From Nitrospirales bacterium LBB_01 (GTDB lineage: Bacteria > Nitrospirota > Thermodesulfovibrionia > Thermodesulfovibrionales > Magnetobacteriaceae), in the NCBI GenBank assembly GCA_004376055.2, contig CP049016.1:1860001-1924000 (forward strand): a stretch of DNA of 64,000 nucleotides. Reading direction: 5' to 3'. The notes beneath the pieces are model-generated. The model searched no databases. It was not told the DNA's origin and worked only from the letters and a program-made list of their open reading frames with translations. A program made the translations under genes and the position numbers. This document shows positions 1 through 64,000 of the stretch, piece after piece. The stretch's first letter is position 1, and every line of letters starts with the position of its first letter.

Positions 1-621
1 ACCCTTATTAATGTAAATAGAATATGGCTGCAACGAACCGTTGGAGTGGGGATAATATCGGCGGCGGATGCTATAAATTGGGGACTTTCCGGCGCAACCC
101 TCAGAGGCTCCGGCGTAAATTACGACATCCGCAAGCATTTCCCCTATGATGCCTATTATCAGGTTGAGTTTGCCGTACCGATAGGGAAAAACGGCGATGT
201 TTACGATAGATACCTCTGCCGGATGGAGGAGATGAGACAATCAGTATCAATACTTAAGCAGTGTGTGGAAAAGCTGCCTACTGGGCCGATAATGGCTCCC
301 GATGCGCCTAAGTTTACACTGCCTCCAAAAGACAGAGTGCTAAGCGAGATGGAATCCCTAATTCATCAGTTTACTTTAATTACAAAAGGCCCTATGACAG
401 CGCCTAAGGGCGAGATATATGTTGCCACAGAGGCGCCAAAAGGGGAGCTTGGCTTTTTTATAGTTAGTGACGGCACAGGCAGGCCCTTCAGGATGCGAAT
501 TCGTGCACCGTCTTTTGTACATGTTTCGGCATTACCGAGCCTTTGTGAGGGCGGCCTCATTGCCGACGCTATAGCTAACATTGGCTCAATAGACGTGGTG
601 CTTGGCGAGTGTGACAGGTAG
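1..621 (+). CDS. nuoD: NADH-quinone oxidoreductase subunit D, 3' part
   Basis: This is the C-terminal ~206 residues of the 49-kDa quinone-site subunit of complex I; the 5' part lies outside the window and the frame is open from base 1. Visible family blocks are [27 protein letters not shown], the [13 protein letters not shown] block and the [12 protein letters not shown] terminal motif that lines the quinone cavity. The protein ends in the canonical GECDR. The separate NuoD and NuoE found here are typical of the 14-gene operon; nuoA-C presumably lie upstream. The next gene begins 12-15 bases after the stop, so the two are probably co-transcribed. Confidence 0.97.
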
Positions 622-636
622 GTACGGAGGTTAATG

Positions 637-1104
637 ATGGAATTTAAAGATGTTTTTGAAAAGTTTGATATTTTTAATGGTCTTGATGAGACAGAAAAGA
701 AACATATTGCTGGACTCTTAAAGCGTATGTCTTTCAAAGAGGACGAGGAGATATACAAAGAAGATGAGGATGGCGGAACTCTCTATTTTCTTACAAATGG
801 TAAAGTCAGAATCTGTAAGATGTCAACAGAGGGAGACATCCTGCCGTATGCTCTGGTAAAGTCTGGTGAGATGTTTGGGCTTATGTCTTTTGTGGACGGC
901 TCTAAACACTCGGCTATAGCTTTAGCAGATAAAGACTGTGAAGCTGTCAAGTTAGAAAGGCGTGATGTTGAAGAGCTTATGGAGCAAGACCCAAAAATGG
1001 CAGCTAAAGTCTATAAAGTAATCGCTATACATCTGGCAGAAATAATCCGTTCCATGAATAATCAGTACATGGATTTGACTTCATACATGTTCAGGAAAGG
1101 GTAA
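637..1104 (+). CDS. Stand-alone cNMP-binding-fold (Crp-type) protein inside nuo operon
   Basis: A 155-residue protein that is essentially one cyclic-nucleotide-binding beta-roll (about 8-115) plus a C-terminal helix. There is no winged-helix DNA-binding domain, so it is not a complete Crp/Fnr regulator. ATG at 637 is preferred over 634 because GGAGG at 626-630 is then six bases away. In the phosphate-binding cassette the usual Glu is Leu (FGLMSF) and the usual Arg is replaced by Lys-His (GSKHSA), so classical cAMP binding is doubtful. It sits between nuoD and nuoE with short gaps (15 and 6 bases), implying co-transcription. It may be an allosteric or docking partner of complex I or of a signalling protein; the function is not known. 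Confidence 0.85.
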   Translation: MEFKDVFEKFDIFNGLDETEKKHIAGLLKRMSFKEDEEIYKEDEDGGTLYFLTNGKVRICKMSTEGDILPYALVKSGEMFGLMSFVDGSKHSAIALADKDCEAVKLERRDVEELMEQDPKMAAKVYKVIAIHLAEIIRSMNNQYMDLTSYMFRKG

Positions 1105-1110
1105 TACTAC

Positions 1111-1593
1111 ATGCCACAGGTAACAGCAGATAGACTGCGGTTATTAAGAACTACGGTCTGTGACCTGATGGGTCTTTACGCTTCTCGTCAAGGTGTGCTT
1201 TTGCCCTCACTCTCTGCGGCAGAGGAGATTTTTGGATTTGTGAGCCCAGAGGCAATCGAGGAGGTTTCAAGCGTAACAGGTGTACCTACGGCAGAAATCA
1301 GAGGAGTCGCTACTTTCTATGCAATGTATAAAACTAAACCCATGGGGCGGCACATTATTCAACTCTGCACTAATGTGTCCTGTATGATTGAAGGCGCCTA
1401 TGACCTTGTGGCGTACTTAGAGGAAAAATACGGTTTGACGCCTGGTGGTACAACTTCTGACGGCAGGTTTTCACTTATCATTATGGAGTGTATAGGAGCC
1501 TGCGGCACAGCCCCTGCAATGATACTTGATACAGACTCTTACGATAATCTAACAAAAGACAGACTGGACACAGTGCTGGAAAACTATAAATGA
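1111..1593 (+). CDS. nuoE: NADH-quinone oxidoreductase subunit E (24 kDa, [2Fe-2S])
   Basis: Thioredoxin-like [2Fe-2S] subunit of the NADH-dehydrogenase arm of complex I, 160 residues, near the usual length. The N-terminal helical part carries GVPTAEIRGVATFYAMY. The cluster ligands are visible as the CTNVSCM pair (C-x4-C) and the ECIGACGTAP pair (C-x3-C). This fold carries cluster N1a and contacts NuoF. The gene follows the cNMP-fold gene after six bases and precedes nuoF by 37 bases. Confidence 0.97.
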   Translation: MPQVTADRLRLLRTTVCDLMGLYASRQGVLLPSLSAAEEIFGFVSPEAIEEVSSVTGVPTAEIRGVATFYAMYKTKPMGRHIIQLCTNVSCMIEGAYDLVAYLEEKYGLTPGGTTSDGRFSLIIMECIGACGTAPAMILDTDSYDNLTKDRLDTVLENYK

Positions 1594-1630
1594 CTACCAT
1601 GATAAATTTATCTGAAAATCAGGGGCTAAC

Positions 1631-2896
1631 GTGTTTGAGAAGATAATATTAAAAAACATCGATGACCCTCATACTGCCTCAATTACAGGCTACATGGCAG
1701 TGGGCGGCTACAAGGCACTGGAGCAGGCTGTGGGGGAGCTGACCCCTCGGGATATAATAGATGAGATAAAAAGCTCTGGGCTTAGAGGGCGCGGAGGCGC
1801 CGGATTTCCAACCGGTATGAAATGGCAGTTTGCCTCTCTTGATCCAAAATTCCCCAAATACCTCGTTTGTAACGCAGATGAGGGAGAACCCGGCACTTTT
1901 AAAGATAGACCAATACTTGAACACAATCCGCATCTTTTAATAGAGGGGATGATTATATCCGCTTACGCACTGCAGTCAACCAGAGGGTACATATACCTTA
2001 GAGGTGAGTATCCGCACGCAAAAAAGGTGCTTGAAAGAGCTATCGAAGAGGCGCTTGCCAAAGGCTATCTGGGTAACGATATACTGTCAAAGCATTTCCG
2101 GTTTAATATTACTGTACACTCAGGGGCAGGGGCTTATATCTGCGGCGAGGAGACAGCTCTTCTTGATTCTCTTGAAGGCAGACGTGGGCAGCCCAGACTA
2201 AAACCTCCGTTTCCAGTAAATTCAGGACTATGGGGAAAGCCGACTATTGTTAATAATGTTGAAACATTTGCTAATATTCCGTACATTGTCTCACATGGCG
2301 CAAAGGCATACAGCTCAATAGGGGTTAAGGACTGCCCCGGTCCAAAGCTTTTTTCAGTAAGCGGCAGGGTCAACAAACCAGGCGTTTATGAGCTTCCTAT
2401 GGGAATATCCCTTAGAGAGATAATTTATAACCACTGCGGCGGCATTAAGGACGGAGGAGCGCTTAAGGGAGTAATTCCCGGGGGGATTTCTACTCCAATA
2501 ATTGCCCCTGAAAATATAGACTGCCCGATGGACTATGTCCACTTGCCTAAGTACGGCTCAATGCTTGGCTCGGGCGCTGTTATAGTCTTTGACGACAGTG
2601 TGTGCATTGTCAAGGTCTATGAGCGGGCTATGAAATTTTTTGAACACGAATCTTGCGGAAAGTGTACGCCATGCCGTGAGGGTACGGCATGGATGAGGGC
2701 AATCCTTGAACGCATAGAGCGGGGGGATGCCTCAGAGCGCGACCTTGAAACACTGCATGATGTGGCAGAAAACGTGGCTGGTAAGACTTTCTGTCCGCTT
2801 GGTGACGGGGCAGCCGGTGTACTTTTGGCTGCCATGAAAATCTTCAGAGAAGAGTTTGAGTACCACATAAAAAATAAAAGATGTAAAGCGCAATGA
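1631..2896 (+). CDS. nuoF: NADH-quinone oxidoreductase subunit F (51 kDa, FMN/NADH site)
   Basis: The NADH-oxidising flavoprotein of complex I, 421 residues, starting with GTG. The family motifs are complete: GRGGAGFPTG (NADH-binding glycine loop), NADEGEPGTFKDR (FMN site), GAGAYICGEETAL, and the [4Fe-4S] N3 ligands in ESCGKCTPCREG with a further Cys in KTFCPLGDGA. In a standard operon nuoG would follow at once. Here nuoG begins about 1.49 kb later, after a restriction-type gene and a repeat element. Confidence 0.97.
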   Translation: MFEKIILKNIDDPHTASITGYMAVGGYKALEQAVGELTPRDIIDEIKSSGLRGRGGAGFPTGMKWQFASLDPKFPKYLVCNADEGEPGTFKDRPILEHNPHLLIEGMIISAYALQSTRGYIYLRGEYPHAKKVLERAIEEALAKGYLGNDILSKHFRFNITVHSGAGAYICGEETALLDSLEGRRGQPRLKPPFPVNSGLWGKPTIVNNVETFANIPYIVSHGAKAYSSIGVKDCPGPKLFSVSGRVNKPGVYELPMGISLREIIYNHCGGIKDGGALKGVIPGGISTPIIAPENIDCPMDYVHLPKYGSMLGSGAVIVFDDSVCIVKVYERAMKFFEHESCGKCTPCREGTAWMRAILERIERGDASERDLETLHDVAENVAGKTFCPLGDGAAGVLLAAMKIFREEFEYHIKNKRCKAQ

Positions 2897-2966
2897 TACA
2901 GTATAATGGAAGAGGTTTATTGTAAAATGATTATGGGGAAGTTGAGGGGTGTTGGAGAAATAATGA

Positions 2967-2985
2967 TATGGCTTGTTATGCCATA
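2967..2985. repeat. Small inverted repeat upstream of the restriction gene
   Basis: TATGGC (2967-2972) and GCCATA (2980-2985) form a 6-bp stem with a 7-base loop, 27 bases before the ATG at 3013. There is no T-tract, so it is not a clear terminator. It could be an autoregulatory operator or chance. Confidence 0.35.
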
Positions 2986-3012
2986 AATTAAAACTTGGGG
3001 AGGGATGAGGCG

Positions 3013-4098
3013 ATGGACTTTATTGAAGTCTTAAAAGCATTATCAGCAAAAATACAAAAACAAATGGATGATACATTAACAGAGGAAGCAACTAAAACTG
3101 CTTTTGTACTGCCGTTTTTAAGCGCCTTGGACTATGATATTTTTGACCCTTTTGAAGTAATCCCTGAATTTACTGCTGACGTTGGCATTAAAAAAGGCGA
3201 AAAAGTGGATTATGCAATTATGAAAGATAGTAAACCTATAATCCTTGTTGAATGTAAAAAGTGCAATGCGAATTTGGACAGTGAAAATTATGGTCAGCTA
3301 TTTCGATATTTTTCTACAACTGAGGTCCGATTTTGTATTTTAACAAATGGGATAGTTTATAGATTTTATACTGATTTGGAAAAACCAAATCAAATGGACA
3401 CAAAGCCATTTATGGAACTTAATATGCTCGACATACAAGATTCATTAGTTGAAGAACTAAAAAAACTAACAAAACAAAATTTCCATCTTGAAACAATGCT
3501 TAATGTTGCCACCGAATTAAAATATACAAGAGAGATAAAATTAGTCTTAGAAGAGCAACTCTCAAATCCGTCCGATGAATTTATACGATTTTTTACTTCA
3601 TTTGTCTATTCTGGCACAAAAACTTCGAGCGTTATGCAGCAATTTAAGGAAATTGTCAAAAGAGCTTTAGGTCAATTTATAAATGAACAGATAAATAAAC
3701 GCTTAAAATGTGCTATGTCTGAGGAAAAACCCATAGAAAAATCACCCGATGAGCAAAAAGACAATAAATGCTCTGAACACATGATAATAACTACTGAAGA
3801 AGAGCTTGAAGGCTTTTATATTGTAAAGTCTATTCTCCGAGATATTGTGGATTCTAAACGAATTATTCACAGAGACACACAATCCTATTTCGGAGTTTTA
3901 CTTGATGATAATAACCGAAAGCCTGTTTGTAGATTGCATTTTAATTCTGCAAAAAAATACATGACACTATTTGATAGAGACAAAAAAGAAAATAAAATAT
4001 TAATGGAGAATCTTGACGATATTTATAAATATACCAGTGAGCTTAGAAAAACAATAACATTTTATGAAAACAAGATTGAAACAATAGAAAAAAAATAA
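3013..4098 (+). CDS. Predicted type IV/HsdR-N-like restriction endonuclease
   Basis: About 361 residues. ATG at 3013 follows GGGGAGG (2997-3003) at nine bases; an upstream in-frame TTG at 2995 lacks a matching site. The N-terminal ~170 residues look like the HSDR_N/type IV restriction nuclease domain: KTAFVLPFLSALDYDIFDP, then GIKKGEKVDYAI and ILVECKK. These supply the Asp and Glu-x-Lys of a PD-(D/E)xK site. The second half (about 250-361) contains VKSILRDIVDS and is typical of the C-terminal region of these small proteins. Base composition is markedly more A-rich than the flanking nuo genes, and the gene splits nuoF from nuoG, so it was probably acquired. Its substrate is unknown; stand-alone defence function is an inference from the family. 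Confidence 0.8.
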   Translation: MDFIEVLKALSAKIQKQMDDTLTEEATKTAFVLPFLSALDYDIFDPFEVIPEFTADVGIKKGEKVDYAIMKDSKPIILVECKKCNANLDSENYGQLFRYFSTTEVRFCILTNGIVYRFYTDLEKPNQMDTKPFMELNMLDIQDSLVEELKKLTKQNFHLETMLNVATELKYTREIKLVLEEQLSNPSDEFIRFFTSFVYSGTKTSSVMQQFKEIVKRALGQFINEQINKRLKCAMSEEKPIEKSPDEQKDNKCSEHMIITTEEELEGFYIVKSILRDIVDSKRIIHRDTQSYFGVLLDDNNRKPVCRLHFNSAKKYMTLFDRDKKENKILMENLDDIYKYTSELRKTITFYENKIETIEKK

Positions 4099-4175
4099 TC
4101 AAATGTTAGTCTTTTGGTATATAATCAAGCAGGCAAGGGAATTGCGGTTGAAACATAAACGATCATGATTATGAG

Positions 4176-4364
4176 GTTAACTCCAATACAAGTTTTTCTG
4201 TCCGTTAAGGATGTATGGAAAAGGACTGGATTCCCGCTCGGAGGCGGGAATGACAAAGGGTTGGATTTTCTTCTGTTATACCTTTTTCCTTTTTTGTATC
4301 TGCTTTTTTCTTTTTTGTCATTCCTGCGAAGGCAGGAATCCAGTTTTTTATCATTGGAGTTAGC
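4176..4364. repeat. BIME-like repeat R1, copy 1 (in nuo operon)
   Basis: Two REP-type palindromes in inverted orientation. Unit a is 4225-4256 (ACTGGATTCC...GGAATGACAA, hairpin around CCCGCTCGGAGGCGGG). Unit b is 4315-4344 (TTGTCATTCC...GGAATCCAGT, hairpin around CCTGCGAAGGCAGG). The outer flanks GTTAACTCC (4176-4184) and GGAGTTAGC (4356-4364) are also inverted. The same architecture occurs at four other places in the window. A 73-codon open frame across it is a by-product of the repeat. It occupies the 287-base space between the restriction gene and nuoG. Confidence 0.9.
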
Positions 4365-4385
4365 TGCAAAGGCATTTAGAAACTG

Positions 4386-6992
4386 ATGATTAAGCTAACC
4401 ATAGACGGCATAGAAGTTGTGGCAGAGCGTGAGACGACAATACTTGAAGCCGCAAAGCAGGTTGGAATAGAAATTCCAACGCTCTGCACCTTTAAAAATC
4501 TGTCGCCTTGCGGCAGCTGCCGAATGTGTCTTGTGGAAATAGAGCGTCTGCCTCGCCCTCAGACTGCCTGTACGGTTAAAATAACTGACGGGATGGTTGT
4601 TAAAACCAACACAGACGCCATAATACGAGCACGGAAAGCGGTGCTTGAGTTCCTGCTAATAAATCACCCGCTGGACTGTCCGGTTTGTGATAAAGCCGGT
4701 GAGTGCGTCCTTCAGGACTTATCTGCAAAGTATGGCGCTGCCGCCGGCAGATTTAAAGAGGGTAAGCGCACCAATCCTGTAAGTTTTGAAGACCCCGTTA
4801 TAGTAAGAAATATGGAGAAGTGCATCCTTTGTACCCGATGTGTAAGAACATGCGACGATATGCAGGGGGCTTTTGCTATTAGTGTAATTAACCGGGGCTG
4901 TCACTCAGTGATAGAGCCGTTTTCAGGGGGGCGGTATGATTGTGAGTACTGCGGCAACTGTCTCTCTGCGTGTCCTGTGGGAGCCATTACATCAAAACTT
5001 CATCGTCACACCTACAGACCGTGGTACATAGAGCGTCAGGTGGAGACCATTTGCGGTCACTGCGGTGTTGGCTGCACCATGACCCTTCAAATGAGAGAAA
5101 ATACGATTATACGAGTTGTGCCGGATTTTGATAAGGGTGTGAATTCCGGGCTTTTGTGCGTAATGGGGAGGTTTGGCTACGATTACACCGAACATGAGGA
5201 AAGGCTGAGAAGTCCGCTTATACGAAAAGACGGGGTGCTTGTGCCGGCTTCATGGGAGGAGGCGGTAGAGTTTACGGCATGGCGTCTTAAAGAGATTATC
5301 AAAAAACACGGCGGAGCATCTGTTGCCGGCATTGCCTCCGGCAGATGCACTAATGAAGACAACTACATGCTTCAGAAATTAATACGATATGTGCTGGGTT
5401 CAAATAACATAGACTCAACGGCAAGGCTCTTTTATGGCCCTGCGGTAAGTTATCTTGAAAGGATGTTTGGACAGGGAATAACTTCAAACCTTATTCCTGG
5501 TATTGCTAACTCAGATGGGGTCTTTGTGGCTGGCGGCGATCCAACCACAATAAATCCGGTTCTTGGCATAGCGGTTCGCTCGGTGTGGAAAAACGGTGGG
5601 AAAGTGTTTGTTTTGGGTAAATCCGGCGGACTAAGAAGCAATGTAAAGCATGAACTAAATCACACGGAGGGTACAGAAACGCTTGTTCTAACGTGGATAT
5701 TAGCAAATGTTTATGAAAAGAAGAATTTTAGCGCTGAAAACTTCATTATAGATAAGAAACTATCAGCGCTTAAGGTTCCCACCCTTGATACGCTTGTCAA
5801 AGCAGGAGTAAGCCCAGAGGCTTTAAAGTATACCGTAGATGAGCTTGTCCTGTTAAAGAATCCGGTTGTCATAATAGGCCCTGAAGTTTTACTTTATGGC
5901 AACGGCTCAAAGAATTTGTTCTTACTTGGGGCGCTTAACTATGTGTTAAACGGCAGGTTGTTTGTACTGATGGATGAGCCAAATACGCAGGGATGTCTTG
6001 ATATGGGGTGTGCTCCAGATTTGCTTGTTGGCGGGCGGCCGATAGAGCTTGAATCTTTTGGTCATAAGATGGAAAACATGGCAGGGATGAAAACCCCAGA
6101 GAGCAAAGGGCTTAATCTTTTTGAGATGATTGACGGGGCAGAGAGTGGGAGTATCAAAGCAATGTTTGTGATGGGAGAAAATCCGGTTTTTACTATACCT
6201 GACAAAAAGAAAACAGAGTCAGCCCTCCAAAAACTTGAATTTTTGGCTGTGTCGGATATTTTTCTTACTGAGACTGCAAGTCTTGCAGATGTCGTCTTTC
6301 CAGCAGCAGCGTGGAGTGAAAAAGACGGCACTTACACAAACCTTGAACGGAGACTTCAGAGATTAAGAAAAGGAGCCATGACCAGCCGTGGCAGAGCAGA
6401 TTGGAAAATCCTTGCCGATATTTGTAAGGCATTTGGAATGAAAAAAACGTACCCAGACGTTAAAAGCGTGTGGGAGGAGATAAGTAAAATATCCACAGTA
6501 CACACCGGTGTTAGATATGACTCACTAACAGGGCGCAGCGGTATATGGCCCTATGGCGGCGAGCCTTTAAGAGGGATAGAGGGAGATTTTGAAGTGGAAG
6601 GGCTTGAGGATATACCTGTATTATCCGTTTTATCGCAAAACGGCAGGGTTATTTTAAAAGAGGACAGATCACTGCTTCACTCCTCCACCCTTTCCAGATA
6701 CTCAGCCGCTCTTATGGGGATAGCCCCTGAGCCGCTTGTTATGATAAACCCACTGACTGCACAGTCTTTGGGACTTGGCAATAATGAGCGAGTTGCCCTG
6801 ACAAGCGACAAAGGAACGGCAGAGGCTGTTGTGCGAGCCGACAGAGGGATGCCCGAGGGTGTGGCGGCGCTTTCAAATGCGTTTAAAGACAGCGGCTTTC
6901 GCTCTATTGTAGGATACACAACAGACCCGATTCTAAAAAGTCTCACCATAACAGACCGAGTTGTAACAATAGAGAGGGCTAAGGAACTATGA
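4386..6992 (+). CDS. nuoG: NADH-quinone oxidoreductase subunit G (FeS / molybdopterin-fold)
   Basis: 868 residues, in the NuoG/formate-dehydrogenase-alpha size class. Domains in order: plant-type [2Fe-2S] ferredoxin (1-80; CxxxxCGSCRMC), His-Cys3 cluster (HPLDCPVCDKAGEC, about 98-111), 2x[4Fe-4S] (CILCTRCVRTC and CEYCGNCLSACP, about 145-205), a further [4Fe-4S] of the oxidoreductase type (CGHCGVGC plus LLCVMGRFG), then the molybdopterin-oxidoreductase fold to the end. At the position where formate dehydrogenases carry catalytic Cys/Sec (ARxCHSP) this protein reads ARLFYGP, so it should not oxidise formate. The start has no clear ribosome site and lies 21 bases from repeat R1. The stop overlaps the nuoH start as ATGA. 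Confidence 0.93.
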   Translation: MIKLTIDGIEVVAERETTILEAAKQVGIEIPTLCTFKNLSPCGSCRMCLVEIERLPRPQTACTVKITDGMVVKTNTDAIIRARKAVLEFLLINHPLDCPVCDKAGECVLQDLSAKYGAAAGRFKEGKRTNPVSFEDPVIVRNMEKCILCTRCVRTCDDMQGAFAISVINRGCHSVIEPFSGGRYDCEYCGNCLSACPVGAITSKLHRHTYRPWYIERQVETICGHCGVGCTMTLQMRENTIIRVVPDFDKGVNSGLLCVMGRFGYDYTEHEERLRSPLIRKDGVLVPASWEEAVEFTAWRLKEIIKKHGGASVAGIASGRCTNEDNYMLQKLIRYVLGSNNIDSTARLFYGPAVSYLERMFGQGITSNLIPGIANSDGVFVAGGDPTTINPVLGIAVRSVWKNGGKVFVLGKSGGLRSNVKHELNHTEGTETLVLTWILANVYEKKNFSAENFIIDKKLSALKVPTLDTLVKAGVSPEALKYTVDELVLLKNPVVIIGPEVLLYGNGSKNLFLLGALNYVLNGRLFVLMDEPNTQGCLDMGCAPDLLVGGRPIELESFGHKMENMAGMKTPESKGLNLFEMIDGAESGSIKAMFVMGENPVFTIPDKKKTESALQKLEFLAVSDIFLTETASLADVVFPAAAWSEKDGTYTNLERRLQRLRKGAMTSRGRADWKILADICKAFGMKKTYPDVKSVWEEISKISTVHTGVRYDSLTGRSGIWPYGGEPLRGIEGDFEVEGLEDIPVLSVLSQNGRVILKEDRSLLHSSTLSRYSAALMGIAPEPLVMINPLTAQSLGLGNNERVALTSDKGTAEAVVRADRGMPEGVAALSNAFKDSGFRSIVGYTTDPILKSLTITDRVVTIERAKEL

Positions 6993-8026
6993 CATTAGAC
7001 GCTTTACATGCGGCGGTTCCGGAGTATTTATGGAACCTTGGTGTGATATTCATTAAAATTGCTGTAGTGCTTGGAGCAACGATGTTGCACGTTGCCTATG
7101 CCACATATTTTGAACGTAAAGTGATAGCCCACATGCAGGCCAGAATGGGCCCTATGGTGGTAGGTCCTCATGGCATATTTCAGCCTATAGCGGATGGCAT
7201 AAAGTCCTTTTTCAAAGAGGATATAATTCCAACGAATGCCGATAAACCGTTATTTTTCTCAGCGCCGGTAATAGGCCTTATGGCTGCTATTTCTGCGCTT
7301 GCTGTGATACCGTTTTTTGACGGGTTTGTAATCAGTAACGCTAACATTGGCCTATTGTTTCTTTTTGCAATGTCTTCATTGGCTGCTTATGGCGTGATAA
7401 TTGCCGGTTGGTCGTCTAATTCCAAATATTCATTTCTGGGGGCGTTGCGTGCCTCGGCTCAAGTGATTAGCTACGAGGTATCTCTTGGGTTGTCCCTTGT
7501 TGGAGTGATGCTTATGGCTGGTTCTGTTAATCTAACCGATATAGTACACGCTCAGCACAACTATCCGGGCGGCATGTACATAATACCTCAGTTTCTGGGT
7601 TTTTACGTCTTCGTTATTTCTGCAATTGCAGAGACCAACCGAACTCCGTTTGATCTACCTGAGGCTGAGACTGAACTGATTGCTGGATTTTTCTCCGAAT
7701 ACAGCGGTTTTCGCTTTGCCCTGTTTTTTATGTCTGAGTACATTGGTATGATTATAATGTCCTCGATAGCCGTCCTGTGCTTTCTGGGCGGATGGACACT
7801 GCCTCAGTTTATGCTAAACATGTTTCCTTTTTTAACTCATGTGCCGGGCCTTGTATGGTTTATGCTTAAGCTCTATGCTTGCATATTCTTTTACTACTGG
7901 ATACGCGCAACGCTTCCGCGCTATAGATATGACAAACTGATGTCGCTTGGTTGGAAGGTGCTGATACCTCTTGCCCTTTTAAATGTTATGATAACTGGAA
8001 CTTTTAAAATATTTTTACACAAATGA
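6989..8026 (+). CDS. nuoH: NADH-quinone oxidoreductase subunit H
   Basis: Membrane subunit joining the peripheral and membrane arms and forming the quinone chamber; 345 residues with about eight hydrophobic segments. Diagnostic stretches are YATYFERKVIAHMQARMGP (about 34-52), QPIADGIKSFFKED, and the loop AETNRTPFDLPEAETELIAGF containing the conserved acidic residues. Overlaps nuoG and nuoI by four bases at both ends (ATGA), indicating translational coupling. Confidence 0.98.
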   Translation: MTLDALHAAVPEYLWNLGVIFIKIAVVLGATMLHVAYATYFERKVIAHMQARMGPMVVGPHGIFQPIADGIKSFFKEDIIPTNADKPLFFSAPVIGLMAAISALAVIPFFDGFVISNANIGLLFLFAMSSLAAYGVIIAGWSSNSKYSFLGALRASAQVISYEVSLGLSLVGVMLMAGSVNLTDIVHAQHNYPGGMYIIPQFLGFYVFVISAIAETNRTPFDLPEAETELIAGFFSEYSGFRFALFFMSEYIGMIIMSSIAVLCFLGGWTLPQFMLNMFPFLTHVPGLVWFMLKLYACIFFYYWIRATLPRYRYDKLMSLGWKVLIPLALLNVMITGTFKIFLHK

Positions 8027-8649
8027 GCGATATGATGACAAAAGACATAGTGGTAATGGAAAGAAAACAAGATACCGGCATAGTGCGGTTTCTTAAGACG
8101 GTGTTTTTTGTGGAAATCCTTCAGGGAATGAAGCTTACTCTTAAAACCATGTTCACAAAGCCAGTGACAAGACAGTATCCAAAAGAAAAGAGACCTGCGA
8201 TGACTGGTTTTAGAGGACTCCATGCGCTTGTGAGAAACCCTGAGACTAAGCAGGCAAAATGCGTAGGCTGCGGTCTATGTGCCGCCATATGCCCATCACA
8301 CTGCATAACCATATACACATCAGAGGGTGAAAAACATGAAAAAGTAGTTGATAGATATGAGATAGACGTTCTCAGATGTTTGTACTGCGCTCTTTGTGTG
8401 GAGGCGTGTCCGTTTGGAGCGGTTGTACTTACGGAGCACTATGAGTATGCCGGGTACAACAAGGCAGACTTCAAAATGACCAAAGAGAAACTGCTTGAAA
8501 ATTGGGATAAATATATGACAGGTGATAAAGGTACAGAGTATTTTAAGCGGTTTTGGGGTCCTCGTGCCGATGATTTTAAAACGCCAGAAAATCAGGCGGT
8601 GTTTAGAGGACGGTCTCAAACAAAGGTGGACTTGAATAATGCTGAGTAA
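8023..8649 (+). CDS. nuoI: NADH-quinone oxidoreductase subunit I (2x[4Fe-4S])
   Basis: Ferredoxin-like subunit carrying clusters N6a and N6b, 208 residues. The two ligand sets are CVGCGLCAAICPSHC and CLYCALCVEACPFGA. An amphipathic N-terminal segment (about 20-45) would lie on the membrane as in other NuoI. Start overlaps nuoH by ATGA; the stop lies 11 bases inside nuoJ. Confidence 0.98.
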   Translation: MSDMMTKDIVVMERKQDTGIVRFLKTVFFVEILQGMKLTLKTMFTKPVTRQYPKEKRPAMTGFRGLHALVRNPETKQAKCVGCGLCAAICPSHCITIYTSEGEKHEKVVDRYEIDVLRCLYCALCVEACPFGAVVLTEHYEYAGYNKADFKMTKEKLLENWDKYMTGDKGTEYFKRFWGPRADDFKTPENQAVFRGRSQTKVDLNNAE

Positions 8650-9148
8650 AGTTTTCTTTATATACTTTGCTACCGTTATAGTGCTTATGTCTTCTTTGGC
8701 TATAACACGGCGAAACGCTATGCACGGCGTACTTTATATGCTTCTTATGTTTTTTCATTTGGCTGGACTGTATTTGTTTTTAAATGCGGAGTTTTTAGCC
8801 GCAGTGCAGATAATTATTTATGCCGGAGCTATTATGGTATTATTTCTTTTTGTTGTTATGCTTCTTAATTTGCGTGAGGATGTGCAAAAGAGCAGGTTTA
8901 TCAGGCCGTGGGTTATTGGCTTTATCATATCCTCTGGGGTGATGGTTATAGCGCTTAAGGCGGCAAAGTCGGCAGCAGTTGAAAGGACAGGGCATTGGGG
9001 CATAAAAGAGATACAGAGCACTACTCACATAAGTGCCATCGGACAGGAGCTTTACACTCGTTACCTGTACCCGTTTGAGTTGGCCTCACTGGTGCTCCTT
9101 GTTGCGATAGTTGGGGCAATAGTGCTTGCTAAAAAGAGGTTAAAATAG
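8639..9148 (+). CDS. nuoJ: NADH-quinone oxidoreductase subunit J
   Basis: Five-helix membrane subunit of complex I, 169 residues. The third helix region contains AEFLAAVQIIIYAGAIMVLF, including the pi-bulge region of the family. Overlaps nuoI by 11 bases and is followed two bases later by nuoK. Confidence 0.97.
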   Translation: MLSKVFFIYFATVIVLMSSLAITRRNAMHGVLYMLLMFFHLAGLYLFLNAEFLAAVQIIIYAGAIMVLFLFVVMLLNLREDVQKSRFIRPWVIGFIISSGVMVIALKAAKSAAVERTGHWGIKEIQSTTHISAIGQELYTRYLYPFELASLVLLVAIVGAIVLAKKRLK

Positions 9149-9150
9149 AG

Positions 9151-9453
9151 ATGGTACCTTTAAACTGGTATATATGGCTAAGCGGAGTCCTGTTTTGTGT
9201 GGGGATGTTTGGGTTTATCACACGAAGGAATCTGATAATAATGCTCCTATCGGTTGAGATAATGTTTAATGCAGTTAACATAAGCCTTGTAGCGTTTAGT
9301 CACTACATGGAGGACTTAGCCGGTCAGATACTTGTCTTTATGATAATAGCTGTGGCAGCGGCTGAGGCGGCAATAGGGCTTGCTCTGGTAATTGCGCTCT
9401 TTAGAAACAAAGAGACCATAACGGTTGATGAAATTAATGAGATGAGAGGATAG
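9151..9453 (+). CDS. nuoK: NADH-quinone oxidoreductase subunit K
   Basis: Three-helix proton-channel subunit of exactly the usual ~100 residues. The membrane glutamates are visible in LLSVEIMFNAVN and in AEAAIGLAL. Start ATG lies two bases after nuoJ; the next gene starts two bases after its stop. Confidence 0.98.
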   Translation: MVPLNWYIWLSGVLFCVGMFGFITRRNLIIMLLSVEIMFNAVNISLVAFSHYMEDLAGQILVFMIIAVAAAEAAIGLALVIALFRNKETITVDEINEMRG

Positions 9454-9455
9454 AG

Positions 9456-11396
9456 ATGGCACTAAAACATGTATTGATACCGGCTCTTCCCCTTGCGGCT
9501 TTTATAATCAATATAATTTTTGGGAAAGCTATTTTTAGAACGAAAGCTCATTGGATAGCGCTCATTGGTGTTGCTGGGTCGTTTTTGTGTTCGCTCCTTG
9601 CTCTTTCGGATGTACTAAGTGGTCACACTGTTAATGAAGACCTATATACGTGGATAACCTCCGGCAGTTTCAGGGTTTCAGTGGGGTTTCTTGTTGATCC
9701 GTTAACGGCTGTAATGCTGATAGTGGTTAACACAGTAAGTCTGCTTGTTCACATCTACTCGGTTGGATACATGCACGGAGACAAGGGCTACTTCCGATTT
9801 TTTGCATTCTTAAGTCTTTTTACTTTTTCCATGTTGATGCTTGTTATGGGTAACAATTTCTTGCAGATGTATTTTGGATGGGAGGCTGTAGGACTGTGTT
9901 CTTATTTTCTGATAGGGTTTTGGTATCATAAGAAATCAGCCGCCGACGCCGCCAAAAAAGCTTTTATTGTCAACAGGTTTGGCGATTTTGGGTTTGGTCT
10001 TGGCGTGATTTTAATATTTCTCACTTTTGGCTCGCTTCACTACTCCGATGTGTTTAAAAATCCGGCGGTTTTTCTGGGGCAGACAATAAACATATGCGGG
10101 CATAGTTTTGATTTATTGACTGTGATAGCGCTACTGCTCTTTTGTGGTGCGGTCGGGAAATCCGCACAGCTTCCGCTTCATGTATGGCTGCCTGACGCTA
10201 TGGAGGGGCCAACTCCGGTCAGTGCCCTCATTCATGCCGCAACTATGGTAACAGCAGGCGTGTTTATGGTAGCAAGAACCAACGCTATATTTGTCCTTTC
10301 ACCTACGGCTATGGCAGTGGTTGCCGTAACTGGAGGCGTCACCGCAATTTTTGCCGCCACAATAGCGCTTGTTCAAAAGGATATTAAGCGCATAATCGCA
10401 TACTCTACGGTAAGTCAGTTGGGCTACATGTTTGTAGCGTGCGGAGTGGGAGCGTTTGCCGCAGGTATTTTTCATCTATACACCCATGCGTTTTTTAAGG
10501 CGCTGTTATTCCTTGGCGCAGGTTCCGTAATTCATGCTATGGAGGGAGAGCAAGACATTAATATGATGGGAGGGCTTAGAAAACACATGCCTGTCACATA
10601 TCTAACCATGCTCCTTGCCTCACTGAGTATTTCAGGAGTACCTGGGCTTTCCGGATTTTTCAGCAAAGATGAAATCCTGTGGATGGCGTATGCTCATGGC
10701 GACGGCATCGGTAAGTTTGTCTATCTGCTTGGTGCAATAACTGCCCTTCTTACTGCATTTTATTCGTTTAGGCTTATTTATGTCACGTTTCATGGGAGTT
10801 TCCGAGGCGGACACGATAAGGAACATCACCTTCATGAATCCCCCTCAAGTATGACGGCACCCTTGATAGTGCTGGCTGTTGGTGCTGTTTGTGCCGGCTA
10901 TGTCGGCATTCCTCACATTCTTGGCGGACACGACAGCTTTGCACACTTTCTTGCCCCTGCTGTAGGAGAGGTGGAGACGCATGGCAGCGTTTCTCAAGAG
11001 TGGTTTGTGATGATATCATCGGTTGTTATTGCTGTAACAGGAATTTTAGCAGCTTACTATTTTTACATCAAAAACACAAAAATACCGGAGGCTATTGCAA
11101 ACACCTGTGCCCCCATATATAAAATACTCTTTAACAAATACTATGTCGATGAGTTATATGGCATTTTGATTGTTAAACCAGCCTACTGGTTTTCAGGCGC
11201 TGTCATAAATAAAATAACCGATGGGATAATAATTGAAGGTGTTGTTAACGGCATTCCGGCTTTGGTTGGCTGGTTTAGTAAAAAACTCAGAAAAATCCAA
11301 ACTGGCATTGTCCTTCACTATAGCATGTATATGGCGGCAGGAATGTTTATTCTCCTTGTTTTAATATTGTCAAAACTGTGCACGGGGAGGTTCTAA
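9456..11396 (+). CDS. nuoL: NADH-quinone oxidoreductase subunit L (antiporter-like)
   Basis: Distal proton-pumping subunit, 646 residues. Conserved elements include YFGWEAVGLCSYFLIGFW (TM5 Glu), GKSAQLPLHVWLPDAMEGPT (TM7 Lys), LIHAATMVTAGVF, and QKDIKRIIAYSTVSQLGYM (TM8 Lys). The C-terminal part (about 530-646) is the long amphipathic lateral helix plus last membrane segment that distinguishes NuoL from NuoM and NuoN. Confidence 0.98.
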   Translation: MALKHVLIPALPLAAFIINIIFGKAIFRTKAHWIALIGVAGSFLCSLLALSDVLSGHTVNEDLYTWITSGSFRVSVGFLVDPLTAVMLIVVNTVSLLVHIYSVGYMHGDKGYFRFFAFLSLFTFSMLMLVMGNNFLQMYFGWEAVGLCSYFLIGFWYHKKSAADAAKKAFIVNRFGDFGFGLGVILIFLTFGSLHYSDVFKNPAVFLGQTINICGHSFDLLTVIALLLFCGAVGKSAQLPLHVWLPDAMEGPTPVSALIHAATMVTAGVFMVARTNAIFVLSPTAMAVVAVTGGVTAIFAATIALVQKDIKRIIAYSTVSQLGYMFVACGVGAFAAGIFHLYTHAFFKALLFLGAGSVIHAMEGEQDINMMGGLRKHMPVTYLTMLLASLSISGVPGLSGFFSKDEILWMAYAHGDGIGKFVYLLGAITALLTAFYSFRLIYVTFHGSFRGGHDKEHHLHESPSSMTAPLIVLAVGAVCAGYVGIPHILGGHDSFAHFLAPAVGEVETHGSVSQEWFVMISSVVIAVTGILAAYYFYIKNTKIPEAIANTCAPIYKILFNKYYVDELYGILIVKPAYWFSGAVINKITDGIIIEGVVNGIPALVGWFSKKLRKIQTGIVLHYSMYMAAGMFILLVLILSKLCTGRF

Positions 11397-11400
11397 CAAA

Positions 11401-12897
11401 ATGAACGATAGTCACTCCCTGTTAAGTACGTTAATATTTTTACCGATTCTTGGCGGACTTTCACTGTTTGTCATAGGGCGAGAGAATAAGGCAATAATAA
11501 AGGGGATTGCACTTACCGTTACGGTGTTTAATTTTCTCTTTTCGCTGCAGCTGTTTATAAATTTTAACAAGACAGCCGACACGATGCAGTTTGTTGAGCG
11601 CTATCAGTGGATACCTGCCTTTGATATTAATTACTATGTGGGGGTGGATGGTATCAGTATCCTTATGGTGCTCTTGTCAACACTTACGGTAATTCTATGC
11701 ACACTGGTGTCGTGGAACGGGATACATTATAAGGCTAAGGAATTTTATATTTCTCTGCTTTTGGTAGAAGGTTTTATGATAGGCGTGTTTTGCTCATTAG
11801 ACATGTTTTTGTTTTATATTTTCTGGGAGGCAATGCTGATACCGATGTATCTGATAATCGGAGTGTGGGGCGGGCCAAAGAGAATCTTTGCGGCTATAAA
11901 GTTTTTCCTTTATACTCTCATTGGCAGCGTACTTATGCTTGTTGCTATCATTGCTCTCTATTTACACACAGGGACTTTTGACATTGTAAGGCTTATGGGC
12001 ATGGCTCTTCCCTATAAGATGCAGATAGTGCTGTTTTGGGCATTCTTTGCGGCGTTTGCTGTAAAAGTGCCGATGTTTCCTGTGCACACGTGGCTGCCTG
12101 ATGCTCACACGGAGGCACCTGCGGCGGGCAGTGTGCTGCTTGCGGCGATTCTCATAAAAATGGGAGCTTACGGGTTCCTGCGATTTTCCCTGCCACTGTT
12201 TCCTGACGCCTCACGAGCAATGGCCCCGTTTATGACAGCGCTTTCTGTTATTGCCATAATTTACGGAGGAATAATCTGCTTTAGTCAAACCGACCTGAAA
12301 CGCCTGATAGCTTATAGCTCGGTAAGTCACATGGGGTTCGTTACACTTGGCATCTTTGCCCTTAACCCTCAAGGCATACAGGGGGGAATACTTCAGATGA
12401 TTAACCACGGCATAGTAACGGGCGCTATGTTTCTTGCAGTTGGAATGGTCTATGAAAGAACTCACACACGTCTGATTTCAGATTACGGGGGACTAGCCGA
12501 TGTTATGCCCATATTTGCCTCCTTTTTCATACTGTTTACGCTTGCCTCAATTGGGCTTCCCGGCACTAACGGTTTTGTCGGAGAGTTTTTAATTATTTTG
12601 GGCGGATTTACCGCTAATAAGGCAGCAGGTGTTTTAGCAACGACTGGAATTATCATAGGCGCCGTGTATATGCTTAACCTGTACCAGAAGATATTTTTTA
12701 CGGATGTTAATGAGGGTATTAAAGAGCTTAAGGATTTAAGCCTGCGAGAGATTGTAACGCTGCTTCCGCTAATTTTATTGATTTTTTGGATAGGGTTTTA
12801 TCCAAACGCATTCTTAAGTTTTATGGATGTCAGTGTCGGCAAATTGATAAACCGTGTCAGCACAGACAGTGTAAAAGCGTTACTGGAGGTGAGATGA
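11401..12897 (+). CDS. nuoM: NADH-quinone oxidoreductase subunit M (antiporter-like)
   Basis: Second antiporter-type proton-pumping subunit, 498 residues. Motifs: FWEAMLIPMYLIIGVWGG (TM5 Glu), KVPMFPVHTWLPDAHTEAP (TM7 Lys), SQTDLKRLIAYSSVSHMGF (TM8 Lys), and LPGTNGFVGEFLI. Start is four bases after nuoL. Its TGA overlaps the nuoN ATG (ATGA at 12894-12897). Confidence 0.98.
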   Translation: MNDSHSLLSTLIFLPILGGLSLFVIGRENKAIIKGIALTVTVFNFLFSLQLFINFNKTADTMQFVERYQWIPAFDINYYVGVDGISILMVLLSTLTVILCTLVSWNGIHYKAKEFYISLLLVEGFMIGVFCSLDMFLFYIFWEAMLIPMYLIIGVWGGPKRIFAAIKFFLYTLIGSVLMLVAIIALYLHTGTFDIVRLMGMALPYKMQIVLFWAFFAAFAVKVPMFPVHTWLPDAHTEAPAAGSVLLAAILIKMGAYGFLRFSLPLFPDASRAMAPFMTALSVIAIIYGGIICFSQTDLKRLIAYSSVSHMGFVTLGIFALNPQGIQGGILQMINHGIVTGAMFLAVGMVYERTHTRLISDYGGLADVMPIFASFFILFTLASIGLPGTNGFVGEFLIILGGFTANKAAGVLATTGIIIGAVYMLNLYQKIFFTDVNEGIKELKDLSLREIVTLLPLILLIFWIGFYPNAFLSFMDVSVGKLINRVSTDSVKALLEVR

Positions 12898-14321
12898 CAT
12901 TAGCTGCTTTAAGACCAATGGCTCCTGAGCTGATTTTAATAACGCTTGGTCTTGTACTTCTTATGCTGGATGTTATCGTCAGAAAAAAAGAGGCGCTTGC
13001 AGTTGTTACGCTAATCGGGGCGATTTTAGCTTTCTACTATATTAAAGGCTCCACAGGGGTTTTGTTTGATGGCATGTTCATAGCGGATATGTACAGTAAT
13101 TTCTTTAAAACCGTCTTTATAATTAACCTGCTTCTATCAACTTTGATTTCTGTCAAGTATCTTGAGACAGAAGACGCCCTACACGGAGAATACTACGCCC
13201 TGCTTGTTTTTGCAACGGTTGGGATGATGACAATGGCGTCAGCCGGAAACCTTATAGTGTTATACCTGGGGCTTGAGCTTATGTCTCTTAGCATCTATGT
13301 CTTGTGTGGATTTTTAAGAGGCAGTATAAAATCCACCGAGTCAGCGATAAAGTATTTTTTACTAGGGGCGTTTTCCACGGCAATTTTGCTCTTTGCTATT
13401 TCACTTCTGTATGGCTCTACAGGGAGCACTGATTTAAATAAAATCGCAACAGCAGTGGCCGCAATGGGAGCAGGTGCATCCACAAAACCGCTTCTTTTGT
13501 TTTCCGTAGCGCTGTTTGTTACGGCCGTCGGATTTAAGATAGCGGCAGTGCCGTTTCATGCGTGGAGCCCTGATGTGTATGAGGGAGCGCCAACAAGCGT
13601 CACCGCTTTTATGTCAGTTGGGCCAAAGGCGGCAGGCTTTGCTATCATAGGTAAGATATTTTTTGTGGCTTTAATCGGTCTAAATGTTGAATGGGTAAAA
13701 CTCTTAATACCTATTTCCATTGCCACCATGATTACAGGCAATGTTTTAGCGATATCACAAACCAACATTAAGCGAATGCTCGCTTACTCTTCAATAGCCC
13801 ATGCCGGATATGCACTGCTTGGTATAGTGACGGCTAATGCAGACGGTCTAAGTGCCACGATGAACTATATGCTTATTTACATGTTTATGAATGTAGGGGC
13901 ATTTGCCGTCGTAATTATGTTAAGAACTAAGGACTTTGTGGGCGATGAGTTAAAGGATTATCAGGGACTTGCAAAAACTCATCCGATGGCAGCTTTTCTT
14001 ATGATGGTTTTTATGTTTTCTCTTACCGGCATTCCGCCAACTGCAGGGTTTATCGGAAAATTTTATGTCTTTACCACACTTATTCACAGCGGTCACTTGG
14101 CGCTTGCGGCAGTCGGTGTGTTAATAAGCGTAATATCGGCGTTTTTCTATCTGAGGGTAGTTATGTATATGTACATGAAAGACCCTGAGGTTGAGACATC
14201 GGTGTCTGATTCACTCTATTTAAAAGTGGCGCTTGCCATATCTGTTGTCATGGTTATTGTTATAGGAGTTTTCCCCGGCAAATTTCTTGAATTTGCCAAA
14301 GCATCGCTTACTTTACAATGA
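12894..14321 (+). CDS. nuoN: NADH-quinone oxidoreductase subunit N (antiporter-like)
   Basis: Third antiporter-type subunit, 475 residues when started at the ATG overlapping the nuoM stop. The open frame extends 36 codons further upstream into nuoM, but that part is not NuoN-like. Motifs: YLGLELMSLSIYVLCGFLR (TM5 Glu), FKIAAVPFHAWSPDVYEGAP (TM7 Lys), SQTNIKRMLAYSSIAHAGY, and TGIPPTAGFIGKFYVF. Last nuo gene; its TGA overlaps the following nucleotidase ATG by four bases. Confidence 0.97.
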   Translation: MTLAALRPMAPELILITLGLVLLMLDVIVRKKEALAVVTLIGAILAFYYIKGSTGVLFDGMFIADMYSNFFKTVFIINLLLSTLISVKYLETEDALHGEYYALLVFATVGMMTMASAGNLIVLYLGLELMSLSIYVLCGFLRGSIKSTESAIKYFLLGAFSTAILLFAISLLYGSTGSTDLNKIATAVAAMGAGASTKPLLLFSVALFVTAVGFKIAAVPFHAWSPDVYEGAPTSVTAFMSVGPKAAGFAIIGKIFFVALIGLNVEWVKLLIPISIATMITGNVLAISQTNIKRMLAYSSIAHAGYALLGIVTANADGLSATMNYMLIYMFMNVGAFAVVIMLRTKDFVGDELKDYQGLAKTHPMAAFLMMVFMFSLTGIPPTAGFIGKFYVFTTLIHSGHLALAAVGVLISVISAFFYLRVVMYMYMKDPEVETSVSDSLYLKVALAISVVMVIVIGVFPGKFLEFAKASLTLQ

Positions 14322-16084
14322 AGTTTTTAGCCGGTAAACATTTTCTTGCTTTATCAGTCGTCTCAGTTTTAATTATAACTCTGTCTTGCACCGCTGCTAC
14401 AAAGCAAACTACACTGCCTATAGCATCTCCGATAGAAGCCTACAGTATTTCCATAGCACACATAAACGACACACACGCTCACCTTGAGCCTTCAAAGGTG
14501 ACGATTAAATATAACAGGTCGGAGCTTGCAGCAGCTCTTGGAGGTTTCACCCGATTGGTCAGCGCCATTGAGGATTTAAGAAAAAAACACGAAAATCTGC
14601 TTTTCCTTCATGCCGGAGATACCTTTACCGGCACCCTCTACTTTACTAAATATCTGGGGGCTGCTGACAGCGCTTTTTACCACTTGATGTCGCTAAATGT
14701 GTTCGCACTGGGAAATCATGAGTTTGACAGAGGCCCTGTGGTGTTGGCAGAGTTCCTGAAATCATTAAAGTCGTCTAGTATTTCAGTAGTGTCAGCCAAC
14801 ACTGAGACAGGCCGTGAGGATAATTTAACGGGACTTATCGCTCCGTATAAGATATTTGAAATCGGCGGACGTAAGGTTGGCGTAATTGGACTCACAACAC
14901 AAGAGACACCGCGCATTTCAAGCCCCGGCGCTAAGATTACTTTTAGTGACCCATTTATAGCGGCTGAGCGTTACGTTACCGAGTTGAAAAATCAGGGTGT
15001 AAATATAATAATACTGCTGACACACGTTGGTTATGATGTTGACTTAGAGCTTGCCAAAAAAATCTCAGGAGTTGATCTAATAGTCGGTGGGCATTCGCAC
15101 ACGCTGCTTGGTGATGACGGGCTGATGTACTATGGTTTTTGGCCGCATGACAGCTATCCTAAAGAGGTAAGAGGCAAAGACGGTAATCTGGTGCTGGTGC
15201 TTCAGAGTTGGGAGTATGCAAATGAGCTTGGATTTATAAAGGTGTTTTTTAATGATGCAGGTGAAGTCATTGGATATGAGCCGGAGCCACTGATGCTTCT
15301 AAGCCCCGCTAATGATGAAGAAACATACATGAAGAGTTTTGACAATTTTATTAAAGCGGCAAATAGTGAATTAAGAGTGACAAAGTTTGTTCAGTTTGCT
15401 GAGAATGAACACGCAAAAAGCCTGCTTGATACTTACAGGAAACCCCTTGAGTCGCTTAGCAAAGAAGTTGTCACTGTTGCTTTAGAAAATATGCCAAGAG
15501 GATACAATAAGGGGCCTGGTGTTATCATAGCAGATAGTTTTTTGTACAAAACTAAAAATCTGAACACGCAGATTGCAATTGTTAATGCCGGCGGCGTACG
15601 CTCAGGTTTTACAAAAGGCAATGTCACTATAGGAGACGTCTATACCGTTATGCCTTTTAATAACACCTTATACGTGATGGATGTTTTGGGGAGAGATTTA
15701 AAAGGTGCTCTTGAGTCTATGACAAGTTTTTACGTTAACAAATCTAATGCACTGCCATTTATGTACGTCTCAGGGTTTACATTTAACATTAATATAGAAA
15801 AACCGGAGGGACAAAGGATATCAGATATAGAACTCCTGCCTCTAAACGGCGCTAAAAAGCAGGTTATGGAAATGGACAAAACATACCGCATAGTAACCAG
15901 CAATTACCTTGCTACAGGCGGCGATAACTTTAAGGTCAGAGGCGACAACAGAATGGTCAGCTTACTAAACGTCTCCTCATTCAGCACAGACACAGGGTTT
16001 ACCGATAGCGAATCTTTCATAGAATATGCAAAATTGCTAAAAGAAATCAGTAATCCTAAAACACCCCGCTCTGCAATAAAATGA
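14318..16084 (+). CDS. 5'-nucleotidase / UshA-like lipoprotein
   Basis: 588 residues; probably a periplasm-facing lipoprotein. The N-terminus has a hydrophobic h-region ending in LSC, a lipobox with Cys near residue 24. A metallophosphoesterase domain follows: HINDTHAH, HAGDTFTG, GNHEFDRG, LTHVGYD, GGHSHTLL supply the two-metal ligands. The C-terminal 5'-nucleotidase domain includes NAGGVRSGFTKGNVTIGD and TGGDNF. The family hydrolyses nucleotides, UDP-sugars or NAD-type compounds; the exact substrate cannot be told. The ATGA overlap with nuoN makes it the last gene of the complex I operon, an unusual partner. Confidence 0.9.
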   Translation: MKFLAGKHFLALSVVSVLIITLSCTAATKQTTLPIASPIEAYSISIAHINDTHAHLEPSKVTIKYNRSELAAALGGFTRLVSAIEDLRKKHENLLFLHAGDTFTGTLYFTKYLGAADSAFYHLMSLNVFALGNHEFDRGPVVLAEFLKSLKSSSISVVSANTETGREDNLTGLIAPYKIFEIGGRKVGVIGLTTQETPRISSPGAKITFSDPFIAAERYVTELKNQGVNIIILLTHVGYDVDLELAKKISGVDLIVGGHSHTLLGDDGLMYYGFWPHDSYPKEVRGKDGNLVLVLQSWEYANELGFIKVFFNDAGEVIGYEPEPLMLLSPANDEETYMKSFDNFIKAANSELRVTKFVQFAENEHAKSLLDTYRKPLESLSKEVVTVALENMPRGYNKGPGVIIADSFLYKTKNLNTQIAIVNAGGVRSGFTKGNVTIGDVYTVMPFNNTLYVMDVLGRDLKGALESMTSFYVNKSNALPFMYVSGFTFNINIEKPEGQRISDIELLPLNGAKKQVMEMDKTYRIVTSNYLATGGDNFKVRGDNRMVSLLNVSSFSTDTGFTDSESFIEYAKLLKEISNPKTPRSAIK

Positions 16085-16128
16085 AGTAATCAACCACAGA
16101 TTAAGATTATTTAAATCGCCTCTATGCA

Positions 16129-16320
16129 GCTAACTCTGTTAATAAAAAACTGGATTCCTGCTTTCGCAGGAATGACAAAAAAAAAGGAATAACAGAAAGA
16201 GAAAAGCATTCTCTCTTTTGTCATTCCCGCCTACGAGCGGGAATCCAGTCCTTTTTTCCACTTTAAAAAACATAGAGACCTACTGTCCTATAATCATGAA
16301 AACCCTCTGAGAGAATTAAC
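16129..16320. repeat. BIME-like repeat R1, copy 2
   Basis: Reverse-orientation copy: units at 16149-16178 and 16218-16249, left boundary GCTAACTC (16129-16136), right boundary near GAATTAAC (about 16313-16320). It fills most of the 321-base convergent gap between the nucleotidase and the SurA-like gene. A short R3 hairpin lies just beyond it. Confidence 0.88.
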
Positions 16321-16348
16321 TCAATAAGCATTTTATTTATCAGCTTTT

Positions 16349-16370
16349 ATCTGCGCAATCTGCGGAGAAA
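16349..16370. repeat. R3 repeat fragment (CTGCGGA type)
   Basis: ATCTGCGCAATCTGCGGAG followed by AAA, matching one arm of the longer R3 copies at 36446-36502 and 62291-62355. Adjacent to R1 copy 2, as the 36-kb copy is adjacent to R1 copy 3. Confidence 0.7.
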
Positions 16371-16405
16371 TTTTTTATTCTGTACCTTCTTTTTACGTAT
16401 ACAGA

Positions 16406-16909
16406 CTACTTTACATAAATCTTTATATATGACTTAGACCTGAGTTCTTCAATCAGTGCTTTTAGTCGTTTGTTTACATCCTCTTCGGTAAGATATTTCT
16501 CAATTTTCTTTCTTTCTTCGTCACTTTCTGCTTTGACTTTATTTTCAGTGCAAAAACGCTCTATATCCTCCTCCCGGACAATAGCATATGAACGAACCTT
16601 TATGTCAACAAATTTAGCAATTAGCTCATCGTCATCCTTACCGCTTAATTTCATGGCAATTGCCATACTCTTAAGCAAAACCCTGTTAGTCATAGTACTA
16701 ATTACGTCTGTTTTGCTTAACATCGGTATCTTAGCGGCGTTGGAGAATATTTGCGCCTCCTCGTATTTCTTTTCAAATTCGCTGTACGTTATTGCCGTAT
16801 CATTGACAATCGCCGCCACTGAATCTAACAGGACGTCCTCAGCAAAAGACACTCCGGTTAACACTATTGCAGATAGTAAGTAAGCCAAAAAAACTCTGTA
16901 AATCAACAT
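16406..16909 (-). CDS. SurA N-terminal-like periplasmic chaperone, no PPIase domain
   Basis: 167 residues with a signal peptide (hydrophobic segment about 4-22, likely cleavage after SFA). After it comes DSVAAIVNDTAITYSEFEKK, the opening motif of SurA/parvulin-type chaperones, then helical, charged sequence to the end. No parvulin domain is present, so this would be a chaperone-only form. It starts 24 bases after the omp85 stop, so the two probably form an operon. That fits a role in handing outer-membrane proteins to the Omp85 machine; this is an inference from family and context. Confidence 0.75.
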   Translation of the reverse strand: MLIYRVFLAYLLSAIVLTGVSFAEDVLLDSVAAIVNDTAITYSEFEKKYEEAQIFSNAAKIPMLSKTDVISTMTNRVLLKSMAIAMKLSGKDDDELIAKFVDIKVRSYAIVREEDIERFCTENKVKAESDEERKKIEKYLTEEDVNKRLKALIEELRSKSYIKIYVK

Positions 16910-16933
16910 CTGTTTAGAAAACCTCCCATCAGA

Positions 16934-19672
16934 TTAAAATGCCTGGCCAATGCTAAAGTAAAACCTGCCCGGCGATTCATCCTGTTTACGGTTTAATTTG
17001 TACCCATAATCCAGCCTGAGCGGCCCCACAGGGGTTGCGTATCTCAAACCGCCTCCTGTCGTGTAATCTATATTGTCTAAACTATACTGACTTAAAAGCG
17101 GCCAAACATTACCACCGTCACCAAATAGCACCAGTCCAAGTGAGTCTGTCAGTTTTATTCTAAATTCAAGGTTACCCATCAAAAAGGCATTTCCGCCTGT
17201 TGGGTCGTTGTTTGTTCCCTTTGGACCCATACTGTCCTGCCCGTAGCCTCTGACTGTTGTGCCGCCTCCCAGAAAATAACGCTCTATTATGGGTAAATTC
17301 ACTGTGCTTTTCCAGCCCTGACCAATACCTGTTCTTAATGATGTGGCAAGCACAAGCCCCTTTGTAAGCCCTAAGTAATAATTGCCGTAACCGGAAAGTT
17401 TTATAAAGTCTGTATCGGATAAAAGCAACTTGCTTGCAAGTTTTAGGTGAATTCCAGCTGTAAAACCGGATGTCGGCTCAAGTGGATTGTCTCTGTTGTC
17501 AAACACCACAGAGGGCACGATACTGCTTATAGCCAGTGTTCCGCTGTCCTCATGAGACAATATCACATCAGGCTGCACATCCCAGGTTCTTACTATATTA
17601 AACTCATAAAACAGTTTACCCTTGAGGGAGTCTGCCAGTTCTTTTTCCACGCCGATTGCTGCCGTGTATTTTTGCACACGGTAGTTGATTTCCATAGTGT
17701 CATAGTTTTTTTCGTCCCTGCCCTCATATGATATTGTAGCAGATAATGGCAAAGCAGTGCTCAAAAACCACGGTTCATAATAGTTTAAAGAAACCTTGCG
17801 GTCTATCATACTTACCCTTGTGTTTAACGACAACTGCCTGTTCATTCCGTTAAGATTTAGATATTTTACATCCACAAAGCCCCTTAGCCCGTCATATTCC
17901 CCATACCCAAGCCCATACTCTATAACCCCAGCGTTACCCTCCACGACATGAAACATAACATCCCTTAACCCGCCCTCATGGTCGGCATACTCAACATCCA
18001 CACTTTTAAACAACCCTGTCCTGTATAGGTCTGACATCTCTCTGTTTACCTTGCTAAAATCAAACGGCTCGCCAACAGTATGCTTTATTACCCGTTGAAA
18101 TACATCCCATTTAACTTTTACATTGCCCTTGACAAGGGTGTTTCCGAAGTAGTATTTCTTCCCTTCGGTTATATGAAAAATCAATGTAGTCTCAGCCGAT
18201 GAGTCTGTTTCGTAGCTGATTTTAACATCCCCGTTTGCATAGCCATTTCGTTTTATGTAGGAGAGCAGTTCCTGTCTTGCATCAAAGACATCTTGTTCGG
18301 AATAGGGAGTTTTTAGCGGTATTTTTATAAGCGCCATAAGGTCGGTTTCTTTTAGAGACTCTTGTCCTGTAATCTTAATCTGGCTAATAATGAGTCTCTG
18401 TCCCTCCTCAATATGTACCTGTAGTGTCACTGTTCCGTTGTTTGCATTTGTAATTGGAGTTAGCTCAGTCACTTTAATTGAGAGAAAACCAACCCCTCTG
18501 TAATAATCTAAAAGAGCCGTCCTGTCGTCTTCCATAACATCGGGATTAAAAGCCTTTCCCTCTTCTGTGTAGAGCTTAGACTTTAACTTTTTAACGTCTT
18601 GAGTTACGCCTGTAAATATTATTTTATCAACTTCATACTTTTTACCCTCTGAGATGGTGTATGCAACCTCCACATCTTTGTTTAACTGTCGTATCTCATA
18701 GGAAACAGTCACGTCTATATAACCATTCTGGTGGTATAATGTGATAAGCGACTGTTTAGCCTCCTCGGCAATATCTGGACCAACCCCACCATATTCAAGA
18801 AACGGCATCTCCTTGTTTAACTTACTTGTCGAAAAAAACTCATTTCCCCTAAATGTGACAAGCAGCTTCTTGCCGGTTGTTACCTCTATTACAAGGGTGC
18901 CGTCAGCCGGGTTAAAAGAAAAAAGCTTCACTACAGGGCTGTAATACCCCTGCTTTACCAGCTCATCATTAAGCTCCTTGAGTTTACTTTCAACATAATG
19001 TTTGTCAAAGACGTCACCCTCATGAACGTCCAAAAGATCAGCCGATTGTCCCTCACTCATCACAATTTTTTTTATCTTTAACGGCTCCCCTGTCTTTATG
19101 TTAAGCAGGATTTTAACTCTGCCAGTGGTTTTATCAGGTGCAGGAACAGCTTCTACGGAAGCAGCGGGAAATCCTTTTTCAACTATGTTATCTGTAAGCT
19201 CTTTGACAGCAGTCTTTAGGGCGTCCTCATTGTATTGTATCCCTTCTCTCAAAGTAAACGACTCTTTGATTACTTTTTTGCTCAGATTGCCGCTGACTGT
19301 TATCTTCACATCGGTTATTATCGCTCTTTCCGCAACAGCTACAGTTAAAACACCAGTGTCTTGGTTGCCATAGATTTTTACATCATCAAAGAGTCCCTTT
19401 TTAAAAAGAGATTTTATCCCCTCTCTGATTTTATTCTCATCAACAGTGTCTCCCTCGTGAATGCCGAGTAAGTGTAGAAACTCTCTCTCATCAAGACTGT
19501 TTAGACCAGATATGACTATTTTAGTCACATTAAATGGTTTATTAGTCTGAGAAAGTACAGTGTGTGGAGTTATCAGCATAATGATAGATATATTATAAAG
19601 CAGAAAGAAAACTATTCCGGCTCTTTTCCACTTTGTGTGGGTAAGAGTATATAAGAAACGAATTTTTTCCAT
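16934..19672 (-). CDS. bamA: Omp85-family outer membrane assembly protein with seven apparent POTRA repeats
   Basis: About 912 residues from ATG at 19672. The frame is open upstream to 19822, but those codons give no signal peptide and overlap a good promoter. Residues about 15-42 look like a signal peptide (cleavage near VLS-Q). I count seven consecutive POTRA-like units of 70-85 residues, beginning FNVTKIVISG, IITDVKITVSG, LKIKKIVMSEG, LVTFRGNEF, EVDKIIFTGV, IISQIKITGQ and YYFGNTLVKG. The C-terminal surface-antigen barrel has the VRGYGQDSMGP lid-loop motif and ends in a Phe (IGQAF). BamA normally has five POTRAs and TamA three. The role is insertion of beta-barrel proteins. The neighbours SurA-like and TamB agree with this, but BamA versus TamA-type specialisation is not settled. 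Confidence 0.88.
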   Translation of the reverse strand: MEKIRFLYTLTHTKWKRAGIVFFLLYNISIIMLITPHTVLSQTNKPFNVTKIVISGLNSLDEREFLHLLGIHEGDTVDENKIREGIKSLFKKGLFDDVKIYGNQDTGVLTVAVAERAIITDVKITVSGNLSKKVIKESFTLREGIQYNEDALKTAVKELTDNIVEKGFPAASVEAVPAPDKTTGRVKILLNIKTGEPLKIKKIVMSEGQSADLLDVHEGDVFDKHYVESKLKELNDELVKQGYYSPVVKLFSFNPADGTLVIEVTTGKKLLVTFRGNEFFSTSKLNKEMPFLEYGGVGPDIAEEAKQSLITLYHQNGYIDVTVSYEIRQLNKDVEVAYTISEGKKYEVDKIIFTGVTQDVKKLKSKLYTEEGKAFNPDVMEDDRTALLDYYRGVGFLSIKVTELTPITNANNGTVTLQVHIEEGQRLIISQIKITGQESLKETDLMALIKIPLKTPYSEQDVFDARQELLSYIKRNGYANGDVKISYETDSSAETTLIFHITEGKKYYFGNTLVKGNVKVKWDVFQRVIKHTVGEPFDFSKVNREMSDLYRTGLFKSVDVEYADHEGGLRDVMFHVVEGNAGVIEYGLGYGEYDGLRGFVDVKYLNLNGMNRQLSLNTRVSMIDRKVSLNYYEPWFLSTALPLSATISYEGRDEKNYDTMEINYRVQKYTAAIGVEKELADSLKGKLFYEFNIVRTWDVQPDVILSHEDSGTLAISSIVPSVVFDNRDNPLEPTSGFTAGIHLKLASKLLLSDTDFIKLSGYGNYYLGLTKGLVLATSLRTGIGQGWKSTVNLPIIERYFLGGGTTVRGYGQDSMGPKGTNNDPTGGNAFLMGNLEFRIKLTDSLGLVLFGDGGNVWPLLSQYSLDNIDYTTGGGLRYATPVGPLRLDYGYKLNRKQDESPGRFYFSIGQAF

Positions 19673-19687
19673 TTTATTTGAGCTTTT

Positions 19688-19717
19688 ATTGTACAGAGTA
19701 GAGATATAGAGCGTCAA
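19688..19717 (-). promoter_or_regulatory. Predicted promoter for omp85
   Basis: On the minus strand TTGACG (19717-19712) and TACAAT (19693-19688) are separated by 18 bases. The start codon at 19672 is only 15 bases past the -10 box, so the transcript would have a leader of about eight bases and no Shine-Dalgarno sequence. Confidence 0.6.
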
Positions 19718-19751
19718 GGTTAAAAGGAGATAAAAGAGTGTGATTTTTTTC

Positions 19752-19780
19752 TTGACAAGCATTTTTAAATGTTGTATTGT
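19752..19780 (+). promoter_or_regulatory. Predicted promoter for the interrupted GT-C gene
   Basis: TTGACA (19752-19757) and TATTGT (19775-19780) with a 17-base spacer. ATG at 19793 lies 12 bases downstream, again implying a very short leader. It is divergent from the omp85 promoter 35 bases away. Confidence 0.6.
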
Positions 19781-19792
19781 ATCGTTAAAAGC

Positions 19793-20162
19793 ATGGGGAC
19801 TGTTATTTTGACGTTTATACAATTTTTTTCACCTTATAGACATTGGGGTCGGTTTTGTACTTTACTTATCATGTCATTTATAGCACATGGTATAGTTTTA
19901 TTGTGTATATTGCCACCGTTTGAGGGTTGGGACGAGTACCAACACGTGGCTTACATTCAATATATGACCGAACAGGGTCAAACTCCAACTTATGGACCAT
20001 CGAAAGTATCTAAAGACTTGTTGAAAAAACTTGTTGCCTTTCCACAACCGGAGCTCATGGTCAAACAGACAAATTCAACCGGCGCTAAAGAGTATGCTAC
20101 TTTCTATAAAGACAAATCTGCTCCTCAATATAATAAAGACCATCCTGATATTCTGCTCTATG
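19793..20162 (+). pseudogene. GT-C/DUF2142-like membrane protein, 5' fragment (interrupted by IS)
   Basis: First ~123 codons of a polytopic membrane protein. After a membrane segment it has LPPFEGWDEYQHVAYIQY, which matches the first periplasmic loop of DUF2142/GT-C glycosyltransferases with the acidic DE pair. An IS3-family element interrupts it at 20163. Removing the element and one copy of the ATG target duplication rejoins the frame exactly. The junction then reads LYESIQGSLYYILV, like the family motif YExxQPPLYY. The rebuilt gene is 1608 bases (535 residues). ATG at 19769 is an alternative start. Confidence 0.85.
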
Positions 20163-20229
20163 TATAGTGGATCCCAAATATGAGACAATCAGTTAAGATA
20201 GAGCTGGTTGTAATGAATGGGAGGATAAA

Positions 20230-20523
20230 ATGAAAAACAGACGGAAGTTTGGCAAAGAGTACAAAGCAAAAGTAGCAATAGAAGCGCTCAAAGGTCAGAG
20301 GACAGCCAATGAGATAGCGCAGGAATTTGATATTCATGTGAACCAGGTGAATGAATGGAAAAAGCATTTAGTAGAAGGGGCGTCAACGTTATTTAATGGA
20401 GTGCAAGAAAATTCTCAGGCGGCATATGAATCAGAGCGAGAGCGGTTATATAGTCAAATAGGGAAGTTGCAAGTAGAAGTGGACTGGCTAAAAAAAAAGA
20501 GCCTGTTACTTGCGCAACGGTAA
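20230..20523 (+). CDS. IS3-family transposase OrfA (copy A)
   Basis: 97 residues: helix-turn-helix (about 8-50; KVAIEALKGQRTANEIAQEF then HVNQVNEWKKHL) followed by a leucine-zipper-like coiled coil (about 70-90). It binds the terminal repeats in this family. The end of the gene contains nine A then G (20490-20499), a likely -1 slippage site to make OrfAB. Confidence 0.93.
   Translation: MKNRRKFGKEYKAKVAIEALKGQRTANEIAQEFDIHVNQVNEWKKHLVEGASTLFNGVQENSQAAYESERERLYSQIGKLQVEVDWLKKKSLLLAQR
20490..20499 (+). promoter_or_regulatory. Predicted -1 programmed frameshift site (A9G)
   Basis: The run of nine A then G lies near the end of orfA. OrfB frame (one base back) has no stop from at least 20481 to the orfB ATG, as expected for the IS3-family OrfAB product. 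Confidence 0.6.
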
Positions 20524-20537
20524 GTGAGAAACGAGCG

Positions 20538-21365
20538 ATGATAGAGCCAGCAAATAAGGAATTGGGTATTCGTCAGCAGTGTAACCTGCTAAGCCTTCCA
20601 CGCTCCAGTTATTATCGTCAGGCAGTACCGGAGAGCGAGGAGAATTTGAAGGTGATGAGGGCAATAGATGAGCAGTACACAATGCATCCATGGTATGGAA
20701 GCCGCACAATGGTTTACATTCTTTTCCGAGCAGGATATAAAGTAAATCGCAAGCGAGTAAAGCGTTTGATGATGTTGATGGGTCTTGTATCTATAGCACC
20801 CAGAAAAAGAACGACAGTACGGAATAAGCAACATAAAGTTTACCCTTATCTACTGCGATTATTAGATATTACTATCATCAACCAAGTCTGGTGCAGTGAT
20901 ATAACGTATATTCGAATGAGACATGGCTTTGTGTATCTGACAGCAGTAATGGACTGGTATAGCCGCTATGTGCTGTCATGGGAGGTGTCAGTGACAATGG
21001 ATGATGGTTTTTGCGTAAGTAGCCTTGAGCGAGCCCTTAGGCTCTATGGCAGTCCTGAGATATTCAACACAGATCAAGGCAGCCAGTATACAGGGGCAGC
21101 GTTTATCAATGTGCTTCAGAGCAATGGGATTCGGATAAGTATGGATGGCAGAGGACGGGCTATGGATAATATCATGATTGAGCGGCTGTGGCGCAGTGTC
21201 AAGTATGAGGAGGTTTATATAAAAGATTATGAAACTGTTGATGAGTTGATTAAAGCGCTAAGGAGCTATTTTGATTTTTATAACAATGAGCGTCCGCATT
21301 CTACGCTTAGAGGCAAAACACCTGCCGAGGTTTATAAAAGCTCTGATTTTGCGATGGCGGCGTAA
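20538..21365 (+). CDS. IS3-family transposase OrfB, DDE integrase (copy A)
   Basis: 275 residues. HTH_21-like region (about 35-95), then an rve integrase core: the first Asp in QVWCSDITYIR, the second in NTDQGSQYTG, and the Glu in IERLWRSVKYEEVY, followed by the NNERPHSTLRGKTP tail. The frame is open upstream of its ATG through the A9G site, so an OrfA-OrfB fusion by -1 frameshifting would add KKEPVTCATVSEKRA before this start. Confidence 0.94.
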   Translation: MIEPANKELGIRQQCNLLSLPRSSYYRQAVPESEENLKVMRAIDEQYTMHPWYGSRTMVYILFRAGYKVNRKRVKRLMMLMGLVSIAPRKRTTVRNKQHKVYPYLLRLLDITIINQVWCSDITYIRMRHGFVYLTAVMDWYSRYVLSWEVSVTMDDGFCVSSLERALRLYGSPEIFNTDQGSQYTGAAFINVLQSNGIRISMDGRGRAMDNIMIERLWRSVKYEEVYIKDYETVDELIKALRSYFDFYNNERPHSTLRGKTPAEVYKSSDFAMAA

Positions 21366-21476
21366 GGATGCATTACCCTATCCCTTACCCTTATACTAAC
21401 AGACTAAATACCCTCTTAGAGGGCTATACCTTAAGTCCACTAAAAAGTGGTCTTGACAATGGGGTCCACTATAATG

Positions 21477-22714
21477 AGTCTATACAAGGTTCACTTTATT
21501 ATATTTTAGTGAGACCGGTTTTTGAATTTGTAGGAGGAATATCCAATCTATCCGCCTCTATAGGTCTTCTTCGTTTGATAAACCTCCTACTTGTAACAGC
21601 GGCAGTCGTTGTATGCTTAGTTTTTATAGGCAATAGAATCAGTAACAGGCTACACGCTGCATTAATAGGTATTTTGATCTGCAGCCAACCACTTTATATA
21701 TTGAACTGTTGTAGAGTGGCTAACGACCCGCTTGCAGTAGCTCTCGGTACGTTTGTTATTGCGCTGGTTCTTAAACCAAATTGGGAAAAGAATATCACAG
21801 TAGTTATTTTAGTTGGAGTTTTAACGGGATTAGCCTTTTGGGCAAAGTTAACAAATTCAACGTTGATTTTGTTTATTATGATATGCTTAACCATTAGCGT
21901 CCTAAAGAAGAGTTTACCTCTTCGGAATGCTGCCATTGTAGGGTTGGTGGTAGTCTTTATCTGTGCACTTATAAATGTTCCGTCTTTTCTTTCTAACTTA
22001 CATCGCTACGGCACCCTTACTACTATGCAAGAATCGTTATTAAACAGAGAGAATAAGGCAACATTCCTTGATTTGTTATCTATTATATGGAAGACATTTT
22101 TACCGATACGTTTGATGAGCCTTTGGCTGACTCAGTCAACGTGGTTTGGCGGATGGAGTTTTTTAAAGCCGCCTGTTTTTAAGTATTTTATAACTCTACT
22201 GCTCATGGCAAGTCTATCAGGTTGGGGTTATTACTTTGTGCGTAAGACCGACACTCCACCTTTTCTTTTTAGTGACTCAAACACCTCACTACAAATATTT
22301 GTCCTAATATTATGCCTTAGCGCCGGAATAAGCTGGTTTATGATACAAACATATATAGCTTGGAAAATAACAGGAGGTTCCGCATGGTATGCAGCAGTTG
22401 TATTTCCATTTGCCTTAATGTTTATTTGCGAGGGCGCATGCCGGTTCTCTCATAAGTTTGGCGTTAGTATCAGCATCTTGCTAATTTTATCTTATATCTT
22501 AATTGAGTTCTATAGCATTGTTCATATAATGTTACCAGTTTACAGCGGAGGGCTTGAAGGATTTAAAGCTATATATCAAATTTCGACTATTCAACCTCTA
22601 CTTCTTGGTACCGGTACACTTTTTATATCTGCATCAATCTTGTTTGTTGTTTATGCGTTGACACTATTATTGATATTTATACCGGCAAGCAAACGTCTGG
22701 AACGTGCTTTATGA
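21477..22714 (+). pseudogene. GT-C/DUF2142-like membrane protein, 3' fragment
   Basis: Remaining ~412 codons of the interrupted gene, starting at ESIQGSLYYILVRPVF, with about nine to ten hydrophobic segments and the LLRLINLLLV and RVANDPLAVALGT blocks typical of GT-C membrane transferases. The open frame that begins at 21368 (MHYPIPYPY) reads out of the IS end and is not a natural start. The coding sequence is otherwise intact, so the insertion looks recent. Confidence 0.85.
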
Positions 22715-22750
22715 CTGTATAAAGATATTTAAAAGTAAAAACGAAGACAA

Positions 22751-22773
22751 AAGGAGAGCAAAATGCTCTTTTT
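22751..22773. terminator. Bidirectional intrinsic terminator
   Basis: Stem GGAGAGCA / TGCTCTTT with loop AAA, preceded by A-rich and followed by T-rich sequence. It lies between the convergent ends of the GT-C fragment and tamB and could serve both. Confidence 0.6.
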
Positions 22774-25700
22774 CATTTAAACTCAAACCTGAATTTAACA
22801 TCTCCGCCCACGTTACCATGCTCGTTTCTTTCGCCGACAAGGGAAACGCCTTTTTTAAGTTTATATTCTACCTTAACTATCTCACCTTTTGTAACTCCGG
22901 AGGTTAGAGTTACATTTAAATTATCATTAAATAGTTTCTTTGAGACTGTAATCTGCGGGGATAACGACGTCTTATCTTCATACGGGACAACATCAACGCG
23001 GTTTAAGCCTGTGATGTCTTTAATTCTTTCCTCCACGAGCCCCTGATACTTAGCGCCCAGTATAGACGCAGCTCCTTTTGAGCCGTCAGAGCCTGTAAAG
23101 AGAGCTAAAATTGCAGACTCTTTCAGAGGCGGCGTTGAGGACAGGGAAAGATCAAAGCGCTTAAGCTGCCCGCTCATCATAAGTTTTACATTATAGTTTT
23201 TAACGGTGCTCTCAGACACAATATTTATGTAGGGATTTATGTCTGGAGTGCCGGCAAAATCAATGTTTGCAGTTCGCAGCCTAAACTCATTGTCTTTAAA
23301 AAATAGTTTTCCGCCTGTTGCCGACATTCTCCCATAAATAACAGGGTTTGTTAAGTTTCCTTTTATCTGAAGGTCTAACTTAATGTTTGATTCAGCGACA
23401 TTATTGTCAATCACGATGTTTTTTTCGCCATTTACGTTTACATTAAAATCAAGATTTTTCAAAAACGGATTAACCTGCTGAGAGGTTTGTGGTTTTTCAA
23501 AAACAAGGTCCTGCCAGTAAAGACTCTTAGTGTATCTGGCAGCTGAGACATTAAGATCGCCTGAGAGAGTTTGTCTCTTGATGTTGCCGCTGTAGAGAAA
23601 CCGCCCGCCAAATTTCATTGTAAAACCCTCTCCCATATTAGCTGGAACGTTGTCTGCAACTCCGTCAAGATAAAACTTTTTTAGACTGAAACCATCCATA
23701 TAACCAACACCGCTTGCAGTTACAGCACCACCCCCTATTTTTGTTGAGAGTTTCCTTACAACAATCCTGTTACTTTCAAAATATATGTCACTTTCTATAT
23801 TACTTAAAAAGTACCGGAAACCCTTAATTCCCAGTGAGCCGTTTGATATGTTAAACCCTCCCGCTATTTGAGGTTTTGACCACTGTCCGGTTACAGAGAG
23901 GGCAATATCGGCTTTGCCGTTTACCCAGCTTATTTTTTCAGATTCGCTCTTTAACAGGTTAAGCTCCGGCTGTCCGGTAATTGCAAGATTGTAGCGTTTT
24001 CCTGCTTCAACGTCGCCGGTTATATTAAATCCGCTTGCGCCTGCATTTAGCCTGAAGGAGTTAATGGTAATTTTTTTATCATTTAAAGAAAAATCAATAT
24101 TACCGTTATTTGTTACGTTATAGCGGTAACCGGAGAGGTTAGCTTCAGAGAGCACAAAGCGTCCCGATATGGTTTTATCGTTGCCGCTTAATGAGGTCTC
24201 ACCGGTAAGGGTAAGTTTTAAATCAGGCGGCATAGTTAGTTTAGTCAGCTTTGAGACTATCCACTCATAGTTACCATGCTTAAATTGAGTATGAAAAGAC
24301 CACGGATAGCTGCCAGTCATCTTTGCACTACCAGTAAAGGAAAGTTTATTGTCAAAGAGATTTCCGGTTAAAAATGCTTCAAGGTTTTTGGTTACAACTG
24401 ATATTTTGCCCCTTATGGCCGGGTATTCAGCGCTTTTTACTGTGCCCTCAAAGTTCAGATTAGGATTCTGCACTGTACCTGCCATTTTAATGGAACACTC
24501 TGAGGATGTATCGCCAAGTTTATCAGAAAATGGCGTGTCTTTTGCGTTTATTCGGCACTTTGACGAGGCAATGTCGTATCTGAAGTTTCTCTTGTCCATC
24601 CAGCTTTTTCCTCTTTTAGCAATTGAGCCGTCTACAGAAAGCTCTGAGCCGCCATTTTGTATTGAGAATCCTTTTAACATGATTTTGTCTTTATGGTATA
24701 TAAATTTTGTTTGTGCCGCTCCTGCCGATATGCCTTTATAGGACAGGTTTGAAACTCTCGCAGCTCCCGTGTATTTAAGGTTTTCCGCCTCGCCTTTTAC
24801 ATCAAAGTCACCATTGATGTTTCCGGCTAAGTTATCAATTTCAAGGTACTTTTTAGTTAAATTATCAATGTTAATATCACTGATGGCAAATACCATGTTA
24901 AGTTTTGGTTTGCTCAAATCAAACAGATAGGCGGGGTCTTTAAAGTCGGTTATGCCGCTAAACTGACACTTGCCTCCGTAGGTTGTGCATATTCCTTCTG
25001 TTAGAACCAATTTTTTCATATTATAATCGGCTTTAGTGTTCATGGAGTTGAAGGCTACGCCAAAAACTGAACCAGAGGATAGGGCTATTGTGCCTGAAAT
25101 ATTGGGGTCATTGCCAATGCCTGTGACCACTCCGGTAAATGTCCCTATCCCGTGTAAGTCTTCACTGAAGGGTCTGGTAAAATCCGCTGCCTCTTTTGTT
25201 GATGTCGCAATTGCTAAGTTTATCGTTTTGTCTTTCATGTTGTAAGTGCCGTTTATCGTGCCGGTACTGAGTTTTGTTTTTACTTTTACATTGTTAATTG
25301 TCACTTTTTCATCTGCTACCTTAACATCTCCTGTGACCTCATCAACCCGTTTGATTACGTCTTTGTTGTCAGCCACACCATTTGCCGGACCCTGTCGCAC
25401 ATATCTGAAGGTGGCATCGGGGCTAAAGTACTTGCCTGCATGGTGGAGTTTCCCTGTCACCTTACCTGCCGAAAGACCAGGGTCCCAGTGAATCAGTTTA
25501 AATATCGGGCCGCTGTCAACATCTTTGGCATCTACATCCAACGTAAAGTAATTAACCACCGGCATGTTGAGCACCACCTCGGCACGTGTGGCGGTGCCAT
25601 TGTAGAGATTCCCAGAAATTTCATAGAACTTAAGTTTGTAGTTTTCGTATGCAATGCTTGTAGTTAAATTATCAACGTCTATACCGTAAAAGTATCCGCC

Positions 25701-26690
25701 ATTTTTCATGGCGCCCGTTCCATGAGCTGTTAGTGTCTTTAACGGTCCCTTAATATTTCCCTTAAATACAGTTTCACCCTTAATAGGCTCCCGTTCCCGA
25801 ATTAACTCCAACAACGTTTCTATCCAAATATGCCCGTCAACGTCCAAGTTTACCGACACTGCCTTATCAACATAATCCATGCTGCCGGTTAGTTTCAAGT
25901 GTCCCTCGCCAGGGTTTTTCAGACCAAAAAGGGTTTTGATGTAACTAATCTTTAAAGAAACGTCAGTTTTTAGATGTGCATTATTCTTGCTGTCAATAAG
26001 CCCAGCTAATTTCAAGTTCACGCTCTTATTTTCCAGCGTAAACTCCCTGAGTTCAAAGCCACCATCATAAGGTCTGCCGGTAATTTTAACAGTGTTAATA
26101 AAAGGGATAGCAGCTAAAATCCCCTTAAAGCCGCTGTAATTCAGATGGATGTCACTAAGGCTAACCTCTGTGCGCTTTGTGTCAAGATGACCTTTGATTT
26201 CCTTTATGGATAATTTAGCTTTGCGATCTTTATCTGAAATGTTTACTCTGACATCTTTCAACAGAAATGATACTATTTCTACACTCATCCCGCCCTTGCC
26301 CTTCTTCAGACGTGCTGCCAGAGCTTTGAGGTATTCTGAGTCCAAATCTGCCGTGGGATTATCTATAAATGCCCGCTGTATGACTACTTTTTTACTAAGC
26401 AGAGGGATTAACCGGATGTGGAAAACAGCATCTGTTAAGTGAAGTACAGTTTTGCCCTTATCATCCCTTATGGTTAACTCTTCTATGCCGATATGGGGAG
26501 GGAACACTTTAATGTACATATCTTTAATATCCACATCAGGCCCTAAGGTTTTCCTCAACTCAAGCACAAATTTGTCTTTCAGGTAAGCGCTGCCTACTAT
26601 GTGGGAGAGTAAAAGCAAAGAGAAAAAAGCAACTAATAACAAGACAAGCCGTTTGTATGATTTTATCTTTATTCCAGCATTTTCGTCCAT
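22773..26690 (-). CDS. tamB: TamB-like translocation and assembly module protein
   Basis: 1305 residues, typical for TamB/AsmA-like proteins. An N-terminal signal anchor (about 13-33) is followed by an AsmA-like start and a long repetitive beta-taco region of short amphipathic strands. The C-terminus is DUF490-like: ARYTKSLYWQDLVF, then GRMSATGGKLFFKDNEFRL, then PPLKESAILALFTG, ending SLVGERNEHGNVGGDVKFRFEF. Family members bridge the periplasm and act in lipid transport and barrel assembly with an Omp85 partner. It is four bases after glnD and points toward the omp85 operon, separated from it by the IS-split gene. Confidence 0.88.
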   Translation of the reverse strand: MDENAGIKIKSYKRLVLLLVAFFSLLLLSHIVGSAYLKDKFVLELRKTLGPDVDIKDMYIKVFPPHIGIEELTIRDDKGKTVLHLTDAVFHIRLIPLLSKKVVIQRAFIDNPTADLDSEYLKALAARLKKGKGGMSVEIVSFLLKDVRVNISDKDRKAKLSIKEIKGHLDTKRTEVSLSDIHLNYSGFKGILAAIPFINTVKITGRPYDGGFELREFTLENKSVNLKLAGLIDSKNNAHLKTDVSLKISYIKTLFGLKNPGEGHLKLTGSMDYVDKAVSVNLDVDGHIWIETLLELIREREPIKGETVFKGNIKGPLKTLTAHGTGAMKNGGYFYGIDVDNLTTSIAYENYKLKFYEISGNLYNGTATRAEVVLNMPVVNYFTLDVDAKDVDSGPIFKLIHWDPGLSAGKVTGKLHHAGKYFSPDATFRYVRQGPANGVADNKDVIKRVDEVTGDVKVADEKVTINNVKVKTKLSTGTINGTYNMKDKTINLAIATSTKEAADFTRPFSEDLHGIGTFTGVVTGIGNDPNISGTIALSSGSVFGVAFNSMNTKADYNMKKLVLTEGICTTYGGKCQFSGITDFKDPAYLFDLSKPKLNMVFAISDINIDNLTKKYLEIDNLAGNINGDFDVKGEAENLKYTGAARVSNLSYKGISAGAAQTKFIYHKDKIMLKGFSIQNGGSELSVDGSIAKRGKSWMDKRNFRYDIASSKCRINAKDTPFSDKLGDTSSECSIKMAGTVQNPNLNFEGTVKSAEYPAIRGKISVVTKNLEAFLTGNLFDNKLSFTGSAKMTGSYPWSFHTQFKHGNYEWIVSKLTKLTMPPDLKLTLTGETSLSGNDKTISGRFVLSEANLSGYRYNVTNNGNIDFSLNDKKITINSFRLNAGASGFNITGDVEAGKRYNLAITGQPELNLLKSESEKISWVNGKADIALSVTGQWSKPQIAGGFNISNGSLGIKGFRYFLSNIESDIYFESNRIVVRKLSTKIGGGAVTASGVGYMDGFSLKKFYLDGVADNVPANMGEGFTMKFGGRFLYSGNIKRQTLSGDLNVSAARYTKSLYWQDLVFEKPQTSQQVNPFLKNLDFNVNVNGEKNIVIDNNVAESNIKLDLQIKGNLTNPVIYGRMSATGGKLFFKDNEFRLRTANIDFAGTPDINPYINIVSESTVKNYNVKLMMSGQLKRFDLSLSSTPPLKESAILALFTGSDGSKGAASILGAKYQGLVEERIKDITGLNRVDVVPYEDKTSLSPQITVSKKLFNDNLNVTLTSGVTKGEIVKVEYKLKKGVSLVGERNEHGNVGGDVKFRFEFK

Positions 26691-26694
26691 TTGT

Positions 26695-29208
26695 TTAAGA
26701 AGAAAGTGTATTCCAGATTTCCGATGTGAGAGTCATGATTTGCTCCGGAGGAAGGTTCTGCCTGCCCTCTGACACATAAAAAGTGTCGTGAGCTATTTCC
26801 CACTCAGTGTTTACCAGTGCTGAGATGATATTGACGCCCCGATTTGAAAACAAACGGGTTATATCATAAAGAAGCCCAATTCTATCGGAGGACATTATCT
26901 CAAAAACAGTGACCCCTGCCGATGTTTCATTGTCAACATCCACAAATGGCGAAAATCTGCCGTTTTTATGCGGATAGCGCTTTAGCTCTGGGAGTTTTTT
27001 ACCAGTTATGCACTGAGTTAACTCCTCAGTGAGTACCTCATCCATTCCCTCCCACCATAGCGTTGAGTAGTTTGAAAGTTGAAATTTATCTATGACAAAA
27101 TCGCCTTCTATCAGAGGGTGTAACTGCATGGTAAAGGTTCTCAACGAAATGATGTTAAGTCTCCGGCTGGAGAGCGCTCCAACGATAGAGGCAAGAAGGC
27201 CGGCTCTGTCAGAGGCTACAATAGTCAGCTCTGTGGTAGTATCTGCTATTTGCTCAAATCTGATAACTGGATTGCCTTTTGCAAACGAAAACTCCTTAAC
27301 CCACGAGAAATCCTTGAGAATTCTCTCTCCTGTGCTTAAAAACAGGTATCTTTCCGGCGCCGACTTTATAAACTCTTCTATTTCCTCTTTAGATATATCA
27401 GGATACAGTTGGTTAGCCAGGAGTTTAGTTAGTGCTTGAAGTTGCACACTGTTTTCTAACTTTCCGTCTCTTAGGCGGCTCTCAGCAGCTTTGTAGAGCT
27501 TAACGAGAAGGCCAAGCCTCCAGTTAGTCATAAACTCGGGATTTACGGCAGACATGTCGGAGTATGTCACAAGCAATATAGCGGTAAGAAGATATTGGTT
27601 TTTAACTGTATCAGCAAAAACTGCAAGAGTTTCAGAGTCTTCAATGTCTTTGGTAAATGCGGTCTTTGACATTAAGATATGATAGCGAACCAGAAATTCC
27701 ACAGTTTCCCTGTCGTGTTTTTTAAGACCAAGGCGTTCAAGCACGGGTTTTATTTTCTTATAACCCTCTGCCGAGTGAGCATATCCTTTTGATTTTCCAA
27801 TGTCGTGCAGTAGAAGGGTCAGGTAAAGGAGGTGTTTGTCAGGAAAAGTTTGGAAAATCTCTCCGATTTGGCGCTGACGGGAGTTTTTAGGATTAAGCAG
27901 CTCTTCAAGATTTTTTATAGCGTAGAGCGAGTGCTCATCAACGGTGTAGATATGGTATGGCTCGTGCACTACTAGATAATTAAGAGCGCCAAACTCCGGT
28001 ATAAAACGGCCTAATACGCCGTCAGTGTGCATCAGTTTAAGAGTCTCATACACTCTTTGCCCTTTAAAAACATCAAGAAAATAGCCTGTGGAAATCTTAT
28101 CGGTTCTTAGTTTGCTGTTGACATAGACAAGGTGTGTTTTTATCAGTTCATTAAGAAAACCGGTAAAATCCTTTCCTGTACGACTGTATAGCGCATAACT
28201 TTCAAGTATAACGTGAGGTTCTCGTTTTAATGAAACCGGACGGTTTAGCATCATTTTATTTCCAACAGTTGAAAAAGTGCCATTTATTTTTACCTTATTA
28301 TAACGCCCTGGCAGTTTAAGATACACTGAGCCTGCAATGTTACGGACTCTGGCCGTGATAGTGCGCACAGTTCCCGCCCTCAAGTAGTACAATCTCATGA
28401 GTCTTTCCGATGCGCTAAAGTACCGCGACTGCCTGATACCTAAAAGTGCCGCTGTCTCGCTTTGATGGTTGAAAGAGAGCACATCATTTTCCCGCCCGCT
28501 AACCAGATGAAGGGTAATTCTAACCTTTAAAACAAAATCGTAGGCAGCCGTAAGGATTTTAAAATCATATTCATCCATTATATTTTTCAAATCATCAAGG
28601 GAGTTCAGATCAAGAATAGTTTTAGCTATCCACAGAGCGTCATGAACGTCTCTGAGGCCGCCCTGGGACTCTTTAACGTTAGGCTCCAGCATGAAAGGAG
28701 ACGTGCCGTATTTCTCAAGTCGTTTGCGCATTTCGTTGACTCTGTCGGTAAAGTAGGCGCGTTTTCCTCTGCTTAAAACCTCAATATGTATTTTTTCATA
28801 AAACACCTTTGAAAACAATTTGTTTCCAGTAAGAAACCTGCCGTCAAGAAGCGATGTTCGGGTTCTCAGATCAAGCCGCGATTCCTCAACACATTCGCTC
28901 ACAGTTCTAACAGAGTGACTGATGTTTATGCGCTCGTTTAAGAGTTTATAGTAAAACTCCTCGACAATGGCTATCTGAGCAGGGTCAGCTCTGTCTTCAA
29001 TCAGAAACATTAAGTCCACATCGGAATAAGGAGCAAGCTCAGCCCTGCCATAACCTCCAATAGCAAACACAGCCACGGGCTGATCAAAGATACCGTCAGG
29101 CGCCGCTTCTTTGATAAAGTCATCCATAAGTGCGCTGTGACGCTTGACTATTTCAAGTCCACCACATCCTTTGGATAACATTTCTCTGAGTTCGTTTAAA
29201 AAGTCCAT
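26695..29208 (-). CDS. glnD: [Protein-PII] uridylyltransferase / uridylyl-removing enzyme
   Basis: 837 residues. Nucleotidyltransferase site GGYGRAELAPYSDVDLMFL (51-69) with the two catalytic Asp; GGLRDVHDALW in the linked helical domain; HD hydrolase site LLLHDIGKSKGYAHSAEGY; two C-terminal ACT domains (SDRAGLLASIVGAL and SDRIGLLYDITRLF) that sense glutamine. It modifies PII protein in nitrogen control. No glnB or glnA is in the window. The four-base spacing to tamB suggests one transcript, an odd functional pairing. Confidence 0.95.
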   Translation of the reverse strand: MDFLNELREMLSKGCGGLEIVKRHSALMDDFIKEAAPDGIFDQPVAVFAIGGYGRAELAPYSDVDLMFLIEDRADPAQIAIVEEFYYKLLNERINISHSVRTVSECVEESRLDLRTRTSLLDGRFLTGNKLFSKVFYEKIHIEVLSRGKRAYFTDRVNEMRKRLEKYGTSPFMLEPNVKESQGGLRDVHDALWIAKTILDLNSLDDLKNIMDEYDFKILTAAYDFVLKVRITLHLVSGRENDVLSFNHQSETAALLGIRQSRYFSASERLMRLYYLRAGTVRTITARVRNIAGSVYLKLPGRYNKVKINGTFSTVGNKMMLNRPVSLKREPHVILESYALYSRTGKDFTGFLNELIKTHLVYVNSKLRTDKISTGYFLDVFKGQRVYETLKLMHTDGVLGRFIPEFGALNYLVVHEPYHIYTVDEHSLYAIKNLEELLNPKNSRQRQIGEIFQTFPDKHLLYLTLLLHDIGKSKGYAHSAEGYKKIKPVLERLGLKKHDRETVEFLVRYHILMSKTAFTKDIEDSETLAVFADTVKNQYLLTAILLVTYSDMSAVNPEFMTNWRLGLLVKLYKAAESRLRDGKLENSVQLQALTKLLANQLYPDISKEEIEEFIKSAPERYLFLSTGERILKDFSWVKEFSFAKGNPVIRFEQIADTTTELTIVASDRAGLLASIVGALSSRRLNIISLRTFTMQLHPLIEGDFVIDKFQLSNYSTLWWEGMDEVLTEELTQCITGKKLPELKRYPHKNGRFSPFVDVDNETSAGVTVFEIMSSDRIGLLYDITRLFSNRGVNIISALVNTEWEIAHDTFYVSEGRQNLPPEQIMTLTSEIWNTLSS

Positions 29209-29325
29209 ATATCAGGTCAAATAGTATTTTACCACATTATGGCTAAATGTGTGGATTGAAAAGAACAGGATGATTTTGGTTTAAAACTACAAATGATCGT
29301 TTAAGGCTTTGGAATTACAAGGTCC

Positions 29326-29508
29326 TTACATATTTTCCTTATCTGTAAGTTGACGATTAACCTCTAATATAAGTATGACAGCCTCCTCCAGATTTCTCTT
29401 TGTCTCCTCCAGAGTCGCTCCCTGAGTGTTAGCTCCCGGAAGCTCTTCTATATAACCAATATATCCATACTGGGATTTACGATAAATTGCTGTTAGTTTC
29501 TCTTTCAA
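29326..29508 (-). CDS. HicB-like small protein (orphan antitoxin)
   Basis: 60 residues matching the short HicB-like family: KLTAIYRKSQYGYIGYIEELPGANTQG followed by TLEETKRNLEEAVILILE. The partly degraded RNase H-like fold is followed by no DNA-binding domain. No hicA is visible in the 117 bases downstream or the 23 bases upstream. It may be a solitary antitoxin or a decayed pair. The usual HicBA partner arrangement is instead found at 34455-34935. Confidence 0.7.
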   Translation of the reverse strand: MKEKLTAIYRKSQYGYIGYIEELPGANTQGATLEETKRNLEEAVILILEVNRQLTDKENM

Positions 29509-29531
29509 AGTATCTTATTATATCAAATTTT

Positions 29532-31151
29532 TTAAACTAAAGAGAATCTCATTTTTTTAAGCGATGATTCCCATCTACTTCTAAAAATGTCTGATTCTTT
29601 TTTAAGACGATGTCTTTTTTCGCCGGTGATTTCATATCCTCTGCTTTTAGACTCATAGTGATAAAGCTCGCACTCAGGAGTCCATACTGTATTTAATCCA
29701 AGTGCATTTAACCGTAAACATAGGTCAACATCGTTATAGGCGATACTAAGGTTTTCATCAAAGCCGTTAATTTGGTCAAACAGCTCTCTCCTTACCATAA
29801 GACAGGCGCCGGTTACGGCAGATACATTTCTGACAATCCTTAGAGCGTAAAGGTATCCGTCGCTCTTACCGTCTATACCTTGATAAGGGTCTCCGGCGAT
29901 GCCTCCAAAACCTAAAACAACACCGGCATGTTGAATTGTGCCGTCTGAGTAGTAGAGTTTTGCGCCGACGGCACCTGTGTCGTGTTTTTGTGCATGACAA
30001 AGCAGCTTTTCAATCCACTCAGGGGTTATCACCTCTGTGTCATTATTGAGAAAAACCAAAACCTCTCCGCAACATTCCTTTACGGCACGATTGTTTACTG
30101 CCGAGTAGTTGAATGCTCCCGGAATGGTAATGACTTTTAACCTATTCGTATTAAGTTTAAGTTTTTTGTATAGTGAAAATGTTTCTCTGCCATCACTGCC
30201 GTTTTCGGCTATCACTATTTCATAGTTACGGTAAGTGCTTTTTGTGTATATTGAATCAATACATTTTTTCAGAAGAACGGCACTGTCCTTATTTGGAATT
30301 ATGATTGAGACCAACGGAGTTGATTTTAAGACGTAATTAACACTGTACATTCCATGAGAGTTGACCTCAGTGACGCTAAATTCCATATCGGTAGTGTTTT
30401 TTATGTAAGACGTTAAAATATTTGTGCAGTCGTGCGAAAATCTGATAGCGCTCTCATCTTCCTTTTCAACCACTACATGATAGAGCATCTTTGGAATGCG
30501 GCGGCTCAATCCCCTCATTCTACACACATAAAGAGACACAGCGTAACTTAAACAGCCGGCATCTGAAAGTGTAAAGCTGCGTAAAAACTCTCTCCTTATA
30601 ACCCACACATCCCCTACATAATTAAAACTGCACAATGTTTCAGATTCCAAAGAGGATGGCTTAAACACAGGACAAAACCGTTTGTTTTTCTCACGGCTTA
30701 TGTAATCATTATCAGAAAATATGAAGTCAACATCAGGAGTTTCATTAATTGCGTCAATGTAGGCATTTAGCGCTAAGGGGACTGTAATACAATTCAGCCC
30801 GATATAGAATATATAATCCTCATCGGAAAGTTTGAGTATCGTATCAGTTACGGCAATTTCCGTAATAAAATAGAAATTACAATTTGAATACGACTCCAGT
30901 ATTTGCATTCGGATTAACTCGCTGTCAGAATCAGAGACAACGACAACTGCAATTAACGGCTTGTATTTAAAATCAGATAATTTTTTAGCAGTGGTCTTGT
31001 TATTTGGGGGCTCATTGGGTTGTATCCACTTGTCATAGTCATTTTGCTTTATAAAAACGTGCGATTTTTTCTGAAACAGCTTTCTTTTAAGCGGCTTAAG
31101 CACTCTGCCATACAACGCTTGTTTTATTTTATCAAAGAATATATTTTTCAA
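29532..31151 (-). CDS. Family 2 glycosyltransferase (two GT-A-like halves)
   Basis: 539 residues. The start is TTG at 31151, whose TTGA overlaps the TGA of the preceding small gene; no early ATG exists in frame. The N-terminal half (about 65-270) resembles a degenerate GT-A domain. The C-terminal half (about 280-525) is a canonical GT2: PLVSIIIPNKDSAVLLKKCI, EIVIAENGS, the DxD-like FLNNDTEV, and AYNDVDLCLRL. This type adds sugars in O-antigen or rhamnan-like surface polysaccharides. Substrate unknown. Confidence 0.88.
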   Translation of the reverse strand: MKNIFFDKIKQALYGRVLKPLKRKLFQKKSHVFIKQNDYDKWIQPNEPPNNKTTAKKLSDFKYKPLIAVVVVSDSDSELIRMQILESYSNCNFYFITEIAVTDTILKLSDEDYIFYIGLNCITVPLALNAYIDAINETPDVDFIFSDNDYISREKNKRFCPVFKPSSLESETLCSFNYVGDVWVIRREFLRSFTLSDAGCLSYAVSLYVCRMRGLSRRIPKMLYHVVVEKEDESAIRFSHDCTNILTSYIKNTTDMEFSVTEVNSHGMYSVNYVLKSTPLVSIIIPNKDSAVLLKKCIDSIYTKSTYRNYEIVIAENGSDGRETFSLYKKLKLNTNRLKVITIPGAFNYSAVNNRAVKECCGEVLVFLNNDTEVITPEWIEKLLCHAQKHDTGAVGAKLYYSDGTIQHAGVVLGFGGIAGDPYQGIDGKSDGYLYALRIVRNVSAVTGACLMVRRELFDQINGFDENLSIAYNDVDLCLRLNALGLNTVWTPECELYHYESKSRGYEITGEKRHRLKKESDIFRSRWESSLKKMRFSLV

Positions 31152-31381
31152 TGAGAATGCGTATCGCCTGAATGTGTATCGCCCCCTAAAATCTTTGCCG
31201 CCTCATCAAAGAGTTCATTAAGTTTCCGAGCGTCTGTAAAAATCCTGACAAGCACGTGATAGAGATCATCGCGCCCTGCGGCAGCCATCTTCTCCGCCCA
31301 TTCCAGATACGAGTGCGCATGGTCATCGTTGTGATGCCGCCAGTGATGAATAAGTGATTTTAATTTCTCAAGGTCATCCAT
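31148..31381 (-). CDS. Small helical protein with His-rich tail (DUF8180-like)
   Basis: 77 residues, ATG preceded by AAAGGA in the upstream leader. Pattern LIHHWRHHNDDHAHSYLEWAE, then helices with ARKLNELFDEAAKIL, and the tail GGDTHSGDTHSH. I recognise this as resembling a small family of unknown function. The eleven His residues suggest metal binding, but this is inference. It lies in a run with an HD-GYP regulator upstream and overlaps the glycosyltransferase downstream by four bases. Confidence 0.7.
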   Translation of the reverse strand: MDDLEKLKSLIHHWRHHNDDHAHSYLEWAEKMAAAGRDDLYHVLVRIFTDARKLNELFDEAAKILGGDTHSGDTHSH

Positions 31382-31399
31382 TTTGTCATCCTTTCCTTT

Positions 31400-32515
31400 T
31401 TAATGCTTATTATCTGCTGCATCATCAAACTTATCAGCTATAGTCTTAAACTCCTCTTCTATGGCCAAAAACGCCTCTACAACATCTGGGTCAAATTGAG
31501 TATTCTTACCTCCTGTTATAATTTCCCGCGCTTTTTCATGAGACATTCCGGTTTTATAAACTCTTTTTGAAATCAGTGCGTCATATACATCTGCAACTGC
31601 CATAAGGCGCGCACACACCGGTATATCATCGGCTGAGAGACCCTCCGGATAGCCGCTGCCATCCCATTTCTCGTGATGATAGTGTGCTATCTCTTTGGCA
31701 AATTTCAGAAAGTCCACTTCTACCCCAAGTTTTGATTCCGCCTTTTCTATAGCGTTTTTGCCTAATGCTGAGTGTTTTTTCATTATCTCAAATTCCTCTT
31801 CAGTAAGCTTACCGGGTTTTAGCAAAATTGAATCGGGAATGCCCACTTTCCCTATGTCATGAAGCGGGGCACTTTTATTTATAAGACGAATGTTTTCTTC
31901 ATTTAGGAAATGACTAAAACGCGGATGGTCCTTTAAATGTTTGGCTAATGCGGTAACGTACATCTGTGTGCGGCTGATGTGGTTGCCAGTATCATTATCT
32001 CTGGTTTCTGCAAGAGAACTAAGCGACATTATGGTGACATCCTGCACGGCAGCTATAGCCTCCGTGCGCCTCTGAACCTCGGCCTGCAGGTATTCGTTAT
32101 TGTCTTTCAGAAAATCACGCGCAAGCTTTAGCGTTAGATGTGTTTTAAGACGCGCCAGCACTATGGGCGGACTGACAGGCTTTGTAATATAGTCCACCGC
32201 CCCCAGTTCAAGACCGTATCGCTCATCTTCAATCTCGGACTTGGCAGTCAGAAATATCACAGGGATGTCCGATGTGACAGGGTCAGCGCTTAGCCGTTTC
32301 ATGACCTCATAGCCATCTATCACCGGCATCATTATATCCAGGAGAATTATATCGGGCGGATTAGCTGAAGCCGCTATTTTTAGGGCTTTTTCGCCATTGT
32401 TGGCTAATTTAACCTTATATTTGTCCTTTAACATCTCACTCATCAAAGAGAGATTATCAGGCGTGTCATCCACAACAAGAACGACTGCTTGCTTAGAAAA
32501 CTCCGGTGTATCCAT
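31400..32515 (-). CDS. Response regulator with HD-GYP c-di-GMP phosphodiesterase output
   Basis: 371 residues. Receiver domain 10-130: DD at about 16-17, phospho-acceptor Asp in ILLDIMMP, and Lys in DYITKPVSP. A coiled linker follows, then an HD-GYP domain (about 165-355) with HDIGKVGIPDSIL, HSALG, HYHHEKWDGSGYPEGL and ADVYDAL. This class degrades cyclic di-GMP under control of a sensor kinase. No kinase is adjacent. It lies 68 bases after the chemoreceptor gene. Confidence 0.95.
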   Translation of the reverse strand: MDTPEFSKQAVVLVVDDTPDNLSLMSEMLKDKYKVKLANNGEKALKIAASANPPDIILLDIMMPVIDGYEVMKRLSADPVTSDIPVIFLTAKSEIEDERYGLELGAVDYITKPVSPPIVLARLKTHLTLKLARDFLKDNNEYLQAEVQRRTEAIAAVQDVTIMSLSSLAETRDNDTGNHISRTQMYVTALAKHLKDHPRFSHFLNEENIRLINKSAPLHDIGKVGIPDSILLKPGKLTEEEFEIMKKHSALGKNAIEKAESKLGVEVDFLKFAKEIAHYHHEKWDGSGYPEGLSADDIPVCARLMAVADVYDALISKRVYKTGMSHEKAREIITGGKNTQFDPDVVEAFLAIEEEFKTIADKFDDAADNKH

Positions 32516-32583
32516 AATATGACTACCTCCCTTACAAAAAATTCATACCAACCCATCAAATTGTTATCCCAAAAACCTGAGGC

Positions 32584-34275
32584 TCAGGAGCTTAACATTC
32601 TTTGTGAGCCGCCCTTGTGTTGGTAACCATCTATTACAAATCGTGAGGTAACAGACTTTAGTTCGTTTGATAATTTTGCAAGGTCATCTGAGGCCTCACC
32701 TATCTGTGCAGCACTGAGGTTTGTGTCCCTAGAGACGTTTGCAATGATTTCAATATCTCCGGTTATTTGCTCAGACACCTGAGACATCTCCTCAGTGGCA
32801 GATGCTATCTGATGTACCATTGACTGTAGGCCATCAACACTTTCAACAATGCTCTTAAGAGAATCCCCTGCCTTATTGACCAGTTCCACGCCGTTAACCA
32901 CCCGCTGTGAACCGTTATTCATTGTGGTTACTACCTGCTGGGTCTCTCTCTGAATGGCCGTTATCATACCGCCTATTTCTGTAGTTGCTTTGGATGTTCT
33001 TTCGGCAAGCTTTCTTACCTCATCTGCAACCACTGCAAAGCCGCGTCCCTGTTCTCCGGCACGAGCTGCCTCTATGGCTGCATTTAGGGCAAGGAGATTT
33101 GTCTGATCCGCAATGTCCTTTATGACGTTGACGATTTCACCAATCTGTCTGGAACGATCTCCCAGCGATGTTATCAACTGTGCCGACTCCGACACGGTCT
33201 TTGCTATTCCCTCCACCTCGCTAACCGTGTGAGTTACCACGCCGGCTCCTTCTTTAGCTATCGTGGATGTCTCCATTGCTGAGGCTGAAATGCTCGTAGC
33301 ATTCCTTGCAATATCCATGACAGTCTGAGACATTTCCGTTGATGCCGACGCCACCTGAGATGCCTTATCTGACTGATCTCTAACACTAAACGACATCTTT
33401 TGTACCGTATGAGACAACTCAGTTGATGCCGAAGCCAACTGGATTGCCGATGTGGAAATCATTGTCATGTTATCGGAGAGCATTCGTCTCATTTTCTCAA
33501 GTGCGCCCATCAGAATACCTACCTCATCCCTACACCCTGAACTCAGCGAACATTCTGTGTACACAGACTTTGACAAATCGCCGCTTGATATTGCCTCTGC
33601 TAACAGCACTCCCTCGTGCAGAGGTACTGCTATACCCTTTGTCAGCAGTAACAATGAAACTATCATAAACACAAGGAAAACACACCCAGAGGCTATTGAT
33701 ATTATTATTGAGTTTAAATATTCTCTGTCAGCATCATTAAGGGATATTTCTATGGTTTTACGTTGATAGGCAATACCGGCATCCAGCACTTTTATATACG
33801 CCTCCTGTGCAGTATTTACCTTTGTCTGTAGCAACTCTACAGCTAATGCCTTGTTACCACTTTGAAGAGCCTTAAACTGCTCTTCTCTTGTTTGGATATA
33901 TTTTTCTCTTCCCTCTTTAATATCCTTTAATGATTGTTTCCCTGCCTCACGTATTATAGTTTTCTCAAGATATTCCAGTTCCTCTGCTATCTTACTTTGA
34001 TAAGTTCTTATTTTGCCAATGTATTCATCTGCTTTTTTAGGGTCATCAACAATAAGCACGTCTCTTAGGTACTGCGCTATTGTAAGCACTTCTTTTTCGA
34101 CAGAGTTAAGTTTTGCAAGTTTCTCATATCGCTCGTTAACTATTTCCCTTAAGTTATCACTCAGCATCTTAAGGCGCGACACGGTAAACCCCAGTGTAGC
34201 CAGCGAAAGCACAAACAATGTGCCAAAGATAACTATAAATTTCCTTTTTAACATCATATTATAGAACCACCCCAT
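32584..34275 (-). CDS. Methyl-accepting chemotaxis protein
   Basis: 563 residues: TM1 (about 12-32), a periplasmic four-helix-bundle sensor (about 35-185), TM2 (about 188-212), HAMP (about 213-270), and the cytoplasmic signalling hairpin with core motif EIVNVIKDIADQTNLLALNA then IEAARAGEQGRGFAVVADEV. Start ATG follows AAAGGAGAG. Its signal is unknown. It is co-oriented with the HD-GYP regulator, which may link taxis to c-di-GMP. Confidence 0.95.
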   Translation of the reverse strand: MGWFYNMMLKRKFIVIFGTLFVLSLATLGFTVSRLKMLSDNLREIVNERYEKLAKLNSVEKEVLTIAQYLRDVLIVDDPKKADEYIGKIRTYQSKIAEELEYLEKTIIREAGKQSLKDIKEGREKYIQTREEQFKALQSGNKALAVELLQTKVNTAQEAYIKVLDAGIAYQRKTIEISLNDADREYLNSIIISIASGCVFLVFMIVSLLLLTKGIAVPLHEGVLLAEAISSGDLSKSVYTECSLSSGCRDEVGILMGALEKMRRMLSDNMTMISTSAIQLASASTELSHTVQKMSFSVRDQSDKASQVASASTEMSQTVMDIARNATSISASAMETSTIAKEGAGVVTHTVSEVEGIAKTVSESAQLITSLGDRSRQIGEIVNVIKDIADQTNLLALNAAIEAARAGEQGRGFAVVADEVRKLAERTSKATTEIGGMITAIQRETQQVVTTMNNGSQRVVNGVELVNKAGDSLKSIVESVDGLQSMVHQIASATEEMSQVSEQITGDIEIIANVSRDTNLSAAQIGEASDDLAKLSNELKSVTSRFVIDGYQHKGGSQRMLSS

Positions 34276-34340
34276 ATTTTTAACTCTCCTTTAGTTTATG
34301 GTCATAGCCTTTCCTTCTAACTGTGACTTTTGTATTACAC

Positions 34341-34369
34341 TCTATAGATTACACAAAAAACGTTGTAAA
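34341..34369 (-). promoter_or_regulatory. Predicted promoter for the chemoreceptor gene
   Basis: Minus-strand TTTACA (34369-34364) and TATAGA (34346-34341), 17-base spacer, about 65 bases upstream of the start codon. Confidence 0.5.
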
Positions 34370-34454
34370 GGTAAAGACGTCAACCAAAATTGATGTAAAG
34401 TCTGTGTTATAATATCTGGGTGGATAACTTGAAGAAAATTAAGGGAGATATACA

Positions 34455-34727
34455 ATGCAGAGACATTATGTTATAAGTGATTATATTGAGGGGGCCTTAG
34501 AGAATGCTGTATATGACAAACTTGAGGATGGCAGCTTCTCAGGACGGATTCCACTCTGTACAGGCGTAATAGCTTTTGCAACCACGTTGAGAGTGTGTGA
34601 AAGTGAACTCCGCAGTACATTGGAGGACTGGATATACGTTGGGCTGAAAATGAACCATAAATTACCTGTAATTTGTGGGATTGATTTAAATAAGGAACCG
34701 ACTTGTGACACAGTGGGCGCCCTGTAA
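34455..34727 (+). CDS. hicB: HicB-family antitoxin
   Basis: 90 residues, ATG preceded by AAGGGAG. The sequence YVISDYIEGALENAVYDKLEDG and FSGRIPLCTGVIAFATTL, ending with an extended tail, matches HicB-like proteins encoded directly upstream of a HicA toxin. A TATAAT lies about 50 bases upstream. The end overlaps hicA by 23 bases. Confidence 0.82.
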   Translation: MQRHYVISDYIEGALENAVYDKLEDGSFSGRIPLCTGVIAFATTLRVCESELRSTLEDWIYVGLKMNHKLPVICGIDLNKEPTCDTVGAL

Positions 34728-34935
34728 ACGAAGAGATTTTATCTTTAAGTTGATGAAAATTGGTTTTAAAGGGCCTTATTCCGGTTCACGGCATCAGTTT
34801 ATGGTCTATGATAAAAGACGGTTGACAATACCTTCTAATAACGATTATTCAGTGGCACAATTGAGAATGATGCTAAAGGAAGCAGAGGATATAGTTGGCT
34901 TTGATATAACTGCCGAGAAGTGGGTTTCTTTATAA
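34705..34935 (+). CDS. hicA: HicA-family mRNA interferase toxin
   Basis: 76 residues from GTG. Contains KRRDFIFKLMKIGFKGPYSG, the catalytic His region SRHQFMVYDKRRLTIPSN, and YSVAQLRMMLKEAEDI, a good match to HicA/YcfA double-stranded-RNA-binding-fold toxins (His in the SRHQF context). The start lies inside hicB, which would couple toxin synthesis to antitoxin translation. Confidence 0.85.
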   Translation: MTQWAPCKRRDFIFKLMKIGFKGPYSGSRHQFMVYDKRRLTIPSNNDYSVAQLRMMLKEAEDIVGFDITAEKWVSL

Positions 34936-34956
34936 AAAACATGAGAGGAGTAATAA

Positions 34957-36423
34957 ATGTTAAATAAAATCGTATCTTTTATAAACCGTGTCAGATTAAG
35001 CGGCTGTTTAATTATTATATCGTTATTATGCGTTCCAATACTTTTAGCCTCATGCAAGGCCGGTAAGGATTATGTAAAACCGGAGGCGGTAGTTCCGGAC
35101 GGCTTCAAGGAGGCGAATGTCTGGAAAAAAGCCGCAAGACCTGTTGATAATGTAACCGCATGGTGGGAGGTGTTTAACGACAGTCAATTAAACGAATTTG
35201 AAAAAGAGGTCAGTATATCAAATCAAAACCTTATCGTTAAAGAGGCACAGTTTCGGCAGGCACGGGCGCTTGTTGACTCAGCAAAGTCTAAGTTCTATCC
35301 TTCTGTCGCAGTTGGGACAACGGCAGGCCGGACGAGGTCATCGGAAAACGTATCAAAAGGTGGTTCCACATCAGGCGGCACATCTTCCTCTTATTCGCTG
35401 CCCGTAAGCGGCAGTTGGGACCTTGACCTCTGGGGCAGCGTTAAGCGGACAGTAGAGGCTAATCAGGCAAGCGCACAGGCAAGTTTTGCAGACCTTGAGG
35501 CGCTTCGTCTAAGCACTCAGGCAGAGCTGGCACAAGACTATTTCCAGCTATGTGCTCTTGACACTCAAAAACAGCTGCTTGATGAGACAGTCAAAGTATA
35601 TACAAAGACACTTGAAATTACAAAAAACCGTTATGAAAGCGGGATTGTTTCTAAATCCGATGTGCTTCATGCCGAAACTCAGCTAAAAACGACCATCGCT
35701 CAGGCGATAGACTTAAGCATACAACGCTCTAAACTTGAACATGCCATAGCCTTACTCATGGGCAAACCAGCGTCATCGTTTTCTATTCCATTGACCCCGC
35801 TAAAAACCACAGCGCCTATCATTCCAGCCGGCTTACCATCGGAACTTTTGGAACGTAGAGCAGATGTAGCTGCTGCCGAGCGGCGTGTTGCCGCTTCAAA
35901 TGCGCAAATAGGAGCTGCTACTGCTGCGTTTTACCCTGCCATCACTCTTACCTCAAGTGCCGGCTACAACAGCTCTGCAATTCTTAACCTGTTAACATGG
36001 CCAAGCCGTGTATGGGCGGTTGGAATGTCTATATCAGAAACCGTATTTAGTGCCGGGTTAAGAGAGTCGCTTACCGAACAGGCACGGGCAACTTATGACG
36101 CAACCGTTGCTCAATATAGACAAACCGTACTGACAGCGTTTCAGGAGGTTGAGGACTCTCTGTCCGCAATTGATATTCTTATAGCCGAGCAAAAAGCTCT
36201 GGATGAGGCGGTGAAAGCCTCAGAGGCCTCCTCAGCAGTTGCCCTGAATCAGTACAAAGCCGGCATAATCGGTTATATTGACTTAATTGCAGTTCAGACT
36301 ATAGAACTAAACAATAAAAAGACTGCTGCTGATGTTTCAGGCCGCTTAATGACAAACAGCGTACTTTTAATAAAAGCCCTCGGCGGCCCGTGGAATTTTG
36401 GTTTGCTGGATAAGCTATCTTAA
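34957..36423 (+). CDS. NodT-type outer membrane efflux lipoprotein (TolC-like)
   Basis: 488 residues, an RND outer-membrane factor. The signal sequence ends in the lipobox LLAS-C (about 29-32 then Cys). GKDYVKPEAVVPDGF is the usual mature start. Two outer-membrane efflux repeats follow (about 70-260 and 280-480), with LLERRADVAAAERRVAASNAQIGAATAAFYP, written here as family motif ERRADVAAAERR, as landmark. ATG is preceded by GAGAGGAG. No inner-membrane pump or membrane-fusion protein is near it, so it must pair with subunits encoded elsewhere or act alone. Confidence 0.9.
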   Translation: MLNKIVSFINRVRLSGCLIIISLLCVPILLASCKAGKDYVKPEAVVPDGFKEANVWKKAARPVDNVTAWWEVFNDSQLNEFEKEVSISNQNLIVKEAQFRQARALVDSAKSKFYPSVAVGTTAGRTRSSENVSKGGSTSGGTSSSYSLPVSGSWDLDLWGSVKRTVEANQASAQASFADLEALRLSTQAELAQDYFQLCALDTQKQLLDETVKVYTKTLEITKNRYESGIVSKSDVLHAETQLKTTIAQAIDLSIQRSKLEHAIALLMGKPASSFSIPLTPLKTTAPIIPAGLPSELLERRADVAAAERRVAASNAQIGAATAAFYPAITLTSSAGYNSSAILNLLTWPSRVWAVGMSISETVFSAGLRESLTEQARATYDATVAQYRQTVLTAFQEVEDSLSAIDILIAEQKALDEAVKASEASSAVALNQYKAGIIGYIDLIAVQTIELNNKKTAADVSGRLMTNSVLLIKALGGPWNFGLLDKLS

Positions 36424-36445
36424 ATAACGAACTCTTAAAGACTCT

Positions 36446-36502
36446 AATCCGCAGATGACGCAGATAATAATCTGCGAAAATCTGCGCAATCTGCGGAGAA
36501 AA
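36446..36502. repeat. R3 repeat (CTGCGGA type), copy 2
   Basis: AATCCGCAGATGACGCAGAT followed by ATCTGCGCAATCTGCGGAG; the two halves are inverted and can fold as a long hairpin. It resembles 62291-62355 and a fragment at 16349. Confidence 0.75.
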
Positions 36503-36522
36503 TCTTTTTTACTGCTTATTGA

Positions 36523-36693
36523 GTTAACTCCGGCAGAGGATTTTCTGTCAGCAAAAGATATATTTAAAAGGACTGGATTCCCGCTCGGAGGCGGGAATGA
36601 CAAAGGGGGAGATGCTTTTCTCTCTCTGTCATTCTTCTTTTCCTTGTCATTCCTGCGAAGGCAGGAATCCAGTTTTTTGTTTGCGGAGCTAAC
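36523..36693. repeat. BIME-like repeat R1, copy 3
   Basis: Units 36572-36603 and 36644-36673 between inverted outer flanks GTTAACTCC (36523-36531) and GGAGCTAAC (36685-36693). With R3 it fills the 314-base convergent gap between the efflux lipoprotein gene and tsaC. Confidence 0.9.
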
Positions 36694-36737
36694 TGCATAG
36701 GCAATTCTTTTTTTTGTGCCCTTATTCCTACATCACC

Positions 36738-37352
36738 CTAAAGAACATTTACCGCCCCGTTACGTAAAACTTTAATCTCATCAGTTACCTCAATAATGGT
36801 AGAAGGAAAGCCTCCGGGAGTCTCTCCGCCATCAATAACAACATCTATTAAACCAGCGCCAAAGTATTTTAATACGGTCTCAGCGTCAGAAGGCGGCGGA
36901 TAGCCGGCTGGATTTGCGCTTGTAGAGGTTATAGGATAGTCAAGATACTGAGCAAGTTTAAGGGCAAACGACTCACCGGGAATACGCACGGCAAGAGTGC
37001 CCTCGGTGCTGACTATAAATCTGCAACAGAGCCCCTGCTTGGCTTTAAGGATAACTGTCAGTGCTCCGGGCCAATACATTTGTCCAAGATTAAGGGTTTT
37101 GTCATCAAGTGATGCGACTATGCTTTTAATAATTTCAACAGAGCCGGCTATAAGAGGAAACGGTTTATTGTCAGCCCTTCCCTTAAGCGCAGACAACCTT
37201 TCAAGTGCATCCTCGTTACAGAAAGCCGCACCGAGCGCATAAAACGTCTCTGTAGGGTACGCTATGATTTGCCCCTCAGAGAGTGCCTTTGCAGCCACAG
37301 ATAGCACCTCCGGCAAATCACGGTCTCTTAGAGTTATTAGCTTGATATACAT
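36738..37352 (-). CDS. tsaC: L-threonylcarbamoyladenylate synthase (Sua5/YciO/TsaC)
   Basis: 204 residues of the short Sua5/YrdC type. Motifs: GQIIAYPTETFYALGA, KGRADNKPFPLI, YWPGALTVILK, GTLAVRIP, and ITSTSANPAG. It makes the threonylcarbamoyl-AMP used for t6A37 of tRNA. It has no C-terminal Sua5 domain. Confidence 0.95.
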   Translation of the reverse strand: MYIKLITLRDRDLPEVLSVAAKALSEGQIIAYPTETFYALGAAFCNEDALERLSALKGRADNKPFPLIAGSVEIIKSIVASLDDKTLNLGQMYWPGALTVILKAKQGLCCRFIVSTEGTLAVRIPGESFALKLAQYLDYPITSTSANPAGYPPPSDAETVLKYFGAGLIDVVIDGGETPGGFPSTIIEVTDEIKVLRNGAVNVL

Positions 37353-37384
37353 AGCCCCCAGTTTTAGATAGATGAAATATATGG

Positions 37385-38236
37385 TTACTGGCGCGAATAT
37401 GAATACAGGGCAAGTTCTTTGATTTTTGAATCGGCTCTTCTTAATCGCTCGCTAAAAACATAAGCCAGCTTCTTAAACACTTTCAGAGTCACTATGTCGT
37501 CATAGCCGTCCATAATTCTCTTATCCAGTTCAAACAGCATGACATCGTCGTCAGAGCGTGCTCTGGCTGAACGGGTGGCATTTTCAAGTAACGCCATCTC
37601 CCCAAAGCAAGCCCCTGGTTCAAGTCTGTGCAAAACCTCCTCAAGGCCGTCGCCAAGCACTTTGATAATGGAAACAGACCCCTCTATTATCACATAAAAC
37701 CTGTCACCGGGCTGCCCCTCATCAAAAATCAAATCGTTTCTCTTATACTTTCTGCATTTTGCCATTCTAAGAAGCTTAAAGACATCCTCATCGGCCATAA
37801 AAGAAAAGAAATCAAGTTTCCTTATCTTTGTAAATGTATCGGTCACAGCTGTTGGAATGCTCCTTATAGCATCATTTATTGCTTTAAGCAGATCATTCAT
37901 CTGAAAAGGAAATTTTAAAACAGCACTCACTCCGTTATCATAGAGTCGTTTTAGTTCGTTAACGTTTATATCATCACTGACTATTGTCAGAATTCTCAAC
38001 TTAGCAAGATTGTGATGAGCCTTCACTGCTTTCAGCAGATTTTCGTTGTCCTCCTTAAGCGTGTGATTGTCTATTATAACGAGATCGCTTTTCTCTCTTA
38101 TAAGGTAACCTATCATGTTTCTATGGTCGTTTAGCAGGCTAACGTTTGTAAAACCCAGATAATTTAATGCTCCTGTGACAAGACTCTCCTGTGAGTCGCC
38201 TGATACTGATACCAATATCTTTATGTTTTTTTCCAT
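37385..38236 (-). CDS. Receiver-like plus cNMP-binding protein
   Basis: 283 residues. Residues 5-127 are a receiver-like domain. The candidate acceptor is Asp56 (LVIIDN) and Lys108 is conserved, but the N-terminal acidic pair is missing, so phosphorylation is uncertain. Residues about 142-262 are a cNMP-binding domain with a good phosphate cassette, FGEMALLENATRSA (Glu213, Arg222). There is no DNA-binding domain. The C-terminal helix LAYVFSERLRRADSKIKEL closely resembles that of the kinase fusion at 40228. It was probably built for the same signalling network. Confidence 0.82.
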   Translation of the reverse strand: MEKNIKILVSVSGDSQESLVTGALNYLGFTNVSLLNDHRNMIGYLIREKSDLVIIDNHTLKEDNENLLKAVKAHHNLAKLRILTIVSDDINVNELKRLYDNGVSAVLKFPFQMNDLLKAINDAIRSIPTAVTDTFTKIRKLDFFSFMADEDVFKLLRMAKCRKYKRNDLIFDEGQPGDRFYVIIEGSVSIIKVLGDGLEEVLHRLEPGACFGEMALLENATRSARARSDDDVMLFELDKRIMDGYDDIVTLKVFKKLAYVFSERLRRADSKIKELALYSYSRQ

Positions 38237-38440
38237 AACATCCCTCTTGAAAACGCTTAATTTTAAGACTGAACACGTCTGTCGTTTAACTTATGAAAAC
38301 AACATGGCTACAATAATAATTTAAAACTAAAATGAGTTTATATGCAAGGGTTAACAGCAATTATTAAAAAAAAACCTCTTAAGACCGGTAAAAGTAACTC
38401 CTTAACTTTCTAAGAAATTACTAAAACTGCAGATACAAAA

Positions 38441-39172
38441 TTACTCTTTAAGGAAAAACTGAAGTTTCAAACTACTAACCTCTACGATGTCGCCCTCCTG
38501 AAGTTTATGCTGTCCTTCTACGTCTTTACCATTAACTTTTATCCCTTTTCCTCCGGTTGAGGAACTGACGGTGTAGCCGTCTTTTCTTCTGTTTACAAGT
38601 GCTGCGATTTTTGGAGCAAATAAACCCTTTAACTTAATACCGGCGCTTGCATCCTTACCAATAGTGGTAATCCTGTCAACAAGGTCATATTCGGTCTTAT
38701 CGGTTGAGCCCTCAATTACCATAAATCCGCCCACAACATCTTTCCCTGTAGCGGTCTGAGTCTGTTCAGAGCTCTTTGGCGCCCCTTTGGACAGTATTTG
38801 ATCTTTCACTTTAGCATCAATAAGTATAGTCTCATCAAGCAGGTCTCTGTCTTTTGACGGCGAAGGGGCTTTTGCGTCCTCCGGTTTATCCGAGATGAAG
38901 TTAAGCGTGTGTTTTCCTATAATAATAACATCGGCATCATGCAGGGCGTGGACGGAAATTTTTCTACCGTTTACAAAAGTGCCGTTAAGACTGCTTAAAT
39001 CCTCTATGTAATACTGGTCATCCTTTTTAAATACTTTTGCATGGACGCCCGAGACGGCCAGATTATCAACGTGTATATCATTGGTGGGCTTACGTCCCAC
39101 AGTGATGACGTCTTTGTCTATTACCACCTCTTTGATAGCCGCCTCCTTAAATTTGAGCAAAATCTTAGCCAT
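38441..39172 (-). CDS. FHA-domain protein (one canonical, one FHA-like domain)
   Basis: 243 residues. FHA 1 (about 20-95) contains VGRKPTNDIHVDNLAVSGVH and LSSLNGTFVNGR, the Arg/Ser/His and Asn-Gly residues that read phosphothreonine. A charged linker follows. A second FHA-like fold (about 150-243; ITTIGKDASAGIKLKG, GIKVNGKDVEGQ) lacks several of these. AGGAGG precedes the start, only a few bases after the phosphatase stop, so the two are one operon. Confidence 0.88.
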   Translation of the reverse strand: MAKILLKFKEAAIKEVVIDKDVITVGRKPTNDIHVDNLAVSGVHAKVFKKDDQYYIEDLSSLNGTFVNGRKISVHALHDADVIIIGKHTLNFISDKPEDAKAPSPSKDRDLLDETILIDAKVKDQILSKGAPKSSEQTQTATGKDVVGGFMVIEGSTDKTEYDLVDRITTIGKDASAGIKLKGLFAPKIAALVNRRKDGYTVSSSTGGKGIKVNGKDVEGQHKLQEGDIVEVSSLKLQFFLKE

Positions 39173-39175
39173 CGC

Positions 39176-39973
39176 TTACCTCCTGAACCATTTAAAGAAA
39201 TTATACATAAAAGAGAACAATCTCTTCTTATAAACGTATCCAACTATTACGGTTATGTTATCTCTGCCGCCTTTTTTGTTGGCAAAGCCAATAAGTCTGC
39301 TACTTATTTCCTCTGGATCGTCAGATGAGTTAACAACAAGCAAAATAGCACGCTCCGGCACCATAGTGTAGAGGCCGTCCGAGCAGAGTAACAGCACATC
39401 GCCGTCGTAAATAGTCATCTCATCGGTATCCGGCTCAACCTCTGGTGTAAAGCCCAAAGACCGGGTTATAACGTTTCTCATTCCGACCTCGTCGGCTTCT
39501 TCTTTTGTAAGTATTCCGCGTCTTATCTGCTCAGCTACAAGTGAGTGGTCATCGGTGAGAGCTTCAATGTTACCGCCGCGAATCAAATACAACCTGCTGT
39601 CTCCCACGTGTGCAATTGCAACCCTGTCTCCTCTTACAAGAGCAGCCACCACAGTGGTTGCCATTCCCGTTAAACTGTCGTCTGTTAAAGATAAATCATA
39701 AATTTCCTGGTTTGCTCTCTTTATGGCGTCATAGAGCAACCCTGTAATACTTTCAGACAAATTGTTAGCCTTTATCTTTTCGCTTATATAACTGCATATT
39801 GACTCAACTGCCATCTTGCTGGCAAGCTCTCCACGCTGGGAGCCGCCCACACCATCGGCCACCACATACAGTCCAGCAGACTTGTCTATGCAAAAACTGT
39901 CCTCATTTCTTGACCGCCTAAGACCCACGTCCGACTTGCCGGCTGCCTTTACAACCATGGACTCCTGTGACAT
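39176..39973 (-). CDS. PP2C-family Ser/Thr phosphatase
   Basis: 265 residues, Stp1/PrpC type. Metal-binding motifs SRNEDSFCID, VADGVGGSQRGELAS, HVGDSRLYLIRGG, LLLCSDGLYTMV and GGRDNITVIV are all present. A C-terminal basic segment lacks a membrane helix. It reverses Ser/Thr phosphorylation and is transcribed divergently from the kinase-cNMP gene. Confidence 0.94.
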   Translation of the reverse strand: MSQESMVVKAAGKSDVGLRRSRNEDSFCIDKSAGLYVVADGVGGSQRGELASKMAVESICSYISEKIKANNLSESITGLLYDAIKRANQEIYDLSLTDDSLTGMATTVVAALVRGDRVAIAHVGDSRLYLIRGGNIEALTDDHSLVAEQIRRGILTKEEADEVGMRNVITRSLGFTPEVEPDTDEMTIYDGDVLLLCSDGLYTMVPERAILLVVNSSDDPEEISSRLIGFANKKGGRDNITVIVGYVYKKRLFSFMYNFFKWFRR

Positions 39974-40213
39974 TAACCTTTTAAACCACTCACAACCGCT
40001 TTGGCGGCTTTAAAAAACCTCACTTCGCAGTGCCTCCATATTTCCAGCGTTAAAAAACGTATTATATCCAAATATTCAATATTTTTCAACTAATATTCGG
40101 TATTTTAACATAATAATTAAAAGTACATATTTAACATATCGGTAAAACAAGTTTAAAAAATGAGTGTTAAACATTTTATTTTTGAAATTTACATTTTTTT
40201 AAAACACTTCTAT

Positions 40214-40219
40214 TATAAT
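40214..40219 (+). promoter_or_regulatory. -10 box for kinase gene, leaderless transcript likely
   Basis: A perfect TATAAT ends eight bases before the ATG at 40228, so transcription would start at or one to two bases before the start codon. No Shine-Dalgarno sequence is present. The -35 region is unclear. Confidence 0.55.
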
Positions 40220-40227
40220 AGCAGAAT

Positions 40228-41562
40228 ATGATTGGCAAAATTGGCAGATATGAGATACTTAGCACTCTCGGAGAGGGTTCTATGGGGATTGTCTATAAGG
40301 CTCACGATACTATTATTGAGCGCATAGTGGCTATTAAAACGGTGAAAGTAAGCAACAAAGCAAACCGTGTTGAGCGTTTTTATCATGAGGCCAAAGTAGC
40401 CGGTAAACTGACTCATCCTAACATCGCTATGATTTACGATATTGGCGAGGACAATTCAACTCACTTTCTCGTGTTTGAATACGTAAAGGGTAAAACCATG
40501 AAAGATGTTATCCTAAGCGGTTCCGATATTCCTTTGTTTGAAAAAATGCGCATTCTTGTGCTTATATCCCGCACGCTGCACTACGCTCATCAAAAAGGGG
40601 TCATCCACAGAGACGTAAAACCTGCAAACATTATGCTGATACCCGATAAACAGGTAAAAATAATGGACTTTGGCATTGCAGTGTTTGCCGCCTCTGAGGT
40701 CTCTTGCGAGGAAAGATGCCTTGGCACTCCGTACTACATGGCCCCTGAGCAGATAAAAGGCGCTCCGCTTGACAGGACAACCGATATCTACTCACTGGGA
40801 GCAGTTTCATACGAATTCTTAACCGGCACAAAACCATTCTTAGCAGACGGCATAGATCAGCTTTTTGAGAAAATTCAAAAAGAGGAACCTCCTCCGCCTT
40901 ATATTCTCAACTCTGCCATAAGTGAGGACGTAAGCGGCTACATTTTAAAAGCTCTGCAAAAACAAAAAGAACTGCGCTACCAGACTGCCAGTGAATATGC
41001 CGATGCGCTTGAGTTTTATATAAATCGTGCGGAAATAGATTTGACTTCTGTTCCTGCGGCGGCGGTTGATTTTGATAAGAAGCAGCTTGTTGAAACGCTT
41101 AAAAAGCGTTATACTTTTTTTGCCGATTTTTCAGATTCAGAACTACTTTTGATATTTAGCATAAGCGGTAAGAAATCCTATAAAAAGGGAGACATAATTT
41201 TCAGAGAGGATACCATAGGCGATAAGATTTTCATAATAATAACCGGCAAGGTTAGAATCACCAAGATTTTTCCAAACGACACGGAGGAGACTTTTTTGGC
41301 CTCACTTAGTCAGGGCGATTGTTTCGGAGAGATGGCCATCATGGATTCCTCCCCACGGTTTGCAACCGCTATGGCACAAACCGACTGCGTTTTGATAGCC
41401 ATAAGCGAGGTAATACTCAGAACCTCCGAACCGAACCTGTGTCTAAAATTATATAAAAATCTTGCCGCCGTACTGTCTGAAAAACTAAGAAAAAGCGACA
41501 CCAAGATTAATGAGCTTTGGACAAAACTCAAACAATTTGACTCTGCTGTTGTGAAGAAATAA
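40228..41562 (+). CDS. Ser/Thr protein kinase fused to a cNMP-binding domain
   Basis: 444 residues. Kinase domain 8-265: glycine loop GEGSMG (15-20), Lys37, helix-C Glu54, HRDVKPAN (127-134), DFG (147-149), APE (172-174), all intact. After a linker, residues about 295-420 form a cNMP-binding domain with cassette GDCFGEMAIMDSSPRFATA (Glu368, Arg377), so ligand binding is plausible. No transmembrane segment or PASTA repeat is present. This order, kinase first and cNMP domain last, is the reverse of eukaryotic PKG. The C-terminal helix NLAAVLSEKLRKSDTKINEL is shared with the 37385 gene. It faces the PP2C-FHA operon across a 254-base A+T-rich gap. Confidence 0.93.
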   Translation: MIGKIGRYEILSTLGEGSMGIVYKAHDTIIERIVAIKTVKVSNKANRVERFYHEAKVAGKLTHPNIAMIYDIGEDNSTHFLVFEYVKGKTMKDVILSGSDIPLFEKMRILVLISRTLHYAHQKGVIHRDVKPANIMLIPDKQVKIMDFGIAVFAASEVSCEERCLGTPYYMAPEQIKGAPLDRTTDIYSLGAVSYEFLTGTKPFLADGIDQLFEKIQKEEPPPPYILNSAISEDVSGYILKALQKQKELRYQTASEYADALEFYINRAEIDLTSVPAAAVDFDKKQLVETLKKRYTFFADFSDSELLLIFSISGKKSYKKGDIIFREDTIGDKIFIIITGKVRITKIFPNDTEETFLASLSQGDCFGEMAIMDSSPRFATAMAQTDCVLIAISEVILRTSEPNLCLKLYKNLAAVLSEKLRKSDTKINELWTKLKQFDSAVVKK

Positions 41563-41826
41563 CTCCTAAACACATGTATATACTCATAATATATTAAAGC
41601 CGTTTTAAAAGCAAATAATCCCTAAAATATGTCATTGTCCTATCGTTTATTTCTTTTTTAAATGGCGATATATAGGGAATTATTCTTGCCCTAAGGCTGA
41701 GGGATAAGACTGGCTCTCTATAGTGGACCCCATTGTCAAGACCACTTTTTAGTGGACTTAAGGTATAGCCCTCTAAGAGGGTATTTAGTCTGTTAGTATA
41801 AGGGTAAGGGATAGGGTAATGCATCC

Positions 41827-42654
41827 TTACGCCGCCATCGCAAAATCAGAGCTTTTATAAACCTCGGCAGGTGTTTTGCCTCTAAGCGTAGAATGCGGAC
41901 GCTCATTGTTATAAAAATCAAAATAGCTCCTTAGCGCTTTAATCAACTCATCAACAGTTTCATAATCTTTTATATAAACCTCCTCATACTTGACACTGCG
42001 CCACAGCCGCTCAATCATGATATTATCCATAGCCCGTCCTCTGCCATCCATACTTATCCGAATCCCATTGCTCTGAAGCACATTGATAAACGCTGCCCCT
42101 GTATACTGGCTGCCTTGATCTGTGTTGAATATCTCAGGACTGCCATAGAGCCTAAGGGCTCGCTCAAGGCTACTTACGCAAAAACCATCATCCATTGTCA
42201 CTGACACCTCCCATGACAGCACATAGCGGCTATACCAGTCCATTACTGCTGTCAGATACACAAAGCCATGTCTCATTCGAATATACGTTATATCACTGCA
42301 CCAGACTTGGTTGATGATAGTAATATCTAATAATCGCAGTAGATAAGGGTAAACTTTATGTTGCTTATTCCGTACTGTCGTTCTTTTTCTGGGTGCTATA
42401 GATACAAGACCCATCAACATCATCAAACGCTTTACTCGCTTGCGATTTACTTTATATCCTGCTCGGAAAAGAATGTAAACCATTGTGCGGCTTCCATACC
42501 ATGGATGCATTGTGTACTGCTCATCTATTGCCCTCATCACCTTCAAATTCTCCTCGCTCTCCGGTACTGCCTGACGATAATAACTGGAGCGTGGAAGGCT
42601 TAGCAGGTTACACTGCTGACGAATACTCAATTCCTTATTTGCTGGCTCTATCAT
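41827..42654 (-). CDS. IS3-family transposase OrfB, DDE integrase (copy B)
   Basis: 275 residues, identical to the copy A OrfB except for one Gly-to-Ser change near residue 10. The DDE residues are intact (CSDITYIR, NTDQGSQY, IERLWRS), so it should be active. Confidence 0.94.
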   Translation of the reverse strand: MIEPANKELSIRQQCNLLSLPRSSYYRQAVPESEENLKVMRAIDEQYTMHPWYGSRTMVYILFRAGYKVNRKRVKRLMMLMGLVSIAPRKRTTVRNKQHKVYPYLLRLLDITIINQVWCSDITYIRMRHGFVYLTAVMDWYSRYVLSWEVSVTMDDGFCVSSLERALRLYGSPEIFNTDQGSQYTGAAFINVLQSNGIRISMDGRGRAMDNIMIERLWRSVKYEEVYIKDYETVDELIKALRSYFDFYNNERPHSTLRGKTPAEVYKSSDFAMAA

Positions 42655-42668
42655 CGCTCGTTTCTCAC

Positions 42669-42962
42669 TTACCGTTGCGCAAGTAACAGGCTCTTTTTTT
42701 TTAGCCAGTCCACTTCTACTTGCAACTTCCCTATTTGACTATATAACCGCTCTCGCTCTGATTCATATGCCGCCTGAGAATTTTCTTGCACTCCATTAAA
42801 TAACGTTGACGCCCCTTCTACTAAATGCTTTTTCCATTCATTCACCTGGTTCACATGAATATCAAATTCCTGCGCTATCTCATTGGCTGTCCTCTGACCT
42901 TTGAGCGCTTCTATTGCTACTTTTGCTTTGTACTCTTTGCCAAACTTCCGTCTGTTTTTCAT
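42669..42962 (-). CDS. IS3-family transposase OrfA (copy B)
   Basis: 97 residues, same sequence as the copy A OrfA, with helix-turn-helix and coiled coil and the same A9G run near its end. Confidence 0.93.
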   Translation of the reverse strand: MKNRRKFGKEYKAKVAIEALKGQRTANEIAQEFDIHVNQVNEWKKHLVEGASTLFNGVQENSQAAYESERERLYSQIGKLQVEVDWLKKKSLLLAQR

Positions 42963-43123
42963 TTTATCCTCCCATTCATTACAACCAGCTCTATCTTAAC
43001 TGATTGTCTCATATTTGGGATCCACTATACTCAACAAAAAACACAAAAAGCCATGCTTATGTTATCATACTTAAATAAACTATGAGAACGTATGGCGTTA
43101 ATTATTAATATGGTGGGAGGTTA

Positions 43124-45205
43124 ATGAAAGCAACTGAAAACAATCTAAGTCGTTTCCTATCGGTAACTGACACTCAATTTCACATTCCTGTATATCAGAG
43201 AAATTATGATTGGACTTTAAAGCACTGTCAACAACTGCTTAATGACATTATTAACGTAGGAAAAGACGATAAAGCTACTTCTCATTTCATTGGCAGTATT
43301 GTTTACATTCACGATGACGTATATTCGGCGTCAAGTATTAGGGAGCTATTGATAATTGATGGTCAACAACGTCTTATTACTGTTACGCTAATTTATATCT
43401 CATTAATGCACTTGGCAAAAGATCTGAACAAACAACAAATGTTTGATAAAATTAATGAATCATATATAATTAATAAATTCGCCAAAGAAGAGGAAAAACT
43501 AAAACTAAAACCAACTGAAAACAATAACAAGCTGCTAAAGCTGTTGATTCAGGGAGAGAATCTTCAAGATCATGCTGAATACTCTAAGCTCAGGATGAAT
43601 TATTTGTTTTTTCGTAAAAATATATCAGAGAGCAATCATGAGGTCATATTAGACGGCTTAAATAAGTTAGTTTATGTTGATGTTGCTCTTGAACGTCAAA
43701 AAGACAGCCCTCAAAAAATATTTGAAAGCCTCAATTCTACAGGATTAGCATTAAGCCAAGCTGACCTAATTAGAAATTATATTTTAATGGGATTGCAACC
43801 TCGACCTCAAGCAAAGTTTTATAATAATTATTGGAAAGACATTGAATTGTTAGCTTTAAATGAGTCAAATCGAGAGGATAAAGTATCAGACTTTGTTCGT
43901 GATTACTTAACAATGAAAAAGAGAGAAATACCTAATAAAAGTGATGTATATAAGATTTTTAAGGACATATTTACTTTGGAGGGCAATGTTACAGAAATAG
44001 AGAACCTGCTTGCTCATCTAAAAAAATACGCTGCTTATTTCAATAAATTACTTAACCCATCCAAAGAACCTGATAAGGAAATTCAGAATCGGCTAAGAAA
44101 CATCGATAAGTTAGAAATAAACGTTGTATATCCTTTTTTGTTAGAAGTCTACAGTGATTATGATGATGGTGTGATTGACAAAGGAACTTTGATTGGAGTG
44201 TTGGATATTATAGAATCTTATGTTTGGAGAAGGCTTACAGCATCCTTACCTTCAAATGCATTAAACAAGGTATTTATGCGACTGTATGAAGATATTAATA
44301 AAGATGACTATCTTGGGTCAGTACAGCGTGTGTTGGTAAGAAAGCGCGGAACAGGGCGCTTTCCTAATGATAAAGAAATTAAATCAGCCCTCAGAGAGAA
44401 AGATGTATATAACATAAGGAATAGGACAAGAAGCTATTTTTTAGAAAAGTTAGAAAATTATGAGAATAGAGAAATCGTTGATATAGATGGCAATGAAAAT
44501 ATTACTGTGGAGCACATTTTCCCTCAAAATCCTGAACCTAAATGGAGAGTAGTCCTCGGAGAAGATGAGTATATTAAGATTAAGGATAGTTATTTGGATA
44601 CGATTGCAAACCTTACTTTATCTGGAAATAATGGCAAACTTGGCAATAAATATTTCACAGATAAGCGGGACATGAATGAGGATAATAAGGAGCAGGGATA
44701 TAAATATAGTCGTCTATGGCTAAACCGGTTTCTTGCCTCCTGTGAAAGATGGGACTTAGCTGAAATTGAAAAAAGATTTGATTTAATTTATGAGCGATAT
44801 TTAAAAATATGGAATTATCCAATATTTGAAGAAACTGATAATATGGATAATGACGAAATCAATATCTTTGATGCAGAAGATCCAACTCATAAGAAATTGG
44901 AATACGCTATTTTTCTCGATCAAAAAAAGGACATAAAAAATGTTGCCAAGTTGTATGAAGATGTAATGAAAGAGCTTTTTGACATTCAACCCGAAACATT
45001 TTTTACTTCAGAAGAGCTTTGTACTAAACTTTCTCTTACTACTGATAAAGAAAAATTAAGGAAACCGTTAGCATTGAATAACACTGTTTATATTGAAGCT
45101 AACTTAGACTCTAAGGACAAGTTTGAAAGAATCAAACTGGCGCTTAATATTTTTGATATTAAGGATGAATTACTTATTAAGTACGCAACATCTGATGATG
45201 AATGA
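43124..45205 (+). CDS. DUF262/DUF1524 (GmrSD-like) defence protein
   Basis: 693 residues, ATG after GGGAGG. The N-terminal DUF262 (ParB/sulfiredoxin-like NTPase) has FHIPVYQRNYDW and IDGQQRLITVTL. The middle is helical, FESLNSTGLALSQADLIRNY being a second family block. DUF1524 (His-Me nuclease-like) has ITVEHIFPQNP and TIANLTLSGNNGKLGN. A C-terminal extension (about 590-693) resembles none of these and may be a recognition module. This architecture belongs to the GmrSD/type IV restriction and related anti-phage families. A+T-rich codon use and the IS copy next to it suggest acquisition. Confidence 0.87.
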   Translation: MKATENNLSRFLSVTDTQFHIPVYQRNYDWTLKHCQQLLNDIINVGKDDKATSHFIGSIVYIHDDVYSASSIRELLIIDGQQRLITVTLIYISLMHLAKDLNKQQMFDKINESYIINKFAKEEEKLKLKPTENNNKLLKLLIQGENLQDHAEYSKLRMNYLFFRKNISESNHEVILDGLNKLVYVDVALERQKDSPQKIFESLNSTGLALSQADLIRNYILMGLQPRPQAKFYNNYWKDIELLALNESNREDKVSDFVRDYLTMKKREIPNKSDVYKIFKDIFTLEGNVTEIENLLAHLKKYAAYFNKLLNPSKEPDKEIQNRLRNIDKLEINVVYPFLLEVYSDYDDGVIDKGTLIGVLDIIESYVWRRLTASLPSNALNKVFMRLYEDINKDDYLGSVQRVLVRKRGTGRFPNDKEIKSALREKDVYNIRNRTRSYFLEKLENYENREIVDIDGNENITVEHIFPQNPEPKWRVVLGEDEYIKIKDSYLDTIANLTLSGNNGKLGNKYFTDKRDMNEDNKEQGYKYSRLWLNRFLASCERWDLAEIEKRFDLIYERYLKIWNYPIFEETDNMDNDEINIFDAEDPTHKKLEYAIFLDQKKDIKNVAKLYEDVMKELFDIQPETFFTSEELCTKLSLTTDKEKLRKPLALNNTVYIEANLDSKDKFERIKLALNIFDIKDELLIKYATSDDE

Positions 45206-45252
45206 TAATATTGGAGACTAAATAGGGACAGTGGCAATGCCATCCGTGGAAA

Positions 45253-45275
45253 ATTAAGGGGATACGATACTTAAT
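45253..45275. repeat. Small inverted repeat ATTAAG...CTTAAT
   Basis: Six-base arms with an 11-base spacer in the 173-base gap before the STAS gene. A possible 16-codon ORF (45323-45373) with a purine-rich upstream stretch lies in the same gap; I cannot tell whether it is translated. Confidence 0.35.
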
Positions 45276-45378
45276 ACTTGACTGATGTACATGTTATACT
45301 TAGAGGACGGAGATTTGTGAAGATGGCTATCAGAGTAGATTTGACTTTCCTTTACCCTCAGCCGTTAAAATAACAACA

Positions 45379-45708
45379 ATGAAAACTAACCTGGAAATAA
45401 GACAAGGCGCTGCCGTAGTAAATGTGTCAGGGGAGATTAACCTCTACACCTCATCCCATTTAAGGGAGACGATAATTACACTTATCAAGAAAAAAACCGC
45501 AATTATAGTAGTAAACATGAAAGACGTTGCCGATATAGACAGCTCAGGAGTGGCCACATTTGTGGAGGCGTTAAATGAAATGTCTAAATATGGCGGCAAG
45601 CTGCGTTTTGTATCCGTTTCAGCAAAGGTAGTTAAGATTTTTAATTTTTCAAAACTTGACCGCTTTTTTGAAATCTATACGGATTTGGAGCAAGCCGTTG
45701 CATCATAA
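45379..45708 (+). CDS. mlaB: STAS-domain protein (MlaB-like)
   Basis: 109 residues, one STAS domain: VVNVSGEINLYTSSHLRETI, and the phosphorylatable loop DIDSSGVATFVEAL. Anti-sigma-antagonist-like fold. Overlapping the MlaE permease gene start by 11 bases, it is better explained as the MlaB-type subunit of a lipid transporter than as a sigma regulator. STAS proteins of both classes look alike. Confidence 0.75.
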   Translation: MKTNLEIRQGAAVVNVSGEINLYTSSHLRETIITLIKKKTAIIVVNMKDVADIDSSGVATFVEALNEMSKYGGKLRFVSVSAKVVKIFNFSKLDRFFEIYTDLEQAVAS

Positions 45709-46498
45709 GAAGCTTTTAGCTCTGATTGGTAAAAAGGGCATCTCGGCTATGGAGGTGCTTCATGATGTGTCGGTTTTAGTCAACGATATGCTCTACTGGT
45801 GTTTGATCTCGCCGTTTAAAGGCAAACCGGTGCGAGTCAGGGCAACAATTTCGGAGATTGTCAAAACTGGTTACGACTCAGTTCCCACGGTGCTTATAAT
45901 ATCGTTCTTTGTTGGGGTGATACTGGCGTTGCAGTCGGCGTATCAGTTGAGGACATTTGGAGCACTAATTTATGTGGCAAATCTTGTCGGTGTCTCTGTG
46001 ACAAGGGAGCTTGGCCCCATACTGACTGCTATAATAGTGGCAGGTAGAAGCGGCTCCGCCTTTGCAGCCGAAATTGGCTCAATGAAAGCAGCCGAAGAAA
46101 TTGATGCTCTTACCAGCATGGGGATAAATCCCATCCGGTTTCTGATTGTCCCTAAACTCATAGCGTTAATGTTAATGCAGCCGGTGTTGACGGCTATTTT
46201 TGATTTAACGGCTATTTTAGGCGGTTTTAGTGTTTCCGTTACCGAATTAGAGCTTAACTCAGGTCTATACATTGATCAGACGATAAATGCCCTTCAGTTA
46301 AAGGATTTTCTTACGGGGCTTATGAAAGCGTGGGCATTTGGCGTGGTAATAACAATTGTTGGCGCCTACCACGGATTTAAAGTCAAAGGGAGCGCTGAGG
46401 AGGTTGGCTTAAGAACCACTGCAAGCGTTGTATCATCTATTTTTATGGTTATATTTTTCGACTTTTTCTTCACCGCTCTTTTTTACTACTTTTTGTAG
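45698..46498 (+). CDS. mlaE: MlaE-family ABC transporter permease
   Basis: About 266 residues from TTG at 45698, which has GGAG (45687-45690) seven bases upstream and overlaps the STAS gene. An in-frame TTG at 45656 has no such site. Motifs: FFVGVILALQSAYQLRTFGA, VTRELGPILTAIIVAGRSGSAFAAEIGSMK, IDALTSMGINPIRFLIVPK, GLRTTASVV. It forms the membrane core of phospholipid transport between membranes. The ATPase (MlaF) and the MCE-domain protein (MlaD), normally adjacent, are absent here. Confidence 0.92.
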   Translation: MHHKKLLALIGKKGISAMEVLHDVSVLVNDMLYWCLISPFKGKPVRVRATISEIVKTGYDSVPTVLIISFFVGVILALQSAYQLRTFGALIYVANLVGVSVTRELGPILTAIIVAGRSGSAFAAEIGSMKAAEEIDALTSMGINPIRFLIVPKLIALMLMQPVLTAIFDLTAILGGFSVSVTELELNSGLYIDQTINALQLKDFLTGLMKAWAFGVVITIVGAYHGFKVKGSAEEVGLRTTASVVSSIFMVIFFDFFFTALFYYFL

Positions 46499-46520
46499 AT
46501 TATCATCTTAAAAAAATGCC

Positions 46521-46549
46521 TTGAAATAATTGTTTAATTGTGTTATCAT
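46521..46549 (+). promoter_or_regulatory. Predicted promoter for the Met-rich protein gene
   Basis: TTGAAA (46521-46526) and TATCAT (46544-46549), 17-base spacer, 62 bases before the ATG at 46612. It follows the mlaE stop by 22 bases. Confidence 0.55.
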
Positions 46550-46611
46550 AGCTGAAAGTTAAAAGGTGCTGCCTTTTGTTATTAATCAATTAAGATGGAG
46601 GAGTGAATAAT

Positions 46612-47025
46612 ATGAAAACGATGAAGGATTTTATGGGCATGGCTACAAAGTTTGTAGAAATGAACAAGGGACAGTGGGATCACACTGCGTGGATGAATTT
46701 TATCTCAGAGTCTAAGAAGATGGGTATTGATATGTGCGACGATACCAAAACATGTGCAGGCGCTGTGCTTGAAGCCATGAAGAAGTATTACACAACAATG
46801 ATGGGCACCGAGCCTATGGCAAATGTAATGTCAGAAGCCGCCGACAGCACCCTAAAGTTTCTTAAAAATCCAAAGGCTGTAGCGAGTAAGGATGAATGGG
46901 AAGCCTATTTGGGCAGCATGAAGGAAAAAGGCATAAAAATGAACGCAGAGTCACAGAATTACCTCAAAGCCATGATGGAGGCGACGAAGGAATTTGCAAA
47001 TGTTGCTAAAATCACAGTCGATTAA
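46612..47025 (+). CDS. Met-rich helical protein, unknown function
   Basis: 137 residues from ATG 46612, preceded by GGAGGAG at about nine bases; GTG 46603 in the same frame is less likely. No signal peptide or membrane segment. The sequence looks fully alpha-helical, with two related halves of helices (MNFISESKKMGIDMCDD and EAYLGSMKEKGIKMNAES). Methionine content is very high, and the two Cys lie close together in MCDDTKTC. I do not recognise the family; phasin-like or stress proteins are possible but unproven. A strong promoter and ribosome site suggest high expression. Confidence 0.75.
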   Translation: MKTMKDFMGMATKFVEMNKGQWDHTAWMNFISESKKMGIDMCDDTKTCAGAVLEAMKKYYTTMMGTEPMANVMSEAADSTLKFLKNPKAVASKDEWEAYLGSMKEKGIKMNAESQNYLKAMMEATKEFANVAKITVD

Positions 47026-47045
47026 TGAATCATTAACATGCTGAA

Positions 47046-47096
47046 GTTGAGGGATGGGGCACATCCCGTTACGGCGTGGTTGCCTCACCCCTTCAC
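47046..47096. repeat. Imperfect long palindrome downstream of the Met-rich gene
   Basis: GTTGAGGGATGGGGCA (47046-47061) pairs with TGCCTCACCCCTTCAC (47081-47096) with two mismatches and two G-T pairs. An inner CCG-TTA-CGG pairs as well. There is no T-tract, so it is not a textbook terminator. It lies in the 260-base gap before the HDOD gene. Confidence 0.6.
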
Positions 47097-47287
47097 GTTA
47101 GACATGTGTATAGCAGCATATTGAGCTGCCCTTACCTCACATTAACAGCTTTTAGATATTTTGTTTCTAACCTGTTGCCGTTACTTGTCCAGTAACATCA
47201 AAGAAAAATGTGGCATTTTATGAAAATTTTTGTTATAATGCGCTGTAGAGTCTATGATGATGATTATTGAAGATGTGAGACACTGTG

Positions 47288-48874
47288 ATGAGTAATGTAC
47301 AGGCCTCAAAACAAAAAACAATAGAGCTCCTTATGAGCCGTGCTAAGGAAAGAAATGACTTTCCAGCTATGACGCGCACTATTGATATCGTTAAGAAGCA
47401 AACCTCATCGGCAAATGACACATCAATAACAGAGCTGACAAGCACTATCTTAGACGATTTCGCTCTGACAAGTAAACTCCTCAAACTTGTAAACAGTGTG
47501 TTTTATATAAATTACCAGCTTGGGGGAAAAATCGGCACTATATCGCGCGCTGTGTTTGTGCTTGGCTACGAACAGGTGAAAAGCGCTGCTGTTACGCTTC
47601 TCTTATTTGAAAACCTGACCAACAAAAATCTTGCCAAAGAGCTTAAAGAAACCGTACTGGCTACTTTTATGTCCGGGCTGATTGCAAAGGGTATGGCTGC
47701 AAAAATAGGCATTGAAGACACTGAGGAGGCATTCTTAGGCTCTATATTCCACAACCTTGGACGGCTTCTCGTTTCTTTTTATCTGCCAGAACACAGGAAG
47801 AAAATCAGAGAGGAAATGACCGTATCAAACCTTACCGAGCATAGCGCAGCTAAGGAGGTGCTGGGAGCAACGTACGAGGACATTGCCGTTGCTATGGCAC
47901 AGACATGGAATCTGCCTGATAAACTAATAGCTGCCATGCGTAAGATTCCGTCCGGACCCGTAACTGCTCCTGTAACACACGACGATAAGATAAAAACACT
48001 TGTAAATGTATCTACCGAAATCTGTGATAAGATGGCTGAGATTAAGGCAAACCCACAGGTGCTAAAAAACATTCTTAAACGTTATGCCGATTGTTTCCAG
48101 TTTTCTGAAAAAGAGATAACTGGGATAATGGACACAGCGCTTAAGGATTTAGGCACATTTGTCAGGACTATGAAGTTAAGCATCGGTGAGAGTGATTTTC
48201 TTAAAAAAATTAGCGGCGTGATTAGCGATGCCCAGTTGGATGATGTGTCAGAGGGTGTTATGGTCTCTCCCACAGATGAGGAAAATGTAGAGCTTGACGA
48301 CACTCAGTTTATCCGGCTTATGGGCGGCGCTGACGAAAAGGAGCCAATTGAGACCCCTGATGAGGTGTTATCTAACGGTATTCAGGAGGTGGCAAATTCC
48401 CTTATGGAAAACACCTCTATAAATGATATACTACGGACAATTCTTGAGATAATGTTCAGGGGAATGAGCTTTTCAAGGGTTTTGATTTGTATAAAAAACA
48501 TTGGAACAACCGGCGGCACTGAAATGGTTGCGCGTTTCGGTTTTGGCACAGATACAGATGAGATAGTAAAGAGATTCAGATTTACTTTAACTGACGCCTC
48601 TGACATTTTTAATCTTGCAATTTTACGCAACACAGATGTTGTCATAGGTAACATAAATGATCCGCGTTTTAAATCTCGTATTCCCGATTGGTACAGGAAA
48701 TACATCAATGCTCAGACTTTTTTGCTCCTTCCGATAGTTGTTAACAATAAGCCCATAGGGTTAATTTATGCAGATAAGCATAGAGCCGGTGAGATACAAA
48801 TCCCTCCGCATCAGTTGACCCTTATTAAAACCCTCAGAAACCAGGCCATAATGGCTATCCAAAAACGCAAGTAG
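47288..48874 (+). CDS. HDOD-GAF signalling protein
   Basis: 528 residues (ATG 47288; a GTG immediately before it is an alternative). An HDOD domain (about 10-225) has LSMSRAKERNDFPAM-like opening, LVNSVFYINYQLGGKIGTISRAVFVLG, and GSIFHNLGRLLVSFYLP. A linker follows, then a GAF domain (about 360-525; FSRVLICIKNIGTTGG, LPIVVNNKPIGLIYADK). HDOD-GAF proteins act in regulatory signalling, and the ligand is unknown. A TATAAT lies at 47234-47239. Confidence 0.9.
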   Translation: MSNVQASKQKTIELLMSRAKERNDFPAMTRTIDIVKKQTSSANDTSITELTSTILDDFALTSKLLKLVNSVFYINYQLGGKIGTISRAVFVLGYEQVKSAAVTLLLFENLTNKNLAKELKETVLATFMSGLIAKGMAAKIGIEDTEEAFLGSIFHNLGRLLVSFYLPEHRKKIREEMTVSNLTEHSAAKEVLGATYEDIAVAMAQTWNLPDKLIAAMRKIPSGPVTAPVTHDDKIKTLVNVSTEICDKMAEIKANPQVLKNILKRYADCFQFSEKEITGIMDTALKDLGTFVRTMKLSIGESDFLKKISGVISDAQLDDVSEGVMVSPTDEENVELDDTQFIRLMGGADEKEPIETPDEVLSNGIQEVANSLMENTSINDILRTILEIMFRGMSFSRVLICIKNIGTTGGTEMVARFGFGTDTDEIVKRFRFTLTDASDIFNLAILRNTDVVIGNINDPRFKSRIPDWYRKYINAQTFLLLPIVVNNKPIGLIYADKHRAGEIQIPPHQLTLIKTLRNQAIMAIQKRK

Positions 48875-48930
48875 TTTAAACGTACAAATATGCAGTATTT
48901 AAATCCTGTCCCATGTGCAATAAGCCAGCT

Positions 48931-49968
48931 ATGACAATAAGGGAGCAAACTGAGCAAATAGAGCGTACAATTTTAAATCAGCGTGCTTGTTTAAGCGTAA
49001 ACAGCAGGGGGCGTCAGCGTGAGGAACAAGAGGGGGAAATTCGTACCTGCTTTCAACGTGACAGAGACAGAATAATCCACGCTAAATCTTTTCGCCGCCT
49101 TAAACATAAGACACAGGTTTTTTTGGCCCCCAAAGGGGATCACTACCGGACACGCCTCACTCATGTGCTTGAAGTCTCTCAAATATCCAGAACCATAGCG
49201 CGTGCCCTAAGACTTAACGAAGACCTCACGGAGGCTATTGCCCTCGGACATGACCTCGGGCACACCCCGTTTGGACACGCCGGCGAGACTGTTTTAAGAA
49301 AAATTCACCCGGGAGGATTTGACCACTACGTGCAGAGTCTCAGAGTGGTTGATTTCATAGAAAAAGACGGTAAAGGACTCAATCTCACACACGAGGTCAG
49401 AGACGGCATAATAAAACACTCTAAAGGCAAGGGCAGCATCCTGCCTGACAATGACGCTACTATGGCTGAAACGCTTGAGGGTCAGGTTGTTCGTATTTCA
49501 GATATAATCGCCTACGTTAACCATGACCTTGACGATGCTCTAAGGGCTGAGGTTATAAAAAAAACTGATATTCCAGAAAATATCACAGCTGTCATAGGCG
49601 ACACTCACGCTAAAAGAATAAACACGATGGTGACAGACCTAATCTATAACACCATAGCCAGAAACCTTGATTCATTAAGCATGAGTGAACAGGTTTTGGG
49701 CGCCGTGTATAAACTAAGGGCGTTTTTGTACGAAAGAGTTTATGAAAGTGACAGGTTAAAAAGCGAGTTTACAAAAGCAAAACATATTCTTGAGAGCCTA
49801 TATGGCTATTATCTTGAAAATGTAGATTTAATAACAGAGCACATCCCATCCGAGACGGACGCCCACAACCACACGATAGCGCGTGATTTCATAGCTTGTA
49901 TGACAGACAGATTTGCTTTGGCAAGTTACGATAAGATATTTATACCGGAGAGATGGACAGATATATAA
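48931..49968 (+). CDS. dgt: Deoxyguanosinetriphosphate triphosphohydrolase-like protein
   Basis: About 345 residues from ATG 48931; ATG 48913 in frame would add six residues. HD-family hydrolase: [25 protein letters not shown], the HD site [36 protein letters not shown] and [14 protein letters not shown]. It splits dNTPs to nucleosides and tripolyphosphate and can limit phage by dNTP depletion. The shorter, type-2 form is common. Confidence 0.93.
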
Positions 49969-49973
49969 AAAAT

Positions 49974-50011
49974 CGCAAACAGGTACTTGCATAAAAGTGC
50001 CTGCAATTGCG
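49974..50011. promoter_or_regulatory. Hairpin overlapping the PHP gene promoter
   Basis: CGCAA-A-CAGGTACTT and AAGTGCCTG-CAA-TTGCG form a 9-bp plus 5-bp stem around a six-base loop, and the right arm abuts TATAAT at 50012-50017. The ATG is 11 bases after the -10 box. Operator or terminator of dgt are both possible; there is no T-tract directly after it. Confidence 0.5.
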
Positions 50012-50028
50012 TATAATAGTTTTGTATT

Positions 50029-50697
50029 ATGATAGACCTGCACACCCATAGCATATTTAGTGACGGCGAGCTGATTCCCTCAGAGCTTGTTGCGCGTGCC
50101 GCTGACCATGGTTATAAAGCCATTGCAATAACCGATCACGTGGATACTTCAAATCTGACATCCGTAGTGCCAAATATCGTACGAGTGGCTAATGATTTAA
50201 ACCGGTGCTGGTCAATCATGGTAATACCGGGGGTTGAGATAACTCATGTGCCGCCTGAGATGATAGCCGATATAGTAAAAGAGGCACGCTCATTGGGCGC
50301 TAAGGTGGTATTAGTGCATGGAGAGACAATAGTCGAACCGGTAAGAAAAGGCACTAATCGTGCTGCCATAGAGGCAGGGGTTGATATCCTTGCTCATCCT
50401 GGTCTTATTGCAGAGGAGGATGTAATACGAGCCAAAGAGCGTGGTGTGGCTCTTGAAATTACGGCAAGAAAAGGACACAGCATTGCAAACGGATATGTTG
50501 CAAAGATGGCTCTTAAACACTCGGCTGCTTTGGTAATTAACACGGATACCCATGCACCGCAAGACCTTACAGACCGCTCTATGGCTGAGAGGATTTTGCT
50601 GGCAGCAGGCATTGGGGAAAGCGAAATACCAGGAATATTTAAAAACTCGGAAGATATAGTCTCAAAACTTGAAATAAAAAAACGATTGGAGTACTAA
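50029..50697 (+). CDS. PHP-domain phosphoesterase
   Basis: 222 residues. Metal ligands as in the PHP family: MIDLHTHSIFSDGE, AITDHVD, GVEITHV, DILAHPG and NTDTHAP. Likely a histidinol-phosphatase-like hydrolase; the substrate is not given by sequence. It abuts the next gene with no gap, so the two are co-translated. Confidence 0.9.
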   Translation: MIDLHTHSIFSDGELIPSELVARAADHGYKAIAITDHVDTSNLTSVVPNIVRVANDLNRCWSIMVIPGVEITHVPPEMIADIVKEARSLGAKVVLVHGETIVEPVRKGTNRAAIEAGVDILAHPGLIAEEDVIRAKERGVALEITARKGHSIANGYVAKMALKHSAALVINTDTHAPQDLTDRSMAERILLAAGIGESEIPGIFKNSEDIVSKLEIKKRLEY

Positions 50698-51441
50698 ATG
50701 CCAAAACAAATCAAGAAAAAAGCATCAGCCAAACACAGCGATGAAATAAAGGGAACTCTTCACGAACTAAGTTCTTTCTACGAAAAACAGAAAAAGGAAA
50801 TACACATAGCGGCTGTGATAACAGCTGTTTTAGTGATTGCAGCCCTTGCCTACACAGGGTATATGAAATACTCTGCATCAGAGGCAGAAAAACAGAAAAC
50901 GACAGGATATGCCAGCTATTACTCGGCACAAGGCGCTGACCGAGCCGAGCGTCTTAAAGCTGCCCTTGAAGCATTCCAACGCTCTAACAGTTTAAAACCC
51001 TCCCCTGTAGCGTTGCTTTACATGGCCGTCTGCACTGATGAGCTTGGAAAGCCTGATGAGGCCGTTAAACTTTTGCTTGATCTGAATGCAAGATATGCAC
51101 AAAACAATGAAATTCTACCTCTTTCCTATTTTAAGTTATTCAATATCTACAAGGAAAAAAAGGACTTTGAGAAAGCGCTTGAAGCTCTGAAATCTCTCTA
51201 TGCCCTACCCTCCCAATCATATAAGGACGCAGCCCTGCATGAGTGGGCTCTTCTTTTAACCCAATTGGGCAAAGGTCAGGAGGCACAGGATAAATATGCA
51301 CTGCTTAAGAAGAATTACCCTGACTCACCGTATATCGTAAAAGACACCCCAGATAACGTAACACTTTCTGATATTATAGCCGAGCAAGAAACACCACCTC
51401 ACACTGACAATAAAACCGTAAAACCTAAAGAGAAGAAATAA
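50698..51441 (+). CDS. Membrane-anchored TPR protein (YfgM/Tol-Pal-like)
   Basis: 247 residues. A basic N-terminus (MPKQIKKKASAKHSDE) precedes one transmembrane helix (about 40-57), then a periplasmic tetratricopeptide-rich region (about 75-215; e.g. PDEAVKLLLDLNARYAQNNE). This resembles the small YfgM-type scaffolds associated with the secretion machinery. It starts directly after the PHP stop. Confidence 0.8.
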   Translation: MPKQIKKKASAKHSDEIKGTLHELSSFYEKQKKEIHIAAVITAVLVIAALAYTGYMKYSASEAEKQKTTGYASYYSAQGADRAERLKAALEAFQRSNSLKPSPVALLYMAVCTDELGKPDEAVKLLLDLNARYAQNNEILPLSYFKLFNIYKEKKDFEKALEALKSLYALPSQSYKDAALHEWALLLTQLGKGQEAQDKYALLKKNYPDSPYIVKDTPDNVTLSDIIAEQETPPHTDNKTVKPKEKK

Positions 51442-51560
51442 GGATTTTTCTTCAAAACTCTACATAATCTACACATGTTTGAGGCTCAGGAATCGGTATT
51501 CCATCTGCCCTTATACTGAGTTGCATTCAAAGATAAAACTAAATATCATAGTAAACAGAG

Positions 51561-51658
51561 GAGATTGCCACACCCCCTTCGGGGGTTCGCAATGACGGCG
51601 GGGGGATATTACTTTTTTTATCCGTCATTACGAGGAGCGTTAGCGACGTGGTAATCTC
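51561..51658. repeat. R2 repeat (GAGATTGCCAC / GTGGTAATCTC)
   Basis: 98-bp element with terminal inverted repeats GAGATTGCCAC and GTGGTAATCTC, inner palindrome CCCCCTTCGGGGG, and inner inverted pair CGCAATGACGG / CCGTCATTACG. It lies in the 290-base gap between the convergent TPR gene and the secreted-protein gene. One copy only in this window. Confidence 0.75.
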
Positions 51659-51731
51659 ATCTTTATCATTACAGTTTAGCGTGTAACTTGGTATTACTCA
51701 TAGTCAATTATCTCACCTACTTTCATTACTC

Positions 51732-53732
51732 TCAAGAGACAGTGTAAGTAAAATATTTGTACTCGTACGTGTTCCAGCTTGAATCATAGACTACCTCAAA
51801 ATAGTAATATGTGCCTGTTTGTGCAGCAAAAGGGACAAACATATTTAGATTAGTTGCAGAGAGTGTTTGTCCGGCTGATATTGTCTGTCCGTTATTTTGA
51901 ACAAACCAACTGCCTGAAGGTGTATAAATATAAGCGTACATGTAATAGGTGGAGCTTGTCGTGTTTACAATGGATGAGGAAAACGGTCCCAAATTACCGC
52001 CGCGGGATACTGTTGTTGTAGTTGGCGCAGTGAGTGTATGAGTAAGCGACCCTGATGACGATGACGACATAGAAAAATGTCCCCACCATGTTCCCCACGT
52101 GTTAGTGCCCCCTGGAGCATATTCCTGTAAAGTCCAGAAAGACTCATCCGATGGATCAACAACTGTGGCACTGTAGTCTCCCCACCGGCTTGTTGTAGAG
52201 CCGCAAAAGTTACAGATATACGTGCCCGCTCCTGCCTTAAGTGTAGCAACGCTTTGCATAGTGCCGGCTGCATCGGTAGAATTCCTGGCAGTGTAGTATG
52301 CGCTGCCATATGTGGAACTGGATGAGCCGCTAAAGCCCAGTGCAACGTTGTTGCTTGAGTCAACAGCAATGGATGGATAAAAGTACGAAAGCGTGGTGTC
52401 TTTAACCCGCCCCTCAGAAGTGGTAGTACCAATTGAGGATACGGTTGAGGATGCTTTTGACGGATCTATCTGATACCATGCCGCCTCGGTTTTCGTGTTA
52501 TCAGAGCTGCCTACTGTGTGAGATGCCCATATATAACTATTGCGGCAAACAGAACTTAACATACGCGTATCCCCTGTGTCAATAGTATAATTAGTGCCAG
52601 GTTGTGAGGCAGAAGGCATATCTAATGTGGGGTAAGTATTTTGTACTTGTACATAGCCCTTGTCAGTCCAGACAGAGGTGTTTCCGGAAAAACTCAAATT
52701 ATAGACTTTAATGTATCTGGTTATTCCGCTTGAAGCATTCCCATCGGTACTTTCTGAAACAGGCGCATCAGTGGCAGCTATAACTGAAATAGAGTTTCCT
52801 GAGCCATAATATCCCTCTTCAAGAAAGTAATGAGACTGTGAAGTGCCAAAGACATGGCACGGCTGTAAGGCAAAGTAGGTGCCTGATGGGTTTACTAATT
52901 CAGTCCATGTCAGGGTTGAGTGAGAGGATGTTAGCTGGCTCTGGGCTATGGCAATTACTTTTACGTATTGATAATTATCAGTATTGTCAAACATATTTAG
53001 TGTGACGTAAACGTAGTTTTGGTCAAAACCCAACTGCGGATAATCTCCCCAGTTATTGGTCACAGTTGTGCCGTTATTTAAAGACACCTTTATTGACCAC
53101 ATGTACCAGGTGCCGGTGGGGTCGCTGGTTGCCGATACACCGATAAGAAGATAAGAATTTGGTCCCGACTCACCACTTACAGATGACACAATAAATCTGC
53201 TGTTGAACTGGTCATACATTACCTTAACATCATAGGGGTCTGAGGCAACAGTAGTACCGAGAGAAGACCAAAAAGATGCCAGCGTTACCTTACTGTAAAG
53301 TGCTCCCGATGATTTTGTATAAATAGCAAGTCCTCCGTTTGTCATACTAACCAAATAGTTAGGGCCGGCTGCCCCCATAGTATCCGGAGGGGCAACGTTA
53401 CTGGCGCTCATACCGGTGAAACTACCGGTAAGAGCCGGAGCCTCAGCGGCTGGAGCCAATACTGCACCACCGGTTTTAGACGATGTTGAGCTGCCAGTGT
53501 TTAGTTTATGCAAATAAGGGGTTAATCTTCTGTGTATTACTCTGTGTTGTGCTGCATTTGATGGGGACTGTTCATTCTTGTTTTTCATTTCAGTGAAAGT
53601 TGTCTCTGAAAACGGCACTGCCTGTTTTACTTTTGTAGCCGTGTCTGCAGTATCTGATGCTATAGTTAAACCTATCTGTTGGAGTAACAAGATAATTAAA
53701 AATACTAGGATTACGCTAAATCGCTTTTTCAT
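51732..53732 (-). CDS. Large secreted protein, beta-rich, unknown function
   Basis: 666 residues with a signal peptide (hydrophobic about 6-22, cleavage near IAS). After a low-complexity Ser/Thr/Ala stretch (about 28-110) there is a large domain containing APPDTMGAAGPNYLVSMTNG, SDPYDVKVMYDQFNSRFIVSS, DYPQLGFDQNYVYVTLNMF and, later, WGDYSATVVDP. This pattern is shared by secreted proteins of several bacterial groups and looks like a beta-propeller; no catalytic motif is evident. An Ig-like domain occupies about 570-666. Base composition fits its neighbours. Confidence 0.8.
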   Translation of the reverse strand: MKKRFSVILVFLIILLLQQIGLTIASDTADTATKVKQAVPFSETTFTEMKNKNEQSPSNAAQHRVIHRRLTPYLHKLNTGSSTSSKTGGAVLAPAAEAPALTGSFTGMSASNVAPPDTMGAAGPNYLVSMTNGGLAIYTKSSGALYSKVTLASFWSSLGTTVASDPYDVKVMYDQFNSRFIVSSVSGESGPNSYLLIGVSATSDPTGTWYMWSIKVSLNNGTTVTNNWGDYPQLGFDQNYVYVTLNMFDNTDNYQYVKVIAIAQSQLTSSHSTLTWTELVNPSGTYFALQPCHVFGTSQSHYFLEEGYYGSGNSISVIAATDAPVSESTDGNASSGITRYIKVYNLSFSGNTSVWTDKGYVQVQNTYPTLDMPSASQPGTNYTIDTGDTRMLSSVCRNSYIWASHTVGSSDNTKTEAAWYQIDPSKASSTVSSIGTTTSEGRVKDTTLSYFYPSIAVDSSNNVALGFSGSSSSTYGSAYYTARNSTDAAGTMQSVATLKAGAGTYICNFCGSTTSRWGDYSATVVDPSDESFWTLQEYAPGGTNTWGTWWGHFSMSSSSSGSLTHTLTAPTTTTVSRGGNLGPFSSSIVNTTSSTYYMYAYIYTPSGSWFVQNNGQTISAGQTLSATNLNMFVPFAAQTGTYYYFEVVYDSSWNTYEYKYFTYTVS

Positions 53733-53864
53733 TGTGCTCCCCCCGTTTTATTTTTGATGACTTATAATACTGCAACTATTTTAACATTGTAGGGAACTTT
53801 GAGTCAAAACCAGTTTATAGGACACAGAATTACACATAGCACTATTGCGTAAATTAAATATGCA

Positions 53865-54036
53865 GTTAACTCCCAAACAAAAAACTGGATTCCTGCTTTC
53901 GCAGGAATGACAAGAAAAGAGAATTATAGAAAACAACAGAATTGGCGACCCTCCTTTGTCATTCCCGCCTACGAGCGGGAATCCAGTCCTTTTAAACTGA
54001 AACATGGATGATATAAACCCCTCTTTCAGAATTAAC
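53865..54036. repeat. BIME-like repeat R1, copy 4
   Basis: Reverse orientation: units 53884-53913 and 53956-53987, left flank GTTAACTCC (53865-53873), right flank GAATTAAC (54029-54036). It fills the 344-base gap between the secreted-protein gene and the HD-GYP gene. Confidence 0.9.
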
Positions 54037-54076
54037 TAAATGAGAATTGTGCATAAATAAAACACATCGGAATGAA

Positions 54077-55342
54077 TTACAGTGTGGTTTTACCCAGGAT
54101 TTTGATAAATTCCTTTAACACATCTGGATCATAATCGGCGCTTAGTGAGCGTAAATGAGACAGGGCTTCAAAAGCTGACATTCCTTTGTACCCTGGCCTT
54201 GACGTTGTCAGAATATCATAGAGATCAACCACAGCAGCTATTTTTCCCGAGGTGTGCATCTTAGCACCGGTGAGCCCATGTGGATAGCCCGTCCCTGAGA
54301 CTTTTTCGTGATGCTCTAAAAGCGGATACGCTGTAGCTTCAGATATCCCCTTGTAGAGCTTCATTATGTTATAACCCTCAGCCACGTGCTCTTTAAATAT
54401 ATCTGCTTCAAATTTGGTCAGCTTAGCAACAGGTTTAGCCATAATCTCAGGCGGAATTGTGGTTTTCCCAATGTCATGAAGCAGGCAGCCCATCCCAATT
54501 GCAAATAACTCATCATCATTTGTAACACCTGAGGATACGGCTGTGGCTACACAAAGTACGCTTAGGTTTACCGAATGGGAGTATGTGTAGAAGTCTTTCT
54601 TGTTTATAGTAAGCAGATTTGTTATAAGCCCCTTACTCTCCAATATTGCACCTATAATGCCCTCTGTCACTTCTTTACTCTGCTCTATGTTCTCATCATT
54701 GTGAGGATTATCAAAAAGCTCCTTTATGCACATCCTCGCATTTTCCTTAACCAGCATGTGCTTAGTCTCCTGAGAGCCTCCAACCGCCTTAGCTGCATCC
54801 TTGATATAAGTCTTATATCTGGGAATGTCCTCTGGTTTTATCATAAGTTCACAGTAGTTAACCAGTGCAGATTCATTTACCTGAATATCCTTACCCTTAT
54901 ATTCTATAAGGGAATCTATATTCATATTGGATTTACCAAAGAGTGTAAAGTCAACATAACTCCCTGAGATTATACTTGAGCGGTCAATTTGGAAGAGTGC
55001 TTCTTTCTTTTTTATATACTCCTCAAGCGTTGGTTCAATTCGTGTGTCTGGCTTTTGAGCTGCCACCTCTGAGTCTCTTACGTGTCTTGGCGGAGATTTA
55101 ATTACATTATCTTCAATGGCCACCGTTTTGCTTATTAAAGTCTCCTCACCACTATGTACGTCAAGCCCCCTGTCTGTATCTATGAATACAAAGGTTATAT
55201 CGGCGTCTTTTATTTTTTTAATTTGATCATCACCGGTTATTTCAAAACGGGTCTTTACAAAGGGGCTCTGATACCACGTTGCATCAAGAGCGTCAAGAAA
55301 CATCCCCGGCCTCAAATCATCTACAGATATGCGTTTTTTCAA
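54077..55342 (-). CDS. HD-GYP c-di-GMP phosphodiesterase with DUF3391
   Basis: 421 residues. The N-terminal DUF3391-like region (5-110; ISVDDLRPGMFLDALDATWYQSPFVKTRFEI) is followed by an HD-GYP domain (about 230-400) with HSVNLSVLC, LLHDIGKTTIPPEIM, HVAEGYNIM, LLEHHEKVSGTGYPHGL and AAVVDLYDILTT. It lacks a receiver domain. It hydrolyses cyclic di-GMP in family members. Confidence 0.93.
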   Translation of the reverse strand: MKKRISVDDLRPGMFLDALDATWYQSPFVKTRFEITGDDQIKKIKDADITFVFIDTDRGLDVHSGEETLISKTVAIEDNVIKSPPRHVRDSEVAAQKPDTRIEPTLEEYIKKKEALFQIDRSSIISGSYVDFTLFGKSNMNIDSLIEYKGKDIQVNESALVNYCELMIKPEDIPRYKTYIKDAAKAVGGSQETKHMLVKENARMCIKELFDNPHNDENIEQSKEVTEGIIGAILESKGLITNLLTINKKDFYTYSHSVNLSVLCVATAVSSGVTNDDELFAIGMGCLLHDIGKTTIPPEIMAKPVAKLTKFEADIFKEHVAEGYNIMKLYKGISEATAYPLLEHHEKVSGTGYPHGLTGAKMHTSGKIAAVVDLYDILTTSRPGYKGMSAFEALSHLRSLSADYDPDVLKEFIKILGKTTL

Positions 55343-55553
55343 ACGCCACCCCCTGCGCTAAAACTTAAAATAAATAGACTTAAAACACCCACCTCGCATA
55401 ATAACATATTTAATAGATAAAAACAATCATCTTGAAAAAAAAAACGATAGTGTGGTTAACTAAAGGCTGAAACATTAGAACAAAATATCCGAACGCCGAT
55501 GACACTATCAGTCATCACAATGGAACGTTACGAGACTAACAAAGTACAGGGAT

Positions 55554-56297
55554 TTGCTGCTTATATTTGTCTGGAGAGAATTTACGGTCAGGTATCGTCA
55601 ATCCTCGATAGGGATATTGTGGGCTTTAGTGCAGCCTTTGAGCATGATGCTGTTGTTTTTGTTCATTTTCTCTTACGTAATGAAAGTACAAAACTCGTCT
55701 TACCCTCAGATGTTGTTCTTTTATGCGGGGCTACTACCGTGGCTTTTTTTTTCTTCGTCCTTAAACTATTCCATCCCAAGTCTGACATCACAGTACCAGC
55801 TGATTACAAAAATATATTTTCCGCGTGAAATCCTGCCCATCTCCGGTATTGCGGTTGCTTTTATAGACTACTTGATAGCAGCGGCACTCTTTGTTGTATT
55901 TTTAGTTATTTATCAGATAAAAGTGTCATGGCTGGCTTTGTGGATGATTCCGCTTACCGCTATGTTGGTGCTCTTTACAACGTCTGTGTCTATTTTCCTC
56001 TCCGGTCTTAATGTTTACTACAGAGATGTTAAACTTGCCACTGCGTTTTTGCTGCAGCTGTGGTTTTTTGCCTCTCCCGTGATGTATTCCATTGATAAAC
56101 TTGATATGAAAATAAAACTCTTCCTGTTTCTTAACCCGTTGACGTTTATAATAGAAAATATGCGCCGATGTGTGCTTGAAGGCAGAGACATTGTTTACTG
56201 GCAATTTTTTTTAGTGGGCGGCATTGTGGCACTGTCTTACAAGTTAGCGTACAGGTATTTTATTAAAATAGAACGTGCCTTTGCCGATGTCATCTGA
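55554..56297 (+). CDS. wzm: ABC-2 polysaccharide exporter permease (Wzm-like), 5' end unclear
   Basis: At least 247 residues from TTG 55554; six membrane segments, with LLLIFVWREFTVRYRQSSIG at the start and FFYAGLLPWLFFSSSL, KIYFPREILPIS and NVYYRDVKLATAFLLQLWFFASPVMYS as family blocks. No ribosome site fits 55554, and the typical N-terminal LTKYRDLL lies before it in frame without a start. A frame one base different reads from ATG 55499 (MTLSVITMERYE). A one-base indel between about 55530 and 55545 would fuse them. Confidence 0.8.
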   Translation: MLLIFVWREFTVRYRQSSIGILWALVQPLSMMLLFLFIFSYVMKVQNSSYPQMLFFYAGLLPWLFFSSSLNYSIPSLTSQYQLITKIYFPREILPISGIAVAFIDYLIAAALFVVFLVIYQIKVSWLALWMIPLTAMLVLFTTSVSIFLSGLNVYYRDVKLATAFLLQLWFFASPVMYSIDKLDMKIKLFLFLNPLTFIIENMRRCVLEGRDIVYWQFFLVGGIVALSYKLAYRYFIKIERAFADVI

Positions 56298-57012
56298 TTC
56301 ACTTATAGAGCTAAAAAGCGTATGGAAAAAATACAACTACAGAGAGACCTTTCATCGTTCCATAAGAGAAGACCTCTTTAACGTATTTAAACGCACCCGT
56401 CGTGAAGACCTGCAGGATGGCGAATTTTGGGCAGTTTCGGATGTTAACTTTAATCTTTCCAAAGGTGAGTGCATAGGGTTCTATGGCCCAAATGGAGCAG
56501 GTAAATCAACAATACTAAAACTCATCGCCTCTGTTACCTACCCAACTATGGGTGAGGTTGTAAAAAGAGGCATGGTGGCGCCTCTGATAGAGCTTGGCGC
56601 AGGGTTTCATCTTGATCTGACAGGCAGAGAGAATATCTATATAAACGGCGCTATTATCGGTATGACAATACGAGAGATTAAAGATAAGATTAACAGTATA
56701 ATTGAATTTTCCGAACTTGCCGACTTCATAGACATGCCTATTAAGAAGTACTCATCGGGAATGCACCTAAGGCTGGGTTTTTCAATAGCTGTTCACAGCT
56801 CTGCGGAAATATTTCTCTTTGACGAGATATTAACCGTAGGGGACGAGCATTTTCAACTTAAGTGCATAGAAAGAGCAAAGTGGCTTAAAAATAACGGAAG
56901 GGGCATTATTATAGTTTCACACGATAAGAAGTTATTAAACGAGATGTCTGACACTATTTATCACATAAACAAGGGTATCGTTGCCACAGAAGATAAACAT
57001 GCAAGCAGATAG
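56287..57012 (+). CDS. wzt: ABC transporter ATPase (Wzt-like)
   Basis: About 241 residues. Walker A GPNGAGKST, Q-loop region GMVAPLIELGAGFH, signature YSSGMHLRL, Walker B IFLFDE, H-loop VSHD. The FWAVSDVNFNLSKGECIGFYG start is typical of polysaccharide/teichoic-acid exporters. There is no extra C-terminal carbohydrate-binding domain, so export is not tied to a terminal sugar cap by this protein. ATG 56287 overlaps the permease end by 11 bases; GTG 56275 is an alternative. Confidence 0.94.
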   Translation: MSSDSLIELKSVWKKYNYRETFHRSIREDLFNVFKRTRREDLQDGEFWAVSDVNFNLSKGECIGFYGPNGAGKSTILKLIASVTYPTMGEVVKRGMVAPLIELGAGFHLDLTGRENIYINGAIIGMTIREIKDKINSIIEFSELADFIDMPIKKYSSGMHLRLGFSIAVHSSAEIFLFDEILTVGDEHFQLKCIERAKWLKNNGRGIIIVSHDKKLLNEMSDTIYHINKGIVATEDKHASR

Positions 57013-58759
57013 AAAAGATTATCAGAGACACTCAATCTATGCTGCCATTGTCTTTGTAGTCTCAGTTATCATCTACATTTCTACTTTTAAAAGCGGTCTG
57101 ATATGGGATGACGAGGAGATAATCAAAGGTGCCATACTCGTTAACAAGAAAAACCCTTATGATATATTTATAAACACTGGTTTATACTGCAGACCGATAA
57201 CCATCCTTTCTCTGTCTCTGGACTATACACTGTGGCATATCAATGCTTTTGGATACCACGTGCACAATGTCATAATACATGCTTTAAACTCAGTGCTTCT
57301 GTATATTGCTGCCTCTAATGCCTTAAAGAACCGGAGCGGCTTTAACGGCGATTACATGGGCATATCTCTTTTCTGTGCACTTCTCTTTGCGTTACATCCG
57401 ATACACACCGAATCAGTTGCCTGGATTTCAGACAGGACAGATTTGCTTGCCACATTTTTCTTTTTGTTTGCCTTTATTGCCCTAATGGTTTATTTGCACG
57501 AAAGAAAGCGAGAGGGACTTTTTCTTATTTCTGTGTTTTTCTTGTTTGCCATTCTTTCTAAGGAAAATGCAGTTGTTTTTGTAGTAATCGCTTTAGCATA
57601 CTCACTTGTTGTCAAAGCGCCTAAAAAGAGTATCGCCATGGTCTGTGCCTCTATGGCCATATCTTTAACTGTATATATGTGTTTGAGAAGATTTGGCTGG
57701 TTGATGGAGTTGTTTAAAGCGCCTGGCACATCAGGAGCTTTTTTAAGCAAAGACGCCTCCTCGTACTCAGCCGTTAAAAACATCATATACGCTGCCAGCT
57801 ATTACTATGAAAAACTGCTGTGCCCATGGAATCTAAACATAATTCCCGAGCTGCCATCAGGCTTATGGTACTATGTATTATTTGCGTTACCGGTTATTTT
57901 GTTAGTATTTTTAGCAGCAAAACGAATGTTTTTCTTATTGTTTTGGCTGCTATGGATTATAATAACACTGTTACCCTCGCTTACTATAGCCGTTTCTCAG
58001 ATAGCCGCCCCTATTGGTGAGCGCTACCTGTATCTTCCCTCAGCGGGATTTTGTGTTTTGCTTGCTATGATTTTATATCCGAAAGCAGAAAACTCTGCCG
58101 CAAGCAGCGTAAGCAGGAGGTTAAGAATGTCACTGCTTTTTGTTATTCTTTTAACCTATGCGCTTCTGACGTATGACCGCCTACTTGACTGGCGCTCGGA
58201 CTTTTCCCTTTGGCAGGATGCCGCTAAGAAAAATCCGCATTCCGTTATAACTAAAACCAACTACGGGATAGCTCTGATAAGAAGTCATAATTTCCCTGAG
58301 GCTGAAAAACAATTAACGGCAGCCCTTAGTTTTAAACAGTTAAGCCGTGAAAAGAAATCAATAGTGCTTAACTCCCTTGGGCTTGTTGAGATGGATAAAA
58401 AAAACTATGAAAAAGCTGAATCTCTCCTTATAGATTCTTTAAAGGAAAACCGCGGTAATCTTGGCTCATATAACAATCTTGGCTACTTGTACATGAAGAC
58501 AGCCTCTCAGATATCTGACGATCCCGCACGCAAGGAGCAGCTTACCCGCAGAGCTATTGAGGTGTTTATAGAGTCACTAAAGTATGCAACCGAAATCAAA
58601 GAGATAAACTTTAACCTGGGACTTTGCTACCTGGAACTCAATGACTTTAAAAGCTCCAGCGCATATTTTGACTCCGTAATTGAGAAGGACCCAAATTCAG
58701 AACTGGCACAAAAAAGTATTAATTTCAAATTGTATATGGAGATAAGAAAAAGACAGTGA
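56999..58759 (+). CDS. TMTC-like multi-pass membrane TPR protein (GT-C fold)
   Basis: 586 residues from ATG 56999, inside the wzt end. Residues 1-390 contain about ten membrane segments. The first periplasmic loop has GLIWDDEEII, the DDE-type acidic motif of GT-C transferases, and further blocks are YCRPITILSLSLDYTLWH and LHPIHTESVAWISDRTDLL. The C-terminal ~170 residues are TPR repeats. This resembles eukaryotic TMTC O-mannosyltransferases and their bacterial homologues. A role in modifying or building an exported glycan is inferred from the Wzm/Wzt neighbours. Confidence 0.86.
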   Translation: MQADRKDYQRHSIYAAIVFVVSVIIYISTFKSGLIWDDEEIIKGAILVNKKNPYDIFINTGLYCRPITILSLSLDYTLWHINAFGYHVHNVIIHALNSVLLYIAASNALKNRSGFNGDYMGISLFCALLFALHPIHTESVAWISDRTDLLATFFFLFAFIALMVYLHERKREGLFLISVFFLFAILSKENAVVFVVIALAYSLVVKAPKKSIAMVCASMAISLTVYMCLRRFGWLMELFKAPGTSGAFLSKDASSYSAVKNIIYAASYYYEKLLCPWNLNIIPELPSGLWYYVLFALPVILLVFLAAKRMFFLLFWLLWIIITLLPSLTIAVSQIAAPIGERYLYLPSAGFCVLLAMILYPKAENSAASSVSRRLRMSLLFVILLTYALLTYDRLLDWRSDFSLWQDAAKKNPHSVITKTNYGIALIRSHNFPEAEKQLTAALSFKQLSREKKSIVLNSLGLVEMDKKNYEKAESLLIDSLKENRGNLGSYNNLGYLYMKTASQISDDPARKEQLTRRAIEVFIESLKYATEIKEINFNLGLCYLELNDFKSSSAYFDSVIEKDPNSELAQKSINFKLYMEIRKRQ

Positions 58760-58940
58760 AGCTCCCCGCCGCAAGCAACGGGATATCTACTAAAAAAACT
58801 ATTAGCAATACAGAAAAAAATGGATTCCCGCTCGGAGGCGGGAATGACAAAAGGGGAGATGCTTTTCTCTCTCTGTCACTCTTCTTTTCCTTGTCATTCC
58901 TGCGAAAGCAGGAATCCAGTCTTTTATTAACGGAGTTAAC
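58760..58940. repeat. BIME-like repeat R1, copy 5
   Basis: Units 58821-58850 and 58891-58920 with right flank GGAGTTAAC (58932-58940). The element begins directly after the TMTC-like stop and its right end supplies the TAA of the LD-carboxypeptidase gene (58936-58938, minus strand). Confidence 0.88.
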
Positions 58941-59865
58941 TACAAAGGCAATAATAAGTTTTATTATCGGCGTCAAGTTCAATCCCTGCGCCTATGGGTA
59001 ACACCGTGTTGGGGCAGCCGTGGCCAAAATCCCTTACTTTTAAAATCGGGAAATCATAATCTCCGGTCTCCCTTAACAAAATATCCTCCATCTGTGACGC
59101 ACTTGGATTTTCAATCTCCATAGAATAGACAAATCCGACAATGGCTCCTGAGATTTTATCAAAGACTCCTTTTTGACGCAGAATTTTAAAATACTCAGTA
59201 CATCGTAATTCATCCATTGTGAGGGCTTCAAGCATGAGAATGGCACCAGTGAAGTCAGGCCAAAACGGGGTGTTTGCAAGTTTTAGGAGACATCTCAGAT
59301 TACCGCCCAGAAGTTTTCCGCAACTCGTACCGCCCCGAATGGTTTTTCTGTCGCCTGATGGGTTTATATTGCCGCTACAACCGTTAATGAGACGGCTTGT
59401 AAACTCAGACTTGTCGTATCCGGTAGGGTTTCTACCAAAATGGTATCTTACATCTCCGCCGTGAAATGTTATCAGTGAGGTTTTTGTAAAAATCGCATTT
59501 AGAAAAACCGTTACATCGCTTAATCCCATGAATATTTTTGGGTTTTTGGTTACAGTGCTCCAGTCAATAAATTCAAGTACTCTTTCTGCGGTGTCGCCGC
59601 CCTGAGCCGAAAATATTGCACTAATATCATGCCGCAGGAAAAACTCATTTATATCATCCGCTCTGTCATAAGGGTTTGTTGAATATATACTCTTCCCTGT
59701 TTCAACTTCAAATCCTATATCTTCAAAAAACTTGATGCCTCTATGCAGCTCTTCTTTTTGTTTTTGACCTGAGATTTCATTTGACGGGCAAACGATGCCG
59801 ATTTTGTCCCCTGGAGTGAGTCTTTTGGGTAAAAGTGAATATTTTACTGTTTTATTTGATTCCAT
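58936..59865 (-). CDS. LD-carboxypeptidase (peptidase family S66)
   Basis: 309 residues. LTPGDKIGIVCPSNEISG and SAQGGDTAERVLEFIDW are family blocks; the nucleophile Ser116 lies in MGLSDVTVF; a Glu (MLEALTMDEL) and His (DFGHGCPNTVLP) follow to complete the Ser-Glu-His set. The cytoplasmic enzyme trims the terminal D-Ala from the peptidoglycan tetrapeptide; MccF-type members instead confer peptide resistance. The 3' end runs into repeat R1, which may have replaced the original end. Confidence 0.93.
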   Translation of the reverse strand: MESNKTVKYSLLPKRLTPGDKIGIVCPSNEISGQKQKEELHRGIKFFEDIGFEVETGKSIYSTNPYDRADDINEFFLRHDISAIFSAQGGDTAERVLEFIDWSTVTKNPKIFMGLSDVTVFLNAIFTKTSLITFHGGDVRYHFGRNPTGYDKSEFTSRLINGCSGNINPSGDRKTIRGGTSCGKLLGGNLRCLLKLANTPFWPDFTGAILMLEALTMDELRCTEYFKILRQKGVFDKISGAIVGFVYSMEIENPSASQMEDILLRETGDYDFPILKVRDFGHGCPNTVLPIGAGIELDADNKTYYCLCS

Positions 59866-59927
59866 AACGTTTCCTTTACGCTCTTATTTTACCGATTGAA
59901 GATAAAGAAAAGTCAAGGTGCTATCTA

Positions 59928-61148
59928 TCAGATATAACCCTTATGTATGCCATGTGGTCTCCATGCCGGGGATATAACGCCGGGACCGGTTTCCATCAGC
60001 GCATAAAGTGCCCAGCCTACGGTAGCTCGTCCGTATCTGTCATTTATACTGTCCACGGCATCAAGAAGCGCTCGTCTTTTGTTACTTGCCTCAAATAATG
60101 AAACCTGCCCCGTGTCTTCAGTTAGCCCCGAAAGACTCACGCCAAGCAGACGTATCGGTTCTTTAAGCCGCTGCTCTTTGATTATCTCCATAGCGGTCAA
60201 AAATATGCTGTGAGAGTCATTTGTATGCACTTTCAATTTCTTTTGCCTTGTGTAGGTTTCAAAACTTTTATACCGTATGGTTACAGTGATGACTGAACCC
60301 ATATATTTATGTTTCCTCGCCCGTGCTCCAACCATCTCTGAAAGTTTTAGCAGGTATGCCTCAATTTCAACCTTTCTCCAGATGTCTCCGGGCAAAGTCA
60401 TACTGTGCCCTATGGATTTCGTTTCAGCGCCATGCAGTCCTTGAGCCGATACTGATGAGTCATAAATCCCCTGTCCCATAGCCTTAAGACGCTCTCCAAT
60501 TATTCCAAAGCAGCTCCTTAGCATTGACGATGAGGCACGCCCAAGCTCTCCACAGGTGTTTATTCCTATCGCCTTTAATTTCTCTGCCGTGTGTCTGCCT
60601 ATTCCCCAGAGTTCTTTCGTGGGAAGATCTGCAAGCACCGCTGCCGTATCCTCTTTTGTTAACATCCTAAGTCCATCAGGTTTTGATAAATCTGACACGA
60701 GTTTTGCCATCAGCTTGTTATAACTTATCCCTATTGTTGCATTTATTCCAAATATTCGTTTGATTTCAGATTTTATCTCCGCCCCTATCCTCATTGCCCC
60801 GCCAAATAGATGCTCTGTGTCGGTCACATCAAGAAACGCCTCATCCACCGAATATACCTCGACATCGGGGGTGTACTTCTTATAGATTTTGGATAGCTCC
60901 GAGCAAGTGTGGGTGTATTTTCTGTTGTTTCCGACAACAAGGATAATCTCAGGACATGCCGATTTAGCCTCGTAGATATTCATGCCTGTCTTAACTCCGT
61001 GCGCTCTGGCCTCGTAAGATGCCGTAGTGATTATCGTTCTTTTACCTGAGCCGATTACTCCTATCGGTTTTCCCAAAAGATGCGGATTAGACTTTTGCTC
61101 AATTGATGCAAAATAGGCATCCATATCTATCAGCATTATAATTCTCAT
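59928..61148 (-). CDS. dinB: DNA polymerase IV (Y-family)
   Basis: About 406 residues from ATG 61148; an in-frame ATG at 61169 would add seven residues and lies inside a palindromic repeat. Palm acidic residues occur in LIDMDAYFAS and YSVDEAFLDV, with GISYNKLMAKLVSDLSKPDG and the helix-hairpin-helix GIGRHTAEKL. The C-terminal GQVSLFEASN is a likely beta-clamp-binding motif. Translesion synthesis; downstream of lexA in an SOS operon. Confidence 0.94.
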   Translation of the reverse strand: MRIIMLIDMDAYFASIEQKSNPHLLGKPIGVIGSGKRTIITTASYEARAHGVKTGMNIYEAKSACPEIILVVGNNRKYTHTCSELSKIYKKYTPDVEVYSVDEAFLDVTDTEHLFGGAMRIGAEIKSEIKRIFGINATIGISYNKLMAKLVSDLSKPDGLRMLTKEDTAAVLADLPTKELWGIGRHTAEKLKAIGINTCGELGRASSSMLRSCFGIIGERLKAMGQGIYDSSVSAQGLHGAETKSIGHSMTLPGDIWRKVEIEAYLLKLSEMVGARARKHKYMGSVITVTIRYKSFETYTRQKKLKVHTNDSHSIFLTAMEIIKEQRLKEPIRLLGVSLSGLTEDTGQVSLFEASNKRRALLDAVDSINDRYGRATVGWALYALMETGPGVISPAWRPHGIHKGYI

Positions 61149-61270
61149 GCCAGGTCGCAGGCAGAGCATAGCGAGGCGGCAAGGAGAAAGCGACGCAGGC
61201 GTACTTTTAGTACGTTGAGGAGCTTTTGACGCAGGCCAACGAAGTTAGGCGATAGAATGCGGCTTGGCAT
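61147..61270. repeat. R4 palindromic element between SOS ORF and dinB
   Basis: 124 bp with terminal inverted repeats ATGCCA-G-CGCA on both sides and a central CGTAC-TTTTA-GTACG hairpin. The ends coincide with the stop of the small ORF (61270-61272) and the AT of the dinB start codon (61148-61146). It contains no Shine-Dalgarno sequence for dinB. Confidence 0.75.
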
Positions 61271-61512
61271 CATGCCTCAACTTTCTCCAAAGTCCACACA
61301 ATTGAAAGGCTGTTAAAACTCAGCTCATAGACGGCGCATCCATCGGTTACAGAAAAGTGATAAACCCGGGCATCTCCCTCCCTGTCCTGCCAAAAGTACG
61401 TTATCTCTTTTATTTCCACCGTGTTGTTTGACCATTTAAACTTTAACGGTTTTAGTTTTCTTTCGCCTCCAAATGTGGCCAGTACAGCGATTCGCTCTCC
61501 AACGTACACCAT
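61270..61512 (-). CDS. Small protein of the lexA-dinB operon
   Basis: 80 residues, small beta-rich protein: GERIAVLATFGGERKLKPLKF, TYFWQDREGDARVYHF, SIVWTLEKVEA. It resembles DUF6504-like proteins seen near translesion polymerases; I cannot assign a function. It starts with the stop of lexA (one-base overlap), so co-translated. Confidence 0.75.
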   Translation of the reverse strand: MVYVGERIAVLATFGGERKLKPLKFKWSNNTVEIKEITYFWQDREGDARVYHFSVTDGCAVYELSFNSLSIVWTLEKVEA

Positions 61513-62126
61513 TAGAACCTCCTTACAACGCCTGCCACCTTACCGATTATCTGCACATCTGGGGCAGCCACTGTGAGAGCCTCCATGTCTTTATTTTCCG
61601 GCACTAATCTTACAGTCGCACCCTCTCTGTATATCCTCTTAACCGTTGCCTCATCCCCTATCAGAGCTATGCCAATGTCACCGTTTGCAACAGGCCTGTC
61701 CTTATCCACAAACACGATGTCTCCTTCAAGTATGCCGGCATCTTTCATGCTGTCCCCTTTAACTTTCAGGGCAAAACCGGACGTCAGGTTAAAAAGGCTT
61801 GCGTCTATATCAAGATACTCCTCTATGTCTTCAACGGCAAGGATTGGATGCCCAGCCCGTATGGTGCCAATCAGCGGGATTTTTTGCAGGTTTGGCATTC
61901 TCATGCCGGATACCTCAAGCGCTCTTTGTTTAAGCGGCTCCTGTCGTAGATAACCCTTTCTCTTAAGGGCATCCACGTGATGCTTAGCCGATACCGGACT
62001 TGAAAAACCAAACTGGCTGCATATCTCCCGTATTGTCGGGGGATACCCTATCGTTGTGATATGTCCCTTTATAAACTCAAGGACTTCGCTCTGCCTGAGC
62101 GTCATTTCCTTTCCAACTCCTGCCAC
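61512..62126 (-). CDS. lexA: LexA repressor
   Basis: 204 residues from GTG, with AAGGAGG seven bases before it. N-terminal winged helix with GYPPTIREICSQFGFSS; cleavage site Ala91-Gly92 (GTIRAGHPIL); Ser126 in GDSMKDAGI and Lys163 in EATVKRIY form the autocleavage dyad. It represses SOS genes and is cleaved under RecA control. The lexA-orf-dinB operon is probably autoregulated. Confidence 0.96.
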   Translation of the reverse strand: MAGVGKEMTLRQSEVLEFIKGHITTIGYPPTIREICSQFGFSSPVSAKHHVDALKRKGYLRQEPLKQRALEVSGMRMPNLQKIPLIGTIRAGHPILAVEDIEEYLDIDASLFNLTSGFALKVKGDSMKDAGILEGDIVFVDKDRPVANGDIGIALIGDEATVKRIYREGATVRLVPENKDMEALTVAAPDVQIIGKVAGVVRRF

Positions 62127-62149
62127 GTTGCTGCCTCCTTATGTATAGC

Positions 62150-62189
62150 GTACAATTGTACTATAATACATTTGTTCGGTATATGTCAA
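62150..62189 (-). promoter_or_regulatory. lexA promoter with candidate operator
   Basis: Minus strand: TTGACA (62189-62184) and TATAGT (62165-62160), 18-base spacer. A perfect 12-bp palindrome GTACAATTGTAC (62150-62161) sits at the start of transcription, and a half-match to the CGAAC-N4-GTTCG box (CCGAACAAATG) lies in the spacer. Either could be the LexA site. The A of the -10 overlaps the palindrome. Confidence 0.6.
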
Positions 62190-62290
62190 GAGTTTTTTTG
62201 TTGGGTTTGGGTGGTTGTTTTTGCAGTATTTTTTTAAAAGTTTTTCTATAACATCAAAAAATCATAAGAAAGGATACAGAGAAAGGATTT

Positions 62291-62355
62291 ATCCGCAGAT
62301 TGCACAGACTCTCGCAGATTTTTTCATCTGTGTCCATCTGCGTCATCTGCGGATT
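62291..62355. repeat. R3 repeat (CTGCGGA type), copy 3
   Basis: ATCCGCAGAT (62291-62300) to ATCTGCGGAT (62345-62354), with inner CGCAGAT repeats. It lies in the 340-base space between the lexA promoter and the ndk 3' end; nothing else is seen there. Confidence 0.75.
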
Positions 62356-62466
62356 AATACTCACTTTTTTTGTAATTCCAATAGAAACCGTATAATTTAG
62401 CTTAAACTCGCCGTCTTTGGGTACGTCAAGCACAAACTCAAGGATTCAGAAAAAGAATTTTACTCA

Positions 62467-62883
62467 TCAGCCTACAATTTCAAGCGCTGAGAAGAAATAT
62501 GGAATTTCAAAAGATGCGGACTCCGCTGAATCTGAGCCGTGTACAATGTTTCTTTCAACATTATCAGCAAAATCAGCTCTTATCGTGCCTGGTGCAGCGT
62601 CTTTTGGGTTAGTCGCTCCCATCAATTCACGCACTTTATCTATCACTCCGTTTCCCTCAATTGCCATAACTACAACCGGCCCTTCGGACATAAAAGTGGT
62701 CAGCTCACCATAAAACGGCCGTGCCTTGTGCACGATATAAAACCCCTCGGCTTCTCTTTTAGACATATGTATCATTTTTAGCGCAACTATTCTAAATCCC
62801 TGTTTTTCAAACCGTCCGATAAGCTCTCCTATAAGGTTTTTCTTAACCCCGTCAGGTTTCACTATTGAAAGCGTTCTTTGCAT
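62467..62883 (-). CDS. ndk: Nucleoside diphosphate kinase
   Basis: 138 residues. Motifs: [21 protein letters not shown], the catalytic His in [12 protein letters not shown], and [17 protein letters not shown]. It balances nucleoside triphosphates and is 41 bases downstream of mdh. Confidence 0.97.
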
Positions 62884-62924
62884 CTGGTATTCTCCTTATA
62901 TTCTTTATATTTAACTTATAGTAT

Positions 62925-63851
62925 CTAACTTATTGACTTTACAAGCTCTCTTACTGCATTAACAGATTTCATAAAAGCGCTCATCTCATCATCATTAAGT
63001 TTAAGTTCAATGATTTTCTCTACTCCGCCGCTGCCTAAGACAGCGGGAACTCCGGCATACACGTGGTCAACCCCGTATTGTCCTTCAAGGCAGCAGGAGA
63101 CGGGAAGCACTTTTCGCTCATCAAGCAAAATAGACTTGACCATTTCATAAATTGAGGCGGCAGGCGCATAGTAGGCGCTCCCAGTCTTAAGCAGCGCCAC
63201 GATTTCAGCCCCTCCGTTTCTGGTTCGCTCTACAATAGCATCAATTTTCTCTTTAGGTAATAACTCCGTAACTGGTATCCCCCTGACAGTGGTAAATCTG
63301 GGAAGCGGTACCATCTGATCCCCATGACCACCCATCAGCATTGAGTTTATAACCTCAGGGGATACTTTAAGTTCTGCGGCAACAAATGAGCAAAACCTTG
63401 CAGCGTCCAATACCCCACCCATTCCCATCACCCGATTTGGCTTAAAACCTGTTGTCTTTAGCACAAGGTGAGCCATAACATCCATCGGGTTTGTTACCGC
63501 TATGACGATAGAATCTGGCGCATGTTTTAAAATCTCAGCAGCAGCGCCGCTTACGATTCCGGCATTGATTTTAAGCAGATCATCTCTTGACATACCTGGT
63601 TTTCTCGCCATTCCGGCAGTTACAACAACGATGTCAGAGCCTTTAATTGCAGCATAATCATTTGTGCCAAACACAGTGGCTGAGGAATTCCAAAGCGGAC
63701 ACGCTTCAGAAATATCAAGAGCTTTGCCCTGTGGCATTCCATCCACAATATCAAACAGTACGACATCACACAAGCCGCCCATAGCAAGCAACTGAGCCGT
63801 TGTTGCTCCAACATTACCTGCACCTATTACGGATACCTTTCGTTCTTTCAT
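62925..63851 (-). CDS. mdh: Malate dehydrogenase
   Basis: 308 residues, LDH-like MDH type. VIGAGNVGATTAQLLA (NAD fold), the substrate loop MARKPGMSRDDLLKIN with the malate-specific Arg, VTNPMDVM, and the catalytic His in MLMGGHGDQMVPL. Converts malate and oxaloacetate in the citric-acid cycle. The ATG overlaps the upstream gene's TGA (ATGA). Confidence 0.96.
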   Translation of the reverse strand: MKERKVSVIGAGNVGATTAQLLAMGGLCDVVLFDIVDGMPQGKALDISEACPLWNSSATVFGTNDYAAIKGSDIVVVTAGMARKPGMSRDDLLKINAGIVSGAAAEILKHAPDSIVIAVTNPMDVMAHLVLKTTGFKPNRVMGMGGVLDAARFCSFVAAELKVSPEVINSMLMGGHGDQMVPLPRFTTVRGIPVTELLPKEKIDAIVERTRNGGAEIVALLKTGSAYYAPAASIYEMVKSILLDERKVLPVSCCLEGQYGVDHVYAGVPAVLGSGGVEKIIELKLNDDEMSAFMKSVNAVRELVKSIS

Positions 63852-64000
63852 TTCCTCACCAGCTTTATTATTAAGATAATGACTACAATGGCTATTATAA
63901 CGGAAACCCCTATGATATGAAAAGACTTTTCTATGCGGGATTTAATACCTGGACCAAAAAAATAAAATGGAGCGACAAGTATAAAAAACTTAGCGCTTCT
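63848..64000 (-). CDS. DedA/VTT-like membrane protein, 3' end
   Basis: The last 50 codons of a gene that continues beyond the window: hydrophobic stretch KFFILVAPFYFFGPGIKSRI, then a second helix VIIAIVVIILIIKL, ending in VRK. The arrangement resembles the C-terminus of DedA-family lipid-transporter proteins. It overlaps mdh by ATGA and is probably in one transcript with mdh and ndk. Confidence 0.65.
   Translation of the reverse strand, partial: RSAKFFILVAPFYFFGPGIKSRIEKSFHIIGVSVIIAIVVIILIIKLVRK

Follow-up and report, generated by a model that had tools for sequence, protein, structure and literature searches.

A kinase with a cyclic-nucleotide-binding domain beside a conserved PP2C-FHA pair in Magnetobacteriaceae

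In the 64,000-nucleotide stretch of Nitrospirales bacterium LBB_01 DNA analysed here (the window), a Ser/Thr kinase fused to a cyclic-nucleotide-binding (CNB) domain lies beside a PP2C phosphatase and a protein with two FHA-type domains. A kinase with a cyclic-nucleotide-type sensor thus stands next to an old pair of phosphatase and phospho-reader, whose kinase in most other bacteria is a membrane sensor, and the arrangement suggests that the same phosphorylation switch has received a new input. The original prediction was of a compact phosphorylation switch, gated by a cyclic nucleotide and encoded by a cluster of four genes. Our comparison across genomes retained a conserved kinase/PP2C/FHA unit with a CNB input but not the four-gene version. 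The conserved unit is well supported, by synteny, as three genes and not four, since the fourth (RR-cNMP) adjoins the trio only in the genus of the window and stands separate elsewhere. What makes the system interesting is that the PP2C-FHA pair is conserved while its sensory input appears to have been exchanged.

Table 1. Features of the locus, in window coordinates.
Feature	Coordinates	Strand	Length	Evidence
Ser/Thr kinase with C-terminal CNB ("type I")	40228..41562	+	444 aa	Pfam, alignment, AlphaFold model
Kinase domain	~40249-40983	+
CNB of kinase	~41173-41409	+
Long C-terminal helix of kinase	~41431-41556	+
Promoter-like site 5' of kinase, TTTACA-17-TATTAT	40188..40216	+		Consensus scan only
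Promoter-like site 5' of PP2C-FHA, TTGAAA-17-TATAAT	40061..40089	-		Consensus scan only
PP2C-type Ser/Thr phosphatase, first gene of divergent operon	39176..39973	-	265 aa	Pfam PP2C_2 68 bits
FHA - linker - degenerate FHA protein	38441..39172	-	243 aa	Pfam FHA 88 bits, hhalign, AlphaFold
FHA1	~38888-39172	-
Pseudo-FHA	~38444-38737	-
Linker Thr115 codon (DET-aliphatic-x-aliphatic), proposed phospho-acceptor	38828..38830	-		Thr in 71/75 homologues
Pseudo-receiver + CNB protein (RR-cNMP)	37385..38236	-	283 aa	Pfam, CheY profile match
CNB of RR-cNMP	~37517-37753	-

All four reading frames were open at the positions in Table 1, and Pfam confirmed the domains that had been predicted for them. The locus belongs to a complete Magnetobacteriaceae genome of 3.27 Mb. 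Its nearest named relatives are Nitrospirota MAGs, with family matches that include Candidatus Magnetominusculus, Candidatus Magnetobacterium and Magnetobacteriaceae, and a search of viral contigs gave no relative. The genome encodes ~20 CNB proteins, about a dozen kinases, seven FHA matches and two PP2Cs. A lone CNB gene is therefore no rarity and, each domain type being common, only the arrangement of the genes can be informative. A scan of the window for CRP-like operators returned 39 matches at two mismatches versus 28 expected, none of them convincing.

The kinase scored 182 bits against Pkinase and 77 bits against cNMP_binding in Pfam, in line with the Ser/Thr kinase with a C-terminal cNMP domain that had been proposed. 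All Hanks-type motifs (G-loop, VAIK Lys, HRD, DFG and APE) were present, and K37, E54, HRD127-129, DFG147-149 and P173-E174 were invariant among the eight homologues aligned. In the AlphaFold model (pLDDT 82.5, pTM 0.79), both domains were fairly confident, and the chain ended in a 42-residue helix formed by residues 402-443. PknB was the closest relative of the kinase part, with a fold match of Z 32. Kinase-domain matches took up the whole structure comparison of the model, which is therefore silent on the CNB; the best solved matches of the CNB were parasite PKGs. By its motifs, the protein combines a CNB domain with a Hanks kinase of the PknB type that is intact.

The phosphate-binding Glu368 and Arg377 of the CNB were invariant in the eight aligned kinase homologues, the type III kinase included. 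As foreseen, both residues are also kept in RR-cNMP (Glu213 and Arg222, again invariant) and are lost from the CNB protein of the nuo operon (634-1104, plus strand), which has FGLM and KHSA in place of the Glu and the Arg, respectively. In the kinase, the phosphate-binding cassette (PBC) has the sequence PRFAT, whose Phe takes the place of the Ala/Thr/Ser found in PKA/PKG/CRP. The PKA and PKG residues are those of the consensus given by Kannan et al. 2007 (PMC2246266).

The PP2C metal-binding Asp motifs (NED, ADG, GDS, SDG, DN) were kept in the family alignment and, on their evidence, the phosphatase is intact; it is transcribed divergently from the kinase, as the description "divergent PP2C" had implied. 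It is the only stand-alone PP2C of the two in the genome and lies directly upstream of the FHA gene, separated from it by 3 nt.

The product of that gene had been described as a dual FHA-like protein. Two domains were indeed found, the second of them degenerate. FHA1 is intact, with G26, R27, S41, H44 and N63 invariant in 75 homologues; its nearest solved structures are GarA and OdhI, and Rv1747 FHA-1 structures were also among the matches. When profiles were compared (hhalign 97.5%, E 6e-12), the second domain proved to be related to FHA1, and its phosphothreonine-binding residues are gone. The AlphaFold model consisted of two beta-sandwiches and, between them, a linker for which mostly disorder was predicted. 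Within this linker, Thr115 was kept in nearly all homologues (Table 1), and the other positions vary freely. The preceding residue is mostly Asp/Glu or Lys, and aliphatic residues follow, including one at +3. FHA domains often favour an aliphatic residue at +3 from the phosphothreonine.

The FHA alignment was searched against about 85,000 species genomes by way of conserved peptide patterns, an approach that is not exhaustive, and 80 FHA loci were returned from five phyla (Nitrospirota, Thermodesulfobacteriota, Myxococcota, Elusimicrobiota and Pseudomonadota). Of the 71 loci with room for it, 67 had PP2C immediately upstream of FHA and in the same orientation, with a median gap of 14 nt. The usual third gene, upstream of the pair, codes for a kinase of 820-850 aa, with an N-terminal CHASE2 in those scanned. 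In most loci, no conserved flanking genes hinted at a function. Among the loci found, cNMP kinases adjoin the pair only in Nitrospirota. PP2C and FHA are kept together in Magnetobacteriaceae, where a type I cNMP kinase stands beside them in nine genomes and is unlinked in four; the pair lies at contig ends in two more, in which kinase linkage is not readable, and one genome has a CHASE2-kinase in place. Separation of the genes in relatives, which was to count against the original prediction, was seen for the kinase in at least these four genomes and for RR-cNMP outside the genus of the window. In a sister family, all five of the analysed genomes with a type III cNMP kinase encode it in one tight operon together with FHA and with a PP2C fused to CHASE2. 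The CHASE2-kinase of the window genome is encoded at genome position 2330637, away from the trio.

At the threshold used, full-length type I/II cNMP kinases occurred only in Magnetobacteriaceae among 295 Nitrospirota genomes, and the expansion of these kinases and of RR-cNMP appears specific to this family of magnetotactic-type Nitrospirota. Kinase-domain trees separated the CHASE2-kinases, the type I/II kinases and the type III kinases into three clades. The cNMP kinases are therefore separate kinases that have come to stand in place of the CHASE2-kinase or at its side, and not CHASE2-kinases with a changed domain. For the kinase-CNB fusions of types I and III, a tree constrained to a single CNB clade was not rejected (AU p 0.32), and the tree of kinase domains gave 85/60 for one clade; the two fusions may have arisen once or separately. 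Because the CHASE2-kinase form is widely spread, we infer that it is the ancestral one.

Five class III cyclase matches were found in the genome, and all four that were inspected carry the adenylate-type Lys and Asp, a residue pair typical of adenylate cyclases. Given these adenylate-type enzymes, cAMP is by inference the likeliest ligand of the kinase CNB. One class III cyclase is fused to an FHA domain. Judged by eye, two class III cyclases have a CHASE2-like N-terminal half.

We propose that the 40228 protein is a soluble PknB-type kinase that acts as a coiled-coil dimer and would be tuned, in one direction or the other, by its C-terminal CNB, most likely through cAMP. The kinase would phosphorylate Thr115 in the linker of the neighbouring FHA-linker-pseudoFHA protein, its putative substrate. 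The intact FHA1 would then capture the phosphorylated linker, either in cis or from a second copy (in trans), and this capture may alter which target proteins the FHA protein binds. PP2C would strip the phosphate from the FHA protein and so reset the switch. The unit may have derived from, or may parallel, the widespread CHASE2-kinase/PP2C/FHA operon, the membrane-sensing kinase having been replaced or supplemented by a cyclic-nucleotide-sensing one. As a complete chain, from cAMP-tuned kinase to swapped or added input, we consider this reading to have roughly an even prospect of being correct.

The chain draws support from the near-constant PP2C-FHA pairing, the nine adjacent kinases of Magnetobacteriaceae and the five operons of the sister family, and also from the invariant CNB Glu and Arg (lost in the nuo protein), the adenylate-type cyclases and the conservation of Thr115. 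The closeness of FHA1 to GarA and OdhI also speaks for it, as the phosphothreonine of GarA is held by GarA's own FHA domain (PMC5448819). Nevertheless, the GarA phospho-site is N-terminal to its FHA domain and not in a linker behind it, the kinase is unlinked in four Magnetobacteriaceae genomes, and about a dozen kinases share two PP2Cs; these points count against the proposal.

In a bolder version, which we put forward tentatively and would not expect to hold in full, the system would be the bacterial counterpart of PKG. A cAMP-gated kinase would act on an FHA switch protein dedicated to it, with one conserved linker Thr, and the system would have arisen by an input swap on the widespread CHASE2 module. 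In the sister family, the phosphatase carries CHASE2 and the kinase the cNMP domain, and these enzymes, which oppose each other, would each respond to a signal of its own.

The most serious competitor of the tuned-kinase proposal, although we think it somewhat improbable, is that PP2C and FHA form a general readout pair for many kinases, with the cNMP kinase as one of several inputs and its adjacency regulatory or historical. About a dozen kinase genes in the genome have only two PP2C genes between them, so that this PP2C may be shared by many kinases, and the FHA protein could be partnered by a different kinase, e.g. the CHASE2-kinase at 2330637, which persists in this genome and whose counterparts accompany PP2C-FHA elsewhere. 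The loss of kinase linkage in some relatives and the separate clades of the CHASE2-, type I and type III kinases point the same way. However, the neighbour in two families is not a random kinase but a cNMP kinase, drawn from either of two separate clades. A different objection concerns the CNB itself, which may serve for dimerisation or localisation, or bind another ligand, and not gate the kinase through cAMP or cGMP, so that the trio would work with another input. The Phe of PRFAT would suit this explanation, as would the modelled C-terminal helix, whose length fits a coiled coil, and bacterial CNB domains sense varied ligands (PMC2246266). Invariance of Glu368 and Arg377 even in the type III kinase argues against it, as do the cyclases with adenylate-type residues, and we regard a non-gating CNB as unlikely.

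That four unrelated signalling genes became adjacent by chance would account for RR-cNMP, which is indeed apart outside the genus of the window. For the three-gene core, chance is contradicted by a PP2C-FHA pairing that is conserved, and a kinase association that is repeated, across families and phyla, and we give this explanation very little credence. The original prediction also drew a parallel with the threonine-phosphorylation pathway of type VI secretion (PpkA/PppA/Fha), in which the three activities are the same. Its remark that the DNA holds no T6SS genes agrees with a wider search for the sheath gene: VipB had no match in the whole 3.27 Mb genome, in a search whose E. coli control was positive. 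This absence rules out the T6SS link and leaves the parallel unsupported; moreover, the trio is widespread as a unit without further conserved neighbours, and the FHA protein, with its two FHA domains, is short. We attach next to no probability to such a pathway here.

Among known arrangements, the CHASE2-kinase/PP2C/FHA operon, which we found in genomes and on which the literature searched held nothing specific, is the closest. It has a homologous PP2C and FHA-linker-FHA protein, in the same order and with the same conserved linker Thr. Its kinase has an N-terminal CHASE2, whereas that of the window is soluble, carries a C-terminal CNB and is divergently transcribed; a CHASE2-kinase as first gene is missing from the window locus, where the cNMP kinase stands instead. 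GarA and OdhI of Actinobacteria, with their kinases PknB and PknG, share with the window protein an FHA domain nearest in structure, a conserved Thr outside FHA and a PknB-type kinase. They differ in having one FHA domain and an N-terminal ETTS-type phospho-motif, as opposed to two FHA domains and a Thr in the linker before the degenerate one. Rv1747 is an ABC transporter with an FHA1-linker-FHA2 region and candidate phospho-threonines in the linker. It resembles the window protein in its two FHA domains around a linker, but the latter has no transporter part.

As in PKG, which like PKA is a eukaryotic cyclic-nucleotide kinase, kinase and CNB share one chain; the CNB controls the kinase in PKG, and such gating is only predicted for the window protein. 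Unlike PKG, which has several (two or more) N-terminal CNBs, and unlike PKA, the window protein combines a single C-terminal CNB with a PknB-type kinase. Bacterial CNBs attached to kinases or to CheY receivers are listed as the class "Other_bacterial" by Kannan et al. 2007 in their Table 1 (PMC2246266). Both window architectures fall into this class, for which the listing describes no gene context or mechanism. A correlation of FHA proteins, kinases and phosphatases across bacteria is already known (PMC2176072). A limited literature search brought up no bacterial Ser/Thr kinase whose gating by a cyclic nucleotide has been characterised biochemically. The present system is compact: kinase and phosphatase come with a likely substrate in which one phospho-site is predicted, and such gating is therefore directly testable. 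An output pair conserved across phyla while its sensor changes is, moreover, a natural experiment in signal rewiring.

RR-cNMP had been taken for a receiver-cNMP protein. Its CNB stands (cNMP_binding 77 bits), but the receiver does not in the canonical sense. Response_reg scored 20 bits, under its cut-off of 30.2, and the N-terminal domain is receiver-like by its profile match to CheY (E 7.7e-11). Compared with CheY, the phospho-acceptor Asp56 is kept and invariant, the acid pair is replaced by Ser/Val and the Lys by Phe/Tyr, both in the window protein and in its relatives. On these residues, the domain is a pseudo-receiver and not a canonical response-regulator receiver. RR-cNMP was present in 19/19 Magnetobacteriaceae genomes and in 0/41 others of the order (E 1e-35). 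It is thus a predicted lineage-specific cyclic-nucleotide effector, a neighbour outside the conserved core.

The C-terminal helix that the kinase and RR-cNMP were said to share (LSEKLRKSDTKINEL and FSERLRRADSKIKEL) is present in both. Nevertheless, it is no special signature: the alignments of CRP structures with the two CNBs run through it, which identifies it as the alpha-C dimerisation helix of the CRP family, and the genome encodes further CNB proteins with similar helices. Outside their own paralogues, the type I/II kinases and RR-cNMP had each other's CNBs as best matches in this genome, and a possible common origin of the CNBs of type I kinases and RR-cNMP was not rejected by the tree test (p 0.45).

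The CNB protein that precedes the NuoE-like gene retains neither the Glu nor the Arg of the phosphate-binding cassette, and it may represent a non-nucleotide CNB in a complex I setting. In the longer kinase-CNB proteins of genus g2, a phosphate-binding-protein-like domain (PF12849) was located C-terminal to the CNB of the L069 protein, the one scanned among the three. We also observed that in the operon of the sister family f12 the membrane sensor is borne by the phosphatase, not the kinase.

The other PP2C of the genome sits in the second signalling cluster, where one 591-aa frame holds both a PP2C and an FHA match. Through the cyclase-FHA fusion, Thr phosphorylation could possibly feed back on cAMP synthesis.

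Other genomic copies of the IS3-type element (loci L053 and L054) are identical or near-identical to that in the window. The peptide FLRRQESSFLFAELTA recurs at other ORF ends (L052:15391-15603 and L083:716-1387); this repeat is dispersed and reads as coding.

Features in the window, elsewhere in the genome and in relatives (L-numbers, individual sequence loci)
Feature	Position	Strand	Context
CNB protein	window 634-1104	+	NuoE-like and NuoF-like genes directly downstream
ORF with terminal peptide FLRRQESSFLFAELTA	window 36455-36700	+	
IS3-type insertion sequence (orfA, orfB)	window 41827-42962	-	downstream of cNMP kinase
GmrSD-type restriction endonuclease, 693 aa	window 43124-45205	+	adjoins IS3-type insertion sequence
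Second signalling cluster	genome about 832-847 kb (L008, L010)		several kinase ORFs, FHA domains, PP2C
Class III adenylate-type cyclase with C-terminal FHA domain	L182:3755-4666 (genome about 2982754-2983665)		
Longer kinase-CNB proteins, about 740-754 aa	L069:6651-8870, L070:8491-10755, L071:6768-9008		genus g2
Operon of CHASE2-PP2C fusion, FHA and cNMP-kinase	L057/L099, L183-L186		family f12
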